From: Microcaldota archaeon
GTDB lineage: Archaea; Micrarchaeota; Micrarchaeia; Micrarchaeales; Micrarchaeaceae
Direction of reading: 5' to 3'
Assembly (NCBI GenBank): GCA_021797495.1
Contig: JAJZZO010000007.1
Span: 1-51,379 of the forward strand
Length of the DNA stretch: 51,379 nucleotides
Shown here: positions 1 through 51,379 of the stretch, piece by piece
Layout: every line of letters begins with the position of its first letter
How positions within the stretch are numbered: position 1 is the first letter of the stretch
Position numbers and translations under genes: made by a program
The notes under the pieces: model-generated
What the model saw: the letters and a program-made list of their open reading frames with translations, nothing else
Told to the model about the DNA's origin: nothing
The model's database searches: none

Positions 1-195
1 CAGGGAAGTGCAAGTTTGGACAGTATAAAAAGAGGTTTGGAAAGAAATGTCAAAGGAATAGAGGTAAAAGCATCTGTCATAACCGATGTGGTTGTAGGGA
101 GATTCTGTTACAGGGTGTTTGACAATATGTATTCAAGACAAGCATTAGCATTAGAACATAAAGGGATAAAACTAGGTAAAAAGATAGAATATTGA
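1..195 (+). CDS. 3' end of a small unknown protein (left paralogue)
   Basis: An open frame enters from the left edge and stops at TGA 193-195, giving at least 64 residues. Its first 41 or so codons are almost identical to those of the gene at 374-664 (one synonymous change), after which the two proteins differ but keep an LEH...IK pattern. I do not recognise the family. The visible part is a soluble mix of alternating hydrophobic and charged residues with one cysteine. It converges on the tiny gene at 211-240, with only 15 bases between the two stops. Confidence 0.6.
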   Translation, partial: QGSASLDSIKRGLERNVKGIEVKASVITDVVVGRFCYRVFDNMYSRQALALEHKGIKLGKKIEY

Positions 196-210
196 AACGA
201 TTTTATATAT

Positions 211-240
211 TTAGTCTCCGCTTGATCCTGGGCCTCCCAT
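211..240 (-). CDS. Tiny gene, 9 codons, copy 1
   Basis: On the minus strand an ATG (240-238) follows GGTGAAAATT, a strong Shine-Dalgarno of the kind used by other genes here (compare GGTGATAAT before the gene at 41208). The frame reads MGGPGSSGD and stops at TAA (213-211). A TATA-like box, TATTTAAA on the minus strand, lies at 288-295, about 26 bases before the expected transcript start near 265. A T-run follows near 172-185. The frame, the ribosome site and the promoter are all conserved in copy 2. The product could be a micropeptide, or the conserved block could be part of a small RNA; translation is inferred. Confidence 0.5.
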   Translation of the reverse strand: MGGPGSSGD

Positions 241-285
241 AATTTTCACCTGATTTTTATATTTCAAAGCAAAATGGAATAGAAG

Positions 286-297
286 TGTTTAAATACA
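286..297. promoter_or_regulatory. TATA box between module units (copy 1)
   Basis: TTTAAATA at 288-295 is nearly symmetric and can serve both strands: the tiny gene to the left (expected start near 265) and the gene to the right (expected start near 317). The same box in the form CTTAAATA recurs at 805-812 beside copy 2. Confidence 0.55.
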
Positions 298-373
298 TTT
301 CTTCAATTTTCTTTGTATTTGTGTAAATGCGGCCAGTATTGATGAAAAATTCATAAACACAAGGGATAACCTG

Positions 374-664
374 ATGTATAACATCATAGAAGACGGAGAA
401 CTTGTAAACAAGTATTCATTTTTAGGGGATTTGCAGGCACCTCATGCGGGATTATTTATAGCTACGGTGCAGGGAAGTGCAAGTTTGGACAGTATAAAAA
501 GAGGTTTGGAAAGAAATGTCAAAGGAATAGAGGTAAAAGCATCTGTCATAACAGATGTGGTTGTAGGGAGATTCTGTTACAGGGTGTTTGACAATACGTA
601 CTCGAGTCAGGCTTATTCCTTAGAGCACAGGCACATTAAAACGTGGAAGAGAATTGATTACTAA
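374..664 (+). CDS. Small unknown protein, paralogue of the gene at the left edge
   Basis: Ninety-six residues from ATG 374. The middle section is almost identical to the gene cut by the left edge. The frame stays open upstream to 293 without an ATG, GTG or TTG, and that stretch (including SIDEKFINTRDNL) looks protein-like. An ATGCGG at 327 lies one base out of frame with it, and the same ATGCGG occurs at 835 after the second copy. The original start may therefore have been 327, with a frameshift since. No signal peptide or membrane segment is visible and no family is recognised. The gene converges on the tiny gene at 728-760. Confidence 0.5.
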   Translation: MYNIIEDGELVNKYSFLGDLQAPHAGLFIATVQGSASLDSIKRGLERNVKGIEVKASVITDVVVGRFCYRVFDNTYSSQAYSLEHRHIKTWKRIDY

Positions 665-727
665 AAATCATTACTAAGAAATGTAATAACTAGATAAAAA
701 GAATTAGCAAAAATATAATTTAAAGTA

Positions 728-760
728 TTAATCTCCTCCGCTTGATCCTGGGCCTCCCAT
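728..760 (-). CDS. Tiny gene, 10 codons, copy 2
   Basis: This is the second copy of the tiny frame. ATG 760-758 is preceded by GGTGAAAATT, reads MGGPGSSGGD and stops at TAA (730-728). It differs from copy 1 by one extra Gly codon and a synonymous GAC/GAT change, an in-frame change that fits selection on a peptide. Its TATA box on the minus strand is TATTTAAG at 805-812. T-rich stretches that could end the transcript lie at about 690-716. It lies downstream of the pcn-mscS-editing operon on the same strand but has its own promoter. Confidence 0.5.
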   Translation of the reverse strand: MGGPGSSGGD

Positions 761-802
761 AATTTTCACCCTAATTATACTTCAATCAGAATGCAACCGA
801 AG

Positions 803-814
803 CGCTTAAATACT
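803..814 (-). promoter_or_regulatory. TATA box of tiny gene copy 2
   Basis: CTTAAATA on the plus strand at 805-812 reads TATTTAAG on the minus strand. It lies about 48 bases before the tiny gene's ATG, which puts the expected transcript start near 782, about 12 bases before the GGTG ribosome site. Confidence 0.55.
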
Positions 815-858
815 TTTTTGCCTTGCCTTGTATAATGCGGTAAAGGGCTGGCCTTTGC

Positions 859-1269
859 TTATACGCTTCTTGATATCCTTGAGAGCTTATGCCCCTTTAC
901 CTTGAGCTCGAGCTCGTAGAATAAGCCGAAAGAGAGCTTCTTTACCGTGAAATTGTGGTCCGCAAGCGATTTTTGCAGCATCGTGAGCATTATCATAGAT
1001 TCCTGCGGTGCGGCGTTTTCAGCGAAAAGATGCGCGAACGGGTTGAGCACTATCGTGCCTGCACCCAGTTGCGCTGCAATCTTCTGTATCTCTAAAGATG
1101 CGCGGTCCACGGTATCCTGCTTTGTCTGTTCGTCCTTTTTCTCGAAGTTTGCAAATACCAATAGGGATTCGCCGGCTTCGACCGGCTCTCCATGCTCTAT
1201 TATGCTCGACCTTCCAGCGTCTTTTGGGAGGGCCTTTATGTAATCTACATGCCAGCACATGAATCGCAT
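859..1269 (-). CDS. Stand-alone threonyl-tRNA editing domain
   Basis: The 136-residue protein matches the archaeal ThrRS N-terminal editing domain (tRNA-Thr_ED, related to D-aminoacyl-tRNA deacylases). It starts MRFMCWHVDYI, has a central LVFANFEKKD strand region, then NPFAHLF and the ending GHKLSRISR, all typical of that family. The domain hydrolyses Ser-tRNA(Thr). No synthetase catalytic part follows, so this is a free editing factor and must act on tRNA charged by an enzyme encoded elsewhere. Free editing domains are known in some Crenarchaeota that split ThrRS into two proteins. It starts two bases after the mscS stop, as the last gene of a pcn-mscS operon. Confidence 0.85.
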   Translation of the reverse strand: MRFMCWHVDYIKALPKDAGRSSIIEHGEPVEAGESLLVFANFEKKDEQTKQDTVDRASLEIQKIAAQLGAGTIVLNPFAHLFAENAAPQESMIMLTMLQKSLADHNFTVKKLSFGLFYELELKVKGHKLSRISRSV

Positions 1270-1271
1270 AG

Positions 1272-2150
1272 TTACACCGGTTTTGTCGCAAACACCGCTG
1301 CCAACGATGTTTCCCTTATGAATTTTTCCGTTTCCTGCAGATGCTGCAGCTTCACGTCAGCGCATATGTCAAGACCGTAAAAAGTACTGTTCACATCGGT
1401 AATTTGTATGGAAAACGCGCCTATCTGCTTGCGTATTGGGGCTGGGGCACTTTTAAGGGATTTTTCCATCCTTGACTTAAAGTCGTCGAAACTTTTAGCT
1501 ACCGGAAGTTCGACGCGCTGCCTTATCTGCATGGTCTCGCTCCTCTCGTAGTTTATGATGGCCGCCTGTATCAATATTCCGTTAGGCACATATGTCCTGA
1601 CGTTGTCAGTCCCGATCAACGAGGAATAGACAAGCCCTACCTTTTCTATCTTTCCTTCAAAACCAGGGACCAGATGTCCGTGCGGCCATGTCGAGGCTAT
1701 GTTGCTGTACTGCCATGTTGTTATCTTTACCCTGTCCCCTATCTTGAATGGCCTGGCAGCCATTATCTCAAACCCCGCAAGTATGTTGCCAAGGGTGTTT
1801 TGCGCCGCTAGGCCAAGTACTATTCCAAGGAAACCCGCACCAACAAGAATTCCGGTGACATTGATTTTCAATTCATAGAGTACGGTTATGATAACTATGG
1901 CATATGCAAGTACTCTGAATAAATCCGCCAGCGCTGAGCCCTCTCCCTTAAAAGCCTTGCTCCCGGCAAGGACCAGGCCCCTTGCGACTATTTCTATCAC
2001 TATTATGCTGAAAATCAGGGTAAACGCTATGTTTATGTAGAATACATAAGAATTAGGAATGAACTTGTAAGCAATAAGCGCATGCACTAGGACTGCGCCG
2101 AAAATAAGTATTATTATGCCCGCAAGCAAGTTCCTCTTGAATTTATTCAA
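1272..2150 (-). CDS. mscS: MscS-family small-conductance mechanosensitive channel
   Basis: This 292-residue membrane protein has two N-terminal hydrophobic helices (about 8-28 and 34-55). A third, Gly/Ala-rich pore helix (about 92-125, containing GILVGAGFLGIVLGLAAQ) leads into the beta domain (PFKIGDRVKI). This order is diagnostic of MscS channels, which release solutes on osmotic downshock. The start is TTG 2150, nine bases after the pcn stop, with GTG as a weak ribosome site. It is likely co-transcribed with PCNA and the editing domain. Confidence 0.9.
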   Translation of the reverse strand: MNKFKRNLLAGIIILIFGAVLVHALIAYKFIPNSYVFYINIAFTLIFSIIVIEIVARGLVLAGSKAFKGEGSALADLFRVLAYAIVIITVLYELKINVTGILVGAGFLGIVLGLAAQNTLGNILAGFEIMAARPFKIGDRVKITTWQYSNIASTWPHGHLVPGFEGKIEKVGLVYSSLIGTDNVRTYVPNGILIQAAIINYERSETMQIRQRVELPVAKSFDDFKSRMEKSLKSAPAPIRKQIGAFSIQITDVNSTFYGLDICADVKLQHLQETEKFIRETSLAAVFATKPV

Positions 2151-2159
2151 AAAAACACT

Positions 2160-2903
2160 TTAGCTTTCCATGTAAGGCGCCAGGTAGTATGCAACCTCTG
2201 CGTCGCCTATCTTGTAATCCACTTTTATGGGCTCGTCGGTCTTTATAGAAAGGTTTATCAGCGAGCTGAGCGGGCATGCCTTCACTATCCTCTCCAGATA
2301 ATCGAGGTTGAACGTAGCAGATGCGGGTTTTACCACTTCTATCTTCTTTATTACTTCTGCCGCATTCATGTGCTCCTCTTCCAATTCACCGGCATCGCCC
2401 TTTGCGGCAACGACAAAGGAGTCCTTGTCTGCCTTGAAGCCTATGTATGTGGAAAGCAGCTTTGCATCCCCGAGTATGTCCTTGAAGGAATCGCTTTTCA
2501 CTTCTACCTTGGATTCGAACTCCACCTTTGGTTCTTTTTCAACGTCCTTCTTGACGTCTATCATGGGGAGCTTGTAGCGCCTCCTGCTTTTCTCGCCTAT
2601 GAATTCTATGGCGAATTTGTTGCTTGAATCCTTCATCTGCAGCTGCTCGCCTGGCCTTGCGCTCGCGAGTATCTTGCTCAGGTTGCTTATGTTGAGGCCT
2701 ATGCTCGACTGCTTCTCTACCTCGTATTTGGAGAACGCCTTGTTAGGTATGAAAAACGATATCATGCTTATGCCGCTCGGGTCCATTGCACGCAGCGTTA
2801 TGCCCTCTTTGGATATGGAAAACGTGCCTTCGTCTATGAGATTGACTATCGAATCAATGCAGTTCTTCCAATACTTCGCGTCATCTATTTTTATTTCGAA
2901 CAA
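2160..2903 (-). CDS. pcn: DNA polymerase sliding clamp PCNA
   Basis: This is the ring-shaped processivity clamp that tethers DNA polymerase, ligase and FEN1. The frame is open to ATG 2924, but I choose TTG 2903: it is preceded by GGTGA (2912-2908), and starting there gives MFEIKIDDAKYW, the usual archaeal PCNA N-terminus. The length of 247 residues is normal. A TATA box (TATATTTA on the plus strand, 2935-2942) puts the transcript start near 2912, downstream of the ATG at 2924, which also favours TTG 2903. Two clamp domains are visible, joined by a linker rich in Lys and Glu (around residues 115-135). It is the first gene of an operon with mscS and the Thr-editing domain. Confidence 0.95.
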   Translation of the reverse strand: MFEIKIDDAKYWKNCIDSIVNLIDEGTFSISKEGITLRAMDPSGISMISFFIPNKAFSKYEVEKQSSIGLNISNLSKILASARPGEQLQMKDSSNKFAIEFIGEKSRRRYKLPMIDVKKDVEKEPKVEFESKVEVKSDSFKDILGDAKLLSTYIGFKADKDSFVVAAKGDAGELEEEHMNAAEVIKKIEVVKPASATFNLDYLERIVKACPLSSLINLSIKTDEPIKVDYKIGDAEVAYYLAPYMES

Positions 2904-2932
2904 TAAATCACCAAAGAGCAGCATTGTGCAAG

Positions 2933-2944
2933 CGTATATTTACC
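2933..2944 (-). promoter_or_regulatory. TATA box of the pcn operon
   Basis: TATATTTA at 2935-2942 reads TAAATATA on the minus strand. It sits about 26 bases before the GGTGA ribosome site, so the leader of pcn would be only about ten bases. Confidence 0.55.
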
Positions 2945-3074
2945 CCGCAGTTGCGCCATAGTAATTAGGATTTGTTGCAAAAAATATTTAACCCCTCCTG
3001 TATTGGCGTGTTTGCTTATCTCGTAACAAATTCCGCTTAAGATAGGTATTAATTGCTTAGGCTGAAAAATATCA

Positions 3075-3968
3075 ATGGTATGCATGATAGTAATTGGCGT
3101 GACCGCGGATTATGGGTTGGGTAGCAGGATAGCAGAGCATATGGGCGCAAAGTATTGCAGGTTCTTCTCCAAGGTATTCCCAGACGGGGAATCGTACCTG
3201 CGCCTCGATGAAAATGTGCGCGGAGAGGATGTACTGCTTGTGCAGAGCATGGCGGAGCAGCAAGACAAAAGATTCACCGAGATGCTCATGGCCATAGACG
3301 CGATAGCGGAGGCGCATGCAAATAACATATACGGCCTTATACCGTACATGGCTTACGCCAGGCAGGACAGGCGCTTCCTTGACGGCGAACCAATAAGCGC
3401 GAGGAGCGTTCTGGGGGCTTTGCATAACGCAGGGATGTCGAAGCTTGCAGTAATAGAACCGCACAAGGAAGAGGAACTATCGTATTTCAAAGGAAAGAGC
3501 ATAGCCATAGACGTCATGAAAAAAGTAGTTAGGGGAGCGGTAGAAAAAACCGGGGCTGAAACGTTAGTGGCCCCGGATTCAGGGGTTTCGGGCCGTGTCA
3601 AGGGTGTTGCGGAAGAACTTGGCGTTGGCTGGGATTATCTTGAAAAAAAACGCGACAGAAATAACGGAAGCCTGAGCATAGGCAAAGGGCTTGGTGACCT
3701 GTCCGGGAAAAAAATCCTTGTGGTGGATGACATGATAAGCACGGGCGGCACGATCGTACAGGCGTCTGGAGAAGCGCTGTCCAAGGGTGCGGTTGGCATA
3801 AATGCCGCAGCTGTGCACCTTATCCTTGCAGATGGGGCATACGGCAGAATCAAAAACGCAGGAGTCGGCAACATATTCGGCTCAAACAGCACCGGCAGCA
3901 AGGGATGCGAAATGATAGACGTGTCGGAAGACGTGGCGGCAGCGTTGTCGCCGTTTTTGGTTGATTGA
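3075..3968 (+). CDS. prs: Ribose-phosphate pyrophosphokinase (PRPP synthase)
   Basis: The enzyme makes 5-phosphoribosyl pyrophosphate from ribose 5-phosphate and ATP, feeding purine, pyrimidine, His and Trp synthesis. The 297 residues show the FPDGE substrate loop (35-39), the YARQDRRF flexible-loop motif (about 96-103) and the PRPP-binding loop VVDDMISTGGT (near 215-225). An ATG at 3075 and another at 3084 are both possible. The absence of a ribosome site suggests leaderless translation. It is divergent from pcn. Its stop overlaps the start of the ABC ATPase gene, so the two are probably coupled. Confidence 0.95.
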   Translation: MVCMIVIGVTADYGLGSRIAEHMGAKYCRFFSKVFPDGESYLRLDENVRGEDVLLVQSMAEQQDKRFTEMLMAIDAIAEAHANNIYGLIPYMAYARQDRRFLDGEPISARSVLGALHNAGMSKLAVIEPHKEEELSYFKGKSIAIDVMKKVVRGAVEKTGAETLVAPDSGVSGRVKGVAEELGVGWDYLEKKRDRNNGSLSIGKGLGDLSGKKILVVDDMISTGGTIVQASGEALSKGAVGINAAAVHLILADGAYGRIKNAGVGNIFGSNSTGSKGCEMIDVSEDVAAALSPFLVD

Positions 3969-4881
3969 TTTGAAAAGCGTTATAGAGCTTGACAACGTAA
4001 GCAAAAAATTCGGAAAGGAATACGCACTGCACAGCATAGGGCTGAAAATCGGCAAAGGCATAACATTGGTACTTGGACCGAACGGTGCAGGAAAGAGCAC
4101 ATTGCTTAGGTGCATGGCAGGGCTGTATAAGCCGGATTCCGGAAAGGTGCATATGCTGGGAGCAGACCCGTATTCGGATGCAGGCATAAGAAAGCGCATA
4201 TCGTTCATGCCAGACAACTACGGGCTTTACGATTTCCTTAGCGTGAGGGACAACATGCTTTTTTTCGCAAGGCTTTATGGTGTTGACGATAAAGACGCGG
4301 TCTCCAAAGCCCTTGAAACGCTCAAGATGCTTGATGCGGATAATTACATCGATACGAAGGTGGGGCAATTGAGCAGGGGTACGAAACAGAAGATGCTCTT
4401 CTGCAAGGCGCTGATAAACAACCCTGACGTTATACTGCTTGATGAACCGACGGCATTTCTGGATGCCAGCAGCTCGGAGCGCGTGAGGGGCGAGCTTTCG
4501 GACATGGCAAAAGAAGGGAAATGCGTAGTATTCGTTACGCAGCGGGTCGACGAAGCGACAAGGTTCGACTCCAGGATATGCGTCATAAGGGAAGGACGCA
4601 TAATAAGGGATACGACCACTGGCGGGTTGTATGACGAGCTATTCAAAGAGACCACGGTAAGCATAAGGCTCGCAAAGCCAATAAGCGCAGGAAAACTGAG
4701 GAGTTTGGGAAACAAGGTAAAGATTGAACATGGCAACATGGTAAAAGTGAGTATACGCAATTATAGGGACATAAACGTTGTGCTGAAAAAACTGATGGAT
4801 GCTGGAGCTTATGTCGCCAGTGTAGATTATGCGGAGCCGATGATTGAAAGGCTTTACAGAGGGGATAACGACGGAGAATAA
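3961..4881 (+). CDS. ABC exporter ATP-binding subunit
   Basis: This is the ATPase of an ABC-2 type exporter of the NatA/drug-export kind; the substrate is unknown. It has Walker A GPNGAGKST (39-47), signature LSRGTKQ (137-143) and Walker B VILLDEP (157-163). The switch (H-loop) region reads FVTQRVDEA, with Gln where a His is normally found (about 194), which may slow or alter ATP hydrolysis. A C-terminal regulatory extension of about 80 residues follows. Start TTG 3961 overlaps the prs stop, and TTG 3970 is an alternative. Its 3' end overlaps the permease gene, so the two form one unit. Confidence 0.9.
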   Translation: MIDLKSVIELDNVSKKFGKEYALHSIGLKIGKGITLVLGPNGAGKSTLLRCMAGLYKPDSGKVHMLGADPYSDAGIRKRISFMPDNYGLYDFLSVRDNMLFFARLYGVDDKDAVSKALETLKMLDADNYIDTKVGQLSRGTKQKMLFCKALINNPDVILLDEPTAFLDASSSERVRGELSDMAKEGKCVVFVTQRVDEATRFDSRICVIREGRIIRDTTTGGLYDELFKETTVSIRLAKPISAGKLRSLGNKVKIEHGNMVKVSIRNYRDINVVLKKLMDAGAYVASVDYAEPMIERLYRGDNDGE

Positions 4882-5653
4882 GTCCATAGCAATAGCCATA
4901 AAGGACATGCGCGAGGTGTTCAGCAGCGTGTCCATTTACGGTCCGATGATAGGCGTGCCTATGTTCTTCGCGATAGCGCTTCCGTTCCTCACGGTGTATG
5001 TGGCGCTCCATGCCGCACCGAGCATAGCCTCCAGGATCGCCGCGGGGGCTGTAAGCGGCGTGAGCCCGTCGCAGATAAACAGCCTGTCTTTCATGTACTT
5101 CTTCGCAATAAACGTTCTGGGACCGATATTCCTGACAATACCAATATTCACAGCTTCGGTTATAGCTGCAGACAGTTTTGCCGGTGAGAAGGAGAGGAAA
5201 ACATCCGAAAACCTCCTTGCTGCACCCATAACGAATGGAGAATTGCTCCTTGGAAAAATCCTGGCCTCGTTGATACCGACGATAGTTTTAACCGTTGCGG
5301 TATTCGGAATATACGGAGCTACTGTCAATTTCCTTTCTTTTCAGGAGTTCGGCACGTACATACTTCCGACACCCACATGGATTATGATGCTTGCTTCCGC
5401 ACCTCTGCTCGCGCTTGCAGCGATAGCCGTGGTGGTGTTTGTCTCGGCACACGTAAAAGGGATAAAAGAGGCACAGCAAATAAGCACGCTTCTGGTGCTT
5501 CCTATACTTCTCATACCGTTCATATCTATACTTGGGATTGCCAACCTCAATGTTTCGTTTTTCGCCTATGCGATAGTGGTTTTGTGTGTTGTTGATTCCG
5601 TAATTTTTTACATAAGCGTGAAGGACTTCAAAAAGGAAAAGATTTTATATTAG
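4844..5653 (+). CDS. ABC-2 type exporter permease
   Basis: This 269-residue membrane protein is the partner of the upstream ATPase. About six hydrophobic segments are visible: near 30-55, 82-105, 139-165, 178-203, 212-235 and 238-258. The loop FAGEKERKTSENLLAAPI after the second segment is the usual coupling region of ABC-2 permeases (GEKE..T...LL..P). The start is TTG 4844 inside the ATPase gene (38-base overlap). Overlap and family pairing both support a two-gene exporter. Nothing in the sequence shows the substrate. Confidence 0.88.
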   Translation: MKGFTEGITTENKSIAIAIKDMREVFSSVSIYGPMIGVPMFFAIALPFLTVYVALHAAPSIASRIAAGAVSGVSPSQINSLSFMYFFAINVLGPIFLTIPIFTASVIAADSFAGEKERKTSENLLAAPITNGELLLGKILASLIPTIVLTVAVFGIYGATVNFLSFQEFGTYILPTPTWIMMLASAPLLALAAIAVVVFVSAHVKGIKEAQQISTLLVLPILLIPFISILGIANLNVSFFAYAIVVLCVVDSVIFYISVKDFKKEKILY

Positions 5654-5765
5654 GAAAGCCGATGACGGCGTGCTAGTGGTTCTGTTAATTTGCAGATACT
5701 ATGCCGACATACTTGAAGTGCGTATTTGCGTTTATGTACCTATAGATATTTCCAGAGTGCTTGCA

Positions 5766-6818
5766 ATGCCAACGATCGAGATGCGTAAAGAGGATGAAAC
5801 GAGCGTAACAGATGTGCTTTCAAAAATGAAAAAGGACGTGCATTCTGTAATAATACACAGCATAGATGATTTTGTTGCGTCTTCTGGCGTGGCAGAAACG
5901 GCGCCGGGATTACCTGACATGCTTAGGTACTATCCCGATTCTCTTGGCAAATATTCCAGGCCATCGATAATGATGCTTTGTGCAATGGCGCTTGGAGCTA
6001 AATATGAGGAGTGCATACTGCCCGCTGCCGCCATACAGCTATCGGAGGACTTTGTGTTGGTGCATGATGACATCGTAGATGGCAGCTTGCTGAGAAGGGG
6101 CAGGAACACGCTGCACAGCGTTTACGGAGTTGATAGGGCCATAAATGCAGGAGACATATTGCACGCTACGCTTGAAGAACTTCTGCATCACGTCTCAAAA
6201 CTCGAGAATGGAGAGGCTGTTTATAAGAAATTTAGGGAGATCGGCAACGTCACCGCAATAGGGCAGGACATGGATATATTTTATACCGGAAGTAACGCCT
6301 TGCAGGCTACCGAAAGCACGTACATAAGCATAGCCGCTTACAAGACATCGGCTTATAGCGTTTATGGACCGTTGCAGATTGGGGCTTTGATAGCAGGGGC
6401 TGAGATTTCGGTGCTAAACGCCCTGAAAGGCATCGGTCTGCCAAGCGGGATAGCGTTTCAGATAAACGATGATATCAGGGATATAACCGGCAAAGCCACA
6501 GGGAAAGACCCTTATGGCGATATAAGACAGGGTAAAACCACCTTGATATCTGTAAATACGTACAAGGATGCAGATAGCAAAGGAAAAGAGAGCATGGAAC
6601 ACGTATATTCCAAGAACCCGGAGAACAAAACCAATGAGGATATAAAAGCCGTGTTAGACTTGATGATGAGTACGGGCTCGATAGATTATGCAGCAGATGT
6701 AAAAGAGAGATACGAAAAAAGTGCAGTGGATGCGCTGCTGGAAAGCCAAAGTCTGGTACCTGAGAATGCCTACTCCGTGAAACTGATGAAGCTCATCGGC
6801 TCGTTATATTCTAGATGA
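5766..6818 (+). CDS. Geranylgeranyl-type polyprenyl diphosphate synthase (copy 1)
   Basis: This all-trans prenyl transferase condenses IPP with allylic diphosphates to give the C20 chains of archaeal lipids. From ATG 5766 (350 residues) the first Asp-rich motif is DDIVD (101-105) and the second DDIRD (235-239). Phe96, five residues before the first motif, is the position where an aromatic residue limits the chain to about C20 in type I archaeal enzymes. The frame is open upstream to 5670, but ATG 5766 gives the normal length and lies about 25 bases after AT-rich TATA-like sequence. A paralogue lies at 29258-30280. Confidence 0.88.
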   Translation: MPTIEMRKEDETSVTDVLSKMKKDVHSVIIHSIDDFVASSGVAETAPGLPDMLRYYPDSLGKYSRPSIMMLCAMALGAKYEECILPAAAIQLSEDFVLVHDDIVDGSLLRRGRNTLHSVYGVDRAINAGDILHATLEELLHHVSKLENGEAVYKKFREIGNVTAIGQDMDIFYTGSNALQATESTYISIAAYKTSAYSVYGPLQIGALIAGAEISVLNALKGIGLPSGIAFQINDDIRDITGKATGKDPYGDIRQGKTTLISVNTYKDADSKGKESMEHVYSKNPENKTNEDIKAVLDLMMSTGSIDYAADVKERYEKSAVDALLESQSLVPENAYSVKLMKLIGSLYSR

Positions 6819-6851
6819 GTACATATCTTGCCGTGGCAAGGCATTGAAGCC

Positions 6852-7502
6852 TTACCACCTCTTCCTTCTAATCGCAAGATATATGATTATCGATACCACT
6901 ACTATTACCACGATTGCCGCAACCAGATATGTAAGCAAGTTTGGGCTTATGGTTGATGTTGGAGACACGGTGGTGGTTATTGGAGGTACGGTGCTTGGAA
7001 CAGTTGTTGGTGCAGTCGGCGATACGGTGGTCGTGTTTGTCGGGCTGACTGTTGTTGTTGGAACCGTAGATGTAACCGGTTTGGTACTGTTGTAAACTGT
7101 TATAAACAGTGTTGGGAACCCATGTCGCGAATTGTCGGCGCCTCCTGTCTCTATGCCTGCAGTATAATTGCCAGGGATTGCATTTGCAGCTATAGATACT
7201 GTAAGTATGCCTGAAAAAGGCGGGACTCCTGATGATTTCGAAAAACCTATATTAACCCCGTTCGGAAGCAATGCTGTTGTGGGTTTCAGCGGAGTTACAC
7301 CCATGGTTGTATTGCCAGCAGTGCCGTTATACAATGTCACATTATAATTTATGTGCGTTGTAGAATTCAGGTATAAGAAAAGGTGCGTTTGGTTAAGCGT
7401 TACGAATGCAATACCCGTAACAGTTGAAGCAGAAGACACCATGCTCATGAAAACTAAGAGCATTACTGATATCGCTAGGTATTTAGCATATATTTTGGAC
7501 AT
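6852..7502 (-). CDS. Surface-anchored Thr/Pro-stalk protein
   Basis: From ATG 7502 (216 residues) the protein has a signal peptide (about 1-24, YLAISVMLLVFMSMVSSAS). An extracellular beta-rich domain with several N-x-S/T sites follows, then a low-complexity Thr/Pro/Val/Ser stalk (about 135-180), a C-terminal membrane helix (LLTYLVAAIVVIVVVSIIIY) and the tail RRKRW. This is the layout of a wall-attached archaeal surface protein. GGTGTTCAA directly before ATG 7502 decides the start, and a TATA box (TTTATATAAATA on the minus strand) lies about 30 bases before it. The protein at 32019 has the same layout. The function is unknown. Confidence 0.75.
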   Translation of the reverse strand: MSKIYAKYLAISVMLLVFMSMVSSASTVTGIAFVTLNQTHLFLYLNSTTHINYNVTLYNGTAGNTTMGVTPLKPTTALLPNGVNIGFSKSSGVPPFSGILTVSIAANAIPGNYTAGIETGGADNSRHGFPTLFITVYNSTKPVTSTVPTTTVSPTNTTTVSPTAPTTVPSTVPPITTTVSPTSTISPNLLTYLVAAIVVIVVVSIIIYLAIRRKRW

Positions 7503-7599
7503 TTGAACACCATTAAAATAGTATAGACAATATTTATATAAATAAGCATCGGCCTGTAAACTATAAATATATGGTCTTGCCAAATAGGCAATTGCTTTT

Positions 7600-9336
7600 A
7601 TGGAGGACTTTATAAGGAAGCTTACGCTTGCTATAGTATCGGGTTATAAAAACAAAAACCTAAACATAGAAAGAAAAGACGCCAGAGATATATCAGAGTA
7701 TCTTTTATCTTTTTTCGGCTACAATGACGAGGTAATAGACAACACTCTGTTCAGATATGACAGGGATGTTTTTTATTCTATGGAAGAAATAGGAATAGTC
7801 GATACAAGGAACTATATTGAAAGGCTGGAGAACGGAAAGGAATGGAGGTTAAACACGTGGATTCTTAGAAGGGATAACATAGAGAAGCTTGTAGCGGCAC
7901 ACGAGGAGCATAAACGGCAACAAAAGGATCCTGAAGATTTTTACAATGAAATTTTCAGGAAGGCATCAATGGACGAGCTTAAAAGCATGGAGGTGCCAGA
8001 TACAGGAACTGCCGATTACACTTACAATCACATGGAGGGCGGGGACAAGCATAAGCCGGTTAAATACGCAGGAATCGATGCGCAAGAATACCTTTCTATT
8101 TTTACCACCATGTTAAGTCCAAGCACAAAGCCCCTTGTATACATGGCTATCGATTATGGAAGAGAGTACTCTATTTCGATGATAGGCGAAGCTCTAGCTA
8201 GGAGTTTAGGCGTAGGGAATAGTGAAATTAGAAAACACATAAATATACAATCGGCGATGGATAGTCTTGTTTCGATAGGTGCGGCAACACAGAGGACTGC
8301 AACAAAAGACGGCAAAGAGGTAACGGCTTATTCTAAAGTAGCATCACATAACGCTTTTGAACTGGTATTCGCGCACGGTATAATGGCAATGTCAAAACAC
8401 CTTATACCTTCCGGTATAACGCTTGACGACCTGTTTTCAGTATCGGTAGCTCCAACCAGGAGGGCTGCACAGGCATACAATGTTTTTGAATTGGTAAGAT
8501 TGCTTTCCGAAAACGCTGGATGCGAGTTACGACTTATGGAAGTCAAATCAGCCATAGATAGCAGCAGCGTAAAACACAGTGTAATTACGCTTTCAGAAAA
8601 GGGCATCTTAGACTATGATTCATATCCCAGTTCCAGAGGAAAGTCCGGAACTTTAGGTTACAGAATTATAAGAGGCACTAGCATTGAAGAGATCAAGAAC
8701 AGAGGATTTATGAGAAAGTCCAATGCGTTGCACGCCTTGTCAAAAACCATTGAATTTATCAATGCTAATGTAGGCAGGGAGGTAAACAGGTACGATATTG
8801 CTGAAAATTGTGGAACTGACACGGATAAGTCATCCAAGTACCTGGTGCTTTTATCGAATGCCGGAGTCCTTGAACGCAAAACAGAATGGAACAGTAAACG
8901 TTCAAAGATTAAGGCTAACGAAAAGACATTGCTCGTTTGGGAAAGCACACTTTCATGGCTGTATAAGATAGCCAAGAATGCCTCGGAACGCACGGATGAT
9001 GTTGATCCTGCAGCCATTGCAAGCGCAATAAAGGAAGATGGAAATTATGGATATCTGAAAAGGTATATGGAAAGTTCCGAGTTGCAAAACGACATGAAAC
9101 TCATATTCGAAATGTGCAAGAACGGCAAACCAAAAGTTATGAGCACTTCTGACATGGAGACTGTAGTTCTAAACGCAGCAGGAAAGAATGGTGCACAGGT
9201 TTATGATATCATGAAAAGTTTGCGGGAGAGAAGATATGACGTGTCTTATGCAGGTACACAATGGCACGTGAACACGATGTTGAGGAAAGGACTTTTGAAA
9301 AAAGAGGGAAAAGTTTATATCTCAAATGCGGAATAA
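7600..9336 (+). CDS. Multi-winged-helix protein with DUF6015-like N-terminus
   Basis: The 578-residue soluble protein is read from ATG 7600, which is preceded by a TATA box (TATAAATATA near 7563). The first 110 residues (DNTLFRYDRDVFYSMEEIGI, then GKEWRLNTWIL) resemble the DUF6015 domain of Thermoplasmata proteins. The rest shows at least three helix-rich segments with winged-helix character (about 175-260, 290-350 and 375-450), with typical phrases such as VITLSEKGILDY and YLVLLSNAGVLERK. A last such segment ends KGLLKKEGKVYI. I infer a DNA-binding regulator or chromosome-associated protein. The exact targets cannot be read from the sequence. The 3' end overlaps the converging regulator gene by 22 bases. 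Confidence 0.7.
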   Translation: MEDFIRKLTLAIVSGYKNKNLNIERKDARDISEYLLSFFGYNDEVIDNTLFRYDRDVFYSMEEIGIVDTRNYIERLENGKEWRLNTWILRRDNIEKLVAAHEEHKRQQKDPEDFYNEIFRKASMDELKSMEVPDTGTADYTYNHMEGGDKHKPVKYAGIDAQEYLSIFTTMLSPSTKPLVYMAIDYGREYSISMIGEALARSLGVGNSEIRKHINIQSAMDSLVSIGAATQRTATKDGKEVTAYSKVASHNAFELVFAHGIMAMSKHLIPSGITLDDLFSVSVAPTRRAAQAYNVFELVRLLSENAGCELRLMEVKSAIDSSSVKHSVITLSEKGILDYDSYPSSRGKSGTLGYRIIRGTSIEEIKNRGFMRKSNALHALSKTIEFINANVGREVNRYDIAENCGTDTDKSSKYLVLLSNAGVLERKTEWNSKRSKIKANEKTLLVWESTLSWLYKIAKNASERTDDVDPAAIASAIKEDGNYGYLKRYMESSELQNDMKLIFEMCKNGKPKVMSTSDMETVVLNAAGKNGAQVYDIMKSLRERRYDVSYAGTQWHVNTMLRKGLLKKEGKVYISNAE

Positions 9337-9743
9337 ACAAAACCACTGTTACTATTTTTTGCCCGTACGAATATCAATGGGCAGTTTGTCGATATCATCG
9401 CAGAACCGCGCTTCGTTATTTTGTATTTCACGCGCGTGATACTGTTGTCTAATGTCTCCCTAGTCACCAAGCCATTTGATGCGAGCTTCTTAAGAATCAT
9501 CGATAACGTCTTGGGGCTTAAGCCCGAGACAGAGATGAGTTCATTGTATGACAATCCCTCCTTTTCCGAGTTGAGAATAGCCAGTATGGACGATTGCCAA
9601 TTTGACCGCACTATCGATATAACGTGTTTTTTGGCGCTTGAATCCTTTTTGAAAAGTTCCACCATTGGGCACGTACCATTTTTTACTGCAGTATTGGGGC
9701 GATTATTTCTGATAGAACCACCAGCTTTACATAGGGTAAGCAA
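9315..9743 (-). CDS. Winged-helix transcription regulator, HxlR/MarR-like
   Basis: This 142-residue DNA-binding protein has the winged-helix core at about 45-120: helix-turn-helix LSYNELISVSGLSPKTLSMIL, recognition-helix region KKLASNGLVTRE and wing KYKITKRG. The start is uncertain. TTG 9743 lies very near a TATA box (CTATAAATAA on the minus strand, about 9746-9755), so ATG 9665, giving about 116 residues, may be the true start. It is divergent from the DUF981-like gene and shares its promoter region with it, so it may regulate that gene and itself. Confidence 0.75.
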   Translation of the reverse strand: MLTLCKAGGSIRNNRPNTAVKNGTCPMVELFKKDSSAKKHVISIVRSNWQSSILAILNSEKEGLSYNELISVSGLSPKTLSMILKKLASNGLVTRETLDNSITRVKYKITKRGSAMISTNCPLIFVRAKNSNSGFVYSAFEI

Positions 9744-9785
9744 GTTATTTATAGTACTTATATGGCATTGGTTAATGGTGTTAAT

Positions 9786-10358
9786 ATGGCATTCGTTGAT
9801 TCTTTGGCTGTGATGCTGCTTGCGCTAGGATCTAGCGCTTCGCTTATGGCAATCTACTTTATAATGGCTGCATTGCAGAAAAAGAACATACAGAACCTCG
9901 TTGTACCTTCGCTGATATTCGGAATGTTCGATACAGTAAGCGGATTTATAATGGCTTTTGCGTGGCCACTCCCGGGTGCATACAACATACTGTTTGGAGA
10001 CCCGATGTTGTTCTTGGGGCTGATACTGACTTCCGCAGCGATAATGTTATATAAGAACATGGACCTTAGAATCCTTTCAGTCCCGGGATTCCTCTTCGGG
10101 ATATACGTATTGATTGAAGGCATAGGGATAGTAACAATAAAAGGATTGGAATCCGGATTTGATCAGGTGATTGCAACTTCGCTTTACACGTTTGCAGGGC
10201 TGTCGGCACTGTTTTCGCCGCTGATGTATGCCAATCCCAAGACGCATGATGGCAAGTACGCATATTATTTCCTTGCAGCGCTGCTGATACTTACCGCATT
10301 AGTAGCACTAATAATAGGATATAGCGCAATATACGGCCATTTGGCGTCGCCACCATAA
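9786..10358 (+). CDS. DUF981-like integral membrane protein
   Basis: From ATG 9786 the protein has 190 residues and about six hydrophobic helices. It matches my memory of the archaeal DUF981 family of unknown function (FGMFDTVSGFIMAFAWPLPG, then FGDPMLFLGLIL). GGTGTTAAT just before 9786 is the ribosome site; an in-frame ATG at 9762 is an upstream alternative. A TATA box at about 9747-9754 is shared with the divergent regulator at 9315-9743. A T-rich terminator follows the stop. Confidence 0.75.
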   Translation: MAFVDSLAVMLLALGSSASLMAIYFIMAALQKKNIQNLVVPSLIFGMFDTVSGFIMAFAWPLPGAYNILFGDPMLFLGLILTSAAIMLYKNMDLRILSVPGFLFGIYVLIEGIGIVTIKGLESGFDQVIATSLYTFAGLSALFSPLMYANPKTHDGKYAYYFLAALLILTALVALIIGYSAIYGHLASPP

Positions 10359-10359
10359 A

Positions 10360-10386
10360 AACTTTTATTCTTTTTTTCTTTTTTGC
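10360..10386 (+). terminator. T-run terminator after the DUF981-like gene
   Basis: The stop codon is followed by several T-runs (the longest seven bases) with no clear hairpin. This is the usual archaeal type of intrinsic terminator. Confidence 0.6.
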
Positions 10387-10438
10387 TTGGACAGATTTAG
10401 GCGGAGCCTTCCATGCACTGCAAAAGCTTTTTATATAT

Positions 10439-10464
10439 TAATGTTATATAATGTCATAACATTA
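10439..10464. promoter_or_regulatory. Palindromic operator of the RHH-cysDN region
   Basis: TAATGTTAT at 10439-10447 and ATAACATTA at 10456-10464 form a perfect 9-base inverted repeat with an 8-base spacer. A TATA box (TTTTATATATTA, about 10429-10440) lies immediately upstream, so the palindrome covers the expected transcript start near 10460. An RHH repressor gene begins 19 bases further on at 10483. The position fits an autoregulatory operator bound by an RHH dimer-of-dimers; the binding is inferred. Confidence 0.7.
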
Positions 10465-10482
10465 AATTACATTGGTGTGATA

Positions 10483-10710
10483 ATGGCAAGGCAGGCGAAG
10501 GAAAAGAGAAAATACACTACAATAACCATACCTACGCTTTTATACGAGAGCATAAGCAAGCGCATAGAAAAGACGGGGTTTTCATCCGTTTCCGATTACG
10601 CTACTTATGTACTCAGGGAAACTACCGCGGAGCTTAATGCAGCAGAAGGGAGCAGGTCCAAGAGCGATAGCGAAATAATGAGGAAGCTGAAAGCGTTAGG
10701 ATATATGTGA
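10483..10710 (+). CDS. Ribbon-helix-helix (CopG/Arc-type) repressor
   Basis: The protein has 75 residues from ATG 10483, which follows GGTGTGATA. The N-terminus is basic (MARQAKEKRKYTTITIP), giving the DNA-contacting strand at about 10-17, followed by two helices (LLYESISKRIEKTG and SVSDYATYVLRETTAEL). It ends in EIMRKLKALGYM, which closely resembles the end of the next protein, CysD (YIMEKLRALGYM). The gene sits between a perfect palindrome and the cysDN genes, so it probably represses its own transcription and perhaps theirs. A longer reading from 10387 would run through the promoter and operator and is rejected. Confidence 0.85.
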   Translation: MARQAKEKRKYTTITIPTLLYESISKRIEKTGFSSVSDYATYVLRETTAELNAAEGSRSKSDSEIMRKLKALGYM

Positions 10711-10762
10711 GCGCATACAGCATACAAGCACTTAGCTTATAAATCGATTGCAAGTTGGTTGA

Positions 10763-11551
10763 ATGATAGAACAAAACCTCGACGAACTGGAAGAGAAGAG
10801 TATATATATAATGAGAGAAGCCAAGGAGCGCTTCAAGAACGTTGCGGCATTATGGAGCATGGGCAAGGACAGCACCACGATGCTTGCGCTTGCAAGAAAG
10901 GCTTTCATGGGAAAAGTACCGTTTCCCATTATACACATAGATAACGGCATAGATTTCCCAGAGACATACGAATTTAGGGAAAAGCTTGCCAAACAGTGGA
11001 AACTAAACCTGATAGTGCAAAAAAGCGAGATAAAGCCAGAGATGTCGGGATACGCGTGCTGCGGCGCCAACAAGACGGTGGCATTGAAAAAAGTGATGAA
11101 AGAATACGGATTCGACGCGCTCATAGTGTCCATAAGAAGGGACGAGCATGGCATAAGAGGCAAGGAGCGCTACATTTCCCCGAGAACAAAGGATTTCAAG
11201 TGGAAATACAAGAACCAGCCTGCCGAATTATGGAACGATTATTCATCGAAACTCGACAAGGGGGGCCACATAAGGGTGCACCCGCTTCTCGATTGGAACG
11301 AGATAGACATATGGAACTACATTAAAAGAGAAAAGGTGCCGATAAACAGCTTGTACTTCTCCAGGGACGGCACAAGGTACAGGAGCCTGGGCTGCACGCA
11401 CTGCACAGTGCCCATAAAATCCAATGCTGACAATATAGACAAGATAATAAACGAGCTCAAGAACACGAAGGTTGAAGAGAGGAGCGGCAGGCAGCAGGAC
11501 AAGGAAACGGCTTACATAATGGAAAAGCTTAGGGCCCTGGGTTATATGTGA
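10763..11551 (+). CDS. cysD: Sulfate adenylyltransferase subunit 2 homologue (CysD, PAPS reductase fold)
   Basis: This 262-residue enzyme of the ATP-pyrophosphatase superfamily has the PP-loop SMGKDST at 32-38. It also shows the CysD-type features IDNGIDFPET, SIRRDEHGIRGKER, the C-terminal GCTHCT motif and the ending EERSGRQQDKE...MEKLRALGYM. CysD forms adenosine 5'-phosphosulfate (APS) from ATP and sulfate with the GTPase CysN, encoded next. A TATA box (CTTATAAAT, about 10735-10743) lies about 25 bases before ATG 10763, so this gene can also start leaderless from its own promoter. A distant PAPS-reductase-like role cannot be excluded. Confidence 0.85.
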   Translation: MIEQNLDELEEKSIYIMREAKERFKNVAALWSMGKDSTTMLALARKAFMGKVPFPIIHIDNGIDFPETYEFREKLAKQWKLNLIVQKSEIKPEMSGYACCGANKTVALKKVMKEYGFDALIVSIRRDEHGIRGKERYISPRTKDFKWKYKNQPAELWNDYSSKLDKGGHIRVHPLLDWNEIDIWNYIKREKVPINSLYFSRDGTRYRSLGCTHCTVPIKSNADNIDKIINELKNTKVEERSGRQQDKETAYIMEKLRALGYM

Positions 11552-11560
11552 GGTTTTGGC

Positions 11561-12781
11561 ATGCACATAGAGCAAATAACAATGCTTGGACACAAAGACC
11601 ACGGCAAATCAACGCTCATAGGCTCTTTGCTCATGAGCACCGGCTCGGCAACGGAAGAGCGTATTGACGACGCCAGGAACACGAGCAAGCGCCTGGGCAG
11701 GCAGTTCGAGCCCGCTTACATACTTGATGCCTTTTCGGAAGAAAGGGAAGGCGGCTTGACCATAGACACGGCGAGGGCGCAGGTAAAATACAAAGGCAAG
11801 GCTTTCGAATTCATAGACGTGCCGGGGCACGAAGAGCTTATAAAGAACATGCTCAGCGGCGCGTCCTACGCCAACACGGCCGTGCTCGTCGTTTCCGCAG
11901 CAAGGGGAGAAGGCATAATGCCGCAGACCAAGAGGCATCTTTTCCTTGCGAAAATGCTTGGCATAGAACACTTCGTAATAGCGATAAACAAGATGGATGC
12001 GGTGCAATATTCGCAAGATGCATACGAACCGTTGCGGAACGAGATAGCCGCGTATCTCGACAGCATAGGGGTGCATTCGCAGAGGGTGAATTTTGTGCCG
12101 ATATCCGCTTACAGTTTCGACAACCTCGTATCGAAATCCAAGAACATGCAGTGGTACAGGGGCAAGGCGCTGATGGACCTTTTGCTTACATGCCACAGTA
12201 AAAATGTTGCAGAGGACATGGCGCTGAGGGCCATAGTCCAAGGAACTGTTGAAACGGAAAGCGGCATGGCTTACACCGCTAAAATACTCAGCGGCAAGAT
12301 AGAAACGGGTTCGACCGTAAGGATCCTCCCATTAGGCAAGAGGGTGGTGGTAAAAAGCCTTTACGTCAAGGGCAAAAAGGCCAAAAACGCAAAGGCCGAG
12401 GAGAACATAGCGATAGGCGTATCTCAGGACATGGGAAACATAAGAGGATCTATAATAAGCAACTCGGCGCAGACAAAAGTGGCAAAGGCGATCAGCACGA
12501 TGCTGTTCTTCGTGAAGCCAGTAAGCGGCGCAGCGGAATTAAGATTCAACGGCAACAAAACGAATGGAACGATAACTGTTGACAGGATAATAGACACCAC
12601 CACCGGGAGCCCGAAGAGCACGCAAAAACCTAAGGCTTTGGATGCCGGCGAATGCATAATAAGGCTGAATGGCAAGGTAGCGGTTGAGGAATTCTCCAGC
12701 TTCCGCGGGCTTGGAAGGTTTGTTTTTTATAAGAACGATGAATTCGCAGGGATAGGAGTTATAGAAAAGGTTCTAGGGTAG
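11561..12781 (+). CDS. cysN: Sulfate adenylyltransferase subunit 1 homologue (CysN-like GTPase)
   Basis: This EF-Tu/EF-1A-type GTPase has 406 residues. It shows G1 GHKDHGKST (10-18), G3 DVPGHE (about 87-92) and G4 NKMD (about 145-148), followed by two beta-barrel domains. In the CysDN complex, GTP hydrolysis drives APS formation. The G1 motif (KDHGKS) is closer to elongation factors than to bacterial CysN (VDDGKS). The assignment therefore rests mainly on the adjacent cysD, nine bases upstream, and on the pair being of normal size. No APS kinase or APS/PAPS reductase is visible in the window, so the fate of the product is open. Confidence 0.8.
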   Translation: MHIEQITMLGHKDHGKSTLIGSLLMSTGSATEERIDDARNTSKRLGRQFEPAYILDAFSEEREGGLTIDTARAQVKYKGKAFEFIDVPGHEELIKNMLSGASYANTAVLVVSAARGEGIMPQTKRHLFLAKMLGIEHFVIAINKMDAVQYSQDAYEPLRNEIAAYLDSIGVHSQRVNFVPISAYSFDNLVSKSKNMQWYRGKALMDLLLTCHSKNVAEDMALRAIVQGTVETESGMAYTAKILSGKIETGSTVRILPLGKRVVVKSLYVKGKKAKNAKAEENIAIGVSQDMGNIRGSIISNSAQTKVAKAISTMLFFVKPVSGAAELRFNGNKTNGTITVDRIIDTTTGSPKSTQKPKALDAGECIIRLNGKVAVEEFSSFRGLGRFVFYKNDEFAGIGVIEKVLG

Positions 12782-12834
12782 ATTTCGACGTATAACAAGG
12801 CTGGCGATATGGCAATCGGTTTCAGGGGGGTTTA

Positions 12835-13476
12835 ATGAAAGTAAGGAGCGCAGATTTGGTAACGTATCTTAGGACCGCGCTTGTGATAGCGCTGGCTTAC
12901 TTGGTCATAGTGAAATTTAACGCGTTCCTGATAATAATTTTGCTTGCGATTGCTATGCTTTCGGATGCCATAGACGGCTATTTTGCGGTAAGAGACGAGA
13001 GCAAGGGACGCATAGGCTTTATCACATATTTGAAGGCCACAACCGGGAATAAAAAGCAATGGGAAATAGTCCATAAGATAAAGCAGCGCGTTTCAAAATC
13101 CGCGCCGTACGGCCCTAGAATTGACATAGCCGGAGACAGGATAAGCGAATACGTCCTTTGGGTTACGTTCGCTTTCCTGCACATCGTACCACTTTTCATT
13201 TTATTCGCAATAATAATAAGGCATTCTTTTGCCGATGCACTGCTTGGGGCAAAGGGCACGTCTTCAAAAATGCATTCGAAAATAGCGAAAACGCTTTATG
13301 CATCCAACATAAGCAGGGCAGGCATACAGATAACCAAGTTTGTGACGTTCTCGTATCTTACGCTTGTTTACGTGCTTTCGTACCCGTTATGGATCGGTTA
13401 CGTATTGATAGGCATACTTACGGTTTACATAATTGCAAGGGGAATTGCCGAGATATACGAGGCGTTGCATAACTGA
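12835..13476 (+). CDS. CDP-alcohol phosphatidyltransferase with an internal insertion
   Basis: This 213-residue membrane enzyme links a CDP-activated lipid to an alcohol headgroup. The family signature is present in two halves. DAIDGYFAVR (about 43-52) carries the first Asp pair. About 45 residues later comes YGPRIDIAGDR (about 92-102), with the G-x3-D-x3-D part. In most members these halves are only about 8 residues apart, so a charged segment (ESKGRIGF to VSKSAP) is inserted. Four to five hydrophobic helices follow. ATG 12835 has a strong ribosome site (AGGGGGGTTTA). Confidence 0.8.
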   Translation: MKVRSADLVTYLRTALVIALAYLVIVKFNAFLIIILLAIAMLSDAIDGYFAVRDESKGRIGFITYLKATTGNKKQWEIVHKIKQRVSKSAPYGPRIDIAGDRISEYVLWVTFAFLHIVPLFILFAIIIRHSFADALLGAKGTSSKMHSKIAKTLYASNISRAGIQITKFVTFSYLTLVYVLSYPLWIGYVLIGILTVYIIARGIAEIYEALHN

Positions 13477-13528
13477 AGTATATATATATTTTAGTTCAGC
13501 AGTTAAATCATAAGTTAGTGTTGGTTTT

Positions 13529-14512
13529 ATGGCAAAAACATCAGTGAACGGCATGTCGTTCCTGGATTATACAAAGAAGGCATTGGATATAGCATTGCAC
13601 CCGGGCAGCATAAGCGAAAGCTACAGCGTGGGTGACGCGCTGACATTTTATTATAAGGCTGCGGTAATACCTGCAATAGTAGCTGCAGCATTAGGCTTTC
13701 TGTTGCTTTTCGCCCTGGGCTCGATAGCGCTCGGATTGTTTAGCCATTTTGCCAACATTCTCGGCATCGCCGCTCTTGGAGGCGTGGTACTTGGCATAAT
13801 AGGCGCAGTGATGGCGCTGGCTTATGTGCTTTTGATTATACCAATAAGCATAGTTCTGGATGGAGCCATATACCACTTCTTTGCCAAGACCTTGTTCAGG
13901 CTCTGGAATAAGGATATATCCAAAACTATAACCGCAACGATGTATGGGGCTTTTCCAGGAATGCTTTTTGTATGGGCAATATTTATCCCTATAATAGGGC
14001 CCATAGTGCTTTTTGCCGCAGGCGTGTGGGGCTTCATAGTGCTGATAATATCGATGGCAAGGCAGCAGGGAGTAAGCGGCTGGAGGGCATTTGGTGGCAT
14101 GCTAATATCAGGGATTATCCTTGGTGTCATAATCATGGTCTTGGAATTCGCAGTTATAGCAACCATCGGTGTCGGAATTGCGCACGCCGCTTCTTATTGC
14201 TTACCCAATCCAGGATTTATTTGTTCTGGTGTCTCTTTTTCTAGCGGCACACTTAAAGCTACCATGGGGCAGAGCCTTGGAATAAAGATGATGAAAGCGA
14301 CGGTTTTCTTCGTACCGTTTGGAACGAACCTAAGCACTTCGGATCCAGCATATTATATAGGAAACTTGAGCAGCGGGGCGACGGTGCCCATAACAATAAG
14401 TGGAATAAACGAGATAAACGGCACAGTGTTTGGCAACTTGACGATGGAGTATTACACTTCGATATCGCAGACAACGCCATATGTCAAGAACGTAGCGACA
14501 TTCAGAGGTTAG
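13529..14512 (+). CDS. Yip1-like membrane protein with C-terminal extracellular pilin-like domain
   Basis: The protein has 327 residues. The first 210 carry about five long hydrophobic helices in an arrangement like Yip1-domain proteins of archaea and bacteria. After the last helix (about 190-212), an external domain begins CLPNPGFICSGVSFSSGTL. Its paired cysteines, the GQSLG phrase and the following FFVPFGTN recur in the free surface protein at 35419-36054. N-x-S/T sites appear only in this C-terminal part, which fits exposure outside the cell. The function is unknown; a role in presenting surface domains is only inference. Confidence 0.65.
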   Translation: MAKTSVNGMSFLDYTKKALDIALHPGSISESYSVGDALTFYYKAAVIPAIVAAALGFLLLFALGSIALGLFSHFANILGIAALGGVVLGIIGAVMALAYVLLIIPISIVLDGAIYHFFAKTLFRLWNKDISKTITATMYGAFPGMLFVWAIFIPIIGPIVLFAAGVWGFIVLIISMARQQGVSGWRAFGGMLISGIILGVIIMVLEFAVIATIGVGIAHAASYCLPNPGFICSGVSFSSGTLKATMGQSLGIKMMKATVFFVPFGTNLSTSDPAYYIGNLSSGATVPITISGINEINGTVFGNLTMEYYTSISQTTPYVKNVATFRG

Positions 14513-14566
14513 GCAAACGAACAGTAGCAGATTTATATCTATGTGTTAAAATAGCTAACCGATAGG

Positions 14567-15682
14567 ATGCATCGTGGCAAGACCCGTTCGATTTACCTTA
14601 TTCTTGAAGACGGTTCTGTTTATGATGGTTTTGCATTCGGCGGGCGTGGCGATGCGCGCGGGGAAGTAGTGTTTACCACATCCATGAACGGATACGTGGA
14701 ATCACTATCCGATCCGTCGTACAACGGACAAATGCTCGTGATAACGCACCCGCTGGTTGGAAACTACGGCGTCCCGAAGAAACTGAGACGCAATGGTATA
14801 CTTACGAATTTTGAATCCGATAGGATACAGGTTTCGGGATTAGTACTGGAAGAGATAACAAAAGGCATGGAGTGGAACTCGGAAAAAAGCTTAGAGGAGT
14901 GGCTTGAGGAAGAGAATGTTCCAGGCATATATGGGATTGACACTAGGTCGTTGACTTTGCACCTTAGGGAAAATGGCTCAATGGCTGGGATAATATCAGA
15001 TTCAAAAAATCCCAAAGGTTTTGAGGATTACGAAAAGAAAAACCTTGTGGAAAACGTCTCGGTGAAAAAGCCTGTTTATTATGATAACAACGGACCTACG
15101 ATTGCAATTGTCGACTACGGACTCAAGGAGGGCATCCTTGATTGCATGTACGCGATGGGCTATTCGATAATAAGGCTGCCGTACAACACTACAGAGAAAA
15201 AGCTGTTCTCCTATGACCCATCCGGCATTGTGCTGACCAACGGGCCCGGAAATCCACTGCTTCTTGAAAAGGAGGTTTCAACAGTTGCAGGAATCATGGA
15301 ACATGACGTACCTATGCTTGGGATATGCCTTGGGCATCAACTTATCAGTATGGCAGTTGGAATGAACATCAGGAAAATGGCGTTTGGGCACAGGGCGATA
15401 AACAAGGGCGTAATAGACCTGGCAAGCGGCAGGTGCATGGTAACAACGCACAACCACGGATACGCGGTTTACGGCGAAACACCGGCTAACATTGATGTGT
15501 CCCACGTTTCGCTTGACGACAGAACCATAGAAGGCATAAGAGTAAAGGGTAAAAAGGTGATTTCAGTACAATTCCACCCGGAAGCCAGACCAGGAGCAGG
15601 AGACGGGTTGCAGATTTTCAAAGAATTCGATATGATGGTAAAGAGTGGTAAAAAATGGGGATCAAAGGGATCAAAAAAGTAA
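14567..15682 (+). CDS. carA: Carbamoyl-phosphate synthase small subunit
   Basis: This is the glutaminase subunit, which delivers ammonia to CarB for pyrimidine and arginine synthesis. The 371 residues show the N-terminal CarA domain (LEDGSVYDGFAFG, then TTSMNGYVESLSDPSY). The C-terminal class I amidotransferase has its catalytic Cys in MLGICLGHQ (about 253) and His/Glu in QFHPEA (about 342-346). A TATA-like box (GATTTATATC, about 14528-14537) lies about 35 bases before ATG 14567. The 3' end overlaps carB by 28 bases. Confidence 0.95.
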   Translation: MHRGKTRSIYLILEDGSVYDGFAFGGRGDARGEVVFTTSMNGYVESLSDPSYNGQMLVITHPLVGNYGVPKKLRRNGILTNFESDRIQVSGLVLEEITKGMEWNSEKSLEEWLEEENVPGIYGIDTRSLTLHLRENGSMAGIISDSKNPKGFEDYEKKNLVENVSVKKPVYYDNNGPTIAIVDYGLKEGILDCMYAMGYSIIRLPYNTTEKKLFSYDPSGIVLTNGPGNPLLLEKEVSTVAGIMEHDVPMLGICLGHQLISMAVGMNIRKMAFGHRAINKGVIDLASGRCMVTTHNHGYAVYGETPANIDVSHVSLDDRTIEGIRVKGKKVISVQFHPEARPGAGDGLQIFKEFDMMVKSGKKWGSKGSKK

Positions 15683-18600
15683 TGGTTGTGGGTTCAGGAG
15701 GCATAAAGATAGCAGAGGCAGCGGAATTCGATTACAGCGGATCCCAGGCGCTGCAGGCCTTAAAGGATTTAGGGATAAAAAGCGTTATATTCAACCCGAA
15801 TGTCGCTACAGTGCAGACTAGTTACCTGTTGGCAGACAGCGTATACATATTGCCTTTAACGGAAGAATATGTGAAACGCGTTATACTTAAGGAAAAACCC
15901 GACGGGATATTAGCAGGGTTTGGAGGGCAGACCGCGTTGAATGTGTGCTTAGCGTTATGGAACAGCGGTTTCCTAAAGGAAAATAACGTCCAGTTCTTAG
16001 GCACAAAACCAGAGGGCATTATGAATGCGCTGGGACGTGCCGACTTCCACGGATTGATGAAAAAACGAGGAATAGCCGTACCATCGAGCACAAGCGTTAA
16101 AAGCGTGGAAGAGGGTATGCACGCAGTGAAAAAGATGGGATTGCCGATAATGTGTAGGGTTAGCTTCAACCTAGGTGGCAGAGGCTCTTTTATAGCCCAT
16201 ACGATGAGTGAATTTGAGAGGTCCATAGGGAGAGCCTTGGCGCAAAGTGGGACTGGAGAGGTACTTATAGAAAAATACCTTGGAGGATGGAAGGAATTGG
16301 AATACGAAGTAATGCGCGATACCGAAGGCAACGCTTCAGTTATAGCATGCCTTGAGAATATAGACCCTATGGGAACGCACACAGGGGAATCGGTGGTTGT
16401 TGCCCCGGCGCAGACTCTTGACAATCGCATTTACCAGGAGATGCGAAGTACCGCGATAAGGGTCGCTGAGTCCATTGATTTAGTAGGAGAGTGCAACGTA
16501 CAATTCGCCCTGGATCCGGAAAGTTATAATTCTTACGTAATAGAGACAAATCCCAGGATGTCGAGGTCTTCTGCGCTTGCGAGCAAAGTTACTGGATATC
16601 CCATAGCTTACATAGCTGCCAAGCTTGCGCTTGGAATGAAGATGCACGAACTGAAGAACGAGATTTCATCGAGCACGAGCGCGTATTTCGAGCCGAGCCT
16701 GGATTACATAGCGGTAAAAATGCCGCGATGGGATTCGCAGAAGTTCGAGATGGCTGAAGAATCCATAGGAAGCGAGATGAAAAGCATAGGGGAAGTGATG
16801 GGCATAGGAAGAAGTCTCGAGGAGGCAATGCAGAAGGCAGTAAGGATGCTCGACATAGGCGAACACGGGATAATGAGCATCAACGAGAGCATAACCTCAA
16901 TGAAAAAAGAGGCAGCACTTCGAGCGCTCAGTATCAGAAACCCATACTGGTTTCTCTATGCAGCGCAAGCCTTCCGTTGCGGGGCAACACAGGAAGAGGT
17001 AGAAATAGCCACAGGAATAAACCAGTTCTTTCTGGGAAAGATAAAGGGAATCGTCGACGCTTACATGGATTTCTTAGGATCGAGCAAGACACAAAGAGAA
17101 TCGATGCGCGCGCATATGCTAAAGCTCGGTTTCTCCGAGAAGCAGCTCGGGTTAAAACGGGAAACACAGAAAGCAAAACACATCGATACCCTTGCAGGAG
17201 AATGGCCTTCTGATGCAAATTATATGTACCTCACACATAATGGAGCAGAGACAGAGATAAAAAAATCGAAGGACAGCAGCAACAGCGTTCTGGTTCTTGG
17301 CGCAGGATGCTTCAGGATAGGCGTATCTGTAGAATTCGACTATGCGACTACCATGGTAGGCATGGCTGCAAAAAGGCTCGGAAAGAACGTGGCCATGCTA
17401 AACTGCAATCCCGAAACGGTATCTACGGACTGGAACAGGTCCGAGATGCTGTTCTTCGACCAGGTAGGGACTGAATCGGTATTATCGGTATCAAGGAACA
17501 CAGGAATAAAGGACATAGTACTGTTTACCGCTGGACAGATAGGCAACAACATAGCGGCTGAGCTTCATGATAGCGGAGTGAACATGCTTGGAAGCAGCCA
17601 TAAGGCCATAGAACTGGCGGAAAACCGCGAATCCTTTTCCAGGATAGTGAATCAGCTTGGCATAGAGGAACCGGAATGGACCACTGTTGCCAGGATAGAA
17701 GATGCTGTGGCTTTTGCTTACAGTATAGGGTTCCCGGTTCTTGTAAGGCCAAGCTTTGTATTGAGCGGTTCTTCCATGGGGATAGCCCACGATGAGAACG
17801 AACTGAGAAAACGCATTGAAGGGATAGAGAAGCGCTACACGCACAAGCCGGTAATCATATCAAAATATATAGAGAATGCGGAAGAGGCGGATTTGGACTG
17901 TGCCGCTGACGGCAAAGCGGCAATCGGCATACCGCTGTTCCATGTGGAAGAAGCGGGAGTGCATAGCGGCGACTCCACAATGCAGGTTTTCCCTTCTGAT
18001 TCTGTGCAGTCACGCAACAGGAAAAAGGTTCTGAAAAGAATGCAGGATATTGCGATTCTGCTGGTAAAAAGGCTTAGCATACGTGGGCCGTTCAATCTCC
18101 AATTTGCAATAAAGAACAATGTTCCATATGTCATAGAGCTTAACCTCAGGGCGAGCAGGTCCATGCCGTTCAGCTCAAAAGCTGCCGGGATAGAATTGAT
18201 GGATTATGCGATGATGGGAAGCGGCTCGTCTTTCAGATGGAGGGGTTTTTACAGCCCCAACATAAGGTGTTATGGGGTTAAATCGCCACAGTTTTCCTGG
18301 GCACAGTTGAAAGGTGCTTACCCGGTCCTGGGAGCGGAAATGCACAGTACCGGAGAGGTGGCTTCGTTCGACAAAAGTTTGGAAGCTGCGTTGCTAAAAA
18401 GCTGGATTTCAGCACAGCCAAACCGTGTGCCTGCGAACGGAGTGCTTCTGTACGGGATGAAAAGCCATGCAGACAGCATAGGCCATAACCTACGGCGCAA
18501 TTTGGGCATTGAACTTTACACCGTAGAAGATGGAATGGGAGAAGGCATTTCCAGGATTAGCGACGAGGAAGCGATAGAGGCCATAAAAAGCAAGAGGATA

Positions 18601-18765
18601 GATGCGGTTTTTACCGAAGGGAATAAACCAAGCATTGATTATGACATAAGAAGGACATGCGTGGATTACAACGTACCGCTAATATTAAATTCACAGTTGG
18701 GGTTTGCGCTTTCGTCTTCGTTCGGTTCTAAGACCGAAGCCTCGGAACTCAAAAGTTACTGGTGA
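15655..18765 (+). CDS. carB: Carbamoyl-phosphate synthase large subunit
   Basis: The 1036-residue synthetase makes carbamoyl phosphate from bicarbonate, ammonia and two ATP. It shows the two homologous ATP-grasp halves: NPNVATVQTS and GGRGSF in the first, NCNPETVSTDW and RPSFVLSGSSM in the second. A C-terminal MGS-like allosteric domain (about 910-1036) follows. The length is close to the usual 1050-1075. It starts inside carA, so the pair is translationally coupled. The 3' end overlaps the converging aldo/keto reductase gene by ten bases. Confidence 0.95.
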   Translation: MGIKGIKKVMVVGSGGIKIAEAAEFDYSGSQALQALKDLGIKSVIFNPNVATVQTSYLLADSVYILPLTEEYVKRVILKEKPDGILAGFGGQTALNVCLALWNSGFLKENNVQFLGTKPEGIMNALGRADFHGLMKKRGIAVPSSTSVKSVEEGMHAVKKMGLPIMCRVSFNLGGRGSFIAHTMSEFERSIGRALAQSGTGEVLIEKYLGGWKELEYEVMRDTEGNASVIACLENIDPMGTHTGESVVVAPAQTLDNRIYQEMRSTAIRVAESIDLVGECNVQFALDPESYNSYVIETNPRMSRSSALASKVTGYPIAYIAAKLALGMKMHELKNEISSSTSAYFEPSLDYIAVKMPRWDSQKFEMAEESIGSEMKSIGEVMGIGRSLEEAMQKAVRMLDIGEHGIMSINESITSMKKEAALRALSIRNPYWFLYAAQAFRCGATQEEVEIATGINQFFLGKIKGIVDAYMDFLGSSKTQRESMRAHMLKLGFSEKQLGLKRETQKAKHIDTLAGEWPSDANYMYLTHNGAETEIKKSKDSSNSVLVLGAGCFRIGVSVEFDYATTMVGMAAKRLGKNVAMLNCNPETVSTDWNRSEMLFFDQVGTESVLSVSRNTGIKDIVLFTAGQIGNNIAAELHDSGVNMLGSSHKAIELAENRESFSRIVNQLGIEEPEWTTVARIEDAVAFAYSIGFPVLVRPSFVLSGSSMGIAHDENELRKRIEGIEKRYTHKPVIISKYIENAEEADLDCAADGKAAIGIPLFHVEEAGVHSGDSTMQVFPSDSVQSRNRKKVLKRMQDIAILLVKRLSIRGPFNLQFAIKNNVPYVIELNLRASRSMPFSSKAAGIELMDYAMMGSGSSFRWRGFYSPNIRCYGVKSPQFSWAQLKGAYPVLGAEMHSTGEVASFDKSLEAALLKSWISAQPNRVPANGVLLYGMKSHADSIGHNLRRNLGIELYTVEDGMGEGISRISDEEAIEAIKSKRIDAVFTEGNKPSIDYDIRRTCVDYNVPLILNSQLGFALSSSFGSKTEASELKSYW

Positions 18766-19673
18766 TTCCCTTTCCTGTTTTTCTCGTTCTTCTCCATGAG
18801 CTTTGCCCATATTGTGGTGTTTTTTAGGAATGCCTTTAGGAGTTTTCCGGCTAGCGGCGGCCTTGAAAAGCCATCGAGCGAATTAAGCCTTTCCATATCC
18901 TCTTTTGACAATTCCCATGACATGGCTGCAAAGTCTTCTTCGACGTGCTCAATTGATGAAGCCTTCGGTATCGCGATTACGTTGCCTTTCTGCAGCAGGT
19001 ATCTTAGCGCCACTGCAACAGGGGTCTTCGAATATTTTGCGCCGATTCCCGAAAGCTCGTCAAGAAGCTTTCTGTCTTTCAGTATGGCACCGCGGGCAAG
19101 AGGGCTATACGCTATCAGCGCTATCGATTCCTTGTTGCAGAACTCGAGAAGTTCCGATTCAGGTTCGCGCATCGCGATGCTGTACTCGACTTGGTTAGAT
19201 ACAATTTTTGAATGTTCAAGCGATTCTTGGGCTTTCAGCAGTTCCTTTACTGAAAAGTTGCTAACACCTATGTTCATTATTTTGCCTTCGTCAAGCAGTT
19301 CTTCCATAGCTTTCATCGTTTCGCGTATTGGGACCCTGTTGTTTGGCCAGTGAAGTTGATAGAGCCAGACGCTTTTAACTCCTAGCCTTTTGAGGCTTGC
19401 ATTGCAGGCGTTTATGAGATCGTCATGCCTAAAATGCGACGGAGATACTTTTGTAGCCACAAAGACGTTGTCGAAACCTTTTATTGCTCTCCCTACGAGT
19501 TCCTCGTTGCCGTACATTTCAGCAGTATCGACAATGTTTATGCCTAGCTTGAAGCCATGCCTGAGAGCTGTTATGCCTGAATCAGAGTTGTTGGCTATTT
19601 TCCAGGTTCCCAGACCTATCCTTGTAACACTGGCGCTCACGGAAGACTCCCCGACCCGTATTAGATCAGCCAT
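18756..19673 (-). CDS. Aldo/keto reductase
   Basis: This 305-residue NAD(P)H-dependent oxidoreductase has a TIM-barrel fold. The catalytic tetrad is visible: Asp49 and Tyr54 in DTAEMYGNEE, Lys75 in VATKV and His108 in YQLHW. The C-terminal cofactor-binding phrase is IAIPKASS. The physiological substrate cannot be inferred. The gene is monocistronic and convergent with carB. The basic tail (MEKNEKNRKGNHQ) is unusual but short. Confidence 0.93.
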   Translation of the reverse strand: MADLIRVGESSVSASVTRIGLGTWKIANNSDSGITALRHGFKLGINIVDTAEMYGNEELVGRAIKGFDNVFVATKVSPSHFRHDDLINACNASLKRLGVKSVWLYQLHWPNNRVPIRETMKAMEELLDEGKIMNIGVSNFSVKELLKAQESLEHSKIVSNQVEYSIAMREPESELLEFCNKESIALIAYSPLARGAILKDRKLLDELSGIGAKYSKTPVAVALRYLLQKGNVIAIPKASSIEHVEEDFAAMSWELSKEDMERLNSLDGFSRPPLAGKLLKAFLKNTTIWAKLMEKNEKNRKGNHQ

Positions 19674-19801
19674 TTTATCACATGTTTTTATGCCATAGAT
19701 GCTAAAGCAATTACCGTAAAATAGATTTATTAAAAGTTAAAAAGAGTTTTGGGTATTGCAAAGGGCTTTTAATTTATCGTCACAACTCTTATAGTGTTTG
19801 C

Positions 19802-20191
19802 ATGGCTACGCAAAAGAAAAAAAGAAGGGAGGTAGCAAAACGCGGAAGCCGAAATGCTTCTGAAAAGGGCTTCAGAACAAAGCCGAAGCTTGCGGCAGTG
19901 CTTCTGGTCGTGTCCGGATTGATAGCAATAGTAGTCAGCGTGTTTATTGGTATCTCTTCATTCCATACCATACCTTACCTTTCGGTGGTGAATTTCGGCG
20001 TAGGCGTTATAATAGCCATTGCAATAATCGCAAGCGGGATGAACACTTACACCAAGGATAAAAAGATTTCAGAAAAATGGGCAGTAATCGCACTGATTTT
20101 ATACATTATCGAAATCCCGGCTTTATGGGGTTTTGGAATAGGATTCATTATCGCGCTTATTGGTACCATAGTTGCATTGAGACACAGGTAG
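19802..20191 (+). CDS. Small membrane protein with basic N-terminus, unknown
   Basis: The 129 residues begin with a Lys/Arg-rich cytoplasmic stretch (about 1-28). Three to four hydrophobic helices follow (about 30-55, 60-80, 93-110 and 112-126). The pattern is like small DUF4064-type membrane proteins, without a confident match. ATG 19802 lies about 25 bases after TTTTAATTTAT, fitting leaderless translation. It converges on the glycosyltransferase gene at 20196 with only a few bases between. Confidence 0.6.
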   Translation: MATQKKKRREVAKRGSRNASEKGFRTKPKLAAVLLVVSGLIAIVVSVFIGISSFHTIPYLSVVNFGVGVIIAIAIIASGMNTYTKDKKISEKWAVIALILYIIEIPALWGFGIGFIIALIGTIVALRHR

Positions 20192-20195
20192 CACA

Positions 20196-20984
20196 TTACC
20201 AGCGCCTCACTTTGTTATAAATGTAGCCCTTCAGCGAGTCTGGTATCAAGGCACCAAGGCGTGATCTTGAAATCCTGAAGCCGATGGTGGCTATAAACAT
20301 CTGCGGTATTTGAGTGTGCATCACTAGTTTTGTTCCCTCGTTTACCTGCCTGTACTTTATCGGGAATTCCTTGACCTTAAAGCCGAGCCTGCTTGCCGAG
20401 TATAATAAATTTATATCGAAGCTCATATCAACTATTGTAAGTGATGGCAGCACCTTTTTTATGGCGTTTTGCCTGAATATCTTGGCACCGCACTGTGTGT
20501 CGTTATATTCCAACCCAAAAAGCAGCCTTACCAAATAATTATAAGCCCTGCTTGCAATCCTCCTTGAGACAGGCACATGGCCCGATATTTCACTGCCTTT
20601 CGTGTATCTTGACGCTATGATTCCGGAAAATTCTTTGTGCGCCTTAAGGTATCTAAGCATGCGGACAGTTTCGGAGGCATATATGGCGTTATCCGCATCG
20701 ACAAAACCTATCGCGTCGTTTTCTGAAGAGAGGGAGATTGCAGCGTTGAAACCCCTTGCTATCGCACCCCCCTTGCCGAGCCTGCGTTTTGAATATACAA
20801 GCGATACGTTCTTGTATCTGCCCGCAAAAGCCCGTATTATACTGTTTGTCCTGTCTGTTGACTCGGATACCACGATTATTTTCAATGGTATCTTTTCCTT
20901 TTTGAAAATATTGACATAAAATTTCAACGTGTTCAGGATACGCTCCTGTTCGTTATACGCTGGTATTATAAGGAATACTTTCAT
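20196..20984 (-). CDS. Family 2 glycosyltransferase, dolichyl-phosphate sugar synthase type
   Basis: The 262-residue GT-A enzyme shows the N-terminal IIPAYNEQERI, the VSESTDRT region, SKRRLGKGGAIARGF and the metal-binding FVDADNA, as in archaeal dolichol-phosphate mannose/glucose synthases and ALG5. It probably transfers a sugar from a nucleotide sugar to a lipid carrier at the inner face of the membrane. Neighbouring GT-C-type membrane proteins would then use the lipid-linked sugar outside. It lies 6 bases downstream of the unknown gene at 20991 and is likely co-transcribed with it. Confidence 0.87.
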   Translation of the reverse strand: MKVFLIIPAYNEQERILNTLKFYVNIFKKEKIPLKIIVVSESTDRTNSIIRAFAGRYKNVSLVYSKRRLGKGGAIARGFNAAISLSSENDAIGFVDADNAIYASETVRMLRYLKAHKEFSGIIASRYTKGSEISGHVPVSRRIASRAYNYLVRLLFGLEYNDTQCGAKIFRQNAIKKVLPSLTIVDMSFDINLLYSASRLGFKVKEFPIKYRQVNEGTKLVMHTQIPQMFIATIGFRISRSRLGALIPDSLKGYIYNKVRRW

Positions 20985-20990
20985 GCTTAA

Positions 20991-21719
20991 TCAGCTGGCG
21001 TTATTGCTAAACAGCATATCTACGTATTGTACGAATTTGGTTTGATCTATTTTGCCTATCTGTTTTAGGATGTTGTACCCGTTGTAGTATATGCTTTTCA
21101 ATGCTTGCCTCATGTCACCGTTGCAGGACAATACAACTGCAGTAGCCAATATTCTGCCCATTAAGTCAGCTGCTTCGGCATCGCCATCTTTTACTACCCC
21201 TAAAGCAAATTCTTCGAACTTGCCGCTTACTATGTTTTTATGCGTGAGCAATAGCATTTCCTTTAGGCTTTGAATGTCTGCGAGCTCCCCTCTCTTGAAT
21301 ATGTTTCCGGCTAGCATGCTGGACTTTTCCTCATTCGGAGACGCGATTATTCCGAACACTGCAACAAATCCGAGCTTTAACAGGCTCTCGGTGGCAGAAT
21401 TGTCAGATAAGGCCATATCGGATTGGAGCCGTTTCTTCTGCTTCTCTCTGAAGCGATGCGAGGCTATAACTCCGTTCGTGACCATTTTTATGAACTTGTC
21501 TTCTATCCCATCCCCGACTATCGTTAGCGTGTTGGTGGTGTCCTCGTATTTTATGTAAGGTTCTTCATTTGAAGAAACAAAAACGAGCTTTGGACCGGTT
21601 GAAAGCAGTTTTTCCCCATCTTCACCGAGCTCTAAAGCCAGCCTGAGGATGGATGATTTAGCGATATCGTTGGCGGTGCTTAATGTGCTGTTGTCCTTTT
21701 TGGCTTTTTTTATATCCAC
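20991..21719 (-). CDS. Unknown soluble protein in the glycosylation cluster
   Basis: GTG 21719 is chosen because GGTG lies eight bases before it, giving 242 residues (MDIKKAKKDN...); GTG 21728 is an in-frame alternative. The protein is soluble, mixed alpha/beta in the first 95 residues (PKLVFVSSNEEPYIKYE, NTLTIVGDG) and mostly helical afterwards. I recognise no family or catalytic motif. It lies directly upstream of the GT2 gene and 30 bases downstream of a large membrane protein gene, all on the minus strand. Confidence 0.65.
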   Translation of the reverse strand: MDIKKAKKDNSTLSTANDIAKSSILRLALELGEDGEKLLSTGPKLVFVSSNEEPYIKYEDTTNTLTIVGDGIEDKFIKMVTNGVIASHRFREKQKKRLQSDMALSDNSATESLLKLGFVAVFGIIASPNEEKSSMLAGNIFKRGELADIQSLKEMLLLTHKNIVSGKFEEFALGVVKDGDAEAADLMGRILATAVVLSCNGDMRQALKSIYYNGYNILKQIGKIDQTKFVQYVDMLFSNNAS

Positions 21720-21749
21720 TACCCACACCGTTAGAGCTCGTTAGTTCTG

Positions 21750-23762
21750 TTAACAGTGGAGCTTATAAACATAAATCTTTTGCGGAATGGACGGTTGAGA
21801 ATAGTTGAATAGCATTTTGAAACCGGCTGCATTGAAACTACTTAATACACTGGAATTCGGGTTTTCAAGATACGCATATGACACGTTGTATCTCAGAGCC
21901 ACAGCACAGTTCTGGTTGTCTATTATCTGCTCAGTGGCATTTATCATCTGCTCCGGAGGGTATTTGTATATGCCACCAACGTACTGACCTATAGATATCA
22001 GCGTTTGGCGCCTCGCAACGCTTGATACCGGGTTCCTGAATGCGTTATAATCGTTGACTACGAATACCGCCCCGGATGGGGTGTTGTTCAGTATGTATGA
22101 AGAGGCTGCTAGTTCTGCGTTGGTAAGCAATGGCTGTTTGAACGCAAATACATCATGAGTGAAGAACAGAGGGAAATTTATTATCACCAATGCGACAAGC
22201 ACTATGCCTATAACAGTACCAAGTTTATTTTTCCTCCACAGTGCATCGACCAAGTAAGCCATGAATAAGCAAAGCATTAGGAATACATATACGAATATCT
22301 TGTTGGAATCCGCAGGATTGGGCTGCGGTGTGTAGACAGTTATGAAAACCCATAATGCGATGAACGGTATGAAAAAAGCCTTGGAATTACGTTTGGCGTA
22401 GTAAACGCCCAAGAGCCCGAGTATTACAGGTATTCCTGCTACCTGTACCCAGAAGAAAATTATATTTTCTATGCTTAACAACAGCGTAAGTATGGCGTTG
22501 CTTGAGTGCATTATGTAATTCTGGTATACAAAATACGACCAGTTGGGTTGTTTCTTCTGTGAATCCATGTATAACAATTCGATTGAGCCTATAATCAAAA
22601 GCGGTACGGCTACCAGCACGAGATTATAGAGCCTTTTCAGCCTTCCTTTTTTTGCCAGGACATAGAAAAGGGTAAAAATGCCAAGGAATGCAGCCATGAC
22701 AACGCTTTCGGCATTAGCCAGGGGAAGCATTCCGACAATAAGGCCGAGAAAAACGAATTCCTTTAAACCTAATTTCTCATCCGAGTAAAAGCCAATGTAC
22801 GCTATATATATTATGATGAGCGCAAGTGGAAGACCGAGCAGAAGGTCTCTTTGAGCCAGAAGCATGCTGTTTATTATGCTTGTCCAGTATGAGGTTGGTA
22901 TCTCCGACATTTTCAGGACGGAATATATGAATGCAGGTATGGTGTTGTGAGGTTGCGGCAGGTAAAACAGGTGCGCAGGCTGGAAGAGCGGGGTTATCTG
23001 TTTTATGAATGGGAAATCGAGTATTTTTATCGCTCCAACGCCGCCGAACCAAAACATTAGCGTAGACAACACCGATATTCGCGTACTTTTGGAGATAGAA
23101 TAAACTACCATCATGCTAAGCCATACGAAGGAAAATATGAGCATTATGTCAGGCACGAGTATTGAGCCGACTATGCCCAAGCCGAACCTGTGAAGCATGC
23201 CCATGTACAGGTCACTCATGAACGGGAATACGTTTTTTGTGCCCGTGGTGAAATAGTAGCTCGGAGGATAGCTTCCGAACGCAACCGAATATCCTATGCC
23301 TATATGGTAAAGAGTATCGGAACAGGATGCATCTATGCAATATATGCCATTGCCGTAATACCCGATTCCCGCTACAAATATTATGATTATTATAATCGTT
23401 ATTGCTATCGCAAAAATCCATGCCCATTTCGGAAGGTTGGTAATCTTGAAGCGGTTCGTTGCAGTATCTGTCTTTTTCCTGCTTTTTTTCCTGCCGAATA
23501 ATGTTGTTGCAATCGGCTCTGCATAGAGCAGGATGAGGGCAAACAGCATGATCAGAAACGAAAAGAGGATTGCATAAGCGTTTATTTTATGGAATATGTA
23601 ATCAAACCCAAAAAGAAGGGATGTGAATGAAACCACCCCGAATGGTATCCCTATGGCAAAGGCTTCAACTATGCTATTTGAAAAGCGCATCCTTAATGCT
23701 ATGGCAGCACCTACCAAAATTGGGAATATTGCTATAACGAGCCAAAAAAGCATGGAGGACAC
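21750..23762 (-). CDS. Large polytopic membrane protein, GT-C-like
   Basis: The 670-residue protein has about 13-15 hydrophobic helices and a C-terminal soluble part (about 560-670) containing several N-x-S/T sites. The first large external loop (about 140-190) has acidic residues in DASCSDTLYHIGIGYS. This resembles the catalytic loop of GT-C glycosyltransferases that use lipid-linked sugars, but no specific family is certain. The start may be GTG 23762 or ATG 23753. It is the first gene of the minus-strand run with the unknown gene and the GT2. Confidence 0.65.
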   Translation of the reverse strand: MSSMLFWLVIAIFPILVGAAIALRMRFSNSIVEAFAIGIPFGVVSFTSLLFGFDYIFHKINAYAILFSFLIMLFALILLYAEPIATTLFGRKKSRKKTDTATNRFKITNLPKWAWIFAIAITIIIIIIFVAGIGYYGNGIYCIDASCSDTLYHIGIGYSVAFGSYPPSYYFTTGTKNVFPFMSDLYMGMLHRFGLGIVGSILVPDIMLIFSFVWLSMMVVYSISKSTRISVLSTLMFWFGGVGAIKILDFPFIKQITPLFQPAHLFYLPQPHNTIPAFIYSVLKMSEIPTSYWTSIINSMLLAQRDLLLGLPLALIIIYIAYIGFYSDEKLGLKEFVFLGLIVGMLPLANAESVVMAAFLGIFTLFYVLAKKGRLKRLYNLVLVAVPLLIIGSIELLYMDSQKKQPNWSYFVYQNYIMHSSNAILTLLLSIENIIFFWVQVAGIPVILGLLGVYYAKRNSKAFFIPFIALWVFITVYTPQPNPADSNKIFVYVFLMLCLFMAYLVDALWRKNKLGTVIGIVLVALVIINFPLFFTHDVFAFKQPLLTNAELAASSYILNNTPSGAVFVVNDYNAFRNPVSSVARRQTLISIGQYVGGIYKYPPEQMINATEQIIDNQNCAVALRYNVSYAYLENPNSSVLSSFNAAGFKMLFNYSQPSIPQKIYVYKLHC

Positions 23763-23868
23763 ATATTATTATATTTTTAATAGGCTATTTTAGTGAAACC
23801 ATAAGGTATTATCGGCAATACCCTTAAATAACGTTTCTTTGTCTAATGCGTTGAAAGAGTGAATATGC

Positions 23869-24573
23869 ATGCGCTTGAGTCCCTTTTCGATAACAGTTCT
23901 AGTAATATTAGTTTTGGCATTGGTTCTGTTCTCGGTGCAGAATGCGAGACCGCTAAGCTCCGGGCAAAAGACTACCGTTTCCTCAAATCCTTCAAGTACG
24001 AACAACCAAATCAGCAGGATAAAAAACCTGACATACGAGTATATTTATGCGCCTGGGAGCAGCACACCTGAAGCGGTAGCCCAGATGATAAGCGTAAGCG
24101 AAATAAAGACAAACGCAACCAGCAGCTCGGTCAAGTACAATAGCCCGTTCGGCATACACATTTTATACAATGGCTATTTCGGCTTCGATACCGGAAAGTA
24201 CAATAGCAGTGCGTTCCTCCAGAAAACGAAAAACCTCTACTATTTCGGATACAGAAGCACGGGCGCGAAAAACCTTTTGGTTTATGGCAGCGTAGCAAAC
24301 TTTACCAAATATTTTATACTTAAGAATACGAGCATGACTGTGCCTAGCGGCTTGAGTCCAGCCAACTATCTTCAGGAAACGGTGTACCTTTCACCTACCA
24401 TAAACGCAAGCGGGAAGACATGGTATTTTTGCGGTGGGATTTTTGTATCTTACTTAAACAATACACACAGCGATACGGCATTCAACACGCTCAACTTCAA
24501 CGGCACCGATGTTTATAATTCGAGCATTTTGAACTATGTATCAAACGACTGCACGGGTGTAAAAGTAACATGA
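23869..24573 (+). CDS. Membrane-anchored extracytoplasmic protein, unknown
   Basis: The 234 residues comprise one N-terminal hydrophobic helix (about 7-24) that acts as signal or anchor, a Ser/Thr/Asn-rich linker and an external domain with about nine N-x-S/T sites. Two cysteines (CGG and DCTG) near the end could form a disulfide. A TATA-like CTTAAATA (23822-23829) lies about 45 bases before ATG 23869. Its stop overlaps the start of the next gene by four bases (ATGA), so the two are coupled. No family is recognised. Confidence 0.65.
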   Translation: MRLSPFSITVLVILVLALVLFSVQNARPLSSGQKTTVSSNPSSTNNQISRIKNLTYEYIYAPGSSTPEAVAQMISVSEIKTNATSSSVKYNSPFGIHILYNGYFGFDTGKYNSSAFLQKTKNLYYFGYRSTGAKNLLVYGSVANFTKYFILKNTSMTVPSGLSPANYLQETVYLSPTINASGKTWYFCGGIFVSYLNNTHSDTAFNTLNFNGTDVYNSSILNYVSNDCTGVKVT

Positions 24574-26348
24574 AAAGGCGCGATGTTTTAGTTTATCTGG
24601 TACTGGCGTTGATTATAGCAAATGCCGCAGCTTACGGCTTCACGCACTACGAGGGACCGAGCGTATACGGAGATGACCCGAATTATTTATACCTTGCAAG
24701 CTCAATGCTTCAGGGAACGTATGTGATGAACCCCGGCTACATATTCTCCTTGAGGGTTATGCAGTTCGCGCCCATAGCCATGTTCTATGCCTTGCTGGGG
24801 GTGCACACCTATTCCGCTTCCGCTTGGGACATATTCTCGTATTTGGGCGCGATAGTGGTGGTTTTCCTGCTGGGAAGGTTCTTCTATAACGATAGAGCCG
24901 GGCTTTTTGCCGCTTTTACCATAAGCATATTCCCCCTCTTGACAAAATTTGCGGTCACCACCGGGGAGGATCCGCCACTGATGTTCGTTTGCTCGCTTGC
25001 AATATTAATGCTATTATACGGCAGGAAGACCCACAAGCCGAAATATTACACGGCGAGCGGGCTGCTGTTGGTGGCCGCCTGGCTGATCAGCTATGAAGCA
25101 GGAGTTATACTCGCTTTTGTAGCGGTTTTGGCTCTATTCGATACTGCAAAAAGGTTTTACAGCAACAGGAAGCATTTAAGCCATGTGGTTTTTGCAGGAT
25201 GCCGCTCCTTGAAAGAAAACATAACCAAGAGAAAGTATACCGCAATTTATATGCAGGCACGGGGACTTTACACATGGATAGGAAAGCAGGCCAGTGTTTT
25301 CCTATTTTTGGGCGTAGTGATAGGGTTGCTGCTCACTTTCATCTTCAGTGCCAATTTCTCTAATTCCGGGCCATATGTCACCATAACCAGAAACCTTAAT
25401 TTCTACAGCAAAGTAGGAAGCTCGGTCAACGGACTCCCGACTATACCGACAAGCAACGTAAGGACTGCGACCCTTAACGAAACGCTTAAGACATTGGGTT
25501 TTTACCCCAACGATATGTTTCCTTACCACATATTCCAGTTGCTTGGTTTGCATCAGCAATTCTTGCAACTTTTAAATACGATAAAAATAAACGTTTTCGG
25601 GATAGGCACTTTGACTGAGTTCGGCGTTTCTTTTTACGTTCTTGTGCTTGCAATAATAGTGCTCGTACTGGCAAGGGAACGCAGGGCGATTTTCGTTGGT
25701 ATATGGTTTGCATTTATGTTTCTGTTCTTGGAATTCGGGCCCATGTCAGTAGGTATCAGCCTCGACCCGCTGAAAATACAGTATGTTCTGGCTTACAGGC
25801 TTGGGCGTTTCCTTATAATAACGATTCCTGCGGCATCCGTTTTAATAGGGATGGCGTTTGCAAGGCTTACCGAATTCAAGAAGCTTTACTTTATGATTCC
25901 CGGAATAATATTGGTTATCGGATTGCTTGCAATAATGTATTTCAACAACACAGCAGTATCGACTTTCTGGTATTATTGGCAGTACTACCCTGAATCGATA
26001 TCGATACAAGCAGGGCGATTCATAAGATATGACAGCAATGCCACAGCATCTACGCAGGTATATACAGAGGCGTTTTTCAACAACGCCGTTGTGCCATACA
26101 CCGGATCCAACATGCCAGAATACCTGGGCGACCCGTCCACAAGTACATTGCAATTCGAAATAGATAATACTACACCGTGCAGCTCTTTTGAAAATTATAG
26201 TTATGTTATATGGCACGGCCCTGCGCACTGCAGCAACTGGGTCAACGTTTTCAACGTTTCACAACCGCAAGGCATGCCTGAATACTTCATAGAATACGAG
26301 ACGCCGTCGCTGCCTTATGTTCCTACCAATGTATATTATGTAAAGTAG
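24570..26348 (+). CDS. GT-C-type membrane glycosyltransferase, PMT/ArnT-like
   Basis: The 592-residue membrane protein has about 12-13 helices. The first external loop carries an acidic pair in YGDDPNYLYLASSML (about 34-48), and a second acidic motif appears in TTGEDPPLM (about 130-138). This is the layout of family 39-like GT-C enzymes that move a sugar from a polyprenyl-phosphate carrier to protein or glycan outside the cell. The C-terminal 110 residues form an external domain. It is coupled to the anchored protein upstream, and the heavily glycosylated protein follows. Confidence 0.75.
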   Translation: MKRRDVLVYLVLALIIANAAAYGFTHYEGPSVYGDDPNYLYLASSMLQGTYVMNPGYIFSLRVMQFAPIAMFYALLGVHTYSASAWDIFSYLGAIVVVFLLGRFFYNDRAGLFAAFTISIFPLLTKFAVTTGEDPPLMFVCSLAILMLLYGRKTHKPKYYTASGLLLVAAWLISYEAGVILAFVAVLALFDTAKRFYSNRKHLSHVVFAGCRSLKENITKRKYTAIYMQARGLYTWIGKQASVFLFLGVVIGLLLTFIFSANFSNSGPYVTITRNLNFYSKVGSSVNGLPTIPTSNVRTATLNETLKTLGFYPNDMFPYHIFQLLGLHQQFLQLLNTIKINVFGIGTLTEFGVSFYVLVLAIIVLVLARERRAIFVGIWFAFMFLFLEFGPMSVGISLDPLKIQYVLAYRLGRFLIITIPAASVLIGMAFARLTEFKKLYFMIPGIILVIGLLAIMYFNNTAVSTFWYYWQYYPESISIQAGRFIRYDSNATASTQVYTEAFFNNAVVPYTGSNMPEYLGDPSTSTLQFEIDNTTPCSSFENYSYVIWHGPAHCSNWVNVFNVSQPQGMPEYFIEYETPSLPYVPTNVYYVK

Positions 26349-26397
26349 GGTATAGCAAACGATAAAAAGCAAAAATGGATATATATAAGTGAATTTG

Positions 26398-28101
26398 ATG
26401 AAACCCGCAACAATGATGCTCATATCTGCTGTTTCATTTGTGCTATTGGTATTTTGCCATAGTGCCATAGCATATGCCAGTACAAGTAGTAACAGTTGCA
26501 ACGTTACAATAAACTCGCACGGCACGTATCTGCTTAATTCCAGTTGCAGTGGTGCGGCGGTGAATGTGTTGCATGGAGCAAACCAGTCAAAGTTATACTG
26601 CACCAATGGTTCTTCGATAAATAGCGTTGTATTCGGTAATGACACATACAACAATACATTATTCAACTGCACATTTGAAAATGCGAGCATAAAAAACATG
26701 CACAACGCCATAAACAATATAATAAGCCCGTTCGGAAGCTACAACACCTCTTTTATTGGGAACCTGTCAAACCTTGCAGTGGGTTACTATTTTGTTTTCG
26801 TCCCACGCGGACCGAATGGAAATTATGCGCAGGAAGGTTTTGCTGCGCTAATGCCTGACGCATTGGTAAAATTCAACCCTGGAGTAGGCGGCTCGCAACA
26901 AACTACGTATGAGCAGATAGTGCAGGATGCGGAGCTTAACAATTATACGCTTCCTAGGTTCGGTGCATACGCGCCAGGGGCGGTAGGCTTTGGACCGCAG
27001 CGATTTGCGATTGAGGCGTACGTCATATACAAGAACCGCACTTTCAGCTACAACCCTTACTTCTTCATATGTCCGTTCTGGGGCTGGGATGAACTCACTT
27101 TCAAGGTAATGAACATAACTTCCGATGTTAATTTCACTCCGACATTGGTGTACCCTAGAATGACGGAGAATGTCCAATTCCCGGACAACACCTCAATATA
27201 TTGGAATTATACAGTAGTGAGATACAGCAATGCCGCAAACATGACATTCTATTTTTGGAAGGGCTACCAGGTGGCACCGGGTGGCAGGATTATGCACGTT
27301 GATTACAACGTAACAAACGGCAACTACAGCTACAAAAGGGGCATACAGACCCCAGGAATACACGAAACAATAGCGGTGCTAAAGTCACCCCAAGCACAGG
27401 AGCATGATAATTCAACCACAGAAACTTACGGCATTGGGCTTGCCTTCTGCACACAGAAAGAACCTGCAATATTCATGCCTGGATATTATACCATGGCACA
27501 GAAATATTTAGGGCTTTTGAATACATTCTGGCCAACTAATCACACGTGCAATACTGCTTTGGAAATAGTGCACCCGAAGGTCACCATAAACTGCCTTGGA
27601 GGGACGATAAACTCGACCAACGAGAGCGTGCGCCTAATCAATGGGCAAGATACCGTTTTGGAGAATTGCAGGATAAAAGGCAATGCACTGAATGCACTGG
27701 ATTCGGAGAACATAAGCATTTACAACAGCAGCATAGTGGCAAATAACCAGACCAACGTGCCTTTTGTGCTGGATAAGTCCAGCCTTTATCTTTACAATAC
27801 AAATGTGACTGGCTATTCGCGTAACGCGGTATTGCTTAGTGGCTCCCTAATAAAATTCAATAATACGGAGTTCAACATTGCTACAACCACCATAGATTAT
27901 AATTCGACCACCACTATCGCAGCAAATTCCCCAATCACCAGCACCGGCACAATATCTGATTTCGCGGTGCAGCTTTATTCACACATGATTGAATTGCTGA
28001 TTATATTTCTATTCTTTGCAGTAGTGGTAGCTGGCTTTTATATGGCGGTTGCCAGAATCGTAACAAATGCACCGGATAAAAAGAGGAGGCGTAGGAAATA
28101 A
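26398..28101 (+). CDS. Heavily N-glycosylated surface protein
   Basis: From ATG 26398 (AGTGA ribosome site five bases before it) the protein has 567 residues. These are a signal peptide (about 1-27), a long external region with more than twenty N-x-S/T sequons, and a C-terminal membrane helix (about 530-553) before NAPDKKRRRRK. Residues about 390-500 contain short repeating strand units (VRLINGQDTVLENCRIKGNA, ISIYNSSIV, LYLYNTNVTGY) that look like a right-handed beta-helix. It is probably a wall or surface glycoprotein and a natural substrate for the neighbouring glycosyltransferases. Confidence 0.7.
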   Translation: MKPATMMLISAVSFVLLVFCHSAIAYASTSSNSCNVTINSHGTYLLNSSCSGAAVNVLHGANQSKLYCTNGSSINSVVFGNDTYNNTLFNCTFENASIKNMHNAINNIISPFGSYNTSFIGNLSNLAVGYYFVFVPRGPNGNYAQEGFAALMPDALVKFNPGVGGSQQTTYEQIVQDAELNNYTLPRFGAYAPGAVGFGPQRFAIEAYVIYKNRTFSYNPYFFICPFWGWDELTFKVMNITSDVNFTPTLVYPRMTENVQFPDNTSIYWNYTVVRYSNAANMTFYFWKGYQVAPGGRIMHVDYNVTNGNYSYKRGIQTPGIHETIAVLKSPQAQEHDNSTTETYGIGLAFCTQKEPAIFMPGYYTMAQKYLGLLNTFWPTNHTCNTALEIVHPKVTINCLGGTINSTNESVRLINGQDTVLENCRIKGNALNALDSENISIYNSSIVANNQTNVPFVLDKSSLYLYNTNVTGYSRNAVLLSGSLIKFNNTEFNIATTTIDYNSTTTIAANSPITSTGTISDFAVQLYSHMIELLIIFLFFAVVVAGFYMAVARIVTNAPDKKRRRRK

Positions 28102-28107
28102 TCAATT

Positions 28108-28590
28108 TCAGAGCTTATAACCGAATTTTTTTAGCAGCTCCCTCCTTTGCGCTATGTGCGCTTCGTCTTCTATGCCTAGCGCTGTTTCCCCGTCAACCAC
28201 ACCAATGACCGCCTTGCCCATTTCCGTTGAAGCGATTATAACTTGCAATTTGTTTGCCGTGGCGCAGAATATCTCTGAAACTTCAGGAACATCCCTTATG
28301 GCCTTTACGACGTTTATCGGGAACGCACCCGTGAAAAGTATTATGAATGTGTGGCCTGCGGCGATGCCGAATGCGTTCTTTTTCGCAGCTTCGACAAGCT
28401 CTTGATCGTTGCCTTCGTACCGTATCAACCTTTCCCCGCTAGCCTCGACAAAAGCTATCCCGAATTTGGCATTAGGAACCGCAGATGCCATAGCGCCGTA
28501 TAAATCCTCTGCGGTCTTTATGAACCCTGCATGACCGATTATGCACTGCCATTCGTCCTTCTTGTATACATCATAGGCGTTTATTTCCAT
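28108..28590 (-). CDS. Adenosine-specific kinase family protein
   Basis: The 160-residue protein matches the archaeal family (formerly DUF355, Adenosine_kin) known from a structure-based adenosine kinase assignment. Diagnostic phrases are KFGIAFVEASGERLIRYEGND, GHTFIILF and VSEIFCATANKLQVI. Its expected role is purine nucleoside metabolism. The ATG overlaps the end of the methyltransferase gene upstream by ten bases, so they form an operon. Confidence 0.85.
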   Translation of the reverse strand: MEINAYDVYKKDEWQCIIGHAGFIKTAEDLYGAMASAVPNAKFGIAFVEASGERLIRYEGNDQELVEAAKKNAFGIAAGHTFIILFTGAFPINVVKAIRDVPEVSEIFCATANKLQVIIASTEMGKAVIGVVDGETALGIEDEAHIAQRRELLKKFGYKL

Positions 28591-29204
28591 TTGAAACCAC
28601 CGGACTTTTTATTGTTCTTGTATGATATCACGACCATGTCTTCAAAAAACACGTGCCTGCGCCCTAGCAGTTTTGCCCCTAGCCTCTGGATATCGAGCTC
28701 GTAGTTATTCACGCTGCTTTCTATCATTATGACCCTGCCGCTTTTTGTCATATGCGAGAAAGAGCCGGCTATGAACCTGTCTATCAGTTCACGGCCGTTT
28801 TCGCCTCCGTCCGTGGCAAGTTTAACATAGTCGCCGCTTTCAGCACCGAGCCTTGCGGATTCGAGGTATGGAGGGTTGAATATTATAGTATCAAACTTTC
28901 CACTTATTGAGTCGAAAAGGTCGCTGACTATAAAAGTTCCTTTAACATTGTTCTGTGACGCGTTCTGCCTTGCGCACCTTATGGCATGCGTACTCACGTC
29001 AGAGAACGTCACGTCGCAGCCCTTTTTTGCAGCTATTATGCCCTGTATACCTGTCCCTGTTCCGACATCCAACACCTTGCCTTCGGCAAGCCTTTCAACA
29101 GCCTCAGAGAGCAGTTCCGAATCCTCGCGCGGCCTGTATACATTATGGCATTCCGTTATCTTTATCCCGTTTCTCACAAACAATCGCACCACTTCGTCTT
29201 TCAT
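28581..29204 (-). CDS. HemK/Mtq2-type protein-glutamine methyltransferase
   Basis: The 207-residue SAM-dependent methyltransferase has motif I DVGTGTG (46-52) and the catalytic NPPY motif (110-113). These match the archaeal/eukaryotic Mtq2 group that methylates the GGQ glutamine of release factor aRF1. NVYRPREDSELL at the N-terminus is typical of this group. ATG 29204 appears leaderless. It is divergent from the prenyl synthase at 29258. Methylation of another substrate is possible, since NPPY enzymes vary. Confidence 0.87.
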   Translation of the reverse strand: MKDEVVRLFVRNGIKITECHNVYRPREDSELLSEAVERLAEGKVLDVGTGTGIQGIIAAKKGCDVTFSDVSTHAIRCARQNASQNNVKGTFIVSDLFDSISGKFDTIIFNPPYLESARLGAESGDYVKLATDGGENGRELIDRFIAGSFSHMTKSGRVIMIESSVNNYELDIQRLGAKLLGRRHVFFEDMVVISYKNNKKSGGFKWK

Positions 29205-29257
29205 GCATGCCCATACTAACTCTTTTATCTTTAACCATATTAAAAATTACGATACTT

Positions 29258-30280
29258 ATGGACTTCCTAGAATATATAGAGCTTCACAGAAAACAGGTTT
29301 ACGATAAGATATGCGAGTACATACCACTCAAAGAGCCAATCGGGCATTACAAGATAACCAGGGAGTACATAGATAGGCAGGGAAGCTACAGAAGGCCAGG
29401 ACTTGTCATGCTTATGGCACAGCTTTATGGAGCCAAGCCTGAAGATGCGCTTCTGCCTGCCGCGGCACAGCAGCTTTCCGAGGATTGGATATTGATACAA
29501 GACGACATAGAGGACGATTCGGAGCTAAGGAGAGGTTTTCCAGCTTTGCACAAGAAATACGGAATAGTGCACGCGATAGACGCCAGCGATACCGGGCAGA
29601 TAGCCATGTGGCGCATGCTTAAAGATTACATAATACAAGCAGGGGTCGAAAAGGGGAACAGGTTGTATGAAAAATTCTACGATATGATGTCGTATACTGT
29701 AGACGGGCAGTACATAGAAAACACATTCATACAAGACACAAAGGACCTAAGCAAGGCGAACGAGAGCCTGTACTTCAGGATTGCCGATAGCAAAACGTGT
29801 TTTTACACTGTTTATGGGCCTATGCAGCTTGGAGCCATAGTCGCAGGGCAAGGGGAAGAAACCCTAGAGCTGCTCAAAAAGGTAGGGGAAAACGCAGGCA
29901 TCGCATTCCAGATAACGGACGACATACTTGACATGACCGCTGACGAAAAGAAGTTCGGGAAAAAGAACTTCGGGGACCTTTACGAAGGCAAGCTTACTCT
30001 CATAATACTGCACGCATATGAAAGTGCCACGCCTGAAGAAAAAGCCAAGATAGATGAGATATACAGGAAAAAACGCGCGGACAAGACCAAGGAGGAGATT
30101 GACTACCTCAGGGAGATAATAGAGAAGTACGACGGCATAGGTTATGCTAGGAGCGTGGCTGAGAAATACGGCGAAAAGGCGAACGAACTGGTCAAGCAGT
30201 ATGCAAACACCATACCGAAAAACGAGTACACGGACATAATAATATCCGCAATGCAGAAGCTTTACAAGAGGGACAAGTAG
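29258..30280 (+). CDS. Geranylgeranyl-type polyprenyl diphosphate synthase (copy 2)
   Basis: From ATG 29258 the enzyme has 340 residues. The open frame upstream to 28955 lies over the divergent methyltransferase gene and is not used. The first Asp-rich motif is DDIED (82-86) and the second is in TDDILD (about 216-221). Trp77 takes the chain-length position five residues before the first motif, where copy 1 has Phe. Both copies keep all catalytic aspartates. Two active-looking synthases in a small genome suggest different products or a heteromer. Confidence 0.88.
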   Translation: MDFLEYIELHRKQVYDKICEYIPLKEPIGHYKITREYIDRQGSYRRPGLVMLMAQLYGAKPEDALLPAAAQQLSEDWILIQDDIEDDSELRRGFPALHKKYGIVHAIDASDTGQIAMWRMLKDYIIQAGVEKGNRLYEKFYDMMSYTVDGQYIENTFIQDTKDLSKANESLYFRIADSKTCFYTVYGPMQLGAIVAGQGEETLELLKKVGENAGIAFQITDDILDMTADEKKFGKKNFGDLYEGKLTLIILHAYESATPEEKAKIDEIYRKKRADKTKEEIDYLREIIEKYDGIGYARSVAEKYGEKANELVKQYANTIPKNEYTDIIISAMQKLYKRDK

Positions 30281-30355
30281 GTTATTTTCGGCGGCAAGCA
30301 ATCGAAGCAATTATTGTCCTGATGATAGTTTGATAATTACGTGAAGGTTATATGC

Positions 30356-30634
30356 TTATTGCGTTGTGCTTTTAACCGCTACCGAAAGCTCATGGCTCCT
30401 TGGGAATTCTTTGGATATCAGCTCTTTTATACGCTTTTTAAGCTCATCTCCGCTTGCCTCGAATCGCCCCTTGGAAAATCCGTTTTCAACAATCACATAT
30501 GAATTGCGGTGCTTTGTTATCGTTATGACCCTGTCCTTCTTGAAGCTCTTGATGCTTATTGTATAGCCGTCCTTTAGTTTAAGCGCGGTGCCATATACGT
30601 TTTTTTCAGCGCTCCTTGCGGGTATCATTGGCAT
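30356..30634 (-). CDS. Small conserved-looking protein, unknown
   Basis: The 92 residues have a compact beta-rich start (TALKLKDGYTISIKSFKKDRVITITKH) and a helical end (SGDELKKRIKELISKEFP). The protein is basic and soluble. GTGACAG before ATG 30634 is a plausible ribosome site. It is divergent from tyrA. I do not recognise the family; size and charge would allow RNA or DNA binding, but no motif shows it. Confidence 0.65.
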   Translation of the reverse strand: MPMIPARSAEKNVYGTALKLKDGYTISIKSFKKDRVITITKHRNSYVIVENGFSKGRFEASGDELKKRIKELISKEFPRSHELSVAVKSTTQ

Positions 30635-30720
30635 ACTGTCACTTTTTGTAATGTTTATTAGTAGTTATTATTGAAACGATTTATAGAAGCATGTATTCGT
30701 AGTCTTTTGAGGGAGAAGTT

Positions 30721-31749
30721 ATGGAAAATTTGGCCGCGCTGAGGAAAAAAGTAGACAGCATAGATGCCAGCATCATTGAGCTTATATCCAGGAGGTTGGA
30801 CATAACTAACGAGATAGGCAACTTCAAGAAAGCTAGGGGCATGCCGGTTTATGACAAAAAGCGTGAGATGGAGCTCGAAAGACGATGGCTGTCCATCGCC
30901 AAAAGATACGCATTGGACAGAGATATAGCTACGCAGGTGCTTGGGCAGGTGCTTAGATTTTCCAAAATGGCAGAGGCCAAGCCAGAAAATGGCATTGCAG
31001 TAGTTATAGTGGGCACCGGAAGCATGGCGGAAGCGCTGGGAATGCTGATACGCAGAGCGGGTTACGGTGTATTTGTAACAGGAAGGAACAAGGCGAAAGT
31101 GAAAATGCTTGCAGAACGTATAGGCGCAAGGGAATTGCCTAAGAAAAGGATAAACGCAGATTACGCAATACTTTGCGTGCCTCCAGAGGCCCTGAACGAA
31201 AGCACTATGAAGCTCATGGCTAATTGCAACGTTGGAATAGTCATGGATGTATCCTCTTCGAAGGCCGATAGCTTTGATAAGGCAAGAAATCTCGCATCTG
31301 CAGCAGGCAACAAATTTGTTTCCACACATCCGCTTTTCGGCCTGGAAGACGCCGAGCCCGGCGCACGGATAGCCATAATTACGGATAAGGCAGGGCCCAA
31401 AGAAATCAAGAACGCTAGCAGGTTCTGGACTTCCACAGGCTTACGCCCGGTTTTGATGAGCATTAACGGTCATGAGAAGGCCATGGCGGTATCTCAGGTC
31501 CTTAGGCACGCATTCGCGCTAGGCTTTTACGACAGCGTAGTGGAGCTCTCAAAGGAGCTGCACGTGGATTACGGGAACAGTTGTACGTCGAAGTTCTCGC
31601 AGATGCTGGATAACGCAAAAGCCATAAAGTCCGAAGAGTGGGTAGCTGCCGAGATAGCGGAAAGCAACCTATATTCCAAGAAGGCCTACGCCATCGCCAA
31701 AAAGAACCTGGAAAAACACGCCAACGCAAGGTTTTTAAACCTTAAATAG
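30721..31749 (+). CDS. tyrA: Chorismate mutase / prephenate dehydrogenase (bifunctional TyrA)
   Basis: The 342 residues form two fused domains. An AroQ chorismate mutase (about 1-85) shows the helix pattern ALRKKVDSIDASIIELISRR. A NAD-dependent prephenate dehydrogenase (about 93-342) has the dinucleotide loop VGTGSMAEALG and the STHPLFGLEDAE substrate motif. Together they turn chorismate into 4-hydroxyphenylpyruvate, the tyrosine precursor. GAGGGAG lies nine bases before ATG 30721. The last codons (GGTTTTTAAACC) also contain the likely TATA box of the 5S rRNA gene. Confidence 0.93.
   Translation: MENLAALRKKVDSIDASIIELISRRLDITNEIGNFKKARGMPVYDKKREMELERRWLSIAKRYALDRDIATQVLGQVLRFSKMAEAKPENGIAVVIVGTGSMAEALGMLIRRAGYGVFVTGRNKAKVKMLAERIGARELPKKRINADYAILCVPPEALNESTMKLMANCNVGIVMDVSSSKADSFDKARNLASAAGNKFVSTHPLFGLEDAEPGARIAIITDKAGPKEIKNASRFWTSTGLRPVLMSINGHEKAMAVSQVLRHAFALGFYDSVVELSKELHVDYGNSCTSKFSQMLDNAKAIKSEEWVAAEIAESNLYSKKAYAIAKKNLEKHANARFLNLK
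31731..31741 (+). promoter_or_regulatory. TATA box of the 5S rRNA gene, inside tyrA
   Basis: TTTTTAAA at 31732-31739 lies 25 bases upstream of the predicted 5S rRNA 5' end and within the last codons of tyrA. A second AT-rich stretch (CTTAAATAG, 31741-31749) is too close to the RNA start to serve. Confidence 0.55.
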
Positions 31750-31759
31750 TAAAATACAA

Positions 31760-31875
31760 TGCCAAACGGTAATAGGAGCAGGGAAACGCCCGATCCCATT
31801 CCGAACTCGGAAGCTAAGCCTGCTCACGATATGTGTGTACTGTCTGCGGACGGGAAATCATGTTGCTGTTTGGCA
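31760..31875 (+). rRNA. rrf: 5S ribosomal RNA, unlinked
   Basis: The conserved 5S core is clear (CGATCCCATTCCGAAC, then GGAAGCTAAGCC). The ends pair: TGCCAAACGG at 31760-31769 with CTGTTTGGCA at 31866-31875, which gives ten pairs with one wobble. The boundaries may be one or two bases wider. No 16S or 23S gene is near, so the 5S gene stands alone, as in several archaea with scattered rRNA genes. T-rich sequence at 31882-31910 could end the transcript. Confidence 0.93.
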
Positions 31876-32018
31876 CTTGCGCTTTTTCTGGTTATTTTAC
31901 TTCTACTCCATTCATGCAGTAGTTCTACTTCCGCTTTTACGGAATTAAACGGATTTGCGCCAACCTTTTTTATTTTTAAGCGTGCAAAGTAGTATAAAAA
32001 TTTATATGAGGTTGTTAC

Positions 32019-33140
32019 ATGAAAGCAAAATCTATGGCAATGCTGGTCGCATTTTCGGTAATGCTGCTAAGCTCGGTTTCCTTTGCTTCAGGGATAGGCA
32101 CGGCCAAGATCACATTCTCGGCCAGCAACATAAGCGTAGTTCCGGGTGGATCTGGAACGGTGAATTATAACGTAAGCCTTGTAAGCGGAAGCCCGTGGGG
32201 CACGAGCACAAACGTGGTCAATGCGGCAAACCTCAGCAAAGAGGGCATAAGCGTAAGCCTGAGCAAGACATATGCCGACCCGAACTATGCTGGAGTGATG
32301 ACAGTTAAGGTTTCTAGCACTGCCGCAGCAGGCAGCTACGCGATAATGCTCAACACCACAGGAGACGACCCATCGCTGGCTAATTCATTATTTACCGTTT
32401 ACGTGAAGCCGAGCGCGGTCAATACCACTACGGTACCTGTATCCGCGCCTGTTGCGAACTTCGCTCTCTACAACTCAACGACTAAGACAGTAAACGCAAG
32501 CAAAGGCGCAAACCTTTCATTGATGGCGATGGACGGCAAGCTCATAAACGTGAGCGTTCCTGCAGGGACATACGTTAAGATAGGCAACAGCACGCTATCG
32601 AGTTACAACCTAAGCCTTGCAATATACACGATATCGAACCTCACTGCGCCTTCTGCGGCCAGCAAGGACATTGTGACGTACGGATTCGCATACCTTGTGA
32701 ACGGGTTGATAAGCCCAACCATGGAGTTTGTGAATTCCACTGGAAGCACAAGACCGTTGGTAACAACAGCGCAATACAACGCGAGCTGGACCTCGTGGAC
32801 TTTCCTTGGGGGCAAGCAGGTCAACACGAGCTACGTTGGAGGCAAATACGCATTCGCCGACGTTTGGACACACAACAGCACGTTGAATGAGATAGTGAAC
32901 AAGCAGTTCTTCAAGCCAGTCATGTGGGTGTTCATGATAAAACCAAGCAACGTGACATCTTCCACAGTGCCAACAACAACAGCACCTTATACTGCGCCAA
33001 CTACGCGTCCGACAACAGTGGCTACCACAATACCGTATACGTCAAGCACAAGCAGTTCCGGCTATTACGTCGCTGCGATTATAATAATTATAATCATAAT
33101 AGCGATAGTGATAGCGGCAACGATGCACAAGAAGAAGTGA
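32019..33140 (+). CDS. Surface-anchored Thr/Pro-stalk protein
   Basis: The 373 residues comprise a signal peptide (about 1-24), a large external beta-rich region with many N-x-S/T sites, a Thr/Pro/Ser stalk (about 315-345, VPTTTAPYTAPTTRPTT), a C-terminal Ile-rich membrane helix (about 348-368) and the tail MHKKK. The order is identical to the protein at 6852-7502, and the first 130 residues share the GTAKITFS...SVPGG...GSYAIMLNTTGDD style of that protein. It is likely an abundant wall protein or adhesin. A TATA-like AAATTTATATG lies about 20-25 bases before the start. Confidence 0.72.
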   Translation: MKAKSMAMLVAFSVMLLSSVSFASGIGTAKITFSASNISVVPGGSGTVNYNVSLVSGSPWGTSTNVVNAANLSKEGISVSLSKTYADPNYAGVMTVKVSSTAAAGSYAIMLNTTGDDPSLANSLFTVYVKPSAVNTTTVPVSAPVANFALYNSTTKTVNASKGANLSLMAMDGKLINVSVPAGTYVKIGNSTLSSYNLSLAIYTISNLTAPSAASKDIVTYGFAYLVNGLISPTMEFVNSTGSTRPLVTTAQYNASWTSWTFLGGKQVNTSYVGGKYAFADVWTHNSTLNEIVNKQFFKPVMWVFMIKPSNVTSSTVPTTTAPYTAPTTRPTTVATTIPYTSSTSSSGYYVAAIIIIIIIIAIVIAATMHKKK

Positions 33141-33144
33141 TTTT

Positions 33145-33567
33145 TTGAGAGGCAAGACCCTGCTGGGACATGCGGCTCTGCTGCTTGTCTACCTTTCAGG
33201 GTTATACCTCCTTCTTTTTGACAAGCTCCTGAGGCAGTTCGGGCAGCTGCACTGGTTCATACTCTTGGCTTACCTGATAGCAATCGCATTAGTCGTTATA
33301 CTGAGATTCTTTACAAAGAAACATGTGCTTGAAGCGATAATAGGCGTTTTTGCGCTCCTTATGTTCATAGCGCAGATTGCCGACGTTGCGCTTAATCTGC
33401 CCGTAAGTGGCTTTTCCAAAACAAACGGGTTCTCCTATCTTTTCGGTTTCGGTACCACGCCATTATCCTCTTTCGGCACATCTACCGCGTTTACAATATT
33501 CCTGATTTTCAACCTTGTTCTGGCAGTAGTGTGCTTCATGACTTACAAGAAAACCAGAACACATTGA
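33145..33567 (+). CDS. Small four-helix membrane protein, unknown
   Basis: The 140 residues contain four hydrophobic helices (about 5-26, 35-57, 64-85 and 112-133). Start TTG 33145 follows AGTGATTTT, so the ribosome site overlaps the stop of the surface protein gene and the two are probably coupled. No family is recognised. A role in export or anchoring of the upstream surface protein is only suggested by position. Confidence 0.6.
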   Translation: MRGKTLLGHAALLLVYLSGLYLLLFDKLLRQFGQLHWFILLAYLIAIALVVILRFFTKKHVLEAIIGVFALLMFIAQIADVALNLPVSGFSKTNGFSYLFGFGTTPLSSFGTSTAFTIFLIFNLVLAVVCFMTYKKTRTH

Positions 33568-33742
33568 TAAAAGCAACGCTACCTAATGGTATATTATCAA
33601 CTTACTGGAGATAATAGGGCTCGGGAACTGTATTCCTTACTACGTACACGTATTGGTTTTGTATTATATAATAAGCAATAACTTAGACCCATTACAACCT
33701 TCGCATGCATGTGCCCGAATGTATACGTTGTTTATGCATATT

Positions 33743-34063
33743 TCACACCATTCGCTTTAATTTTTTGTTTTGTTTAGCTTCATTTTTTTTAAAAGCAAAT
33801 ATCTCTTCTAGGAATTTTGCATGTTCTATTATTTTCTTGCCTTTTTCCGTAGTTTTGTAGGCTATTACTTTTCTCCCATTTTTAGATTTGCTTATTACTT
33901 CTTCCATTGCTCCAGATGTTACTAGTTCGTCTAGTCTTCTTGACACTGTTGCCGAACTCAAATGTTTATTCTTTAACGATATCTTTGTAAAATCGTTAAA
34001 CGATTTCGGATCGTGTCCGTCAGCCAGCAGCAATATTTCCAACGTCCCTTTTGGTAGTACCAT
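33743..34063 (-). CDS. Winged-helix transcription regulator
   Basis: The 106-residue protein has a winged-helix core: GTLEILLLADG, then the helix-turn-helix FTKISLKNKHLSSATVSRRLDELVTSGAMEE and the wing KVIAYKTTEKG. The C-terminal helix is basic and may aid dimer formation. It is divergent from the VOC protein gene, and AT-rich promoter sequence (34080-34210) lies between them. It resembles HxlR/MarR-like one-domain regulators. A region of 175 bases without a gene (33568-33742) separates it from the membrane protein upstream. Confidence 0.75.
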   Translation of the reverse strand: MVLPKGTLEILLLADGHDPKSFNDFTKISLKNKHLSSATVSRRLDELVTSGAMEEVISKSKNGRKVIAYKTTEKGKKIIEHAKFLEEIFAFKKNEAKQNKKLKRMV

Positions 34064-34210
34064 ATAATCTCACTATTTGTAAATCAGCATATATATACCC
34101 CATTATATTTAGTTGTTTGCAATAATGCTTTAATATACTAAAGTATCATATACAATAACAAAGTTATATATATTAAGGTGAAGTATATTAGTTATAAGCG
34201 AGATGATTAA

Positions 34211-34678
34211 ATGAAGAACGCAACACACGAAATAAGTCATTTTGAAATTCCTGCGAAGGACCCTGAAAAGCTTAGGAACTTTTATACTAACGTCTTTGGA
34301 TGGAAATTCAGCAATACGGCCAAACAAGATATGCAGTATTGGAGCATAAAAACAGGAACTAAACACATACCTGGAGTGAATGGTGGGATGTACAAGAAAG
34401 GCAGCGAAAATCAGACAGTAGTAAACTATATCAGTACACCTAGCATAGACGAATCAATGGCAGAAATCGAGAAGGAAGGAGGCCACATAACGGTAGGGAA
34501 GAAAGAGATAGAGGGCGAAGGATTTACTGCAGTGGGTGTTGACCCTGAAGGAAATGCAATAGGATTATTCGAATCTAAAAACAACGGCGTGTTTAAGCGC
34601 AGAGGAACCCAGAGCCAGAGCGGTGCAGACAGAATAAGATCCAAACATAGGAATGACACTAGGGCCGACAGTAAGTAG
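34211..34678 (+). CDS. VOC-family (glyoxalase-like) protein
   Basis: The 155-residue protein has the paired beta-alpha-beta-beta-beta modules of the VOC superfamily: HFEIPAKDPEKLRNFYTNVFGWKF at the start, and GVDPEGNAIGLFE near residues 115-128. This layout is common in CFP32-like proteins of unknown substrate. The last 25 residues are basic and Ser/Arg-rich and look disordered. It is divergent from the winged-helix regulator, which may control it. A perfect hairpin follows the gene (34696-34719). Confidence 0.82.
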   Translation: MKNATHEISHFEIPAKDPEKLRNFYTNVFGWKFSNTAKQDMQYWSIKTGTKHIPGVNGGMYKKGSENQTVVNYISTPSIDESMAEIEKEGGHITVGKKEIEGEGFTAVGVDPEGNAIGLFESKNNGVFKRRGTQSQSGADRIRSKHRNDTRADSK

Positions 34679-34695
34679 TTATAAAATTAAAGAGG

Positions 34696-34719
34696 AGGAT
34701 TGCAGATTACTGCAATCCT
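34696..34719 (+). terminator. Perfect hairpin after the VOC gene
   Basis: AGGATTGCAG at 34696-34705 pairs completely with CTGCAATCCT at 34710-34719, leaving the loop ATTA. Only a short T-run follows. It may act as a terminator or 3' end stabiliser, and its symmetry would also suit a protein-binding site. Confidence 0.5.
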
Positions 34720-34798
34720 TTCAGTATCTGTTAGGTATTTGTATTGGACGTTATTTACCTCGAAATAGGTAACATCAGAAAAGTTAGATTATAATATA

Positions 34799-35116
34799 AT
34801 GAGTGATTTGTTGGAGAAAAACACAGGATACGGAGTAGGGTTATTGCTTACAGTGATATTAATTGCATTGATAGTTATATTTATCTTACCGCTTAGCGGA
34901 GGTCTGCTATATACGCTCTTGATAAATACGATAGTAGGATTTATTGTCATATTTCTTGTTAATGCAATATTCGGGCTTGGCATACGGTACGATCTTCTCG
35001 TATTGATATTTGTTGCAATATTCGGATTGCTTGCAGTTGCAATACTAATAATACTTAACCTTCTAGGGATAGGCAGAACAAACAGGCCAAACAGACATAG
35101 TAGAAACCAGAATTAA
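34799..35116 (+). CDS. BofA-like membrane protein (first of a pair)
   Basis: The 105 residues have three hydrophobic helices (about 13-32, 36-58 and 64-90). The pattern INTIVGFIVIFLVNAIFGLGI then LLVLIFVAIFGLLAVAILIILNLLGI is that of the BofA family, which in Bacillus inhibits the SpoIVFB protease and in archaea has no known role. ATG 34799 lies just after AT-rich promoter sequence and may be leaderless. A paralogue follows 11 bases after its stop. Confidence 0.7.
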   Translation: MSDLLEKNTGYGVGLLLTVILIALIVIFILPLSGGLLYTLLINTIVGFIVIFLVNAIFGLGIRYDLLVLIFVAIFGLLAVAILIILNLLGIGRTNRPNRHSRNQN

Positions 35117-35127
35117 TAGGTAATGAT

Positions 35128-35397
35128 ATGCTAGACATAATTATTGGCGGAATTGCGTCAGAACTATTGCTTATAGTAGCAATAGCAGTAGTTTTATTGA
35201 TAATATTCAAGTTTGGAAACATAATTCTCGGACTTATAATAAATAGCATACTTGGTCTCATAGCAATATGGCTTGCAAACAGCATCCTGAGTTTAGGGAT
35301 AATATACAACTGGATCATAATTATCGCAGTGGCCATATTTGGACTGCCAGCGGCTGCAATAATAATAATACTGAAGATATTGGGAATTTCGGTATAA
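35128..35397 (+). CDS. BofA-like membrane protein (second of a pair)
   Basis: The 89 residues have the same helix pattern as the gene before it (INSILGLIAIWLANSILSLGI, then IIIIAVAIFGLPAAAIIIILKILGI), without the basic tail. GGTAATGAT before ATG 35128 is a ribosome site. The two proteins may form one complex. Co-transcription with the pilin-like gene and the 44-residue basic gene is suggested by 10-20 base gaps. Confidence 0.7.
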   Translation: MLDIIIGGIASELLLIVAIAVVLLIIFKFGNIILGLIINSILGLIAIWLANSILSLGIIYNWIIIIAVAIFGLPAAAIIIILKILGISV

Positions 35398-35418
35398 TAC
35401 CTTTAATCGGTGAATGAA

Positions 35419-36054
35419 ATGAGTCAACAAAAAACAGAAAAATTTTATACAGTATCTGCAAGACTATTATTTTCTGCCCTGATTGTGGCGCTAATAGTAA
35501 TTCTGATACTAAGCATTTCCATAGGATATGTAGCTAATCGTAGCGCGGTTGCGCCATCTTCAGTATCGGGAACAACGACTAGTACGATAGCCCCTGGAGT
35601 GACAACTACTGTTGCGCCAGTTACAGTAACAGGTGCCCACAATATTACTGTTGCAAACACCACCCCGATAGTAGTGAGTGTAGGTTGCACATCAACCTTG
35701 AGTTACAAATGCATAAATCCTGTGCTTAATTATTCGACAGGGAACCTTACGGTGGCATTGAGTCAAAACACAGGATATAACTGGACAAGCGTAACTGTTA
35801 GGTTTGTTACACTGGGTACGGTTTACTCTAACGGAGTGCCGGAACTGTCATGGTCGCCACCGCAGGCTGTAAACGTAACTGGAGGATTGAAATCGAATGT
35901 TACAAAGTATATAAACATACCGATAACCTCAGGGCCTGTTGCCATAGGTAGCAATATAACTGGCTCAATCTGGGCTAAGTACCAATTACAAGTTGGAGAG
36001 CAGGTATCATATGCAAATATGTCATCCGCAATAATCGTGGTACGTAGAGCTTGA
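35419..36054 (+). CDS. Membrane-anchored pilin-like surface protein
   Basis: ATG 35419 follows GGTGAATGAA; the GTG inside that ribosome site (35410) is not the start. The 211 residues comprise a basic start, one membrane helix (about 15-38), a Thr/Val/Pro linker (about 45-70) and an external domain. That domain begins VGCTSTLSYKCINPVLNYSTGNL, with paired cysteines, SQNTG and VRFVTLGT. The same domain ends the Yip1-like protein at 13529-14512. The start resembles archaeal pilin-type proteins, but no clear class III cleavage site is seen. Confidence 0.68.
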   Translation: MSQQKTEKFYTVSARLLFSALIVALIVILILSISIGYVANRSAVAPSSVSGTTTSTIAPGVTTTVAPVTVTGAHNITVANTTPIVVSVGCTSTLSYKCINPVLNYSTGNLTVALSQNTGYNWTSVTVRFVTLGTVYSNGVPELSWSPPQAVNVTGGLKSNVTKYINIPITSGPVAIGSNITGSIWAKYQLQVGEQVSYANMSSAIIVVRRA

Positions 36055-36071
36055 TTTGATAGGTGAATAGA

Positions 36072-36206
36072 ATGGCGAAAAAAAGCAGAGGAGGAAGAAT
36101 GGAAGCAGCAAAAAAACGTGCAGCTAAATACGGAAAGGGAAATAAGAATAAACACCCGCGTATGGTAAAAAATCGCCCCGCTGGAAAAAAGATAATGAGG
36201 ACATAA
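36072..36206 (+). CDS. 44-residue highly basic protein
   Basis: A small gene starting at ATG 36072, preceded by AGGTGAATAG, and ending at TAA 36206. Nearly half of its residues are Lys or Arg (MAKKSRGGRMEAAKKRAAKY...), with Gly and Ala, and it contains no acidic residue apart from one Glu. It looks like a ribosome- or nucleic-acid-associated protein. No family is recognised. It is the last gene of the BofA and pilin-like run and lies directly before the structured RNA candidate. Confidence 0.6.
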   Translation: MAKKSRGGRMEAAKKRAAKYGKGNKNKHPRMVKNRPAGKKIMRT

Positions 36207-36456
36207 TAGGTGAGTTACAGAAGCTGGGACGACCAAAAGGTTGTCACAGCTTATTTCTCAACCTTATGGCAAGACATTATTAACATGGCTGTAAAAACGT
36301 TGAGGTAATAACGCCGTTAAGTTTGACGTATTGCCTTAGAGACGGGATGAAGTTACAGCTCAAAAACCATCACAAAGCACATTTGTGGTGTTAAGCCCTG
36401 GCACCAATTTAACCCCCTGCCGGAACCCCAGCTTAACACCCTTTTTTATTTTTTCT
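36207..36456 (+). ncRNA. Structured RNA candidate with terminator hairpin
   Basis: Several strong helices lie in a row. Hairpin A pairs AAGCTG (36221-36226) with CAGCTT (36247-36252), plus a 7-pair inner helix and an AAAA loop. Hairpin B pairs CTCAAC with GTTGAG. Hairpin D has nine pairs (36368-36376 with 36382-36390). Terminal helix E pairs GGTGTTAAGC (36387-36396) with GCTTAACACC (36431-36440), and a long T-run follows. D and E share four bases, so they compete. I do not recognise RNase P or SRP RNA. A 32-codon frame from GTG 36210 also exists, so part of it could be coding. Confidence 0.5.
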
Positions 36457-36492
36457 TGTTTTGTCACATTGACTTTATAGAAATTAGGGTAA

Positions 36493-36525
36493 GTGACCTC
36501 CTCCCGCGCCTAAAGGCGTGGGTTT
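36493..36525 (-). repeat. Right-end hairpin of a decayed IS605-type element
   Basis: GTGACCTCCTCCCGCGCC...GGCGTGGGTTTCC folds as CCCGCGCC, loop TAAA, GGCGTGGG. The intact element at 50099 ends in the closely similar GTGACATCCTCCC with a CCCACCCG...CGGTGTGGG hairpin. Confidence 0.75.
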
Positions 36526-36545
36526 CCAGTGGCGTTTTTGATTTA

Positions 36546-36984
36546 TCATCTTGAAACACCACGTATAGTTCCTAATTCACCGACATTTGCCTCCCGTTGA
36601 GGTCTCACAACCACAAGGCAATTTTATCTTACCCATTGTCATTCCGCAGTTATTGTTGCGATAGAGCCTGTCCGTTAACGTCAGTTTCTCGCTGCTTTTT
36701 TAGGTTATTGCGATTGCTGCATTCCTGTGTGGGATTTTTGGGTCTACACACGCACACGGTATTTATACGCGCTTTTCAACAACTGCATCCACTACATTAC
36801 CGATGTCTATATGCATTACAGTGGGCTTATATCCCACCATTGAAAGTGTTATGCGTATAAATAATACATTGTCAACGGCGTCCAGTTTTGCATGATTTAC
36901 ATATGCCGAGACCGTTGTGGAAATCTTCGTCACATACCCGCCTTCCACAAAGCTTGCATGTGTGCTTTGCAAGTCTTTTTCCAC
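36546..36984 (-). pseudogene. tnpB: Decayed tnpB of an IS605-type element
   Basis: This is the C-terminal remnant of an RNA-guided nuclease gene. In one frame VRPQREANVGEL to stop 36546 matches the end of the intact TnpB at 50139 (VRPQREAVLEEL). In another, TQECSNRNNLKK matches its zinc-finger start TQECSSCHNIKR, but Cys is lost and a one-base deletion and stops follow. Further upstream, a 73-codon frame (36763-36984) contains VEKDLQ and NHAKLDAV, which weakly resemble the VEKLNIQ and NHNLAQAI part of TnpB, so it is probably remnant too. No function is expected. About 300 bases of this stretch hold no real gene. Confidence 0.65.
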
Positions 36985-37012
36985 ATATATCGCATATCAC
37001 ATTGATTTCCAT

Positions 37013-38008
37013 CTAACCGCCATTTTTAGCTCCATCTGTTTTAGCTTTAGGTTTTTGTACTACAGAGTCGAAATTTATGTATTCTCCTAAGAGCTCCTTG
37101 GCCTTTGACAAGGAAAGGGGCCTCATTCCCTTGTTTTTGGAGTAGTTGCACTGGTAGCGTATGTACGTTTCGCTTACGTCAGTGTTCGGGTTCAGCTGTT
37201 TGCATTCCTCTATGTATTTCTTTATCACGTCTGTTGCCTCATCCACGCCCAGGCCCTTGACATTTACTAGATACGGAGCCAAAACAAGGTTGACGGTCCT
37301 GTGGCGCACGTCAGGTATCGGAGTGGCAAGCACCTCGTCTATCCACGTGCTGCCATGCGATAGAACGCTTGACATGCTTGGCTTGGAGGCGCTTTCCGGA
37401 AGCTTGAGCTTCGAAGAAGCATAATAGTCAACCAGCTCCTTCGGGAGCTGGCCCTTTGGTATCGGCAAGCCCGAAAGCACCCTGAGGTATATCGAATGCT
37501 CCAATACCTTCGAAAGCTCGTTCCTGTCAAGTATCACGAAACCGCTCTTGAGCTTCATGTTCACAAGGGCGTAATTCTCGCCTTTCGGGGCTTTCATCAG
37601 GTATTCTGAGAATGAGACTATGAACTCGTCGGAGTTGGTGCTTGATACCGCATAGGAGAGCTGTGACGCTATATGCATTATGGTTTGGGCTGGCTCGGCT
37701 TTAAGCGCCATGCCTGAGCGCCTGGCTTCCCCTGATGCGAATGCCCTTATAAGCGCAGCGTTCGAAGATGCGCTCACCAGCATCCTAGCGTATATGTAGC
37801 TTATCACGTAGCCGAGCTTAACGTTCTCAAGCTCTATCTTGAAATATGCCTGCTTTTTGTTCATAGCGGCCTCTACCCTGTCCTTCCCCAATTCCAGGTA
37901 TTTGTATTCTATCCGCTTAGGCCCCTTCTCCGCTATTACCCTCTTGGCCTCTTCCGAAAACGGATATTTGTAGGCTATGTCTATTTCGTCTGTTGTCAGC
38001 ATTTTCAA
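37013..38008 (-). CDS. priL: DNA primase large subunit (PriL), apparently without the Fe-S cysteines
   Basis: The protein has 331 residues from TTG 38008 (ATG 38002 is an alternative). The N-terminal part has PriL style: YKYPFSEEAKR, YIYARMLVSASSNAALIRAF, then ALVNMKLKSGFVILDRNELSKVLEHSIYLRVLSGLP. The C-terminal part keeps the fold pattern RHRTVNLVLAPYLVNVKGLGVDEA and IRYQCNYSKNKGMRPLSLSK. It lacks the PPC and later Cys positions that hold the 4Fe-4S cluster in usual PriL; only two Cys occur there. PriL helps the catalytic subunit start RNA primers. A PriX-like Fe-S-free subunit is the closest known analogy. Confidence 0.75.
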   Translation of the reverse strand: MKMLTTDEIDIAYKYPFSEEAKRVIAEKGPKRIEYKYLELGKDRVEAAMNKKQAYFKIELENVKLGYVISYIYARMLVSASSNAALIRAFASGEARRSGMALKAEPAQTIMHIASQLSYAVSSTNSDEFIVSFSEYLMKAPKGENYALVNMKLKSGFVILDRNELSKVLEHSIYLRVLSGLPIPKGQLPKELVDYYASSKLKLPESASKPSMSSVLSHGSTWIDEVLATPIPDVRHRTVNLVLAPYLVNVKGLGVDEATDVIKKYIEECKQLNPNTDVSETYIRYQCNYSKNKGMRPLSLSKAKELLGEYINFDSVVQKPKAKTDGAKNGG

Positions 38009-38067
38009 GCCCTGATGCCTTATACAGTTGAATTATAAGCTTTTCATAATAAATAGCTAATGTTGTT

Positions 38068-38718
38068 ATGGAAAAACAGAAGAACCGCAATGCAGAAATG
38101 TCATTGCTTAGGATGGATAGCTTTGGCGTGGATCCTGGTGCAGCTCAGGAGCAATATATCAATAATGCCGAAGACGAGGATTTTGACATGGAAGAAAAGT
38201 ATGAGCCAATAGCGCACCCGGCTTTTGAAGCGGCTTTCTCGACCTTCATGGAGGTTTTGGAAAACTCTGCGATTTTTTACCAAAGCGATGCGATTTCAAA
38301 CGAGCTGGCAGATAGAATCAATCCCGAAAAAGTCATCTCTACTCTTATAAGCAAATTTGGTGCGCAGAACGATATGGACGAAATAGTAGAACAGATAGAA
38401 TCTTATACGGAATCGTTCGAGAAAGCGATAAGAATGCTCAAAAGCATGGAAATGAAAGGAGCTACCGAAGCCGAAATAGAAAAGGAGGAGGCAGAGCTTT
38501 TTACTAAAATAGCCTTAAAATTTGAAAACGAAACATCGGATTTCGGAGATGCGACCTACGAATTCGCACTAAAAAGGCTTTATATGGACTTTATGCAGGT
38601 ATCCAATATGGACTCCAAGCATGGCCATAAAATATTCGACTTCTTTGCCATTGCTGGTAATCCAGAGTACAAGAAAGGCATATATGACGAACTCTCGGAA
38701 AATATAAATGATAGTTAA
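38068..38718 (+). CDS. Acidic helical protein, unknown
   Basis: The 216 residues are strongly acidic and almost entirely helical (EIVEQIESYTESFEKAIRMLKSMEMKGATEAEIEKEEAELF). The first 50 residues look disordered. No motif or family is recognised. A TATA-like AATAAATAG lies about 20 bases before ATG 38068. It is divergent from priL with only about 60 bases between, so the two could share regulation. A tRNA gene follows 69 bases downstream. Confidence 0.65.
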   Translation: MEKQKNRNAEMSLLRMDSFGVDPGAAQEQYINNAEDEDFDMEEKYEPIAHPAFEAAFSTFMEVLENSAIFYQSDAISNELADRINPEKVISTLISKFGAQNDMDEIVEQIESYTESFEKAIRMLKSMEMKGATEAEIEKEEAELFTKIALKFENETSDFGDATYEFALKRLYMDFMQVSNMDSKHGHKIFDFFAIAGNPEYKKGIYDELSENINDS

Positions 38719-38787
38719 GCATTAATCCAAAATTCGAGCAAGAATTAAAAGCAGCGATGTTAAAATATGCACTGAAAGCCGTACACG

Positions 38788-38859
38788 GGGCTGTACGCTA
38801 ACCTGGCAGACTTCCAGCCTCGGGCGCTGGATATCCGAGTTCAAATCTCGGCAGCCCCA
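38788..38859 (+). tRNA. tRNA-Pro (anticodon CGG)
   Basis: Acceptor GGGGCTG (38788-38794) pairs with CAGCCCC (38852-38858), and the discriminator base is A. The anticodon stem CCAGC/GCTGG holds the loop CTCGGGC, anticodon CGG. The T arm is CCGAG TTCAAAT CTCGG. No CCA is encoded. The D arm keeps A14, G18-G19 and A21, but its stem is poor: C10-T25 and C12-A23 are mismatches and only G11-C24 and T13-G22 pair. A TATA box (TTAAAATATG, about 38761-38770) lies about 25 bases upstream, and TTTT follows. Confidence 0.9.
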
Positions 38860-38986
38860 TTTTCACGCTTCGAGAGAAGGAAAACAATGGGGATACACAA
38901 GAGTTTAATAAACTTATTACAACTCTCAGGATCTGGCTCATAATATGCATTTATACTTGACTTTCTTATCATTCGTGTGTGGTTTC

Positions 38987-39400
38987 ATGAAGTTCGAAGA
39001 AATAGCTGAAAAGGTAAAAAAGTTAGGCCTGCCTGCGGGAAAATACGCATTGTTCGGCTCAGTGCCGTTGTCGGCGCATAGCATCCGGGAATCCAACGAC
39101 GCGGATATTATAGCCACGCAGGATGTCTACGACGCGCTGAAGGCGAAGGGCTGGAACGAAAAGATATACCCGGACGGCAGGAGGATGCTCGACAGCGATT
39201 GTTTTGAGGTAGGTGCAGAGTGGACTTACGGCTCCTACAATCCCGACCCTGCAAGGCTTATAGCCGAAGCGGAAACCATAGAAGGCGTGCCTGTGGTAAG
39301 GCTTGAGGAGGTGCTGAAATGGAAGAAGGCCTTCGGCAGGGAGAAAGACCTGAGAGACGTCAAACTGATTGAAGCGTACATGAAGCGCGAGACCGAATAA
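38987..39400 (+). CDS. Nucleotidyltransferase-fold protein
   Basis: The protein has 137 residues from ATG 38987, which follows GGTTTC. A TATA-like GCATTTATAC (about 38947-38956) places the transcript start after the upstream in-frame ATG 38945, so the longer reading is rejected. YALFGSVPLSAHSIRESNDADIIA (about 19-42) has the GS-x(n)-DxD shape of minimal nucleotidyltransferases. The end ALKWKKA-type helix and REKDLRDVKLIEAY recall DUF-type antitoxin or substrate-binding NTase relatives. The catalytic activity and substrate are uncertain. Confidence 0.7.
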   Translation: MKFEEIAEKVKKLGLPAGKYALFGSVPLSAHSIRESNDADIIATQDVYDALKAKGWNEKIYPDGRRMLDSDCFEVGAEWTYGSYNPDPARLIAEAETIEGVPVVRLEEVLKWKKAFGREKDLRDVKLIEAYMKRETE

Positions 39401-39415
39401 TTTATGTTTTGTAAG

Positions 39416-39622
39416 TCAGTACCTGTCTTCAAATCCAGTAGAATCGCTTTGGCTTATGGAAACTTCAGGTTCTGACGGATCGCCGCTTGCTGTGCTTGTA
39501 TCTTCTCGCAGCATTTCTTTATGAGGTGCAAAACCTGTTTCCAGATCTAAATTACCGGTTTTTTTTACAATAGGGACTTCTGGTTCTATTGGGCATTTTT
39601 CCGATTTTGTTTTTGCTTCCAT
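39416..39622 (-). CDS. Short Pro/Glu/Ser-rich protein, doubtful
   Basis: The 68 residues look disordered, with a repeated PEVPI/PEVSI phrase (IEPEVPIV and SEPEVSIS) and many Glu, Ser and Thr. TGATT precedes ATG 39622 and AT-rich sequence lies upstream. No family is recognised. It may be a real small gene or a chance frame; the phrase repeat favours a real one slightly. Confidence 0.35.
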   Translation of the reverse strand: MEAKTKSEKCPIEPEVPIVKKTGNLDLETGFAPHKEMLREDTSTASGDPSEPEVSISQSDSTGFEDRY

Positions 39623-39807
39623 ATAATCATTTTTATCTTTTTATTTTTTATTATATTTATTCCTTGTGGTTAGGGTTAATGGCAAAAACGCCGAATAAAA
39701 ATGGCAACAGCACACAACACAAATGCACCCGTTCTAGATATATTGATATTATGCTTCCGCATTGCCGGTATTATCTGTATATTAATTTTCTGTGCCTATA
39801 GTCATTT

Positions 39808-41199
39808 ATGGAAGAAGTGCTAGGAGCACAACCTGATGAACCGTTTGACATCAACGAAGAGCTCGATAAACTTCCCGTAGAGATACGGCTAAGAGCCATA
39901 GACAGGCTTAAGGTTGCAAGGCTGAGGCACAGGAAAGGGCTGTTTACTAAGATACTGCTAATTATTGCGCTCTTGGGTCCTGGCATACTCGTAATGGTTG
40001 CGGATAACGATGCCGGAGGGGTAATAACATACGCGCAAACTGGATCGATATTCGGGCTCGGTTTCTTCATACCGCTCATGGTACTCATGGTGCCTACCGC
40101 ATATCTTGTACAGTCTATGACAGTAAGGCTTGCCGCAGTGACTAGGAGGGGGCATGCTGAGATGATTTGGAAAAGGTATGGAGCGTTCTGGGGGGCTTTT
40201 TCGCTTGGAGATTTGGTCATAGCGAATTCCTTGACGCTCGTGACGGAATTCATAGGCATAACATTCGGAATGAGCATATTCGGAGTGGGACCTTACAGAG
40301 CTGTATTCATAGGTATAGCGTTCATATCTACTGTAATGCTTACGCTTAGGTATCATAAATGGGAGCGTGCCAGTCTTTTAATAGCGTTTTTCAACATGAT
40401 ATTCATACCTCTGGTATTCTTCGCGCACCCGGATTGGAGCCTTGTGGCAAAGAGCTTCCTCACATGGCACATTAACGGAGGGATTAGCACTCTTTTCATA
40501 TACGTGCTGCTTGCCAACATAGGCACCACCATAGCCCCGTGGATGCTGTTCTTCCAGCAGAGCTCAGAGGTCGACAAAGGCACTGTACCAGAGGACATCG
40601 GGGCAGGCAAAAGAGACACTTTTGTGGGTGCGGTAATAATGGCAACCGTAGCCATATGCATAATAGTGCTCACGGGCACTTTGGTTTTCAGCACCGGACA
40701 TGTAGGGAGCACAACATCCACAACAAGCTACGATATAGCTTTCATATTAAGCACCATATCCAAAAAGATAGGCACGGTGCCTGTGGAGCTTTTCGCCCTT
40801 GGGCTTATTGATGCAGGCATAATAGCGGCAATAGCCCTTACGGCAAGCACCTCGTGGGCCGTAGGAGAGGCTTTCAACTGGCCAAAGAGCATCAACCTTC
40901 CGTTTCTAGAGGGAAGAAAGTTCTACATACCAGGAATCATAAGCATGTTCGTAGCAGCTGGAATAGTGCTTTTGCCCAATGTGCCGCTTGGATTCCTGAA
41001 TATCACGGTACAGGTCATTGCTTCTATATTTATGCCAGCAGCATTGTTGTTTCTGCTACTACTCGTAAACGACAAAGAGGTAATGGGCAAGCGCGTTAAC
41101 ACCAAATGGGAGAATGCAGCGATAATAACAATAATGGTAGTGTTGGTTACTATGAGCAGCCTTTACGGGCTGAGCTTAGTGTTCCCGCATATGTTTTAG
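39808..41199 (+). CDS. Nramp-related divalent metal transporter
   Basis: The 463-residue membrane protein has about 11-12 helices and a 45-residue cytoplasmic start. Helix 1 carries DNDAGG (66-71) in place of the DPGN of classic Nramp proteins, and helix 6 carries GTTIAPW (239-245) in place of the MPH motif. These changes match the Nramp-related branch that has lost the transition-metal methionine, some members of which move Mg2+. I infer a divalent cation importer, with the ion uncertain. ATG 39808 lies about 25 bases after GTATATTAAT and may be leaderless. Confidence 0.85.
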   Translation: MEEVLGAQPDEPFDINEELDKLPVEIRLRAIDRLKVARLRHRKGLFTKILLIIALLGPGILVMVADNDAGGVITYAQTGSIFGLGFFIPLMVLMVPTAYLVQSMTVRLAAVTRRGHAEMIWKRYGAFWGAFSLGDLVIANSLTLVTEFIGITFGMSIFGVGPYRAVFIGIAFISTVMLTLRYHKWERASLLIAFFNMIFIPLVFFAHPDWSLVAKSFLTWHINGGISTLFIYVLLANIGTTIAPWMLFFQQSSEVDKGTVPEDIGAGKRDTFVGAVIMATVAICIIVLTGTLVFSTGHVGSTTSTTSYDIAFILSTISKKIGTVPVELFALGLIDAGIIAAIALTASTSWAVGEAFNWPKSINLPFLEGRKFYIPGIISMFVAAGIVLLPNVPLGFLNITVQVIASIFMPAALLFLLLLVNDKEVMGKRVNTKWENAAIITIMVVLVTMSSLYGLSLVFPHMF

Positions 41200-41207
41200 G
41201 TGATAAT

Positions 41208-41417
41208 ATGGCTTCTGACGAAAACGATTTTGGATTCATAAAGAATAAGAAGGACTGGGACAATTTCCTTAAGAAGGAAAAACTCAAAGACTATTCAAAG
41301 ATACCGGTCAAGAGGGCGCACGTTAATGGATGGGTGAAGTTTGCTTTTGTATTCTTGAGGATTTACATAGTAATAATGCTTGCCCTTATCGTTTTGGGAT
41401 TCTTGAACATCATCTAA
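41208..41417 (+). CDS. Small single-helix membrane protein after the transporter
   Basis: The 69 residues comprise an acidic/basic soluble start (MASDENDFGFIKNKKDWDNFLKKEKL) and one C-terminal membrane helix (about 45-67). GGTGATAAT before ATG 41208 overlaps the transporter stop region, so the two are coupled. It may be an accessory subunit. No family is recognised. Confidence 0.7.
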   Translation: MASDENDFGFIKNKKDWDNFLKKEKLKDYSKIPVKRAHVNGWVKFAFVFLRIYIVIMLALIVLGFLNII

Positions 41418-41422
41418 GTGCA

Positions 41423-43150
41423 CTATGCTGAAAGGACTTCGTTTATGGACAGGATTATTGTCTTGTCCTTTTCTATCGCCGACTTGTAAAACCCGAATGC
41501 GTCATCGTTGACTATCACTAAGACGAAATCATAATCCTTGAGCCTGTTGTCTATCATCCTTGAAGTGGAGTAAGCCGACTTCCTTCCCGTTTCGTATTCT
41601 ACGGCCATCTTGTTTGTGAAAGGGTATGCCGCTATGTCAGGCCCGGTGCTGTTATCGATTATGTAGTTCCTTATTCCGTTGGCAGATAACCATTCAGAAA
41701 TCTTTTTGACATAGAATTCGTGTTCTATGCTCAGCGAAGGATTCCTTAGCATTAGCCATTCCGAACCTTTGTATAAGAGACTTGACATTATTTTTGATTC
41801 CTTAAGCTTTTCTATGTGCTCTTCGGTGAATCCCATCCTTATTGCAGATTCTTTTTCTGTTGGAACTTTAAGGGCTTCGTCCGTTGGAGCCGCAATCGCA
41901 TAATCCACGTGGTTGAATACAGAACGTGCCTCCCCTGGGTCAATCATCACTTTCAACGGCATTGGAAATTCGGGAACTGACAAAATGAAACAATACTTTT
42001 CAACTATCGAAACTTCCCCATCGATGAATTTTTCCAGAGCTTGGGAGCCACGCGCCATCACAGAAGCGACATAATGCCTTTCACCCGGGTCTTTTGAATT
42101 GAATGTTATAAGGCATGATGAATTTTCCACCATCTCCTTTGGAAGCGCATTGCACATATGCGTGGATATTATGAGGCCTATCCCGTATTTCCTGCCCTCC
42201 CTCACTATTTTCTTTATTATGCCAGTACCGGAATCATAGTCGGCAAGAACGAAATCAAGCTCGTCTATAACTATATAGTTTGAAAGCTTGTGTGTTATCT
42301 TCATTTCATGCATTCGCGAGTATAGCCTTGACAGTATTTCATGCATCAATATTTGCCGCGACTCTTGATTACCGAAGTTCTTTAATGGGACCGCCACGAC
42401 ACCATTGAATAATTCGCTTATACCTTTGCTTTTGCCGTTATGGCTCGGTATCCCGGCACTTAGGGACGAGAGCTTGTTAAGCATGTTTGTGAGTCTTGCT
42501 TTCTCCGCACTGGTCCTAGAGTTAGCTATGAATATCTTAAGCTCTTTTATAAGAGCTGCAAAATCCGGGAGATTTTCCATTTCTCTTTGCGAAAGCGAAC
42601 GCATACCTGCCTTTCTATAAGCATAGCTCATGCATGAATGCAGCAGGTTCGACTGAAGATAGCCGAAGCCGAAAACGTCGGAAAGCAGTGCAGAGAGCTC
42701 CTGTATGCGTTCTCCTGCGCTTAATCCATCCAATGCAAATATGTTTATGTTGTTGCCCGTTGGATATGAAACCCTGCCGTTTACGGCTTTGATTATGCCG
42801 TAATGCTCGTTGTCGGAATCGAGCAGCAGTATGTTGATATCGCTTTTTGAGATCTCGTATATTAACTTCTTTAAAAGCGTGCTTTTCCCGTTTCCACTAG
42901 AGCCGGCTATAACCATATGCGGGCTGCTGTATTCTGATGGTTTTATATATACAGTTCCTTTTGCCTTTCCCCATGACAACGGGAAATCCCTGCTGTGATA
43001 ACCGTCATGAAAGTATATTTTTTGCTTTGATGGATATCCGAGCGCGTTTCCCAGCTCTATCTCGTTGCCTGCAGCGGTGTAGCCGCTACGTTGCTTTTTG
43101 CCAATCAAAAATCCTAGCCTATTTGCAAGGCTTGCGCTAATATTTTTCAT
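41423..43150 (-). CDS. HerA/VirB4-type ATPase fused to a nuclease-like domain
   Basis: The protein has 575 residues. A DUF87/HerA-type P-loop ATPase shows Walker A GSSGNGKST (83-91), Walker B VIDELD (294-299) and the IISTHM segment after it. The C-terminal 110 residues look like a PD-(D/E)xK nuclease: a helix with Glu478, GPDIAAY (Asp505) and VEYETGRK (517-524). Such motor-nuclease fusions could pump or process DNA in repair, conjugation or defence. No relaxase, NurA or Mre11 gene is near. It is probably an operon end, convergent with the small membrane protein gene and downstream of DUF72. Confidence 0.75.
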   Translation of the reverse strand: MKNISASLANRLGFLIGKKQRSGYTAAGNEIELGNALGYPSKQKIYFHDGYHSRDFPLSWGKAKGTVYIKPSEYSSPHMVIAGSSGNGKSTLLKKLIYEISKSDINILLLDSDNEHYGIIKAVNGRVSYPTGNNINIFALDGLSAGERIQELSALLSDVFGFGYLQSNLLHSCMSYAYRKAGMRSLSQREMENLPDFAALIKELKIFIANSRTSAEKARLTNMLNKLSSLSAGIPSHNGKSKGISELFNGVVAVPLKNFGNQESRQILMHEILSRLYSRMHEMKITHKLSNYIVIDELDFVLADYDSGTGIIKKIVREGRKYGIGLIISTHMCNALPKEMVENSSCLITFNSKDPGERHYVASVMARGSQALEKFIDGEVSIVEKYCFILSVPEFPMPLKVMIDPGEARSVFNHVDYAIAAPTDEALKVPTEKESAIRMGFTEEHIEKLKESKIMSSLLYKGSEWLMLRNPSLSIEHEFYVKKISEWLSANGIRNYIIDNSTGPDIAAYPFTNKMAVEYETGRKSAYSTSRMIDNRLKDYDFVLVIVNDDAFGFYKSAIEKDKTIILSINEVLSA

Positions 43151-43167
43151 TTAAAACACCAATCAAT

Positions 43168-43842
43168 TCAGAGAAGTTTCGAAAAAGTTCTTGCGTTGGA
43201 GAGCATGTAAGCATCATTATTGAAGAACGCGTATAACGTCTTAGGCTTCTCCTTCAGCGCAGAAAGTGCAATTTGCGAAAGATCCTTTGCCTTGTAATTG
43301 TACGAATACCATTCTTTCCTGCCGTGGAATCTTAGATATACAATATTATTTTTCTTTATTATTCTACCGCTTGTTTCTGGGGAATCCGGAGAAACTATGG
43401 CCCCCTTAAAATCAAGCCCCGGAAAGTCATAATCGTACCAGCTTCGGTGCCTGAATTCGAATGCCATGTTCTTTGTTTCAAAAGAACCAATGAAATCTTT
43501 AAGCCGTTGCTCTGTTTTTGTGGTAAACCTGGGAGGCATCTGCAACAGGAATAGTTTTAGCGAACTTTTCAGCGGCTTGAAGGCGTTTATGAATTCTGAA
43601 TAGATGCCGTACGATTTCCCGTTCAACAGGTGCGTGTGGGTCACCGCTTTGTTTACCTTAACAACCCATGCCAGTGACGAGCCTGCATTTGCCCACGAGC
43701 GCACCTGGTTTGGAAAAGGAAACCTGTAGAAGCTTGAATTGAGCTCTATGGCGTTGAGCCCTGAATTATTCACGTACCATTCAAGGCTTTTGCCATTGTT
43801 CCATTGATACATCCAACCTGAGGTGCCAACGTATTTTTCCAT
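43168..43842 (-). CDS. DUF72 (YecE-like) TIM-barrel protein
   Basis: The protein has 224 residues from ATG 43842, which follows CGTGAAGAGTTC. A TATA box (GTATATAAAG on the minus strand, about 43865-43874) lies after the longer in-frame start and so rejects it. The DUF72 hallmarks are VGTSGWMYQWN, IELNSSFYRFP, FEFRHRSWYD and YLRFHGR. The biochemical role of DUF72 is unknown; a TIM-barrel hydrolase or nuclease has been suggested. It is close to the HerA-like gene and may be co-transcribed with it. Confidence 0.88.
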   Translation of the reverse strand: MEKYVGTSGWMYQWNNGKSLEWYVNNSGLNAIELNSSFYRFPFPNQVRSWANAGSSLAWVVKVNKAVTHTHLLNGKSYGIYSEFINAFKPLKSSLKLFLLQMPPRFTTKTEQRLKDFIGSFETKNMAFEFRHRSWYDYDFPGLDFKGAIVSPDSPETSGRIIKKNNIVYLRFHGRKEWYSYNYKAKDLSQIALSALKEKPKTLYAFFNNDAYMLSNARTFSKLL

Positions 43843-43900
43843 GAACTCTTCACGTATTGAATGCTTTATATACTTTTTCAGCAAAACCTATCTTGCAGGT

Positions 43901-44034
43901 GCCAGGGTGGCAGAATCTGGTAACGCGCCGGTCTTGAGTTTTCAAAACATCAAGAGCTGATTCGATGATGCAAAAGGCGCGACAAGTAAACCGGTGCCCG
44001 CAAGGGCTTTAGGGTTCAAATCCCTACCCTGGCG
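43901..44034 (+). tRNA. tRNA-Ser (anticodon TGA) with intron
   Basis: Acceptor GCCAGGG (43901-43907) pairs with CCCTGGC (44027-44033), and the discriminator G at 44034 is typical of serine. The anticodon stem CCGGT/ACCGG gives the loop CTTGAGA once a 50-base intron (43939-43988) is removed between positions 37 and 38, the usual archaeal site. The long variable arm GCCC GCAA GGGC and the T arm TAGGG TTCAAAT CCCTA are intact. In the D arm G10-C25 and C11-G24 pair, but A12-C23 is a mismatch. No CCA is encoded. Confidence 0.9.
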
Positions 44035-44063
44035 CATTTTTACGCATTTGTGCAGTTTCTAAT

Positions 44064-44660
44064 TCAATATGTGCTTTTTAGTATTTTCTTTGCGTGGTTG
44101 GTGGTTTCGGGGCGCCCTTTCCTTAATAGGCGCGTTCTTAAGTCGTTATTTTCGTTGATGCTTGACCTAAGTTCGTCTAGCAGCGTGTATAATGACCCTG
44201 ATTCGTTTTTAAGGCTTAGTTGCAAACCGGTGGCTTGATTGTAATGTATAGACCATACTTTGTTGCATATGTCATCGCTGTCATATCCGTGCTTTTTCAG
44301 TTCTATCTTTAGCTTGTCTGGTTTTTTAGGCATTTTGTTGGTTATAATTATCGTGTAGTATTCCGAACTTGCAGGATCGGACATGAATGCATGCATCTTT
44401 TCTATAAATCTTTCGTCCACAAAGCGTTTGCCGTGGGTTTCTATGAGTATCTTCTTACCGTTAAATGTCCCGTTTATCATAAAATCAGGGGTGAATGTTA
44501 TTTTTTTGTCGTTATAAATTATTGGAAACTTCATATTCTTGTAAGAGAAACTTATGTGCATAAGATCCAGCGTCGCTGCAATACTTGCCTCAAACCTTGA
44601 TGAAAAATTTATGTTGTCCCTTTCCGTTATGCTTATCGCTATGCTCTCCCAAACCTCCAA
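44064..44660 (-). CDS. Nuclease-like protein, PD-(D/E)xK style, unknown
   Basis: The protein has 198 residues from TTG 44660, which follows GGGTGTATTA. Its first half has an order seen in restriction-type nucleases: Glu in SSRFEASIAATL, then ITFTPDFMI and KKILIETHGKRF. His takes the place where Lys of the ExK motif is usual, so activity is uncertain. The rest is helical and charged. A TATA-like CAATATAAAAAT on the minus strand (about 44699-44710) gives it its own promoter. It follows the unknown 345-residue gene and the Nudix gene on the same strand. Confidence 0.6.
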   Translation of the reverse strand: MEVWESIAISITERDNINFSSRFEASIAATLDLMHISFSYKNMKFPIIYNDKKITFTPDFMINGTFNGKKILIETHGKRFVDERFIEKMHAFMSDPASSEYYTIIITNKMPKKPDKLKIELKKHGYDSDDICNKVWSIHYNQATGLQLSLKNESGSLYTLLDELRSSINENNDLRTRLLRKGRPETTNHAKKILKSTY

Positions 44661-44786
44661 TAATACACCCTTGCAAAGCTTGCGCTGGCATGCAAATTTT
44701 TATATTGCGTGCACAACCCCATACCCTCAGTAGCTTTTGTGCGCGCTCATTTTTATTAGTTGGGTTTTCTACAAATCTTTTAGATT

Positions 44787-45824
44787 TTAGCTTCTCCCAA
44801 AAAGCCTTTGTATACGGATTTTTACATCTGGCAGCATTTGCGGCTCAAATCCCGAACAGCCTACTGTGCATACGCCCAAATCGGAATATGTGGTTATGGA
44901 GAATTTGGGTATTTTGGTCTGTTTTTGCTCCGATGTGTAAACTTCATCTATCATTTCATTTAGTTGCAAGACGAAACTTGCTATCAGGGAATAGTCCTTA
45001 GGCTTAAGGTACACCAAAGCAAAATAACCAGATTTGTTACCAAAATGTATTTGGAAGCCGACGGACTTGCCTTGTGGGGATTTTTCAATAATTATCTCGG
45101 GCCATGAAGGCAGTGCCTCGTTAGATAAGTAGTCTGAGACTAGCGAAGCCGTCATACGTGCAATTGCAGGCTCGTCGGTTCCAACGACCTTTTCCATGAA
45201 CGTATTGAGATTTAGTTCTTGTATCCCATCGCGCAGTGAGCTGTATGTGGCAATGAATTTGGAGAGCTTGCGTTCTATATCCTGCATTGCTATTAGCGTG
45301 TTTTTCACGACATACGGCAGGTTTTCGATATCTGACTGTTTTTCTATTGCGCGTATCAGCTTCCGTGCAGCATAGATTGTGTCCCTTTCATCCATATGGC
45401 TGTATGCCTTTCTGCTAACGCCCAAAAGCGCCTGTGCTATGGGCTCAGAGTGCTCGCCTAGTTCAGTCTTTAACGTTTCTAGGAGTGCCTCTTCGTTTAG
45501 GTATACTTTTGCGCTTTGCTTTGGGCTTTTTATTCCGAGCTCATCGATTATATAATTGACCGCTAGTTTCTTGTATGTTATGAGCCTGGTTGTCGCTGTG
45601 AGCTCCTCCAGACTTGAGTATGCCTGCCCATAACAAGCGTTCGCCTTGCCAAGATAGTGGACAGCCTTGTCTGTGGTTTTGTCCTTTACCCTTAAGAGAT
45701 CGTATACAACTACGCTTGAAAGTTTGGAGAGAAGCTCCTGCCTCTCCTTTTCCGAATTCACGGTTGACTGTGTATCGGCTTTTATTTTCAGGAAATTTTT
45801 TTCTTGTTTTTCCATAAAAAACAT
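44787..45824 (-). CDS. Unknown 345-residue soluble protein
   Basis: The protein is largely helical in the first 230 residues, with alternating charged and hydrophobic stretches. A beta-containing end follows (SVGFQIHFGNKSGYFALVYLK, then KFSITTYSDLGVCTVGCSGFEP). The CTVGC cysteine pair near residue 320 could bind metal. I do not recognise it. It starts at ATG 45824 or ATG 45815 (MEKQEK), 16 bases after the Nudix stop, so both are in one operon. A nuclease-like gene follows after 126 bases. Confidence 0.65.
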   Translation of the reverse strand: MFFMEKQEKNFLKIKADTQSTVNSEKERQELLSKLSSVVVYDLLRVKDKTTDKAVHYLGKANACYGQAYSSLEELTATTRLITYKKLAVNYIIDELGIKSPKQSAKVYLNEEALLETLKTELGEHSEPIAQALLGVSRKAYSHMDERDTIYAARKLIRAIEKQSDIENLPYVVKNTLIAMQDIERKLSKFIATYSSLRDGIQELNLNTFMEKVVGTDEPAIARMTASLVSDYLSNEALPSWPEIIIEKSPQGKSVGFQIHFGNKSGYFALVYLKPKDYSLIASFVLQLNEMIDEVYTSEQKQTKIPKFSITTYSDLGVCTVGCSGFEPQMLPDVKIRIQRLFGRS

Positions 45825-45840
45825 TTGTTTTTTTAAAACA

Positions 45841-46371
45841 TTATTCCGACCCGTGCTTGTAACTTATTTTCATGTCTATTACCTTGTTCGAATCGCCGAA
45901 AAGGAAAGACGCATCGACTGTTTTTCCTTTAAGCACGTAAGGAAGCCAGTATTTGTCATCATCCCACATCATATCCAAGGGTATGGAATTTGTATCGAAC
46001 CATTCTGGCTTCATTTCCTCGCTTTCCGATGGAGTGCCATTCCACTCATCCCCTATGTAAACATGAACCCTCTGATTGAAATCTGGATTTGGCTTTGTGC
46101 CGCCGAAGTAAAAGTTTATGGTTGCAACCTTCCTGTAGCTTGTCAGCTCTACGTTTATTTCCTCTTTGGTTTCCCTAAGCATGGCCTCTTCTATGCTTTC
46201 GCCTTCCTTGAGCTTGCCTCCGACACCGTTGAGCTTTCCGACCCCGAAACCGCGCTTTTTCAATGCGAGAAGCACTTTGGAAGATTCGCGGTTTATGAGA
46301 TAGCAGAGAGTTACGTCCCTTAGCGAGCCGCTATACTTATCTATGTAGTAGTCGATTTTGTCGTCCCCCAT
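45841..46371 (-). CDS. Nudix hydrolase, MTH1/8-oxo-dGTPase-like
   Basis: From ATG 46371 (GGTG six bases before it; the GTG 46380 is part of the ribosome site) the protein has 176 residues. The Nudix box runs from Gly52 to Val74 (GKLKEGES, then RETKEE), with Asn at the last Gly position. GFGVGKLNGVGGK before it and PEWF...MMWDDDKYWLP after it resemble the MTH1/NUDT1 branch, which removes oxidised purine nucleotides. It heads a run with the 345-residue and nuclease-like genes. Confidence 0.88.
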   Translation of the reverse strand: MGDDKIDYYIDKYSGSLRDVTLCYLINRESSKVLLALKKRGFGVGKLNGVGGKLKEGESIEEAMLRETKEEINVELTSYRKVATINFYFGGTKPNPDFNQRVHVYIGDEWNGTPSESEEMKPEWFDTNSIPLDMMWDDDKYWLPYVLKGKTVDASFLFGDSNKVIDMKISYKHGSE

Positions 46372-46426
46372 AAGCGGCACCGCAGTAACAATGATAATAA
46401 GATTAACCCATATAATATTAATTCCT

Positions 46427-46867
46427 TTACCCGTTCGAGTAGGTCCCCATATATTCGCATTTCTCTATGGTGCTGCTCTTGAGCTTGTCGTCCAGGGGCT
46501 TCCTGTGCATGCCGTTTGGAAGCCTTTCAAGCGATGTAGCGTATGCCCTGAAATAGTACCTATGCGGGGCGCCTTTCGGAGGGCATGGACCATTATAGCC
46601 TTCGTTCCCGAAATCATTTATCCCGAAGCTCATCTCCGAATGCTTTGAGCCACGGTCCAATCTGTATGTGTCAGGTGGTATGTTGTATGCTATCCAATGG
46701 GTAAAAGTGCCCATCGGTGCATCTGGATCTTCCATTATAACAACTATGCTCTTGGCATCTGCCGGGACATCGCTTATTTCTACGGTCGGCTGTGTATCTA
46801 GGCCCCTACAAGTAAATTGGTCCGGGATGCGTTCCCCGTGCTTGAAACCTTTTACGGTTATCTCCAT
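46427..46867 (-). CDS. PEBP / YbhB-YbcL family protein
   Basis: From ATG 46867 the protein has 146 residues; an earlier TTG-type start at 46912 lies upstream of a TATA-like AATTTATAC and is rejected. The family signs are clear: FTCRGLDTQPTVEISDVP, IVVIMEDPDAPMGTFTHWIAYNIP, YNGPCPPKGAPHRYYFRAYA and LDDKLKSSTIEKCEYMGTY. Bacterial and archaeal members bind small ligands and have no settled role. It is monocistronic, between the Nudix gene and an unknown gene. Confidence 0.92.
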   Translation of the reverse strand: MEITVKGFKHGERIPDQFTCRGLDTQPTVEISDVPADAKSIVVIMEDPDAPMGTFTHWIAYNIPPDTYRLDRGSKHSEMSFGINDFGNEGYNGPCPPKGAPHRYYFRAYATSLERLPNGMHRKPLDDKLKSSTIEKCEYMGTYSNG

Positions 46868-46949
46868 AATAACAAACTGTGATAAAAAGTATAAATTACT
46901 TATGCAGGGCATTAGGATGTAGATTAGATTAGTACCTTTGTGCCTTTAC

Positions 46950-47279
46950 TCACGCGCTTGTGCGCAGTACGCTGTTGACATTGCCGTCTGAAACCCTGAG
47001 CACGGAATCGCCCATCTCTTTTATGAGCTTTGAAATCCTCTCTTCGTTCTCTTTTGATGGATGTAGGAATAGGCTTCGGATGGTAAATATGCCATACTCA
47101 TCGCCTTTTTCTATAGAAAAAGACCAGTGAACGCCGCTAGCTATATCCGCATATTCAGGTCTAGCAGTTATGTCATTGAACTGTTTTATGGCGGCTTTCA
47201 ACGCTTCTGGCTTTATTGTAACGGTATATTTCATTTTGCGAACGCCGCTGACCTCTGTAGATTTGAAACCTGTTTGCAT
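46950..47279 (-). CDS. Small unknown protein
   Basis: From ATG 47279, which follows GTGATAAGC, the protein has 109 residues; ATG 47234 (MKYTVTIKPEALKAAI) is an alternative. The protein is soluble and alpha/beta, with a beta phrase HWSFSIEKGDEYGIFTIRSLF and a helical end. A TATA-like CTATAAATA on the minus strand (about 47331-47340) lies upstream. No family is recognised. Confidence 0.6.
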   Translation of the reverse strand: MQTGFKSTEVSGVRKMKYTVTIKPEALKAAIKQFNDITARPEYADIASGVHWSFSIEKGDEYGIFTIRSLFLHPSKENEERISKLIKEMGDSVLRVSDGNVNSVLRTSA

Positions 47280-47406
47280 GCTTATCACGACATTTAATGC
47301 TTAGATATGAATAGGAGGTATTCCGCCTTTGATAATATTTATAGCTTTCTAGACCATTATCGTACGTATTTTTAGGTTTCAAATGCATGCGTTACTGGTT
47401 GTTTAA

Positions 47407-47622
47407 GTGAACGGCATAATAAAGGCAAGTATCGGTTGGGTGGTGGCAGGGCTTGTTGCTGGGGCGGTTTGGGCCATAGTGCTGTACCGCGGCGTTCACG
47501 ATCCCGGAATGTTGCTAGTGTCAATTTTTGTGCTCTTTATAGGATTTTGCATAATGGCTTTTAACAAGAGCATTGCGAAGATAAGGGACTCCATAATCGC
47601 AAGCAAGGCCAAAAAACCTTAA
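47407..47622 (+). CDS. Two-helix membrane protein, unknown
   Basis: The protein has 71 residues from GTG 47407. Two hydrophobic helices (about 8-27 and 34-52) are followed by a basic tail (KIRDSIIASKAKKP). The ribosome site is weak, so the start is uncertain. It converges on the gene at 47645. The function is unknown. Confidence 0.55.
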   Translation: MNGIIKASIGWVVAGLVAGAVWAIVLYRGVHDPGMLLVSIFVLFIGFCIMAFNKSIAKIRDSIIASKAKKP

Positions 47623-47644
47623 AAAAAAGAAAAAGGGCTTTTGG

Positions 47645-47953
47645 TTATTTATGCCCAAAAGCCAAAAAACTGAACCCTGAAGGCGTTGTCTCGGATTGGT
47701 GCTTGTATATAAGCTCCCTGCCTAGGCTCCTTTTTGTCAGCTGTGCTGTCATGTCCTCTTCTGTTACCACAGCTATGGCACGCACGAGCTCCGAGACTGT
47801 GGATGTGTGCACACTTTCGGGTTCTATGCCCATAAGCTCGTACTTATAGTCTAGAAGACCCTCTATACACTCCCTTATCTCTTGCTCGTACATTAACTCC
47901 CTCTGCAGTTTTCCATTCTCCGGCTCACGCTCGCTCTTTTCGTTCAGATCCAT
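47645..47953 (-). CDS. Small acidic unknown protein with a long leader
   Basis: The 102 residues are acidic and helical (EIRECIEGLLDYKYELMGIEPE), with a Thr/Ser/Pro end. ATG 47953 follows GAGGGGTTTTGA. A TATA box (GGTATAAATA on the minus strand, about 48070-48080) puts the transcript start near 48047, so the leader is about 94 bases, unusually long for this genome. The leader contains a segment (47955-47989) that is repeated in the short RNA candidate at 48173-48207. No family is recognised. Confidence 0.6.
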   Translation of the reverse strand: MDLNEKSEREPENGKLQRELMYEQEIRECIEGLLDYKYELMGIEPESVHTSTVSELVRAIAVVTEEDMTAQLTKRSLGRELIYKHQSETTPSGFSFLAFGHK

Positions 47954-47954
47954 T

Positions 47955-47989
47955 CAAAACCCCTCGGACGCGCCCTTGCTACGCACAGG
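47955..47989. repeat. Copy a of a 35-base repeat (in the leader of the 47645 gene)
   Basis: Plus-strand CAAAACCCC, then GGACGCGCC, then ACGCACAGG matches the order CAAACCCC, GGACGCGCC, ATGCGCAGG at 48173-48207. On the minus strand this copy forms the end of the leader and the ribosome site of the gene at 47645-47953. Confidence 0.7.
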
Positions 47990-48125
47990 TAGAACCCCAG
48001 AAAAAGCTGTCTGCCATATTTGTATTGTGCATGGCTTGCGCACTGTCCAGTGTGTTTTTAAAGTTAAATTATTTATACCTTACTATAAATGATTTACTTT
48101 TATAGATAAAAGTTCCATAAAGTAA

Positions 48126-48137
48126 TATTTAAATACT
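48126..48137 (+). promoter_or_regulatory. TATA box of the short RNA candidate
   Basis: TTTAAATA at 48128-48135 lies about 26 bases before the predicted RNA 5' end at 48158. Confidence 0.55.
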
Positions 48138-48157
48138 TTTGTAAACATATAATAATT

Positions 48158-48220
48158 GCCGAGGAAACTTGGCAAACCCCAGAGGACGCGCCTGCGCTAT
48201 GCGCAGGCGCTGTCTTTGTA
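48158..48220 (+). ncRNA. Short structured RNA candidate, two hairpins
   Basis: Hairpin 1 is GCCGAG (48158-48163), loop GAAA, CTTGGC (48168-48173), closed by a GNRA tetraloop. A single-stranded AAACCCCA (48174-48181) follows. Hairpin 2 pairs GAGGAC plus GCGCCTGCGC (48182-48197) with GCGCAGGCGC, a bulged T and GTCTTT (48201-48217). A TATA box lies about 26 bases before position 48158, and the RNA would end just before the converging peptidase gene stop. The linker is complementary to GGGGTTT at the ribosome site of the 47645 gene. Expression is not shown. Confidence 0.55.
48173..48207. repeat. Copy b of the 35-base repeat (in the short RNA candidate)
   Basis: See the copy at 47955-47989. Both run in the same plus-strand orientation about 218 bases apart. 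In this copy changes such as GCGCTATGCGC make the inner part a perfect hairpin. Confidence 0.7.
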
Positions 48221-48224
48221 AAAA

Positions 48225-49241
48225 TCAGTCTACTCCTGGTTCTAGCATTTCCATTGTGCACTGGCCGGCATCCAGCTTGACCCTTATACCTATTGGTATT
48301 GTCGTTATGTATTTACCGTGGCAGCATGCCATCTCTATGAAGGCCGGCTTTCTCGGCATCTTGTTGGTAAAAAGGTCCTGCAGCGTGCTGTGCATTGTGG
48401 CGCTTATGTAGTCCTCGATGAACAGGTGCTTGAACAGGTATGAGGTAACCCCCTGCGACTCCGTTAAGTTTTCGATGCTGTAGTTTGGAAGCTGGCCGAA
48501 AACTATGCCGTTTGCTTTTTTGAGGACGCCTTTGAGCATTAGCGAAGCGAGAAGGTTATCGAGCATCCATGGCTCCACATTGACATCTTCGAAGAAGAGT
48601 ATCTTGCCTTTTGAATCAGGGAGGTATTTTGTTCCCACTATGAGCGAAAAGACAGTAAGGTTGCCTCCCATCAGCTGCCCTTTTGCCTTGCCGTCGTTTA
48701 TTGATTTTGCCCAGCCGCTCTCCATAGGGTTTTTAATTGTGGATTCTTCGCCCTTGCTTATTATGTTTATCAGGTTGTTCCAGTTCGTCTGCAAAGCCTC
48801 CTCGTCTGATTCTATCATGTCTATGAGCATAGGACCTTGGAAAGAGGCCATGTGCGCCATGCGCATGAAAGCAAGCTGCAGTAGGGTTATATCGCTGTAA
48901 CCTATGAACACCTTTGGGTGGTCTTTTATGACATCATAGTCTATGTCGCTCAGTATGTCTATGGAGCCCGCGCCTCCCTGCAGCACCATTATGGCGTCGT
49001 ATTTGTCGTTCCTGAATGCGTTTTCTATCTCGTTCTTCCTTGTGGCGTCTCCCGCAGTAAGGTATCTCGTTGGAGACTCCCTGAGCATGCTTGAGGCAAG
49101 GCTCACCTTGAAACCCTGCTTTTCTATGAAGCGCACGGCCTTGGGCAGCGAACTTGTGGAAGTTGCTGCGCTCGATGGCGCAATTACGCGTATTGTACCT
49201 CCCTTCCTAAGCCTTGGAGGTTTTACCATTGGCTCGTACAT
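48225..49241 (-). CDS. S66-family peptidase (LD-carboxypeptidase/MccF-like)
   Basis: The 338-residue protein has the S66 catalytic set: Ser116 in GYSDIT, Glu218 in FFEDVN and His302 in CHGKYITTIPIG, plus the family start GGTIRVIAPSS. Bacterial relatives cut murein tetrapeptides or inactivate microcin C. Archaea lack murein, so the MccF-like role of clearing peptidyl-adenylate toxins or processing imported peptides is more likely. ATG 49241 or 49229 may be the start. It converges on the short RNA candidate. Confidence 0.9.
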   Translation of the reverse strand: MYEPMVKPPRLRKGGTIRVIAPSSAATSTSSLPKAVRFIEKQGFKVSLASSMLRESPTRYLTAGDATRKNEIENAFRNDKYDAIMVLQGGAGSIDILSDIDYDVIKDHPKVFIGYSDITLLQLAFMRMAHMASFQGPMLIDMIESDEEALQTNWNNLINIISKGEESTIKNPMESGWAKSINDGKAKGQLMGGNLTVFSLIVGTKYLPDSKGKILFFEDVNVEPWMLDNLLASLMLKGVLKKANGIVFGQLPNYSIENLTESQGVTSYLFKHLFIEDYISATMHSTLQDLFTNKMPRKPAFIEMACCHGKYITTIPIGIRVKLDAGQCTMEMLEPGVD

Positions 49242-49311
49242 GATGGTATTTGGCAGATAAAGGATTTAGCTCTTGACATCGCGTTAGCTTATTATTTTAT
49301 CGCTCGCAAAT

Positions 49312-49497
49312 ATGTCAGTGGTCGTTATGTCTTATCTGGAAACCATCAACGCCTTGATACAGCACCACAGAGGATTGGCCCAAAAACTCGAGCAGAGCAG
49401 GAACAATGCCATGCCCAACGAGTCTGCGGAAAGATTTGAGCATGCGCATGAACTCATGAAGGATTACGAGTTCAGGTTAGTGCGCAAAGGCAGGTGA
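49312..49497 (+). CDS. Small helical protein upstream of thymidine kinase
   Basis: The protein has 61 residues from ATG 49312; ATG 49327 (MSYLETINALIQHHRG) is an alternative. It is a single charged helical stretch with no membrane segment. It lies 11 bases before the thymidine kinase gene and is likely co-transcribed with it. No family is recognised. Confidence 0.55.
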   Translation: MSVVVMSYLETINALIQHHRGLAQKLEQSRNNAMPNESAERFEHAHELMKDYEFRLVRKGR

Positions 49498-49508
49498 ACA
49501 TTTTATAG

Positions 49509-50099
49509 GTGCATTGTACGAAGAAATCCCTAGATATTGGAAGACTTGTAGTTATCACCGGACCCATGTTCTCCGGCAAGACCTCCAGGCTTATAGAGCT
49601 CCTTGAGCGAGAACGCTTTGCCGGGAGGAAAGTGATCCTTTTCAAGCCAGAGGTAGACAAGCGCTACGGTGAAGACAAGGTAAAGACGCACAAGGGCATA
49701 GAGCTTGACGCCACAGTAGTAAAAATAGATAAGGGCGGAGTCAAGGCATTATACAAAAGTGCCTTGGATTACGGCGTCATAGGGGTTGACGAGGCGCAAT
49801 TTTGGAATGAGAATTCTGGGCTTGAGGAGGTGCTTAACGATCTGGCTTCCAAGAAAAAGATGGTTTATGTATCTACACTAAACAAGGATTATAGGGGATC
49901 GCCTTTCGGCGTATCGGAAAGGCTGCTCACATATGCCGATGAGATATACTCGTTGACCGCAGTTTGCACAAAATGCGGCGAAGATGCAGTATTCTCGCAG
50001 AGGATGATAGACGGGATACCTGAATCCGGTCCAAGAATAGTCGTTGGAGGAAAAGAAGCGTATCAGCCCCGATGTAGAAATTGCTATATAAAGCCGTGA
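49509..50099 (+). CDS. tdk: Thymidine kinase
   Basis: The type II thymidine kinase (196 residues) phosphorylates thymidine for salvage. Walker A is GPMFSGKT (18-25). VDEAQFW (about 92-98) follows, then the lasso-domain zinc site CTKC...CRNC (about 152-155 and 190-193). The start is GTG 49509. The protein ends CRNCYIKP, and its TGA stop lies inside the GTGAC that begins the transposon end, so the insertion may have trimmed a few C-terminal residues. The zinc ligands remain. Confidence 0.93.
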   Translation: MHCTKKSLDIGRLVVITGPMFSGKTSRLIELLERERFAGRKVILFKPEVDKRYGEDKVKTHKGIELDATVVKIDKGGVKALYKSALDYGVIGVDEAQFWNENSGLEEVLNDLASKKKMVYVSTLNKDYRGSPFGVSERLLTYADEIYSLTAVCTKCGEDAVFSQRMIDGIPESGPRIVVGGKEAYQPRCRNCYIKP

Positions 50100-50130
50100 C
50101 ATCCTCCCACCCGCAAACGGTGTGGGCTTC
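50097..50130 (-). repeat. Right-end hairpin of the intact IS605-type element
   Basis: GTGACATCCTCCC begins the element directly at the thymidine kinase stop codon. A hairpin pairs CCCAC and CCG (50106-50113) with CGG and GTGGG (50118-50126), with loop CAAA and one bulged T. A degenerate relative is at 36493-36525. Confidence 0.75.
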
Positions 50131-50138
50131 CTCTGCGT

Positions 50139-51379
50139 TCATGCAATCACTGCATCCCGCAAAGGATGTGTTTTATCGGTTCTCAGTTCCTCGAGAACTG
50201 CCTCCCGTTGAGGTCTTACACTCTCTCCCTGAGCGTGACTTCCCCTCTGTCCGAGGGTAGCTCTATTGAGTATGTTTATTGATGCGTTTATGTCTCTATC
50301 CATTACCAGACCGCAGACAAAGCAGTTGTATACTCTGTCCTTCAGAGTCAGTTTCTCTTTCCCTCTTTTTATGTTATGGCAACTGCTGCATTCCTGCGTC
50401 GTGTTGTCTGGATTTACTTCATACCTTTTCTTACCAGCACTTTCAGCCTTGTAAGAAAGGAAACTCATGGTTTTACTCCATGCAGCATTATGTATCGCCT
50501 GCGCAAGGTTGTGGTTCTTCACCATGTTTTGTATGTTGAGTTTCTCAACTGCAAATGATGTGTATCCTGAATTTATAAGATGGTCTGCAAGTTTGTGCGC
50601 GAAGTCGTTTGATTGGTTTGTAACGTTTGCCCATTCCTGAGATAGATGCGCTTTTGCATCTTCCCTCCTCTTTGATTGCTTTTCTGCCTTCTTCCTTCCC
50701 TGCCATTTTGTCCTTCTTGCGACTATCCTCTGCCACTTCGCAATGCTCTTTGCCTTCTTTTTGAAGAACTTTGGTTTCTGTATCGTCTTTCCGTCGGAGA
50801 GGGCTATGAAGTTGTTCAGCCCCAGGTCTATGCCGACTGGGTTGGTGTCCTCCACTTCTGGAACTTTGACATCATTTATAGTAGTGAAAATTGCATGATA
50901 ATTCTTTCCTTCCCTCTTTATTGCAAGGGTCTTGATTGTGCCTTTTATATTCCTATGCAAATCTATCCTCATTGTTCCTATCCTTGAGACACGCAGCCTG
51001 TCTTTCTTTATCGAGAATGAACCGTTATCCTGCGGATATGTCAATGATTTGTACCTGTCTATTGATTTGAATCTTGGAAATCCCGCCTTCTTGTTTCCTT
51101 CTTTGATTCTCCTGAAGAAGTTTTGATATGCCTTTAGAAGCCTGAACTCTATCTCGCATCTTGTCTGCGAATATAGTTTTAGGTATCTTTTGTCCTCTTT
51201 TATTATTTCCCTGACGAACCTGTTGAACTGCGCCATTGAGATTTTTGTCTCTCCATTTTTGTATGATGCAATTGACTTCTCGAGGATTTTGTTGTAGAAC
51301 TGCTGCGCAAGGAGCAGGCGTTCATCTATCTCTCTCTGCCTCTTTGTATCAGGATAGAGCCTGAATTTGTAAGCTCTTG
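50139..51379 (-). CDS. tnpB: TnpB RNA-guided nuclease, N-terminus beyond the window
   Basis: The frame stays open from stop 50139 to the right edge (at least 412 residues). AYKFRLYP at the edge is the usual TnpB N-terminus, so only a few residues are missing; ATG 51236 is internal. Counted from that ATG, the RuvC residues are Asp137 (GIDLGLNN), Glu231 (VEKLNIQ) and Asp313/Asp315 (MDRDINA). The zinc finger has Cys283, 286, 305 and 308. All key residues are intact. TnpB cuts DNA guided by an RNA from the element's right end, which here reads into tdk. Confidence 0.92.
   Translation of the reverse strand, partial: RAYKFRLYPDTKRQREIDERLLLAQQFYNKILEKSIASYKNGETKISMAQFNRFVREIIKEDKRYLKLYSQTRCEIEFRLLKAYQNFFRRIKEGNKKAGFPRFKSIDRYKSLTYPQDNGSFSIKKDRLRVSRIGTMRIDLHRNIKGTIKTLAIKREGKNYHAIFTTINDVKVPEVEDTNPVGIDLGLNNFIALSDGKTIQKPKFFKKKAKSIAKWQRIVARRTKWQGRKKAEKQSKRREDAKAHLSQEWANVTNQSNDFAHKLADHLINSGYTSFAVEKLNIQNMVKNHNLAQAIHNAAWSKTMSFLSYKAESAGKKRYEVNPDNTTQECSSCHNIKRGKEKLTLKDRVYNCFVCGLVMDRDINASINILNRATLGQRGSHAQGESVRPQREAVLEELRTDKTHPLRDAVIA

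Follow-up and report, generated by a model that had tools for sequence, protein, structure and literature searches.

Glycine-rich micropeptide genes convergent with Lrp/AsnC-derived regulators in Micrarchaeota: a candidate family of peptide–regulator pairs

Among the described systems closest to the locus reported here is the LCP/SIP system of Firmicutes, in which an ORF of about 24 bp encodes a mature peptide of 8–10 aa, without a leader, beside the receptor RopB, and in which the canonical Opp import is not used (PMC10518010). The RRNPP systems, for their part, have TPRs as a required signature and usually a Sec-secreted propeptide of 10–100 aa (PMC10075063). A third term of comparison is the Lrp/AsnC family (PH1519, structures 1ri7 and 2e1c; LrpA; LysM), whose members are single-module proteins of about 150 aa with an AsnC-type HTH followed by a RAM domain. 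In known Lrp proteins the latter domain binds small effectors, normally sensing intracellular amino acids; and we know of no partner peptide gene described for proteins of that family.

The window—by which we mean the entire stretch of 51,379 nucleotides analyzed, corresponding to contig C15 in an archaeal genome of 0.96 Mb and 20 contigs—contains two members of a family of tiny genes, each facing the 3' end of a regulator of Lrp/AsnC descent or of a C-terminal piece duplicated from it. With LCP/RopB these loci share an ultrasmall, leaderless ORF beside a transcription regulator and, putatively, a distinct code for each receptor; whereas the LCP peptides are hydrophobic, their receptors TPR proteins (RRNPPA), their genes usually divergent, and their hosts Firmicutes, the peptides here are polar and glycine-rich, the putative receptors Lrp/AsnC-derived, the genes convergent and often tandem or polycistronic, and the hosts archaea. 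The likeness to the RRNPP systems (Rap, Rgg-SHP, NprR, PlcR, PrgX, AimR) lies in a peptide gene directly adjoining a regulator in the size range of 250–500 aa, in the many paralogous pairs per genome, and in duplication with what would be a diversification of specificity; but both the TPRs and the Sec propeptide are absent, the Pfam matches that were listed, for 50 members of the regulator family, comprising Lrp/AsnC and HTH models and no TPR family, and no leader being possible in polar peptides mostly 5–12 aa long. From the Lrp/AsnC proteins, finally, the regulator differs in being three times longer, the additions being an N-terminal domain, another HTH and a C-terminal domain of a new kind.

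A preliminary description of this DNA, made from its letters alone, had reported two minus-strand frames each with a GGTGA ribosome site, a TATA box and a following T-run, which account our reading of the sequence bears out. The first gene, ATGGGAGGCCCAGGATCAAGCGGAGACTAA, encodes MGGPGSSGD at 211–240 (ATG end at 240) and has a homologue in a related genome (G005, locus L039); its ribosome-binding site lies at 246–250, and its conserved promoter block at 238–296, with the box TATTTAAA at 295–288. The second, ATGGGAGGCCCAGGATCAAGCGGAGGAGATTAA, encodes MGGPGSSGGD at 728–760 (ATG end at 760), with the ribosome-binding site at 766–770 and the promoter block at 758–813, in which the box TATTTAAG occupies 812–805. 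Both boxes have the form TATTTAA(A/G), and in both copies the gap from GGTGA to the ATG is 5 bases; T-runs follow at 182–178 and 713–709, respectively. A block of 34 bases, GGTGAAAATTATGGGAGGCCCAGGATCAAGCGGA, is exact in the two copies (217–250 and 737–770), such a repeat occurring in 0 of 100 shuffles, and the frames differ, as had been claimed, by one in-frame glycine codon and a synonymous GAC/GAT change.

What the two genes face is, in contrast, not the small protein gene of the preliminary description, whose convergent placement nonetheless stands, but the C-terminal fragment of a regulator of 445–507 aa, present in full on another contig, C4, of this genome. The first fragment, on the plus strand at 1–195, comprises the last 64 codons, its translation matching the C-terminus of the C4 regulator without a difference; the second, on the same strand at 341–664 (longest ATG-initiated ORF, 374–664), has 86% amino-acid identity to it, with a dN/dS of 0.08/0.47. 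Since positions 1–107 of C4 (locus L041) and 1–107 of the window form an exact end overlap of 107 bases, the window copies probably represent the second and third units of a single array of three, within which the assembly probably broke at the ends of the two contigs. If that overlap indeed marks one continuous array, its order would probably be the full regulator, MGGPGAGGD, a fragment, MGGPGSSGD, a fragment, and MGGPGSSGGD.

The regulator consists of an N-terminal domain of some 95 aa, an Lrp/AsnC HTH and RAM that form one module at about residues 100–220, a second HTH, and a C-terminal domain that gave no Pfam match when the window fragment was searched. Its profile matched PH1519 in the PDB (1ri7/2cyy) with an E of 1.5e-15, 22 of 50 members matched AsnC_trans_reg in Pfam, and the two HTHs are related to each other (hhalign P 83%, E 9e-6). 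An AlphaFold model of a relative's regulator, built on only two sequences, reached a pLDDT of 45 and was not taken into a fold search. Five of the eight genomes of the genus contain duplicated C-terminal fragments next to additional peptides, and the well-diverged among these fragments have dN/dS values of about 0.07–0.2 against their parents, the dS being near saturation in several; such fragments would be either still translated or silent cassettes matched to the parent by gene conversion. Loci of this kind include L174, L175, L182, L193, L196 and L197. Several regulators (L083, L115, L116, L095, L098 and others) have one stop, inside the matched stretch or at its end, which counts against a ligand role of the peptides; some of these regulators may be pseudogenes with an intact peptide gene.

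The genome of the window has nine micropeptide genes. Besides the two of the window, it encodes MGGPGAGGD (C4), MGGPRGGG (C7), MGGGGQ (C18), MGNAGH (C10), and, on C13, three in a row (MGGGSGA, MGGSSGA and MDGGHGG), and every copy or fragment of the regulator family in that genome has at least one convergent micropeptide gene at its 3' end. The regulator family was matched in 105 of 119 relatives and, in a phylum-wide sample, in 143 of 295 genomes, all but 7 of these in the same order; the 7 others lie elsewhere in the class and are much weaker (best E 3e-39 versus about 1e-180). No relatives were found in the viral contigs, phages and plasmids searched, so that there is no sign of carriage by mobile elements.

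We assessed the association in the 350-nt 3' flanks of 93 de-duplicated regulators from two families of one order of Micrarchaeota. Under fixed rules, a convergent tiny ORF was present at the 3' end of 68 of the 93, against 4/93 in the sense 3' flank and 4/82 and 3/82 in the 5' flanks. A stricter rule demanding GGTG and two glycines gave 51 of 97 loci (three of which are duplicates), versus 0/97, 2/89 and 0/89 in the control positions and 0.6% in shuffles. Most of the flanks failing the fixed rules hold, as judged by eye, a tiny ORF whose ribosome site is weaker or whose glycines are fewer, examples being MNGGPGGANGGG, MDPGKSGD, MKAAGRCAP and MDGAY. A family of tiny genes tied to the 3' end of the regulator thus exists, the gene being convergent and usually 30–130 nt from the regulator stop, and the peptides running mostly as M-G-G-x... 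and being mostly glycine-rich. Their endings differ among paralogues (GD, GQ, GC, GT, HP, CAP, AY), as would be expected if the peptides were specificity codes. A possible orphan, MMGGYDDHP, was observed at L071 1508–1537 (G000:C11), with GGTGA and a TATA-like box, a different promoter block, and no regulator nearby.

Within the genus the family has a dedicated promoter. The model R1, built from the promoters alone of 22 training sequences and ending at the start codon, matched the first window copy, which is in that training set, with an E of 5e-18 and the second, which is outside it, with 4e-9. In the eight genomes of the genus the model gave 32 matches at E<1e-7, nearly all at a micropeptide gene and all but two adjoining a regulator or a fragment thereof. 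Those two are L199 (G001:C1:359114-359173), where an orphan MTGEDSY has the family promoter with no regulator within 1.5 kb, and a match in G005:C6, where seemingly just a remnant of the regulator end remains, as judged by eye. Another genome of the genus, G006, has three regulator matches without a strong R1 match. A palindrome between the TATA box and the start, suggestive of an operator by eye, proved no better than shuffles (z=0.09), and the operator idea was therefore dropped.

Several lines of evidence bear on whether the frames are translated. In 78 distinct ORFs, gathered without any glycine requirement, GGN made up 52% of the in-frame codons against 1.7% and 4.4% in the other two frames, and all four glycine codons (GGA, GGC, GGT, GGG) were used. 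Of 29 R1 matches examined, 27 lead into an ORF of 14 codons or fewer, where 44% would be expected (p=3e-8), which probability is optimistic because the training loci had been picked for a short ORF; most of the training sequences are among these matches, but the sequence past the start codon is outside the model. Frameshifts or stops in relatives with otherwise conserved DNA, the outcome that the preliminary description had named as speaking against a translated peptide with its own promoter and ribosome site, were thus looked for directly, and the two exceptions are both compatible with coding: L180 (G007:C80:572-627) starts at GTG and keeps the frame (GTGGGAGGCAGCGGCGATCAATAA, MGGSGDQ), while L187 (G001:C1:747684-747742) is a fused repeat of 25 codons, MKGGTNGGKIIGGPHSGIVGGPHGG, resembling a multi-peptide precursor. 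At L131 one promoter precedes five cistrons of 9 codons, all of them preceded by a separate ribosome site; at L098 and L159 the tandem cistrons number at least five, and arrays of 5–6 occur at some loci, usually with separate ribosome sites. Related copies differ in length by whole codons (the window pair, L143/L148, L088/L090), and the homologue in G005 encodes the identical MGGPGSSGD with a GGC-to-GGT change and a TGA stop in place of TAA. The nearest paralogous peptides had no excess of synonymous changes (27% versus 26% expected), so that we claim no purifying selection on the exact peptide sequence: frame and composition are kept, and the exact residues diversify. Translation of the micropeptide genes, as far as comparative data can speak to it, is strongly supported.

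With respect to function, the distance between peptides, which diversify among both paralogues and species, correlates with the distance between their regulators. In a partial Mantel analysis with all the domains competing (78 loci), RAM gave an r of 0.27 (p 0.001); this signal is modest, and shared ancestry cannot be wholly taken out by a single permutation test. The value was 0.25 (p 0.002) upon dropping regulators more than 60% identical and retaining only automatically called peptides, and weaker, at 0.17 (p 0.03), with peptides of at least 3 glycines only; the other four regulator domains had a weak signal or none, also after the 60% identity filter. This RAM-specific co-divergence, together with the effector role of RAM, makes it the best-supported reading that the peptide beside each regulator acts as its effector. 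A short peptide would be made without a leader, probably losing its Met, and would bind the RAM ligand-binding domain so as to alter the binding of the regulator to DNA, distinct peptides giving distinct receptor–peptide specificities. That the loci are pairs of a regulator and a cognate leaderless peptide ligand, following a logic like that of LCP/RopB though unrelated to it, with binding and secretion both putative, we regard as evenly balanced between true and false. The reading of the preliminary description, a translated glycine-rich micropeptide with a promoter and ribosome site of its own and possibly a signal, is supported, and we lean toward a specificity-coded signal.

A bolder version would be peptide signalling between archaeal cells, in which the tiny-genomed Micrarchaeota possessed dozens of receptor–pheromone codes, each made up of an Lrp-derived receptor and a leaderless, glycine-rich peptide of 5–12 residues, and in which cassettes of a receptor C-terminus plus a peptide duplicated and diversified; this proposal we put forward tentatively, as having perhaps one chance in three. 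The oligopeptide importers SBP_bac_5, OPT and PTR2 are absent from all eight genomes of the genus, so a pheromone would need another, non-standard import route, for which the LCP/RopB system, itself independent of Opp, offers a precedent. That absence, along with the lack of an export signal in peptides of 5–12 aa, also counts in favor of the first rival, in which the peptide stays in the cell as a co-effector reporting translation capacity (glycyl-tRNA, peptidase activity), and the amino-acid sensing of Lrp, homologous here and intracellular in the known RAM domains, would have evolved in that direction. The glycine content of about 52% fits such a gauge as well; but a gauge of translation would need glycine alone, and the strong variation among paralogues and its tracking of RAM are left unexplained, so that we consider this explanation doubtful, if somewhat short of improbable.

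A second rival holds that the transcript acts and not the peptide, as a convergent antisense or dual-function RNA upon the regulator mRNA through a 3' overlap. The strict convergent placement at so short a distance from the regulator stop would suit such a role, as would the position of the window T-runs in or near the 3' ends of the fragments; yet the in-frame glycine bias, the retention of start and stop, the GTG-start variant and the tandem cistrons with separate ribosome sites all argue against it, no Rfam covariance model matched window positions 1–1500 up to E=5, and the single-strand folds of both copies are ordinary (z +0.7 and -1.7), which makes the RNA explanation improbable. Slightly more improbable still is a secreted or modified effector (bacteriocin- or RiPP-like) or a toxin–antitoxin pair with the regulator as control or immunity protein: the peptides are indeed small, diversified, tandemly amplified and beside a regulator, but they are polar and not membrane-active—in composition unlike the hydrophobic membrane peptides of type I toxin–antitoxin systems—and at the loci inspected no maturase or transporter gene lies beside them, the neighbours there, named from sequence by eye, being PCNA, MscS-like, FtsZ-like and FEN1-like genes. 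The toxin, antitoxin and small-RNA alternatives that had been raised beforehand found no specific support, and the partner is a regulator. Nor is the arrangement that of a leader-peptide attenuator, in which the short ORF precedes a regulated gene of the same orientation: reading on from these ORFs, one first comes to the convergent regulator. A repeat or promoter element that is conserved as DNA and has a short frame by chance, to which the window by itself might lend itself as simply a recent tandem duplication, is scarcely credible, being refuted—short of direct protein data—by the relatives with their 3' association, glycine frame bias, tandem cistrons and 27 intact frames in 29.

No description of such a peptide–regulator system was found in the open-access literature; we therefore regard the family and its architecture as new, and the proposed mode of action as resembling that of receptor–peptide pairs already described. 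Genes so short escape standard annotation, so that a whole layer of paired peptide–regulator loci in DPANN archaea has apparently gone unnoticed. Should the peptides prove to be ligands, there would be peptide signalling on an Lrp fold in archaea, and how the host-dependent Micrarchaeota sense kin or hosts would become testable. Even with an action confined to the cell, polycistrons whose 9-codon genes have a ribosome site apiece and co-diverge with a ligand-binding domain would still be a new kind of gene arrangement.
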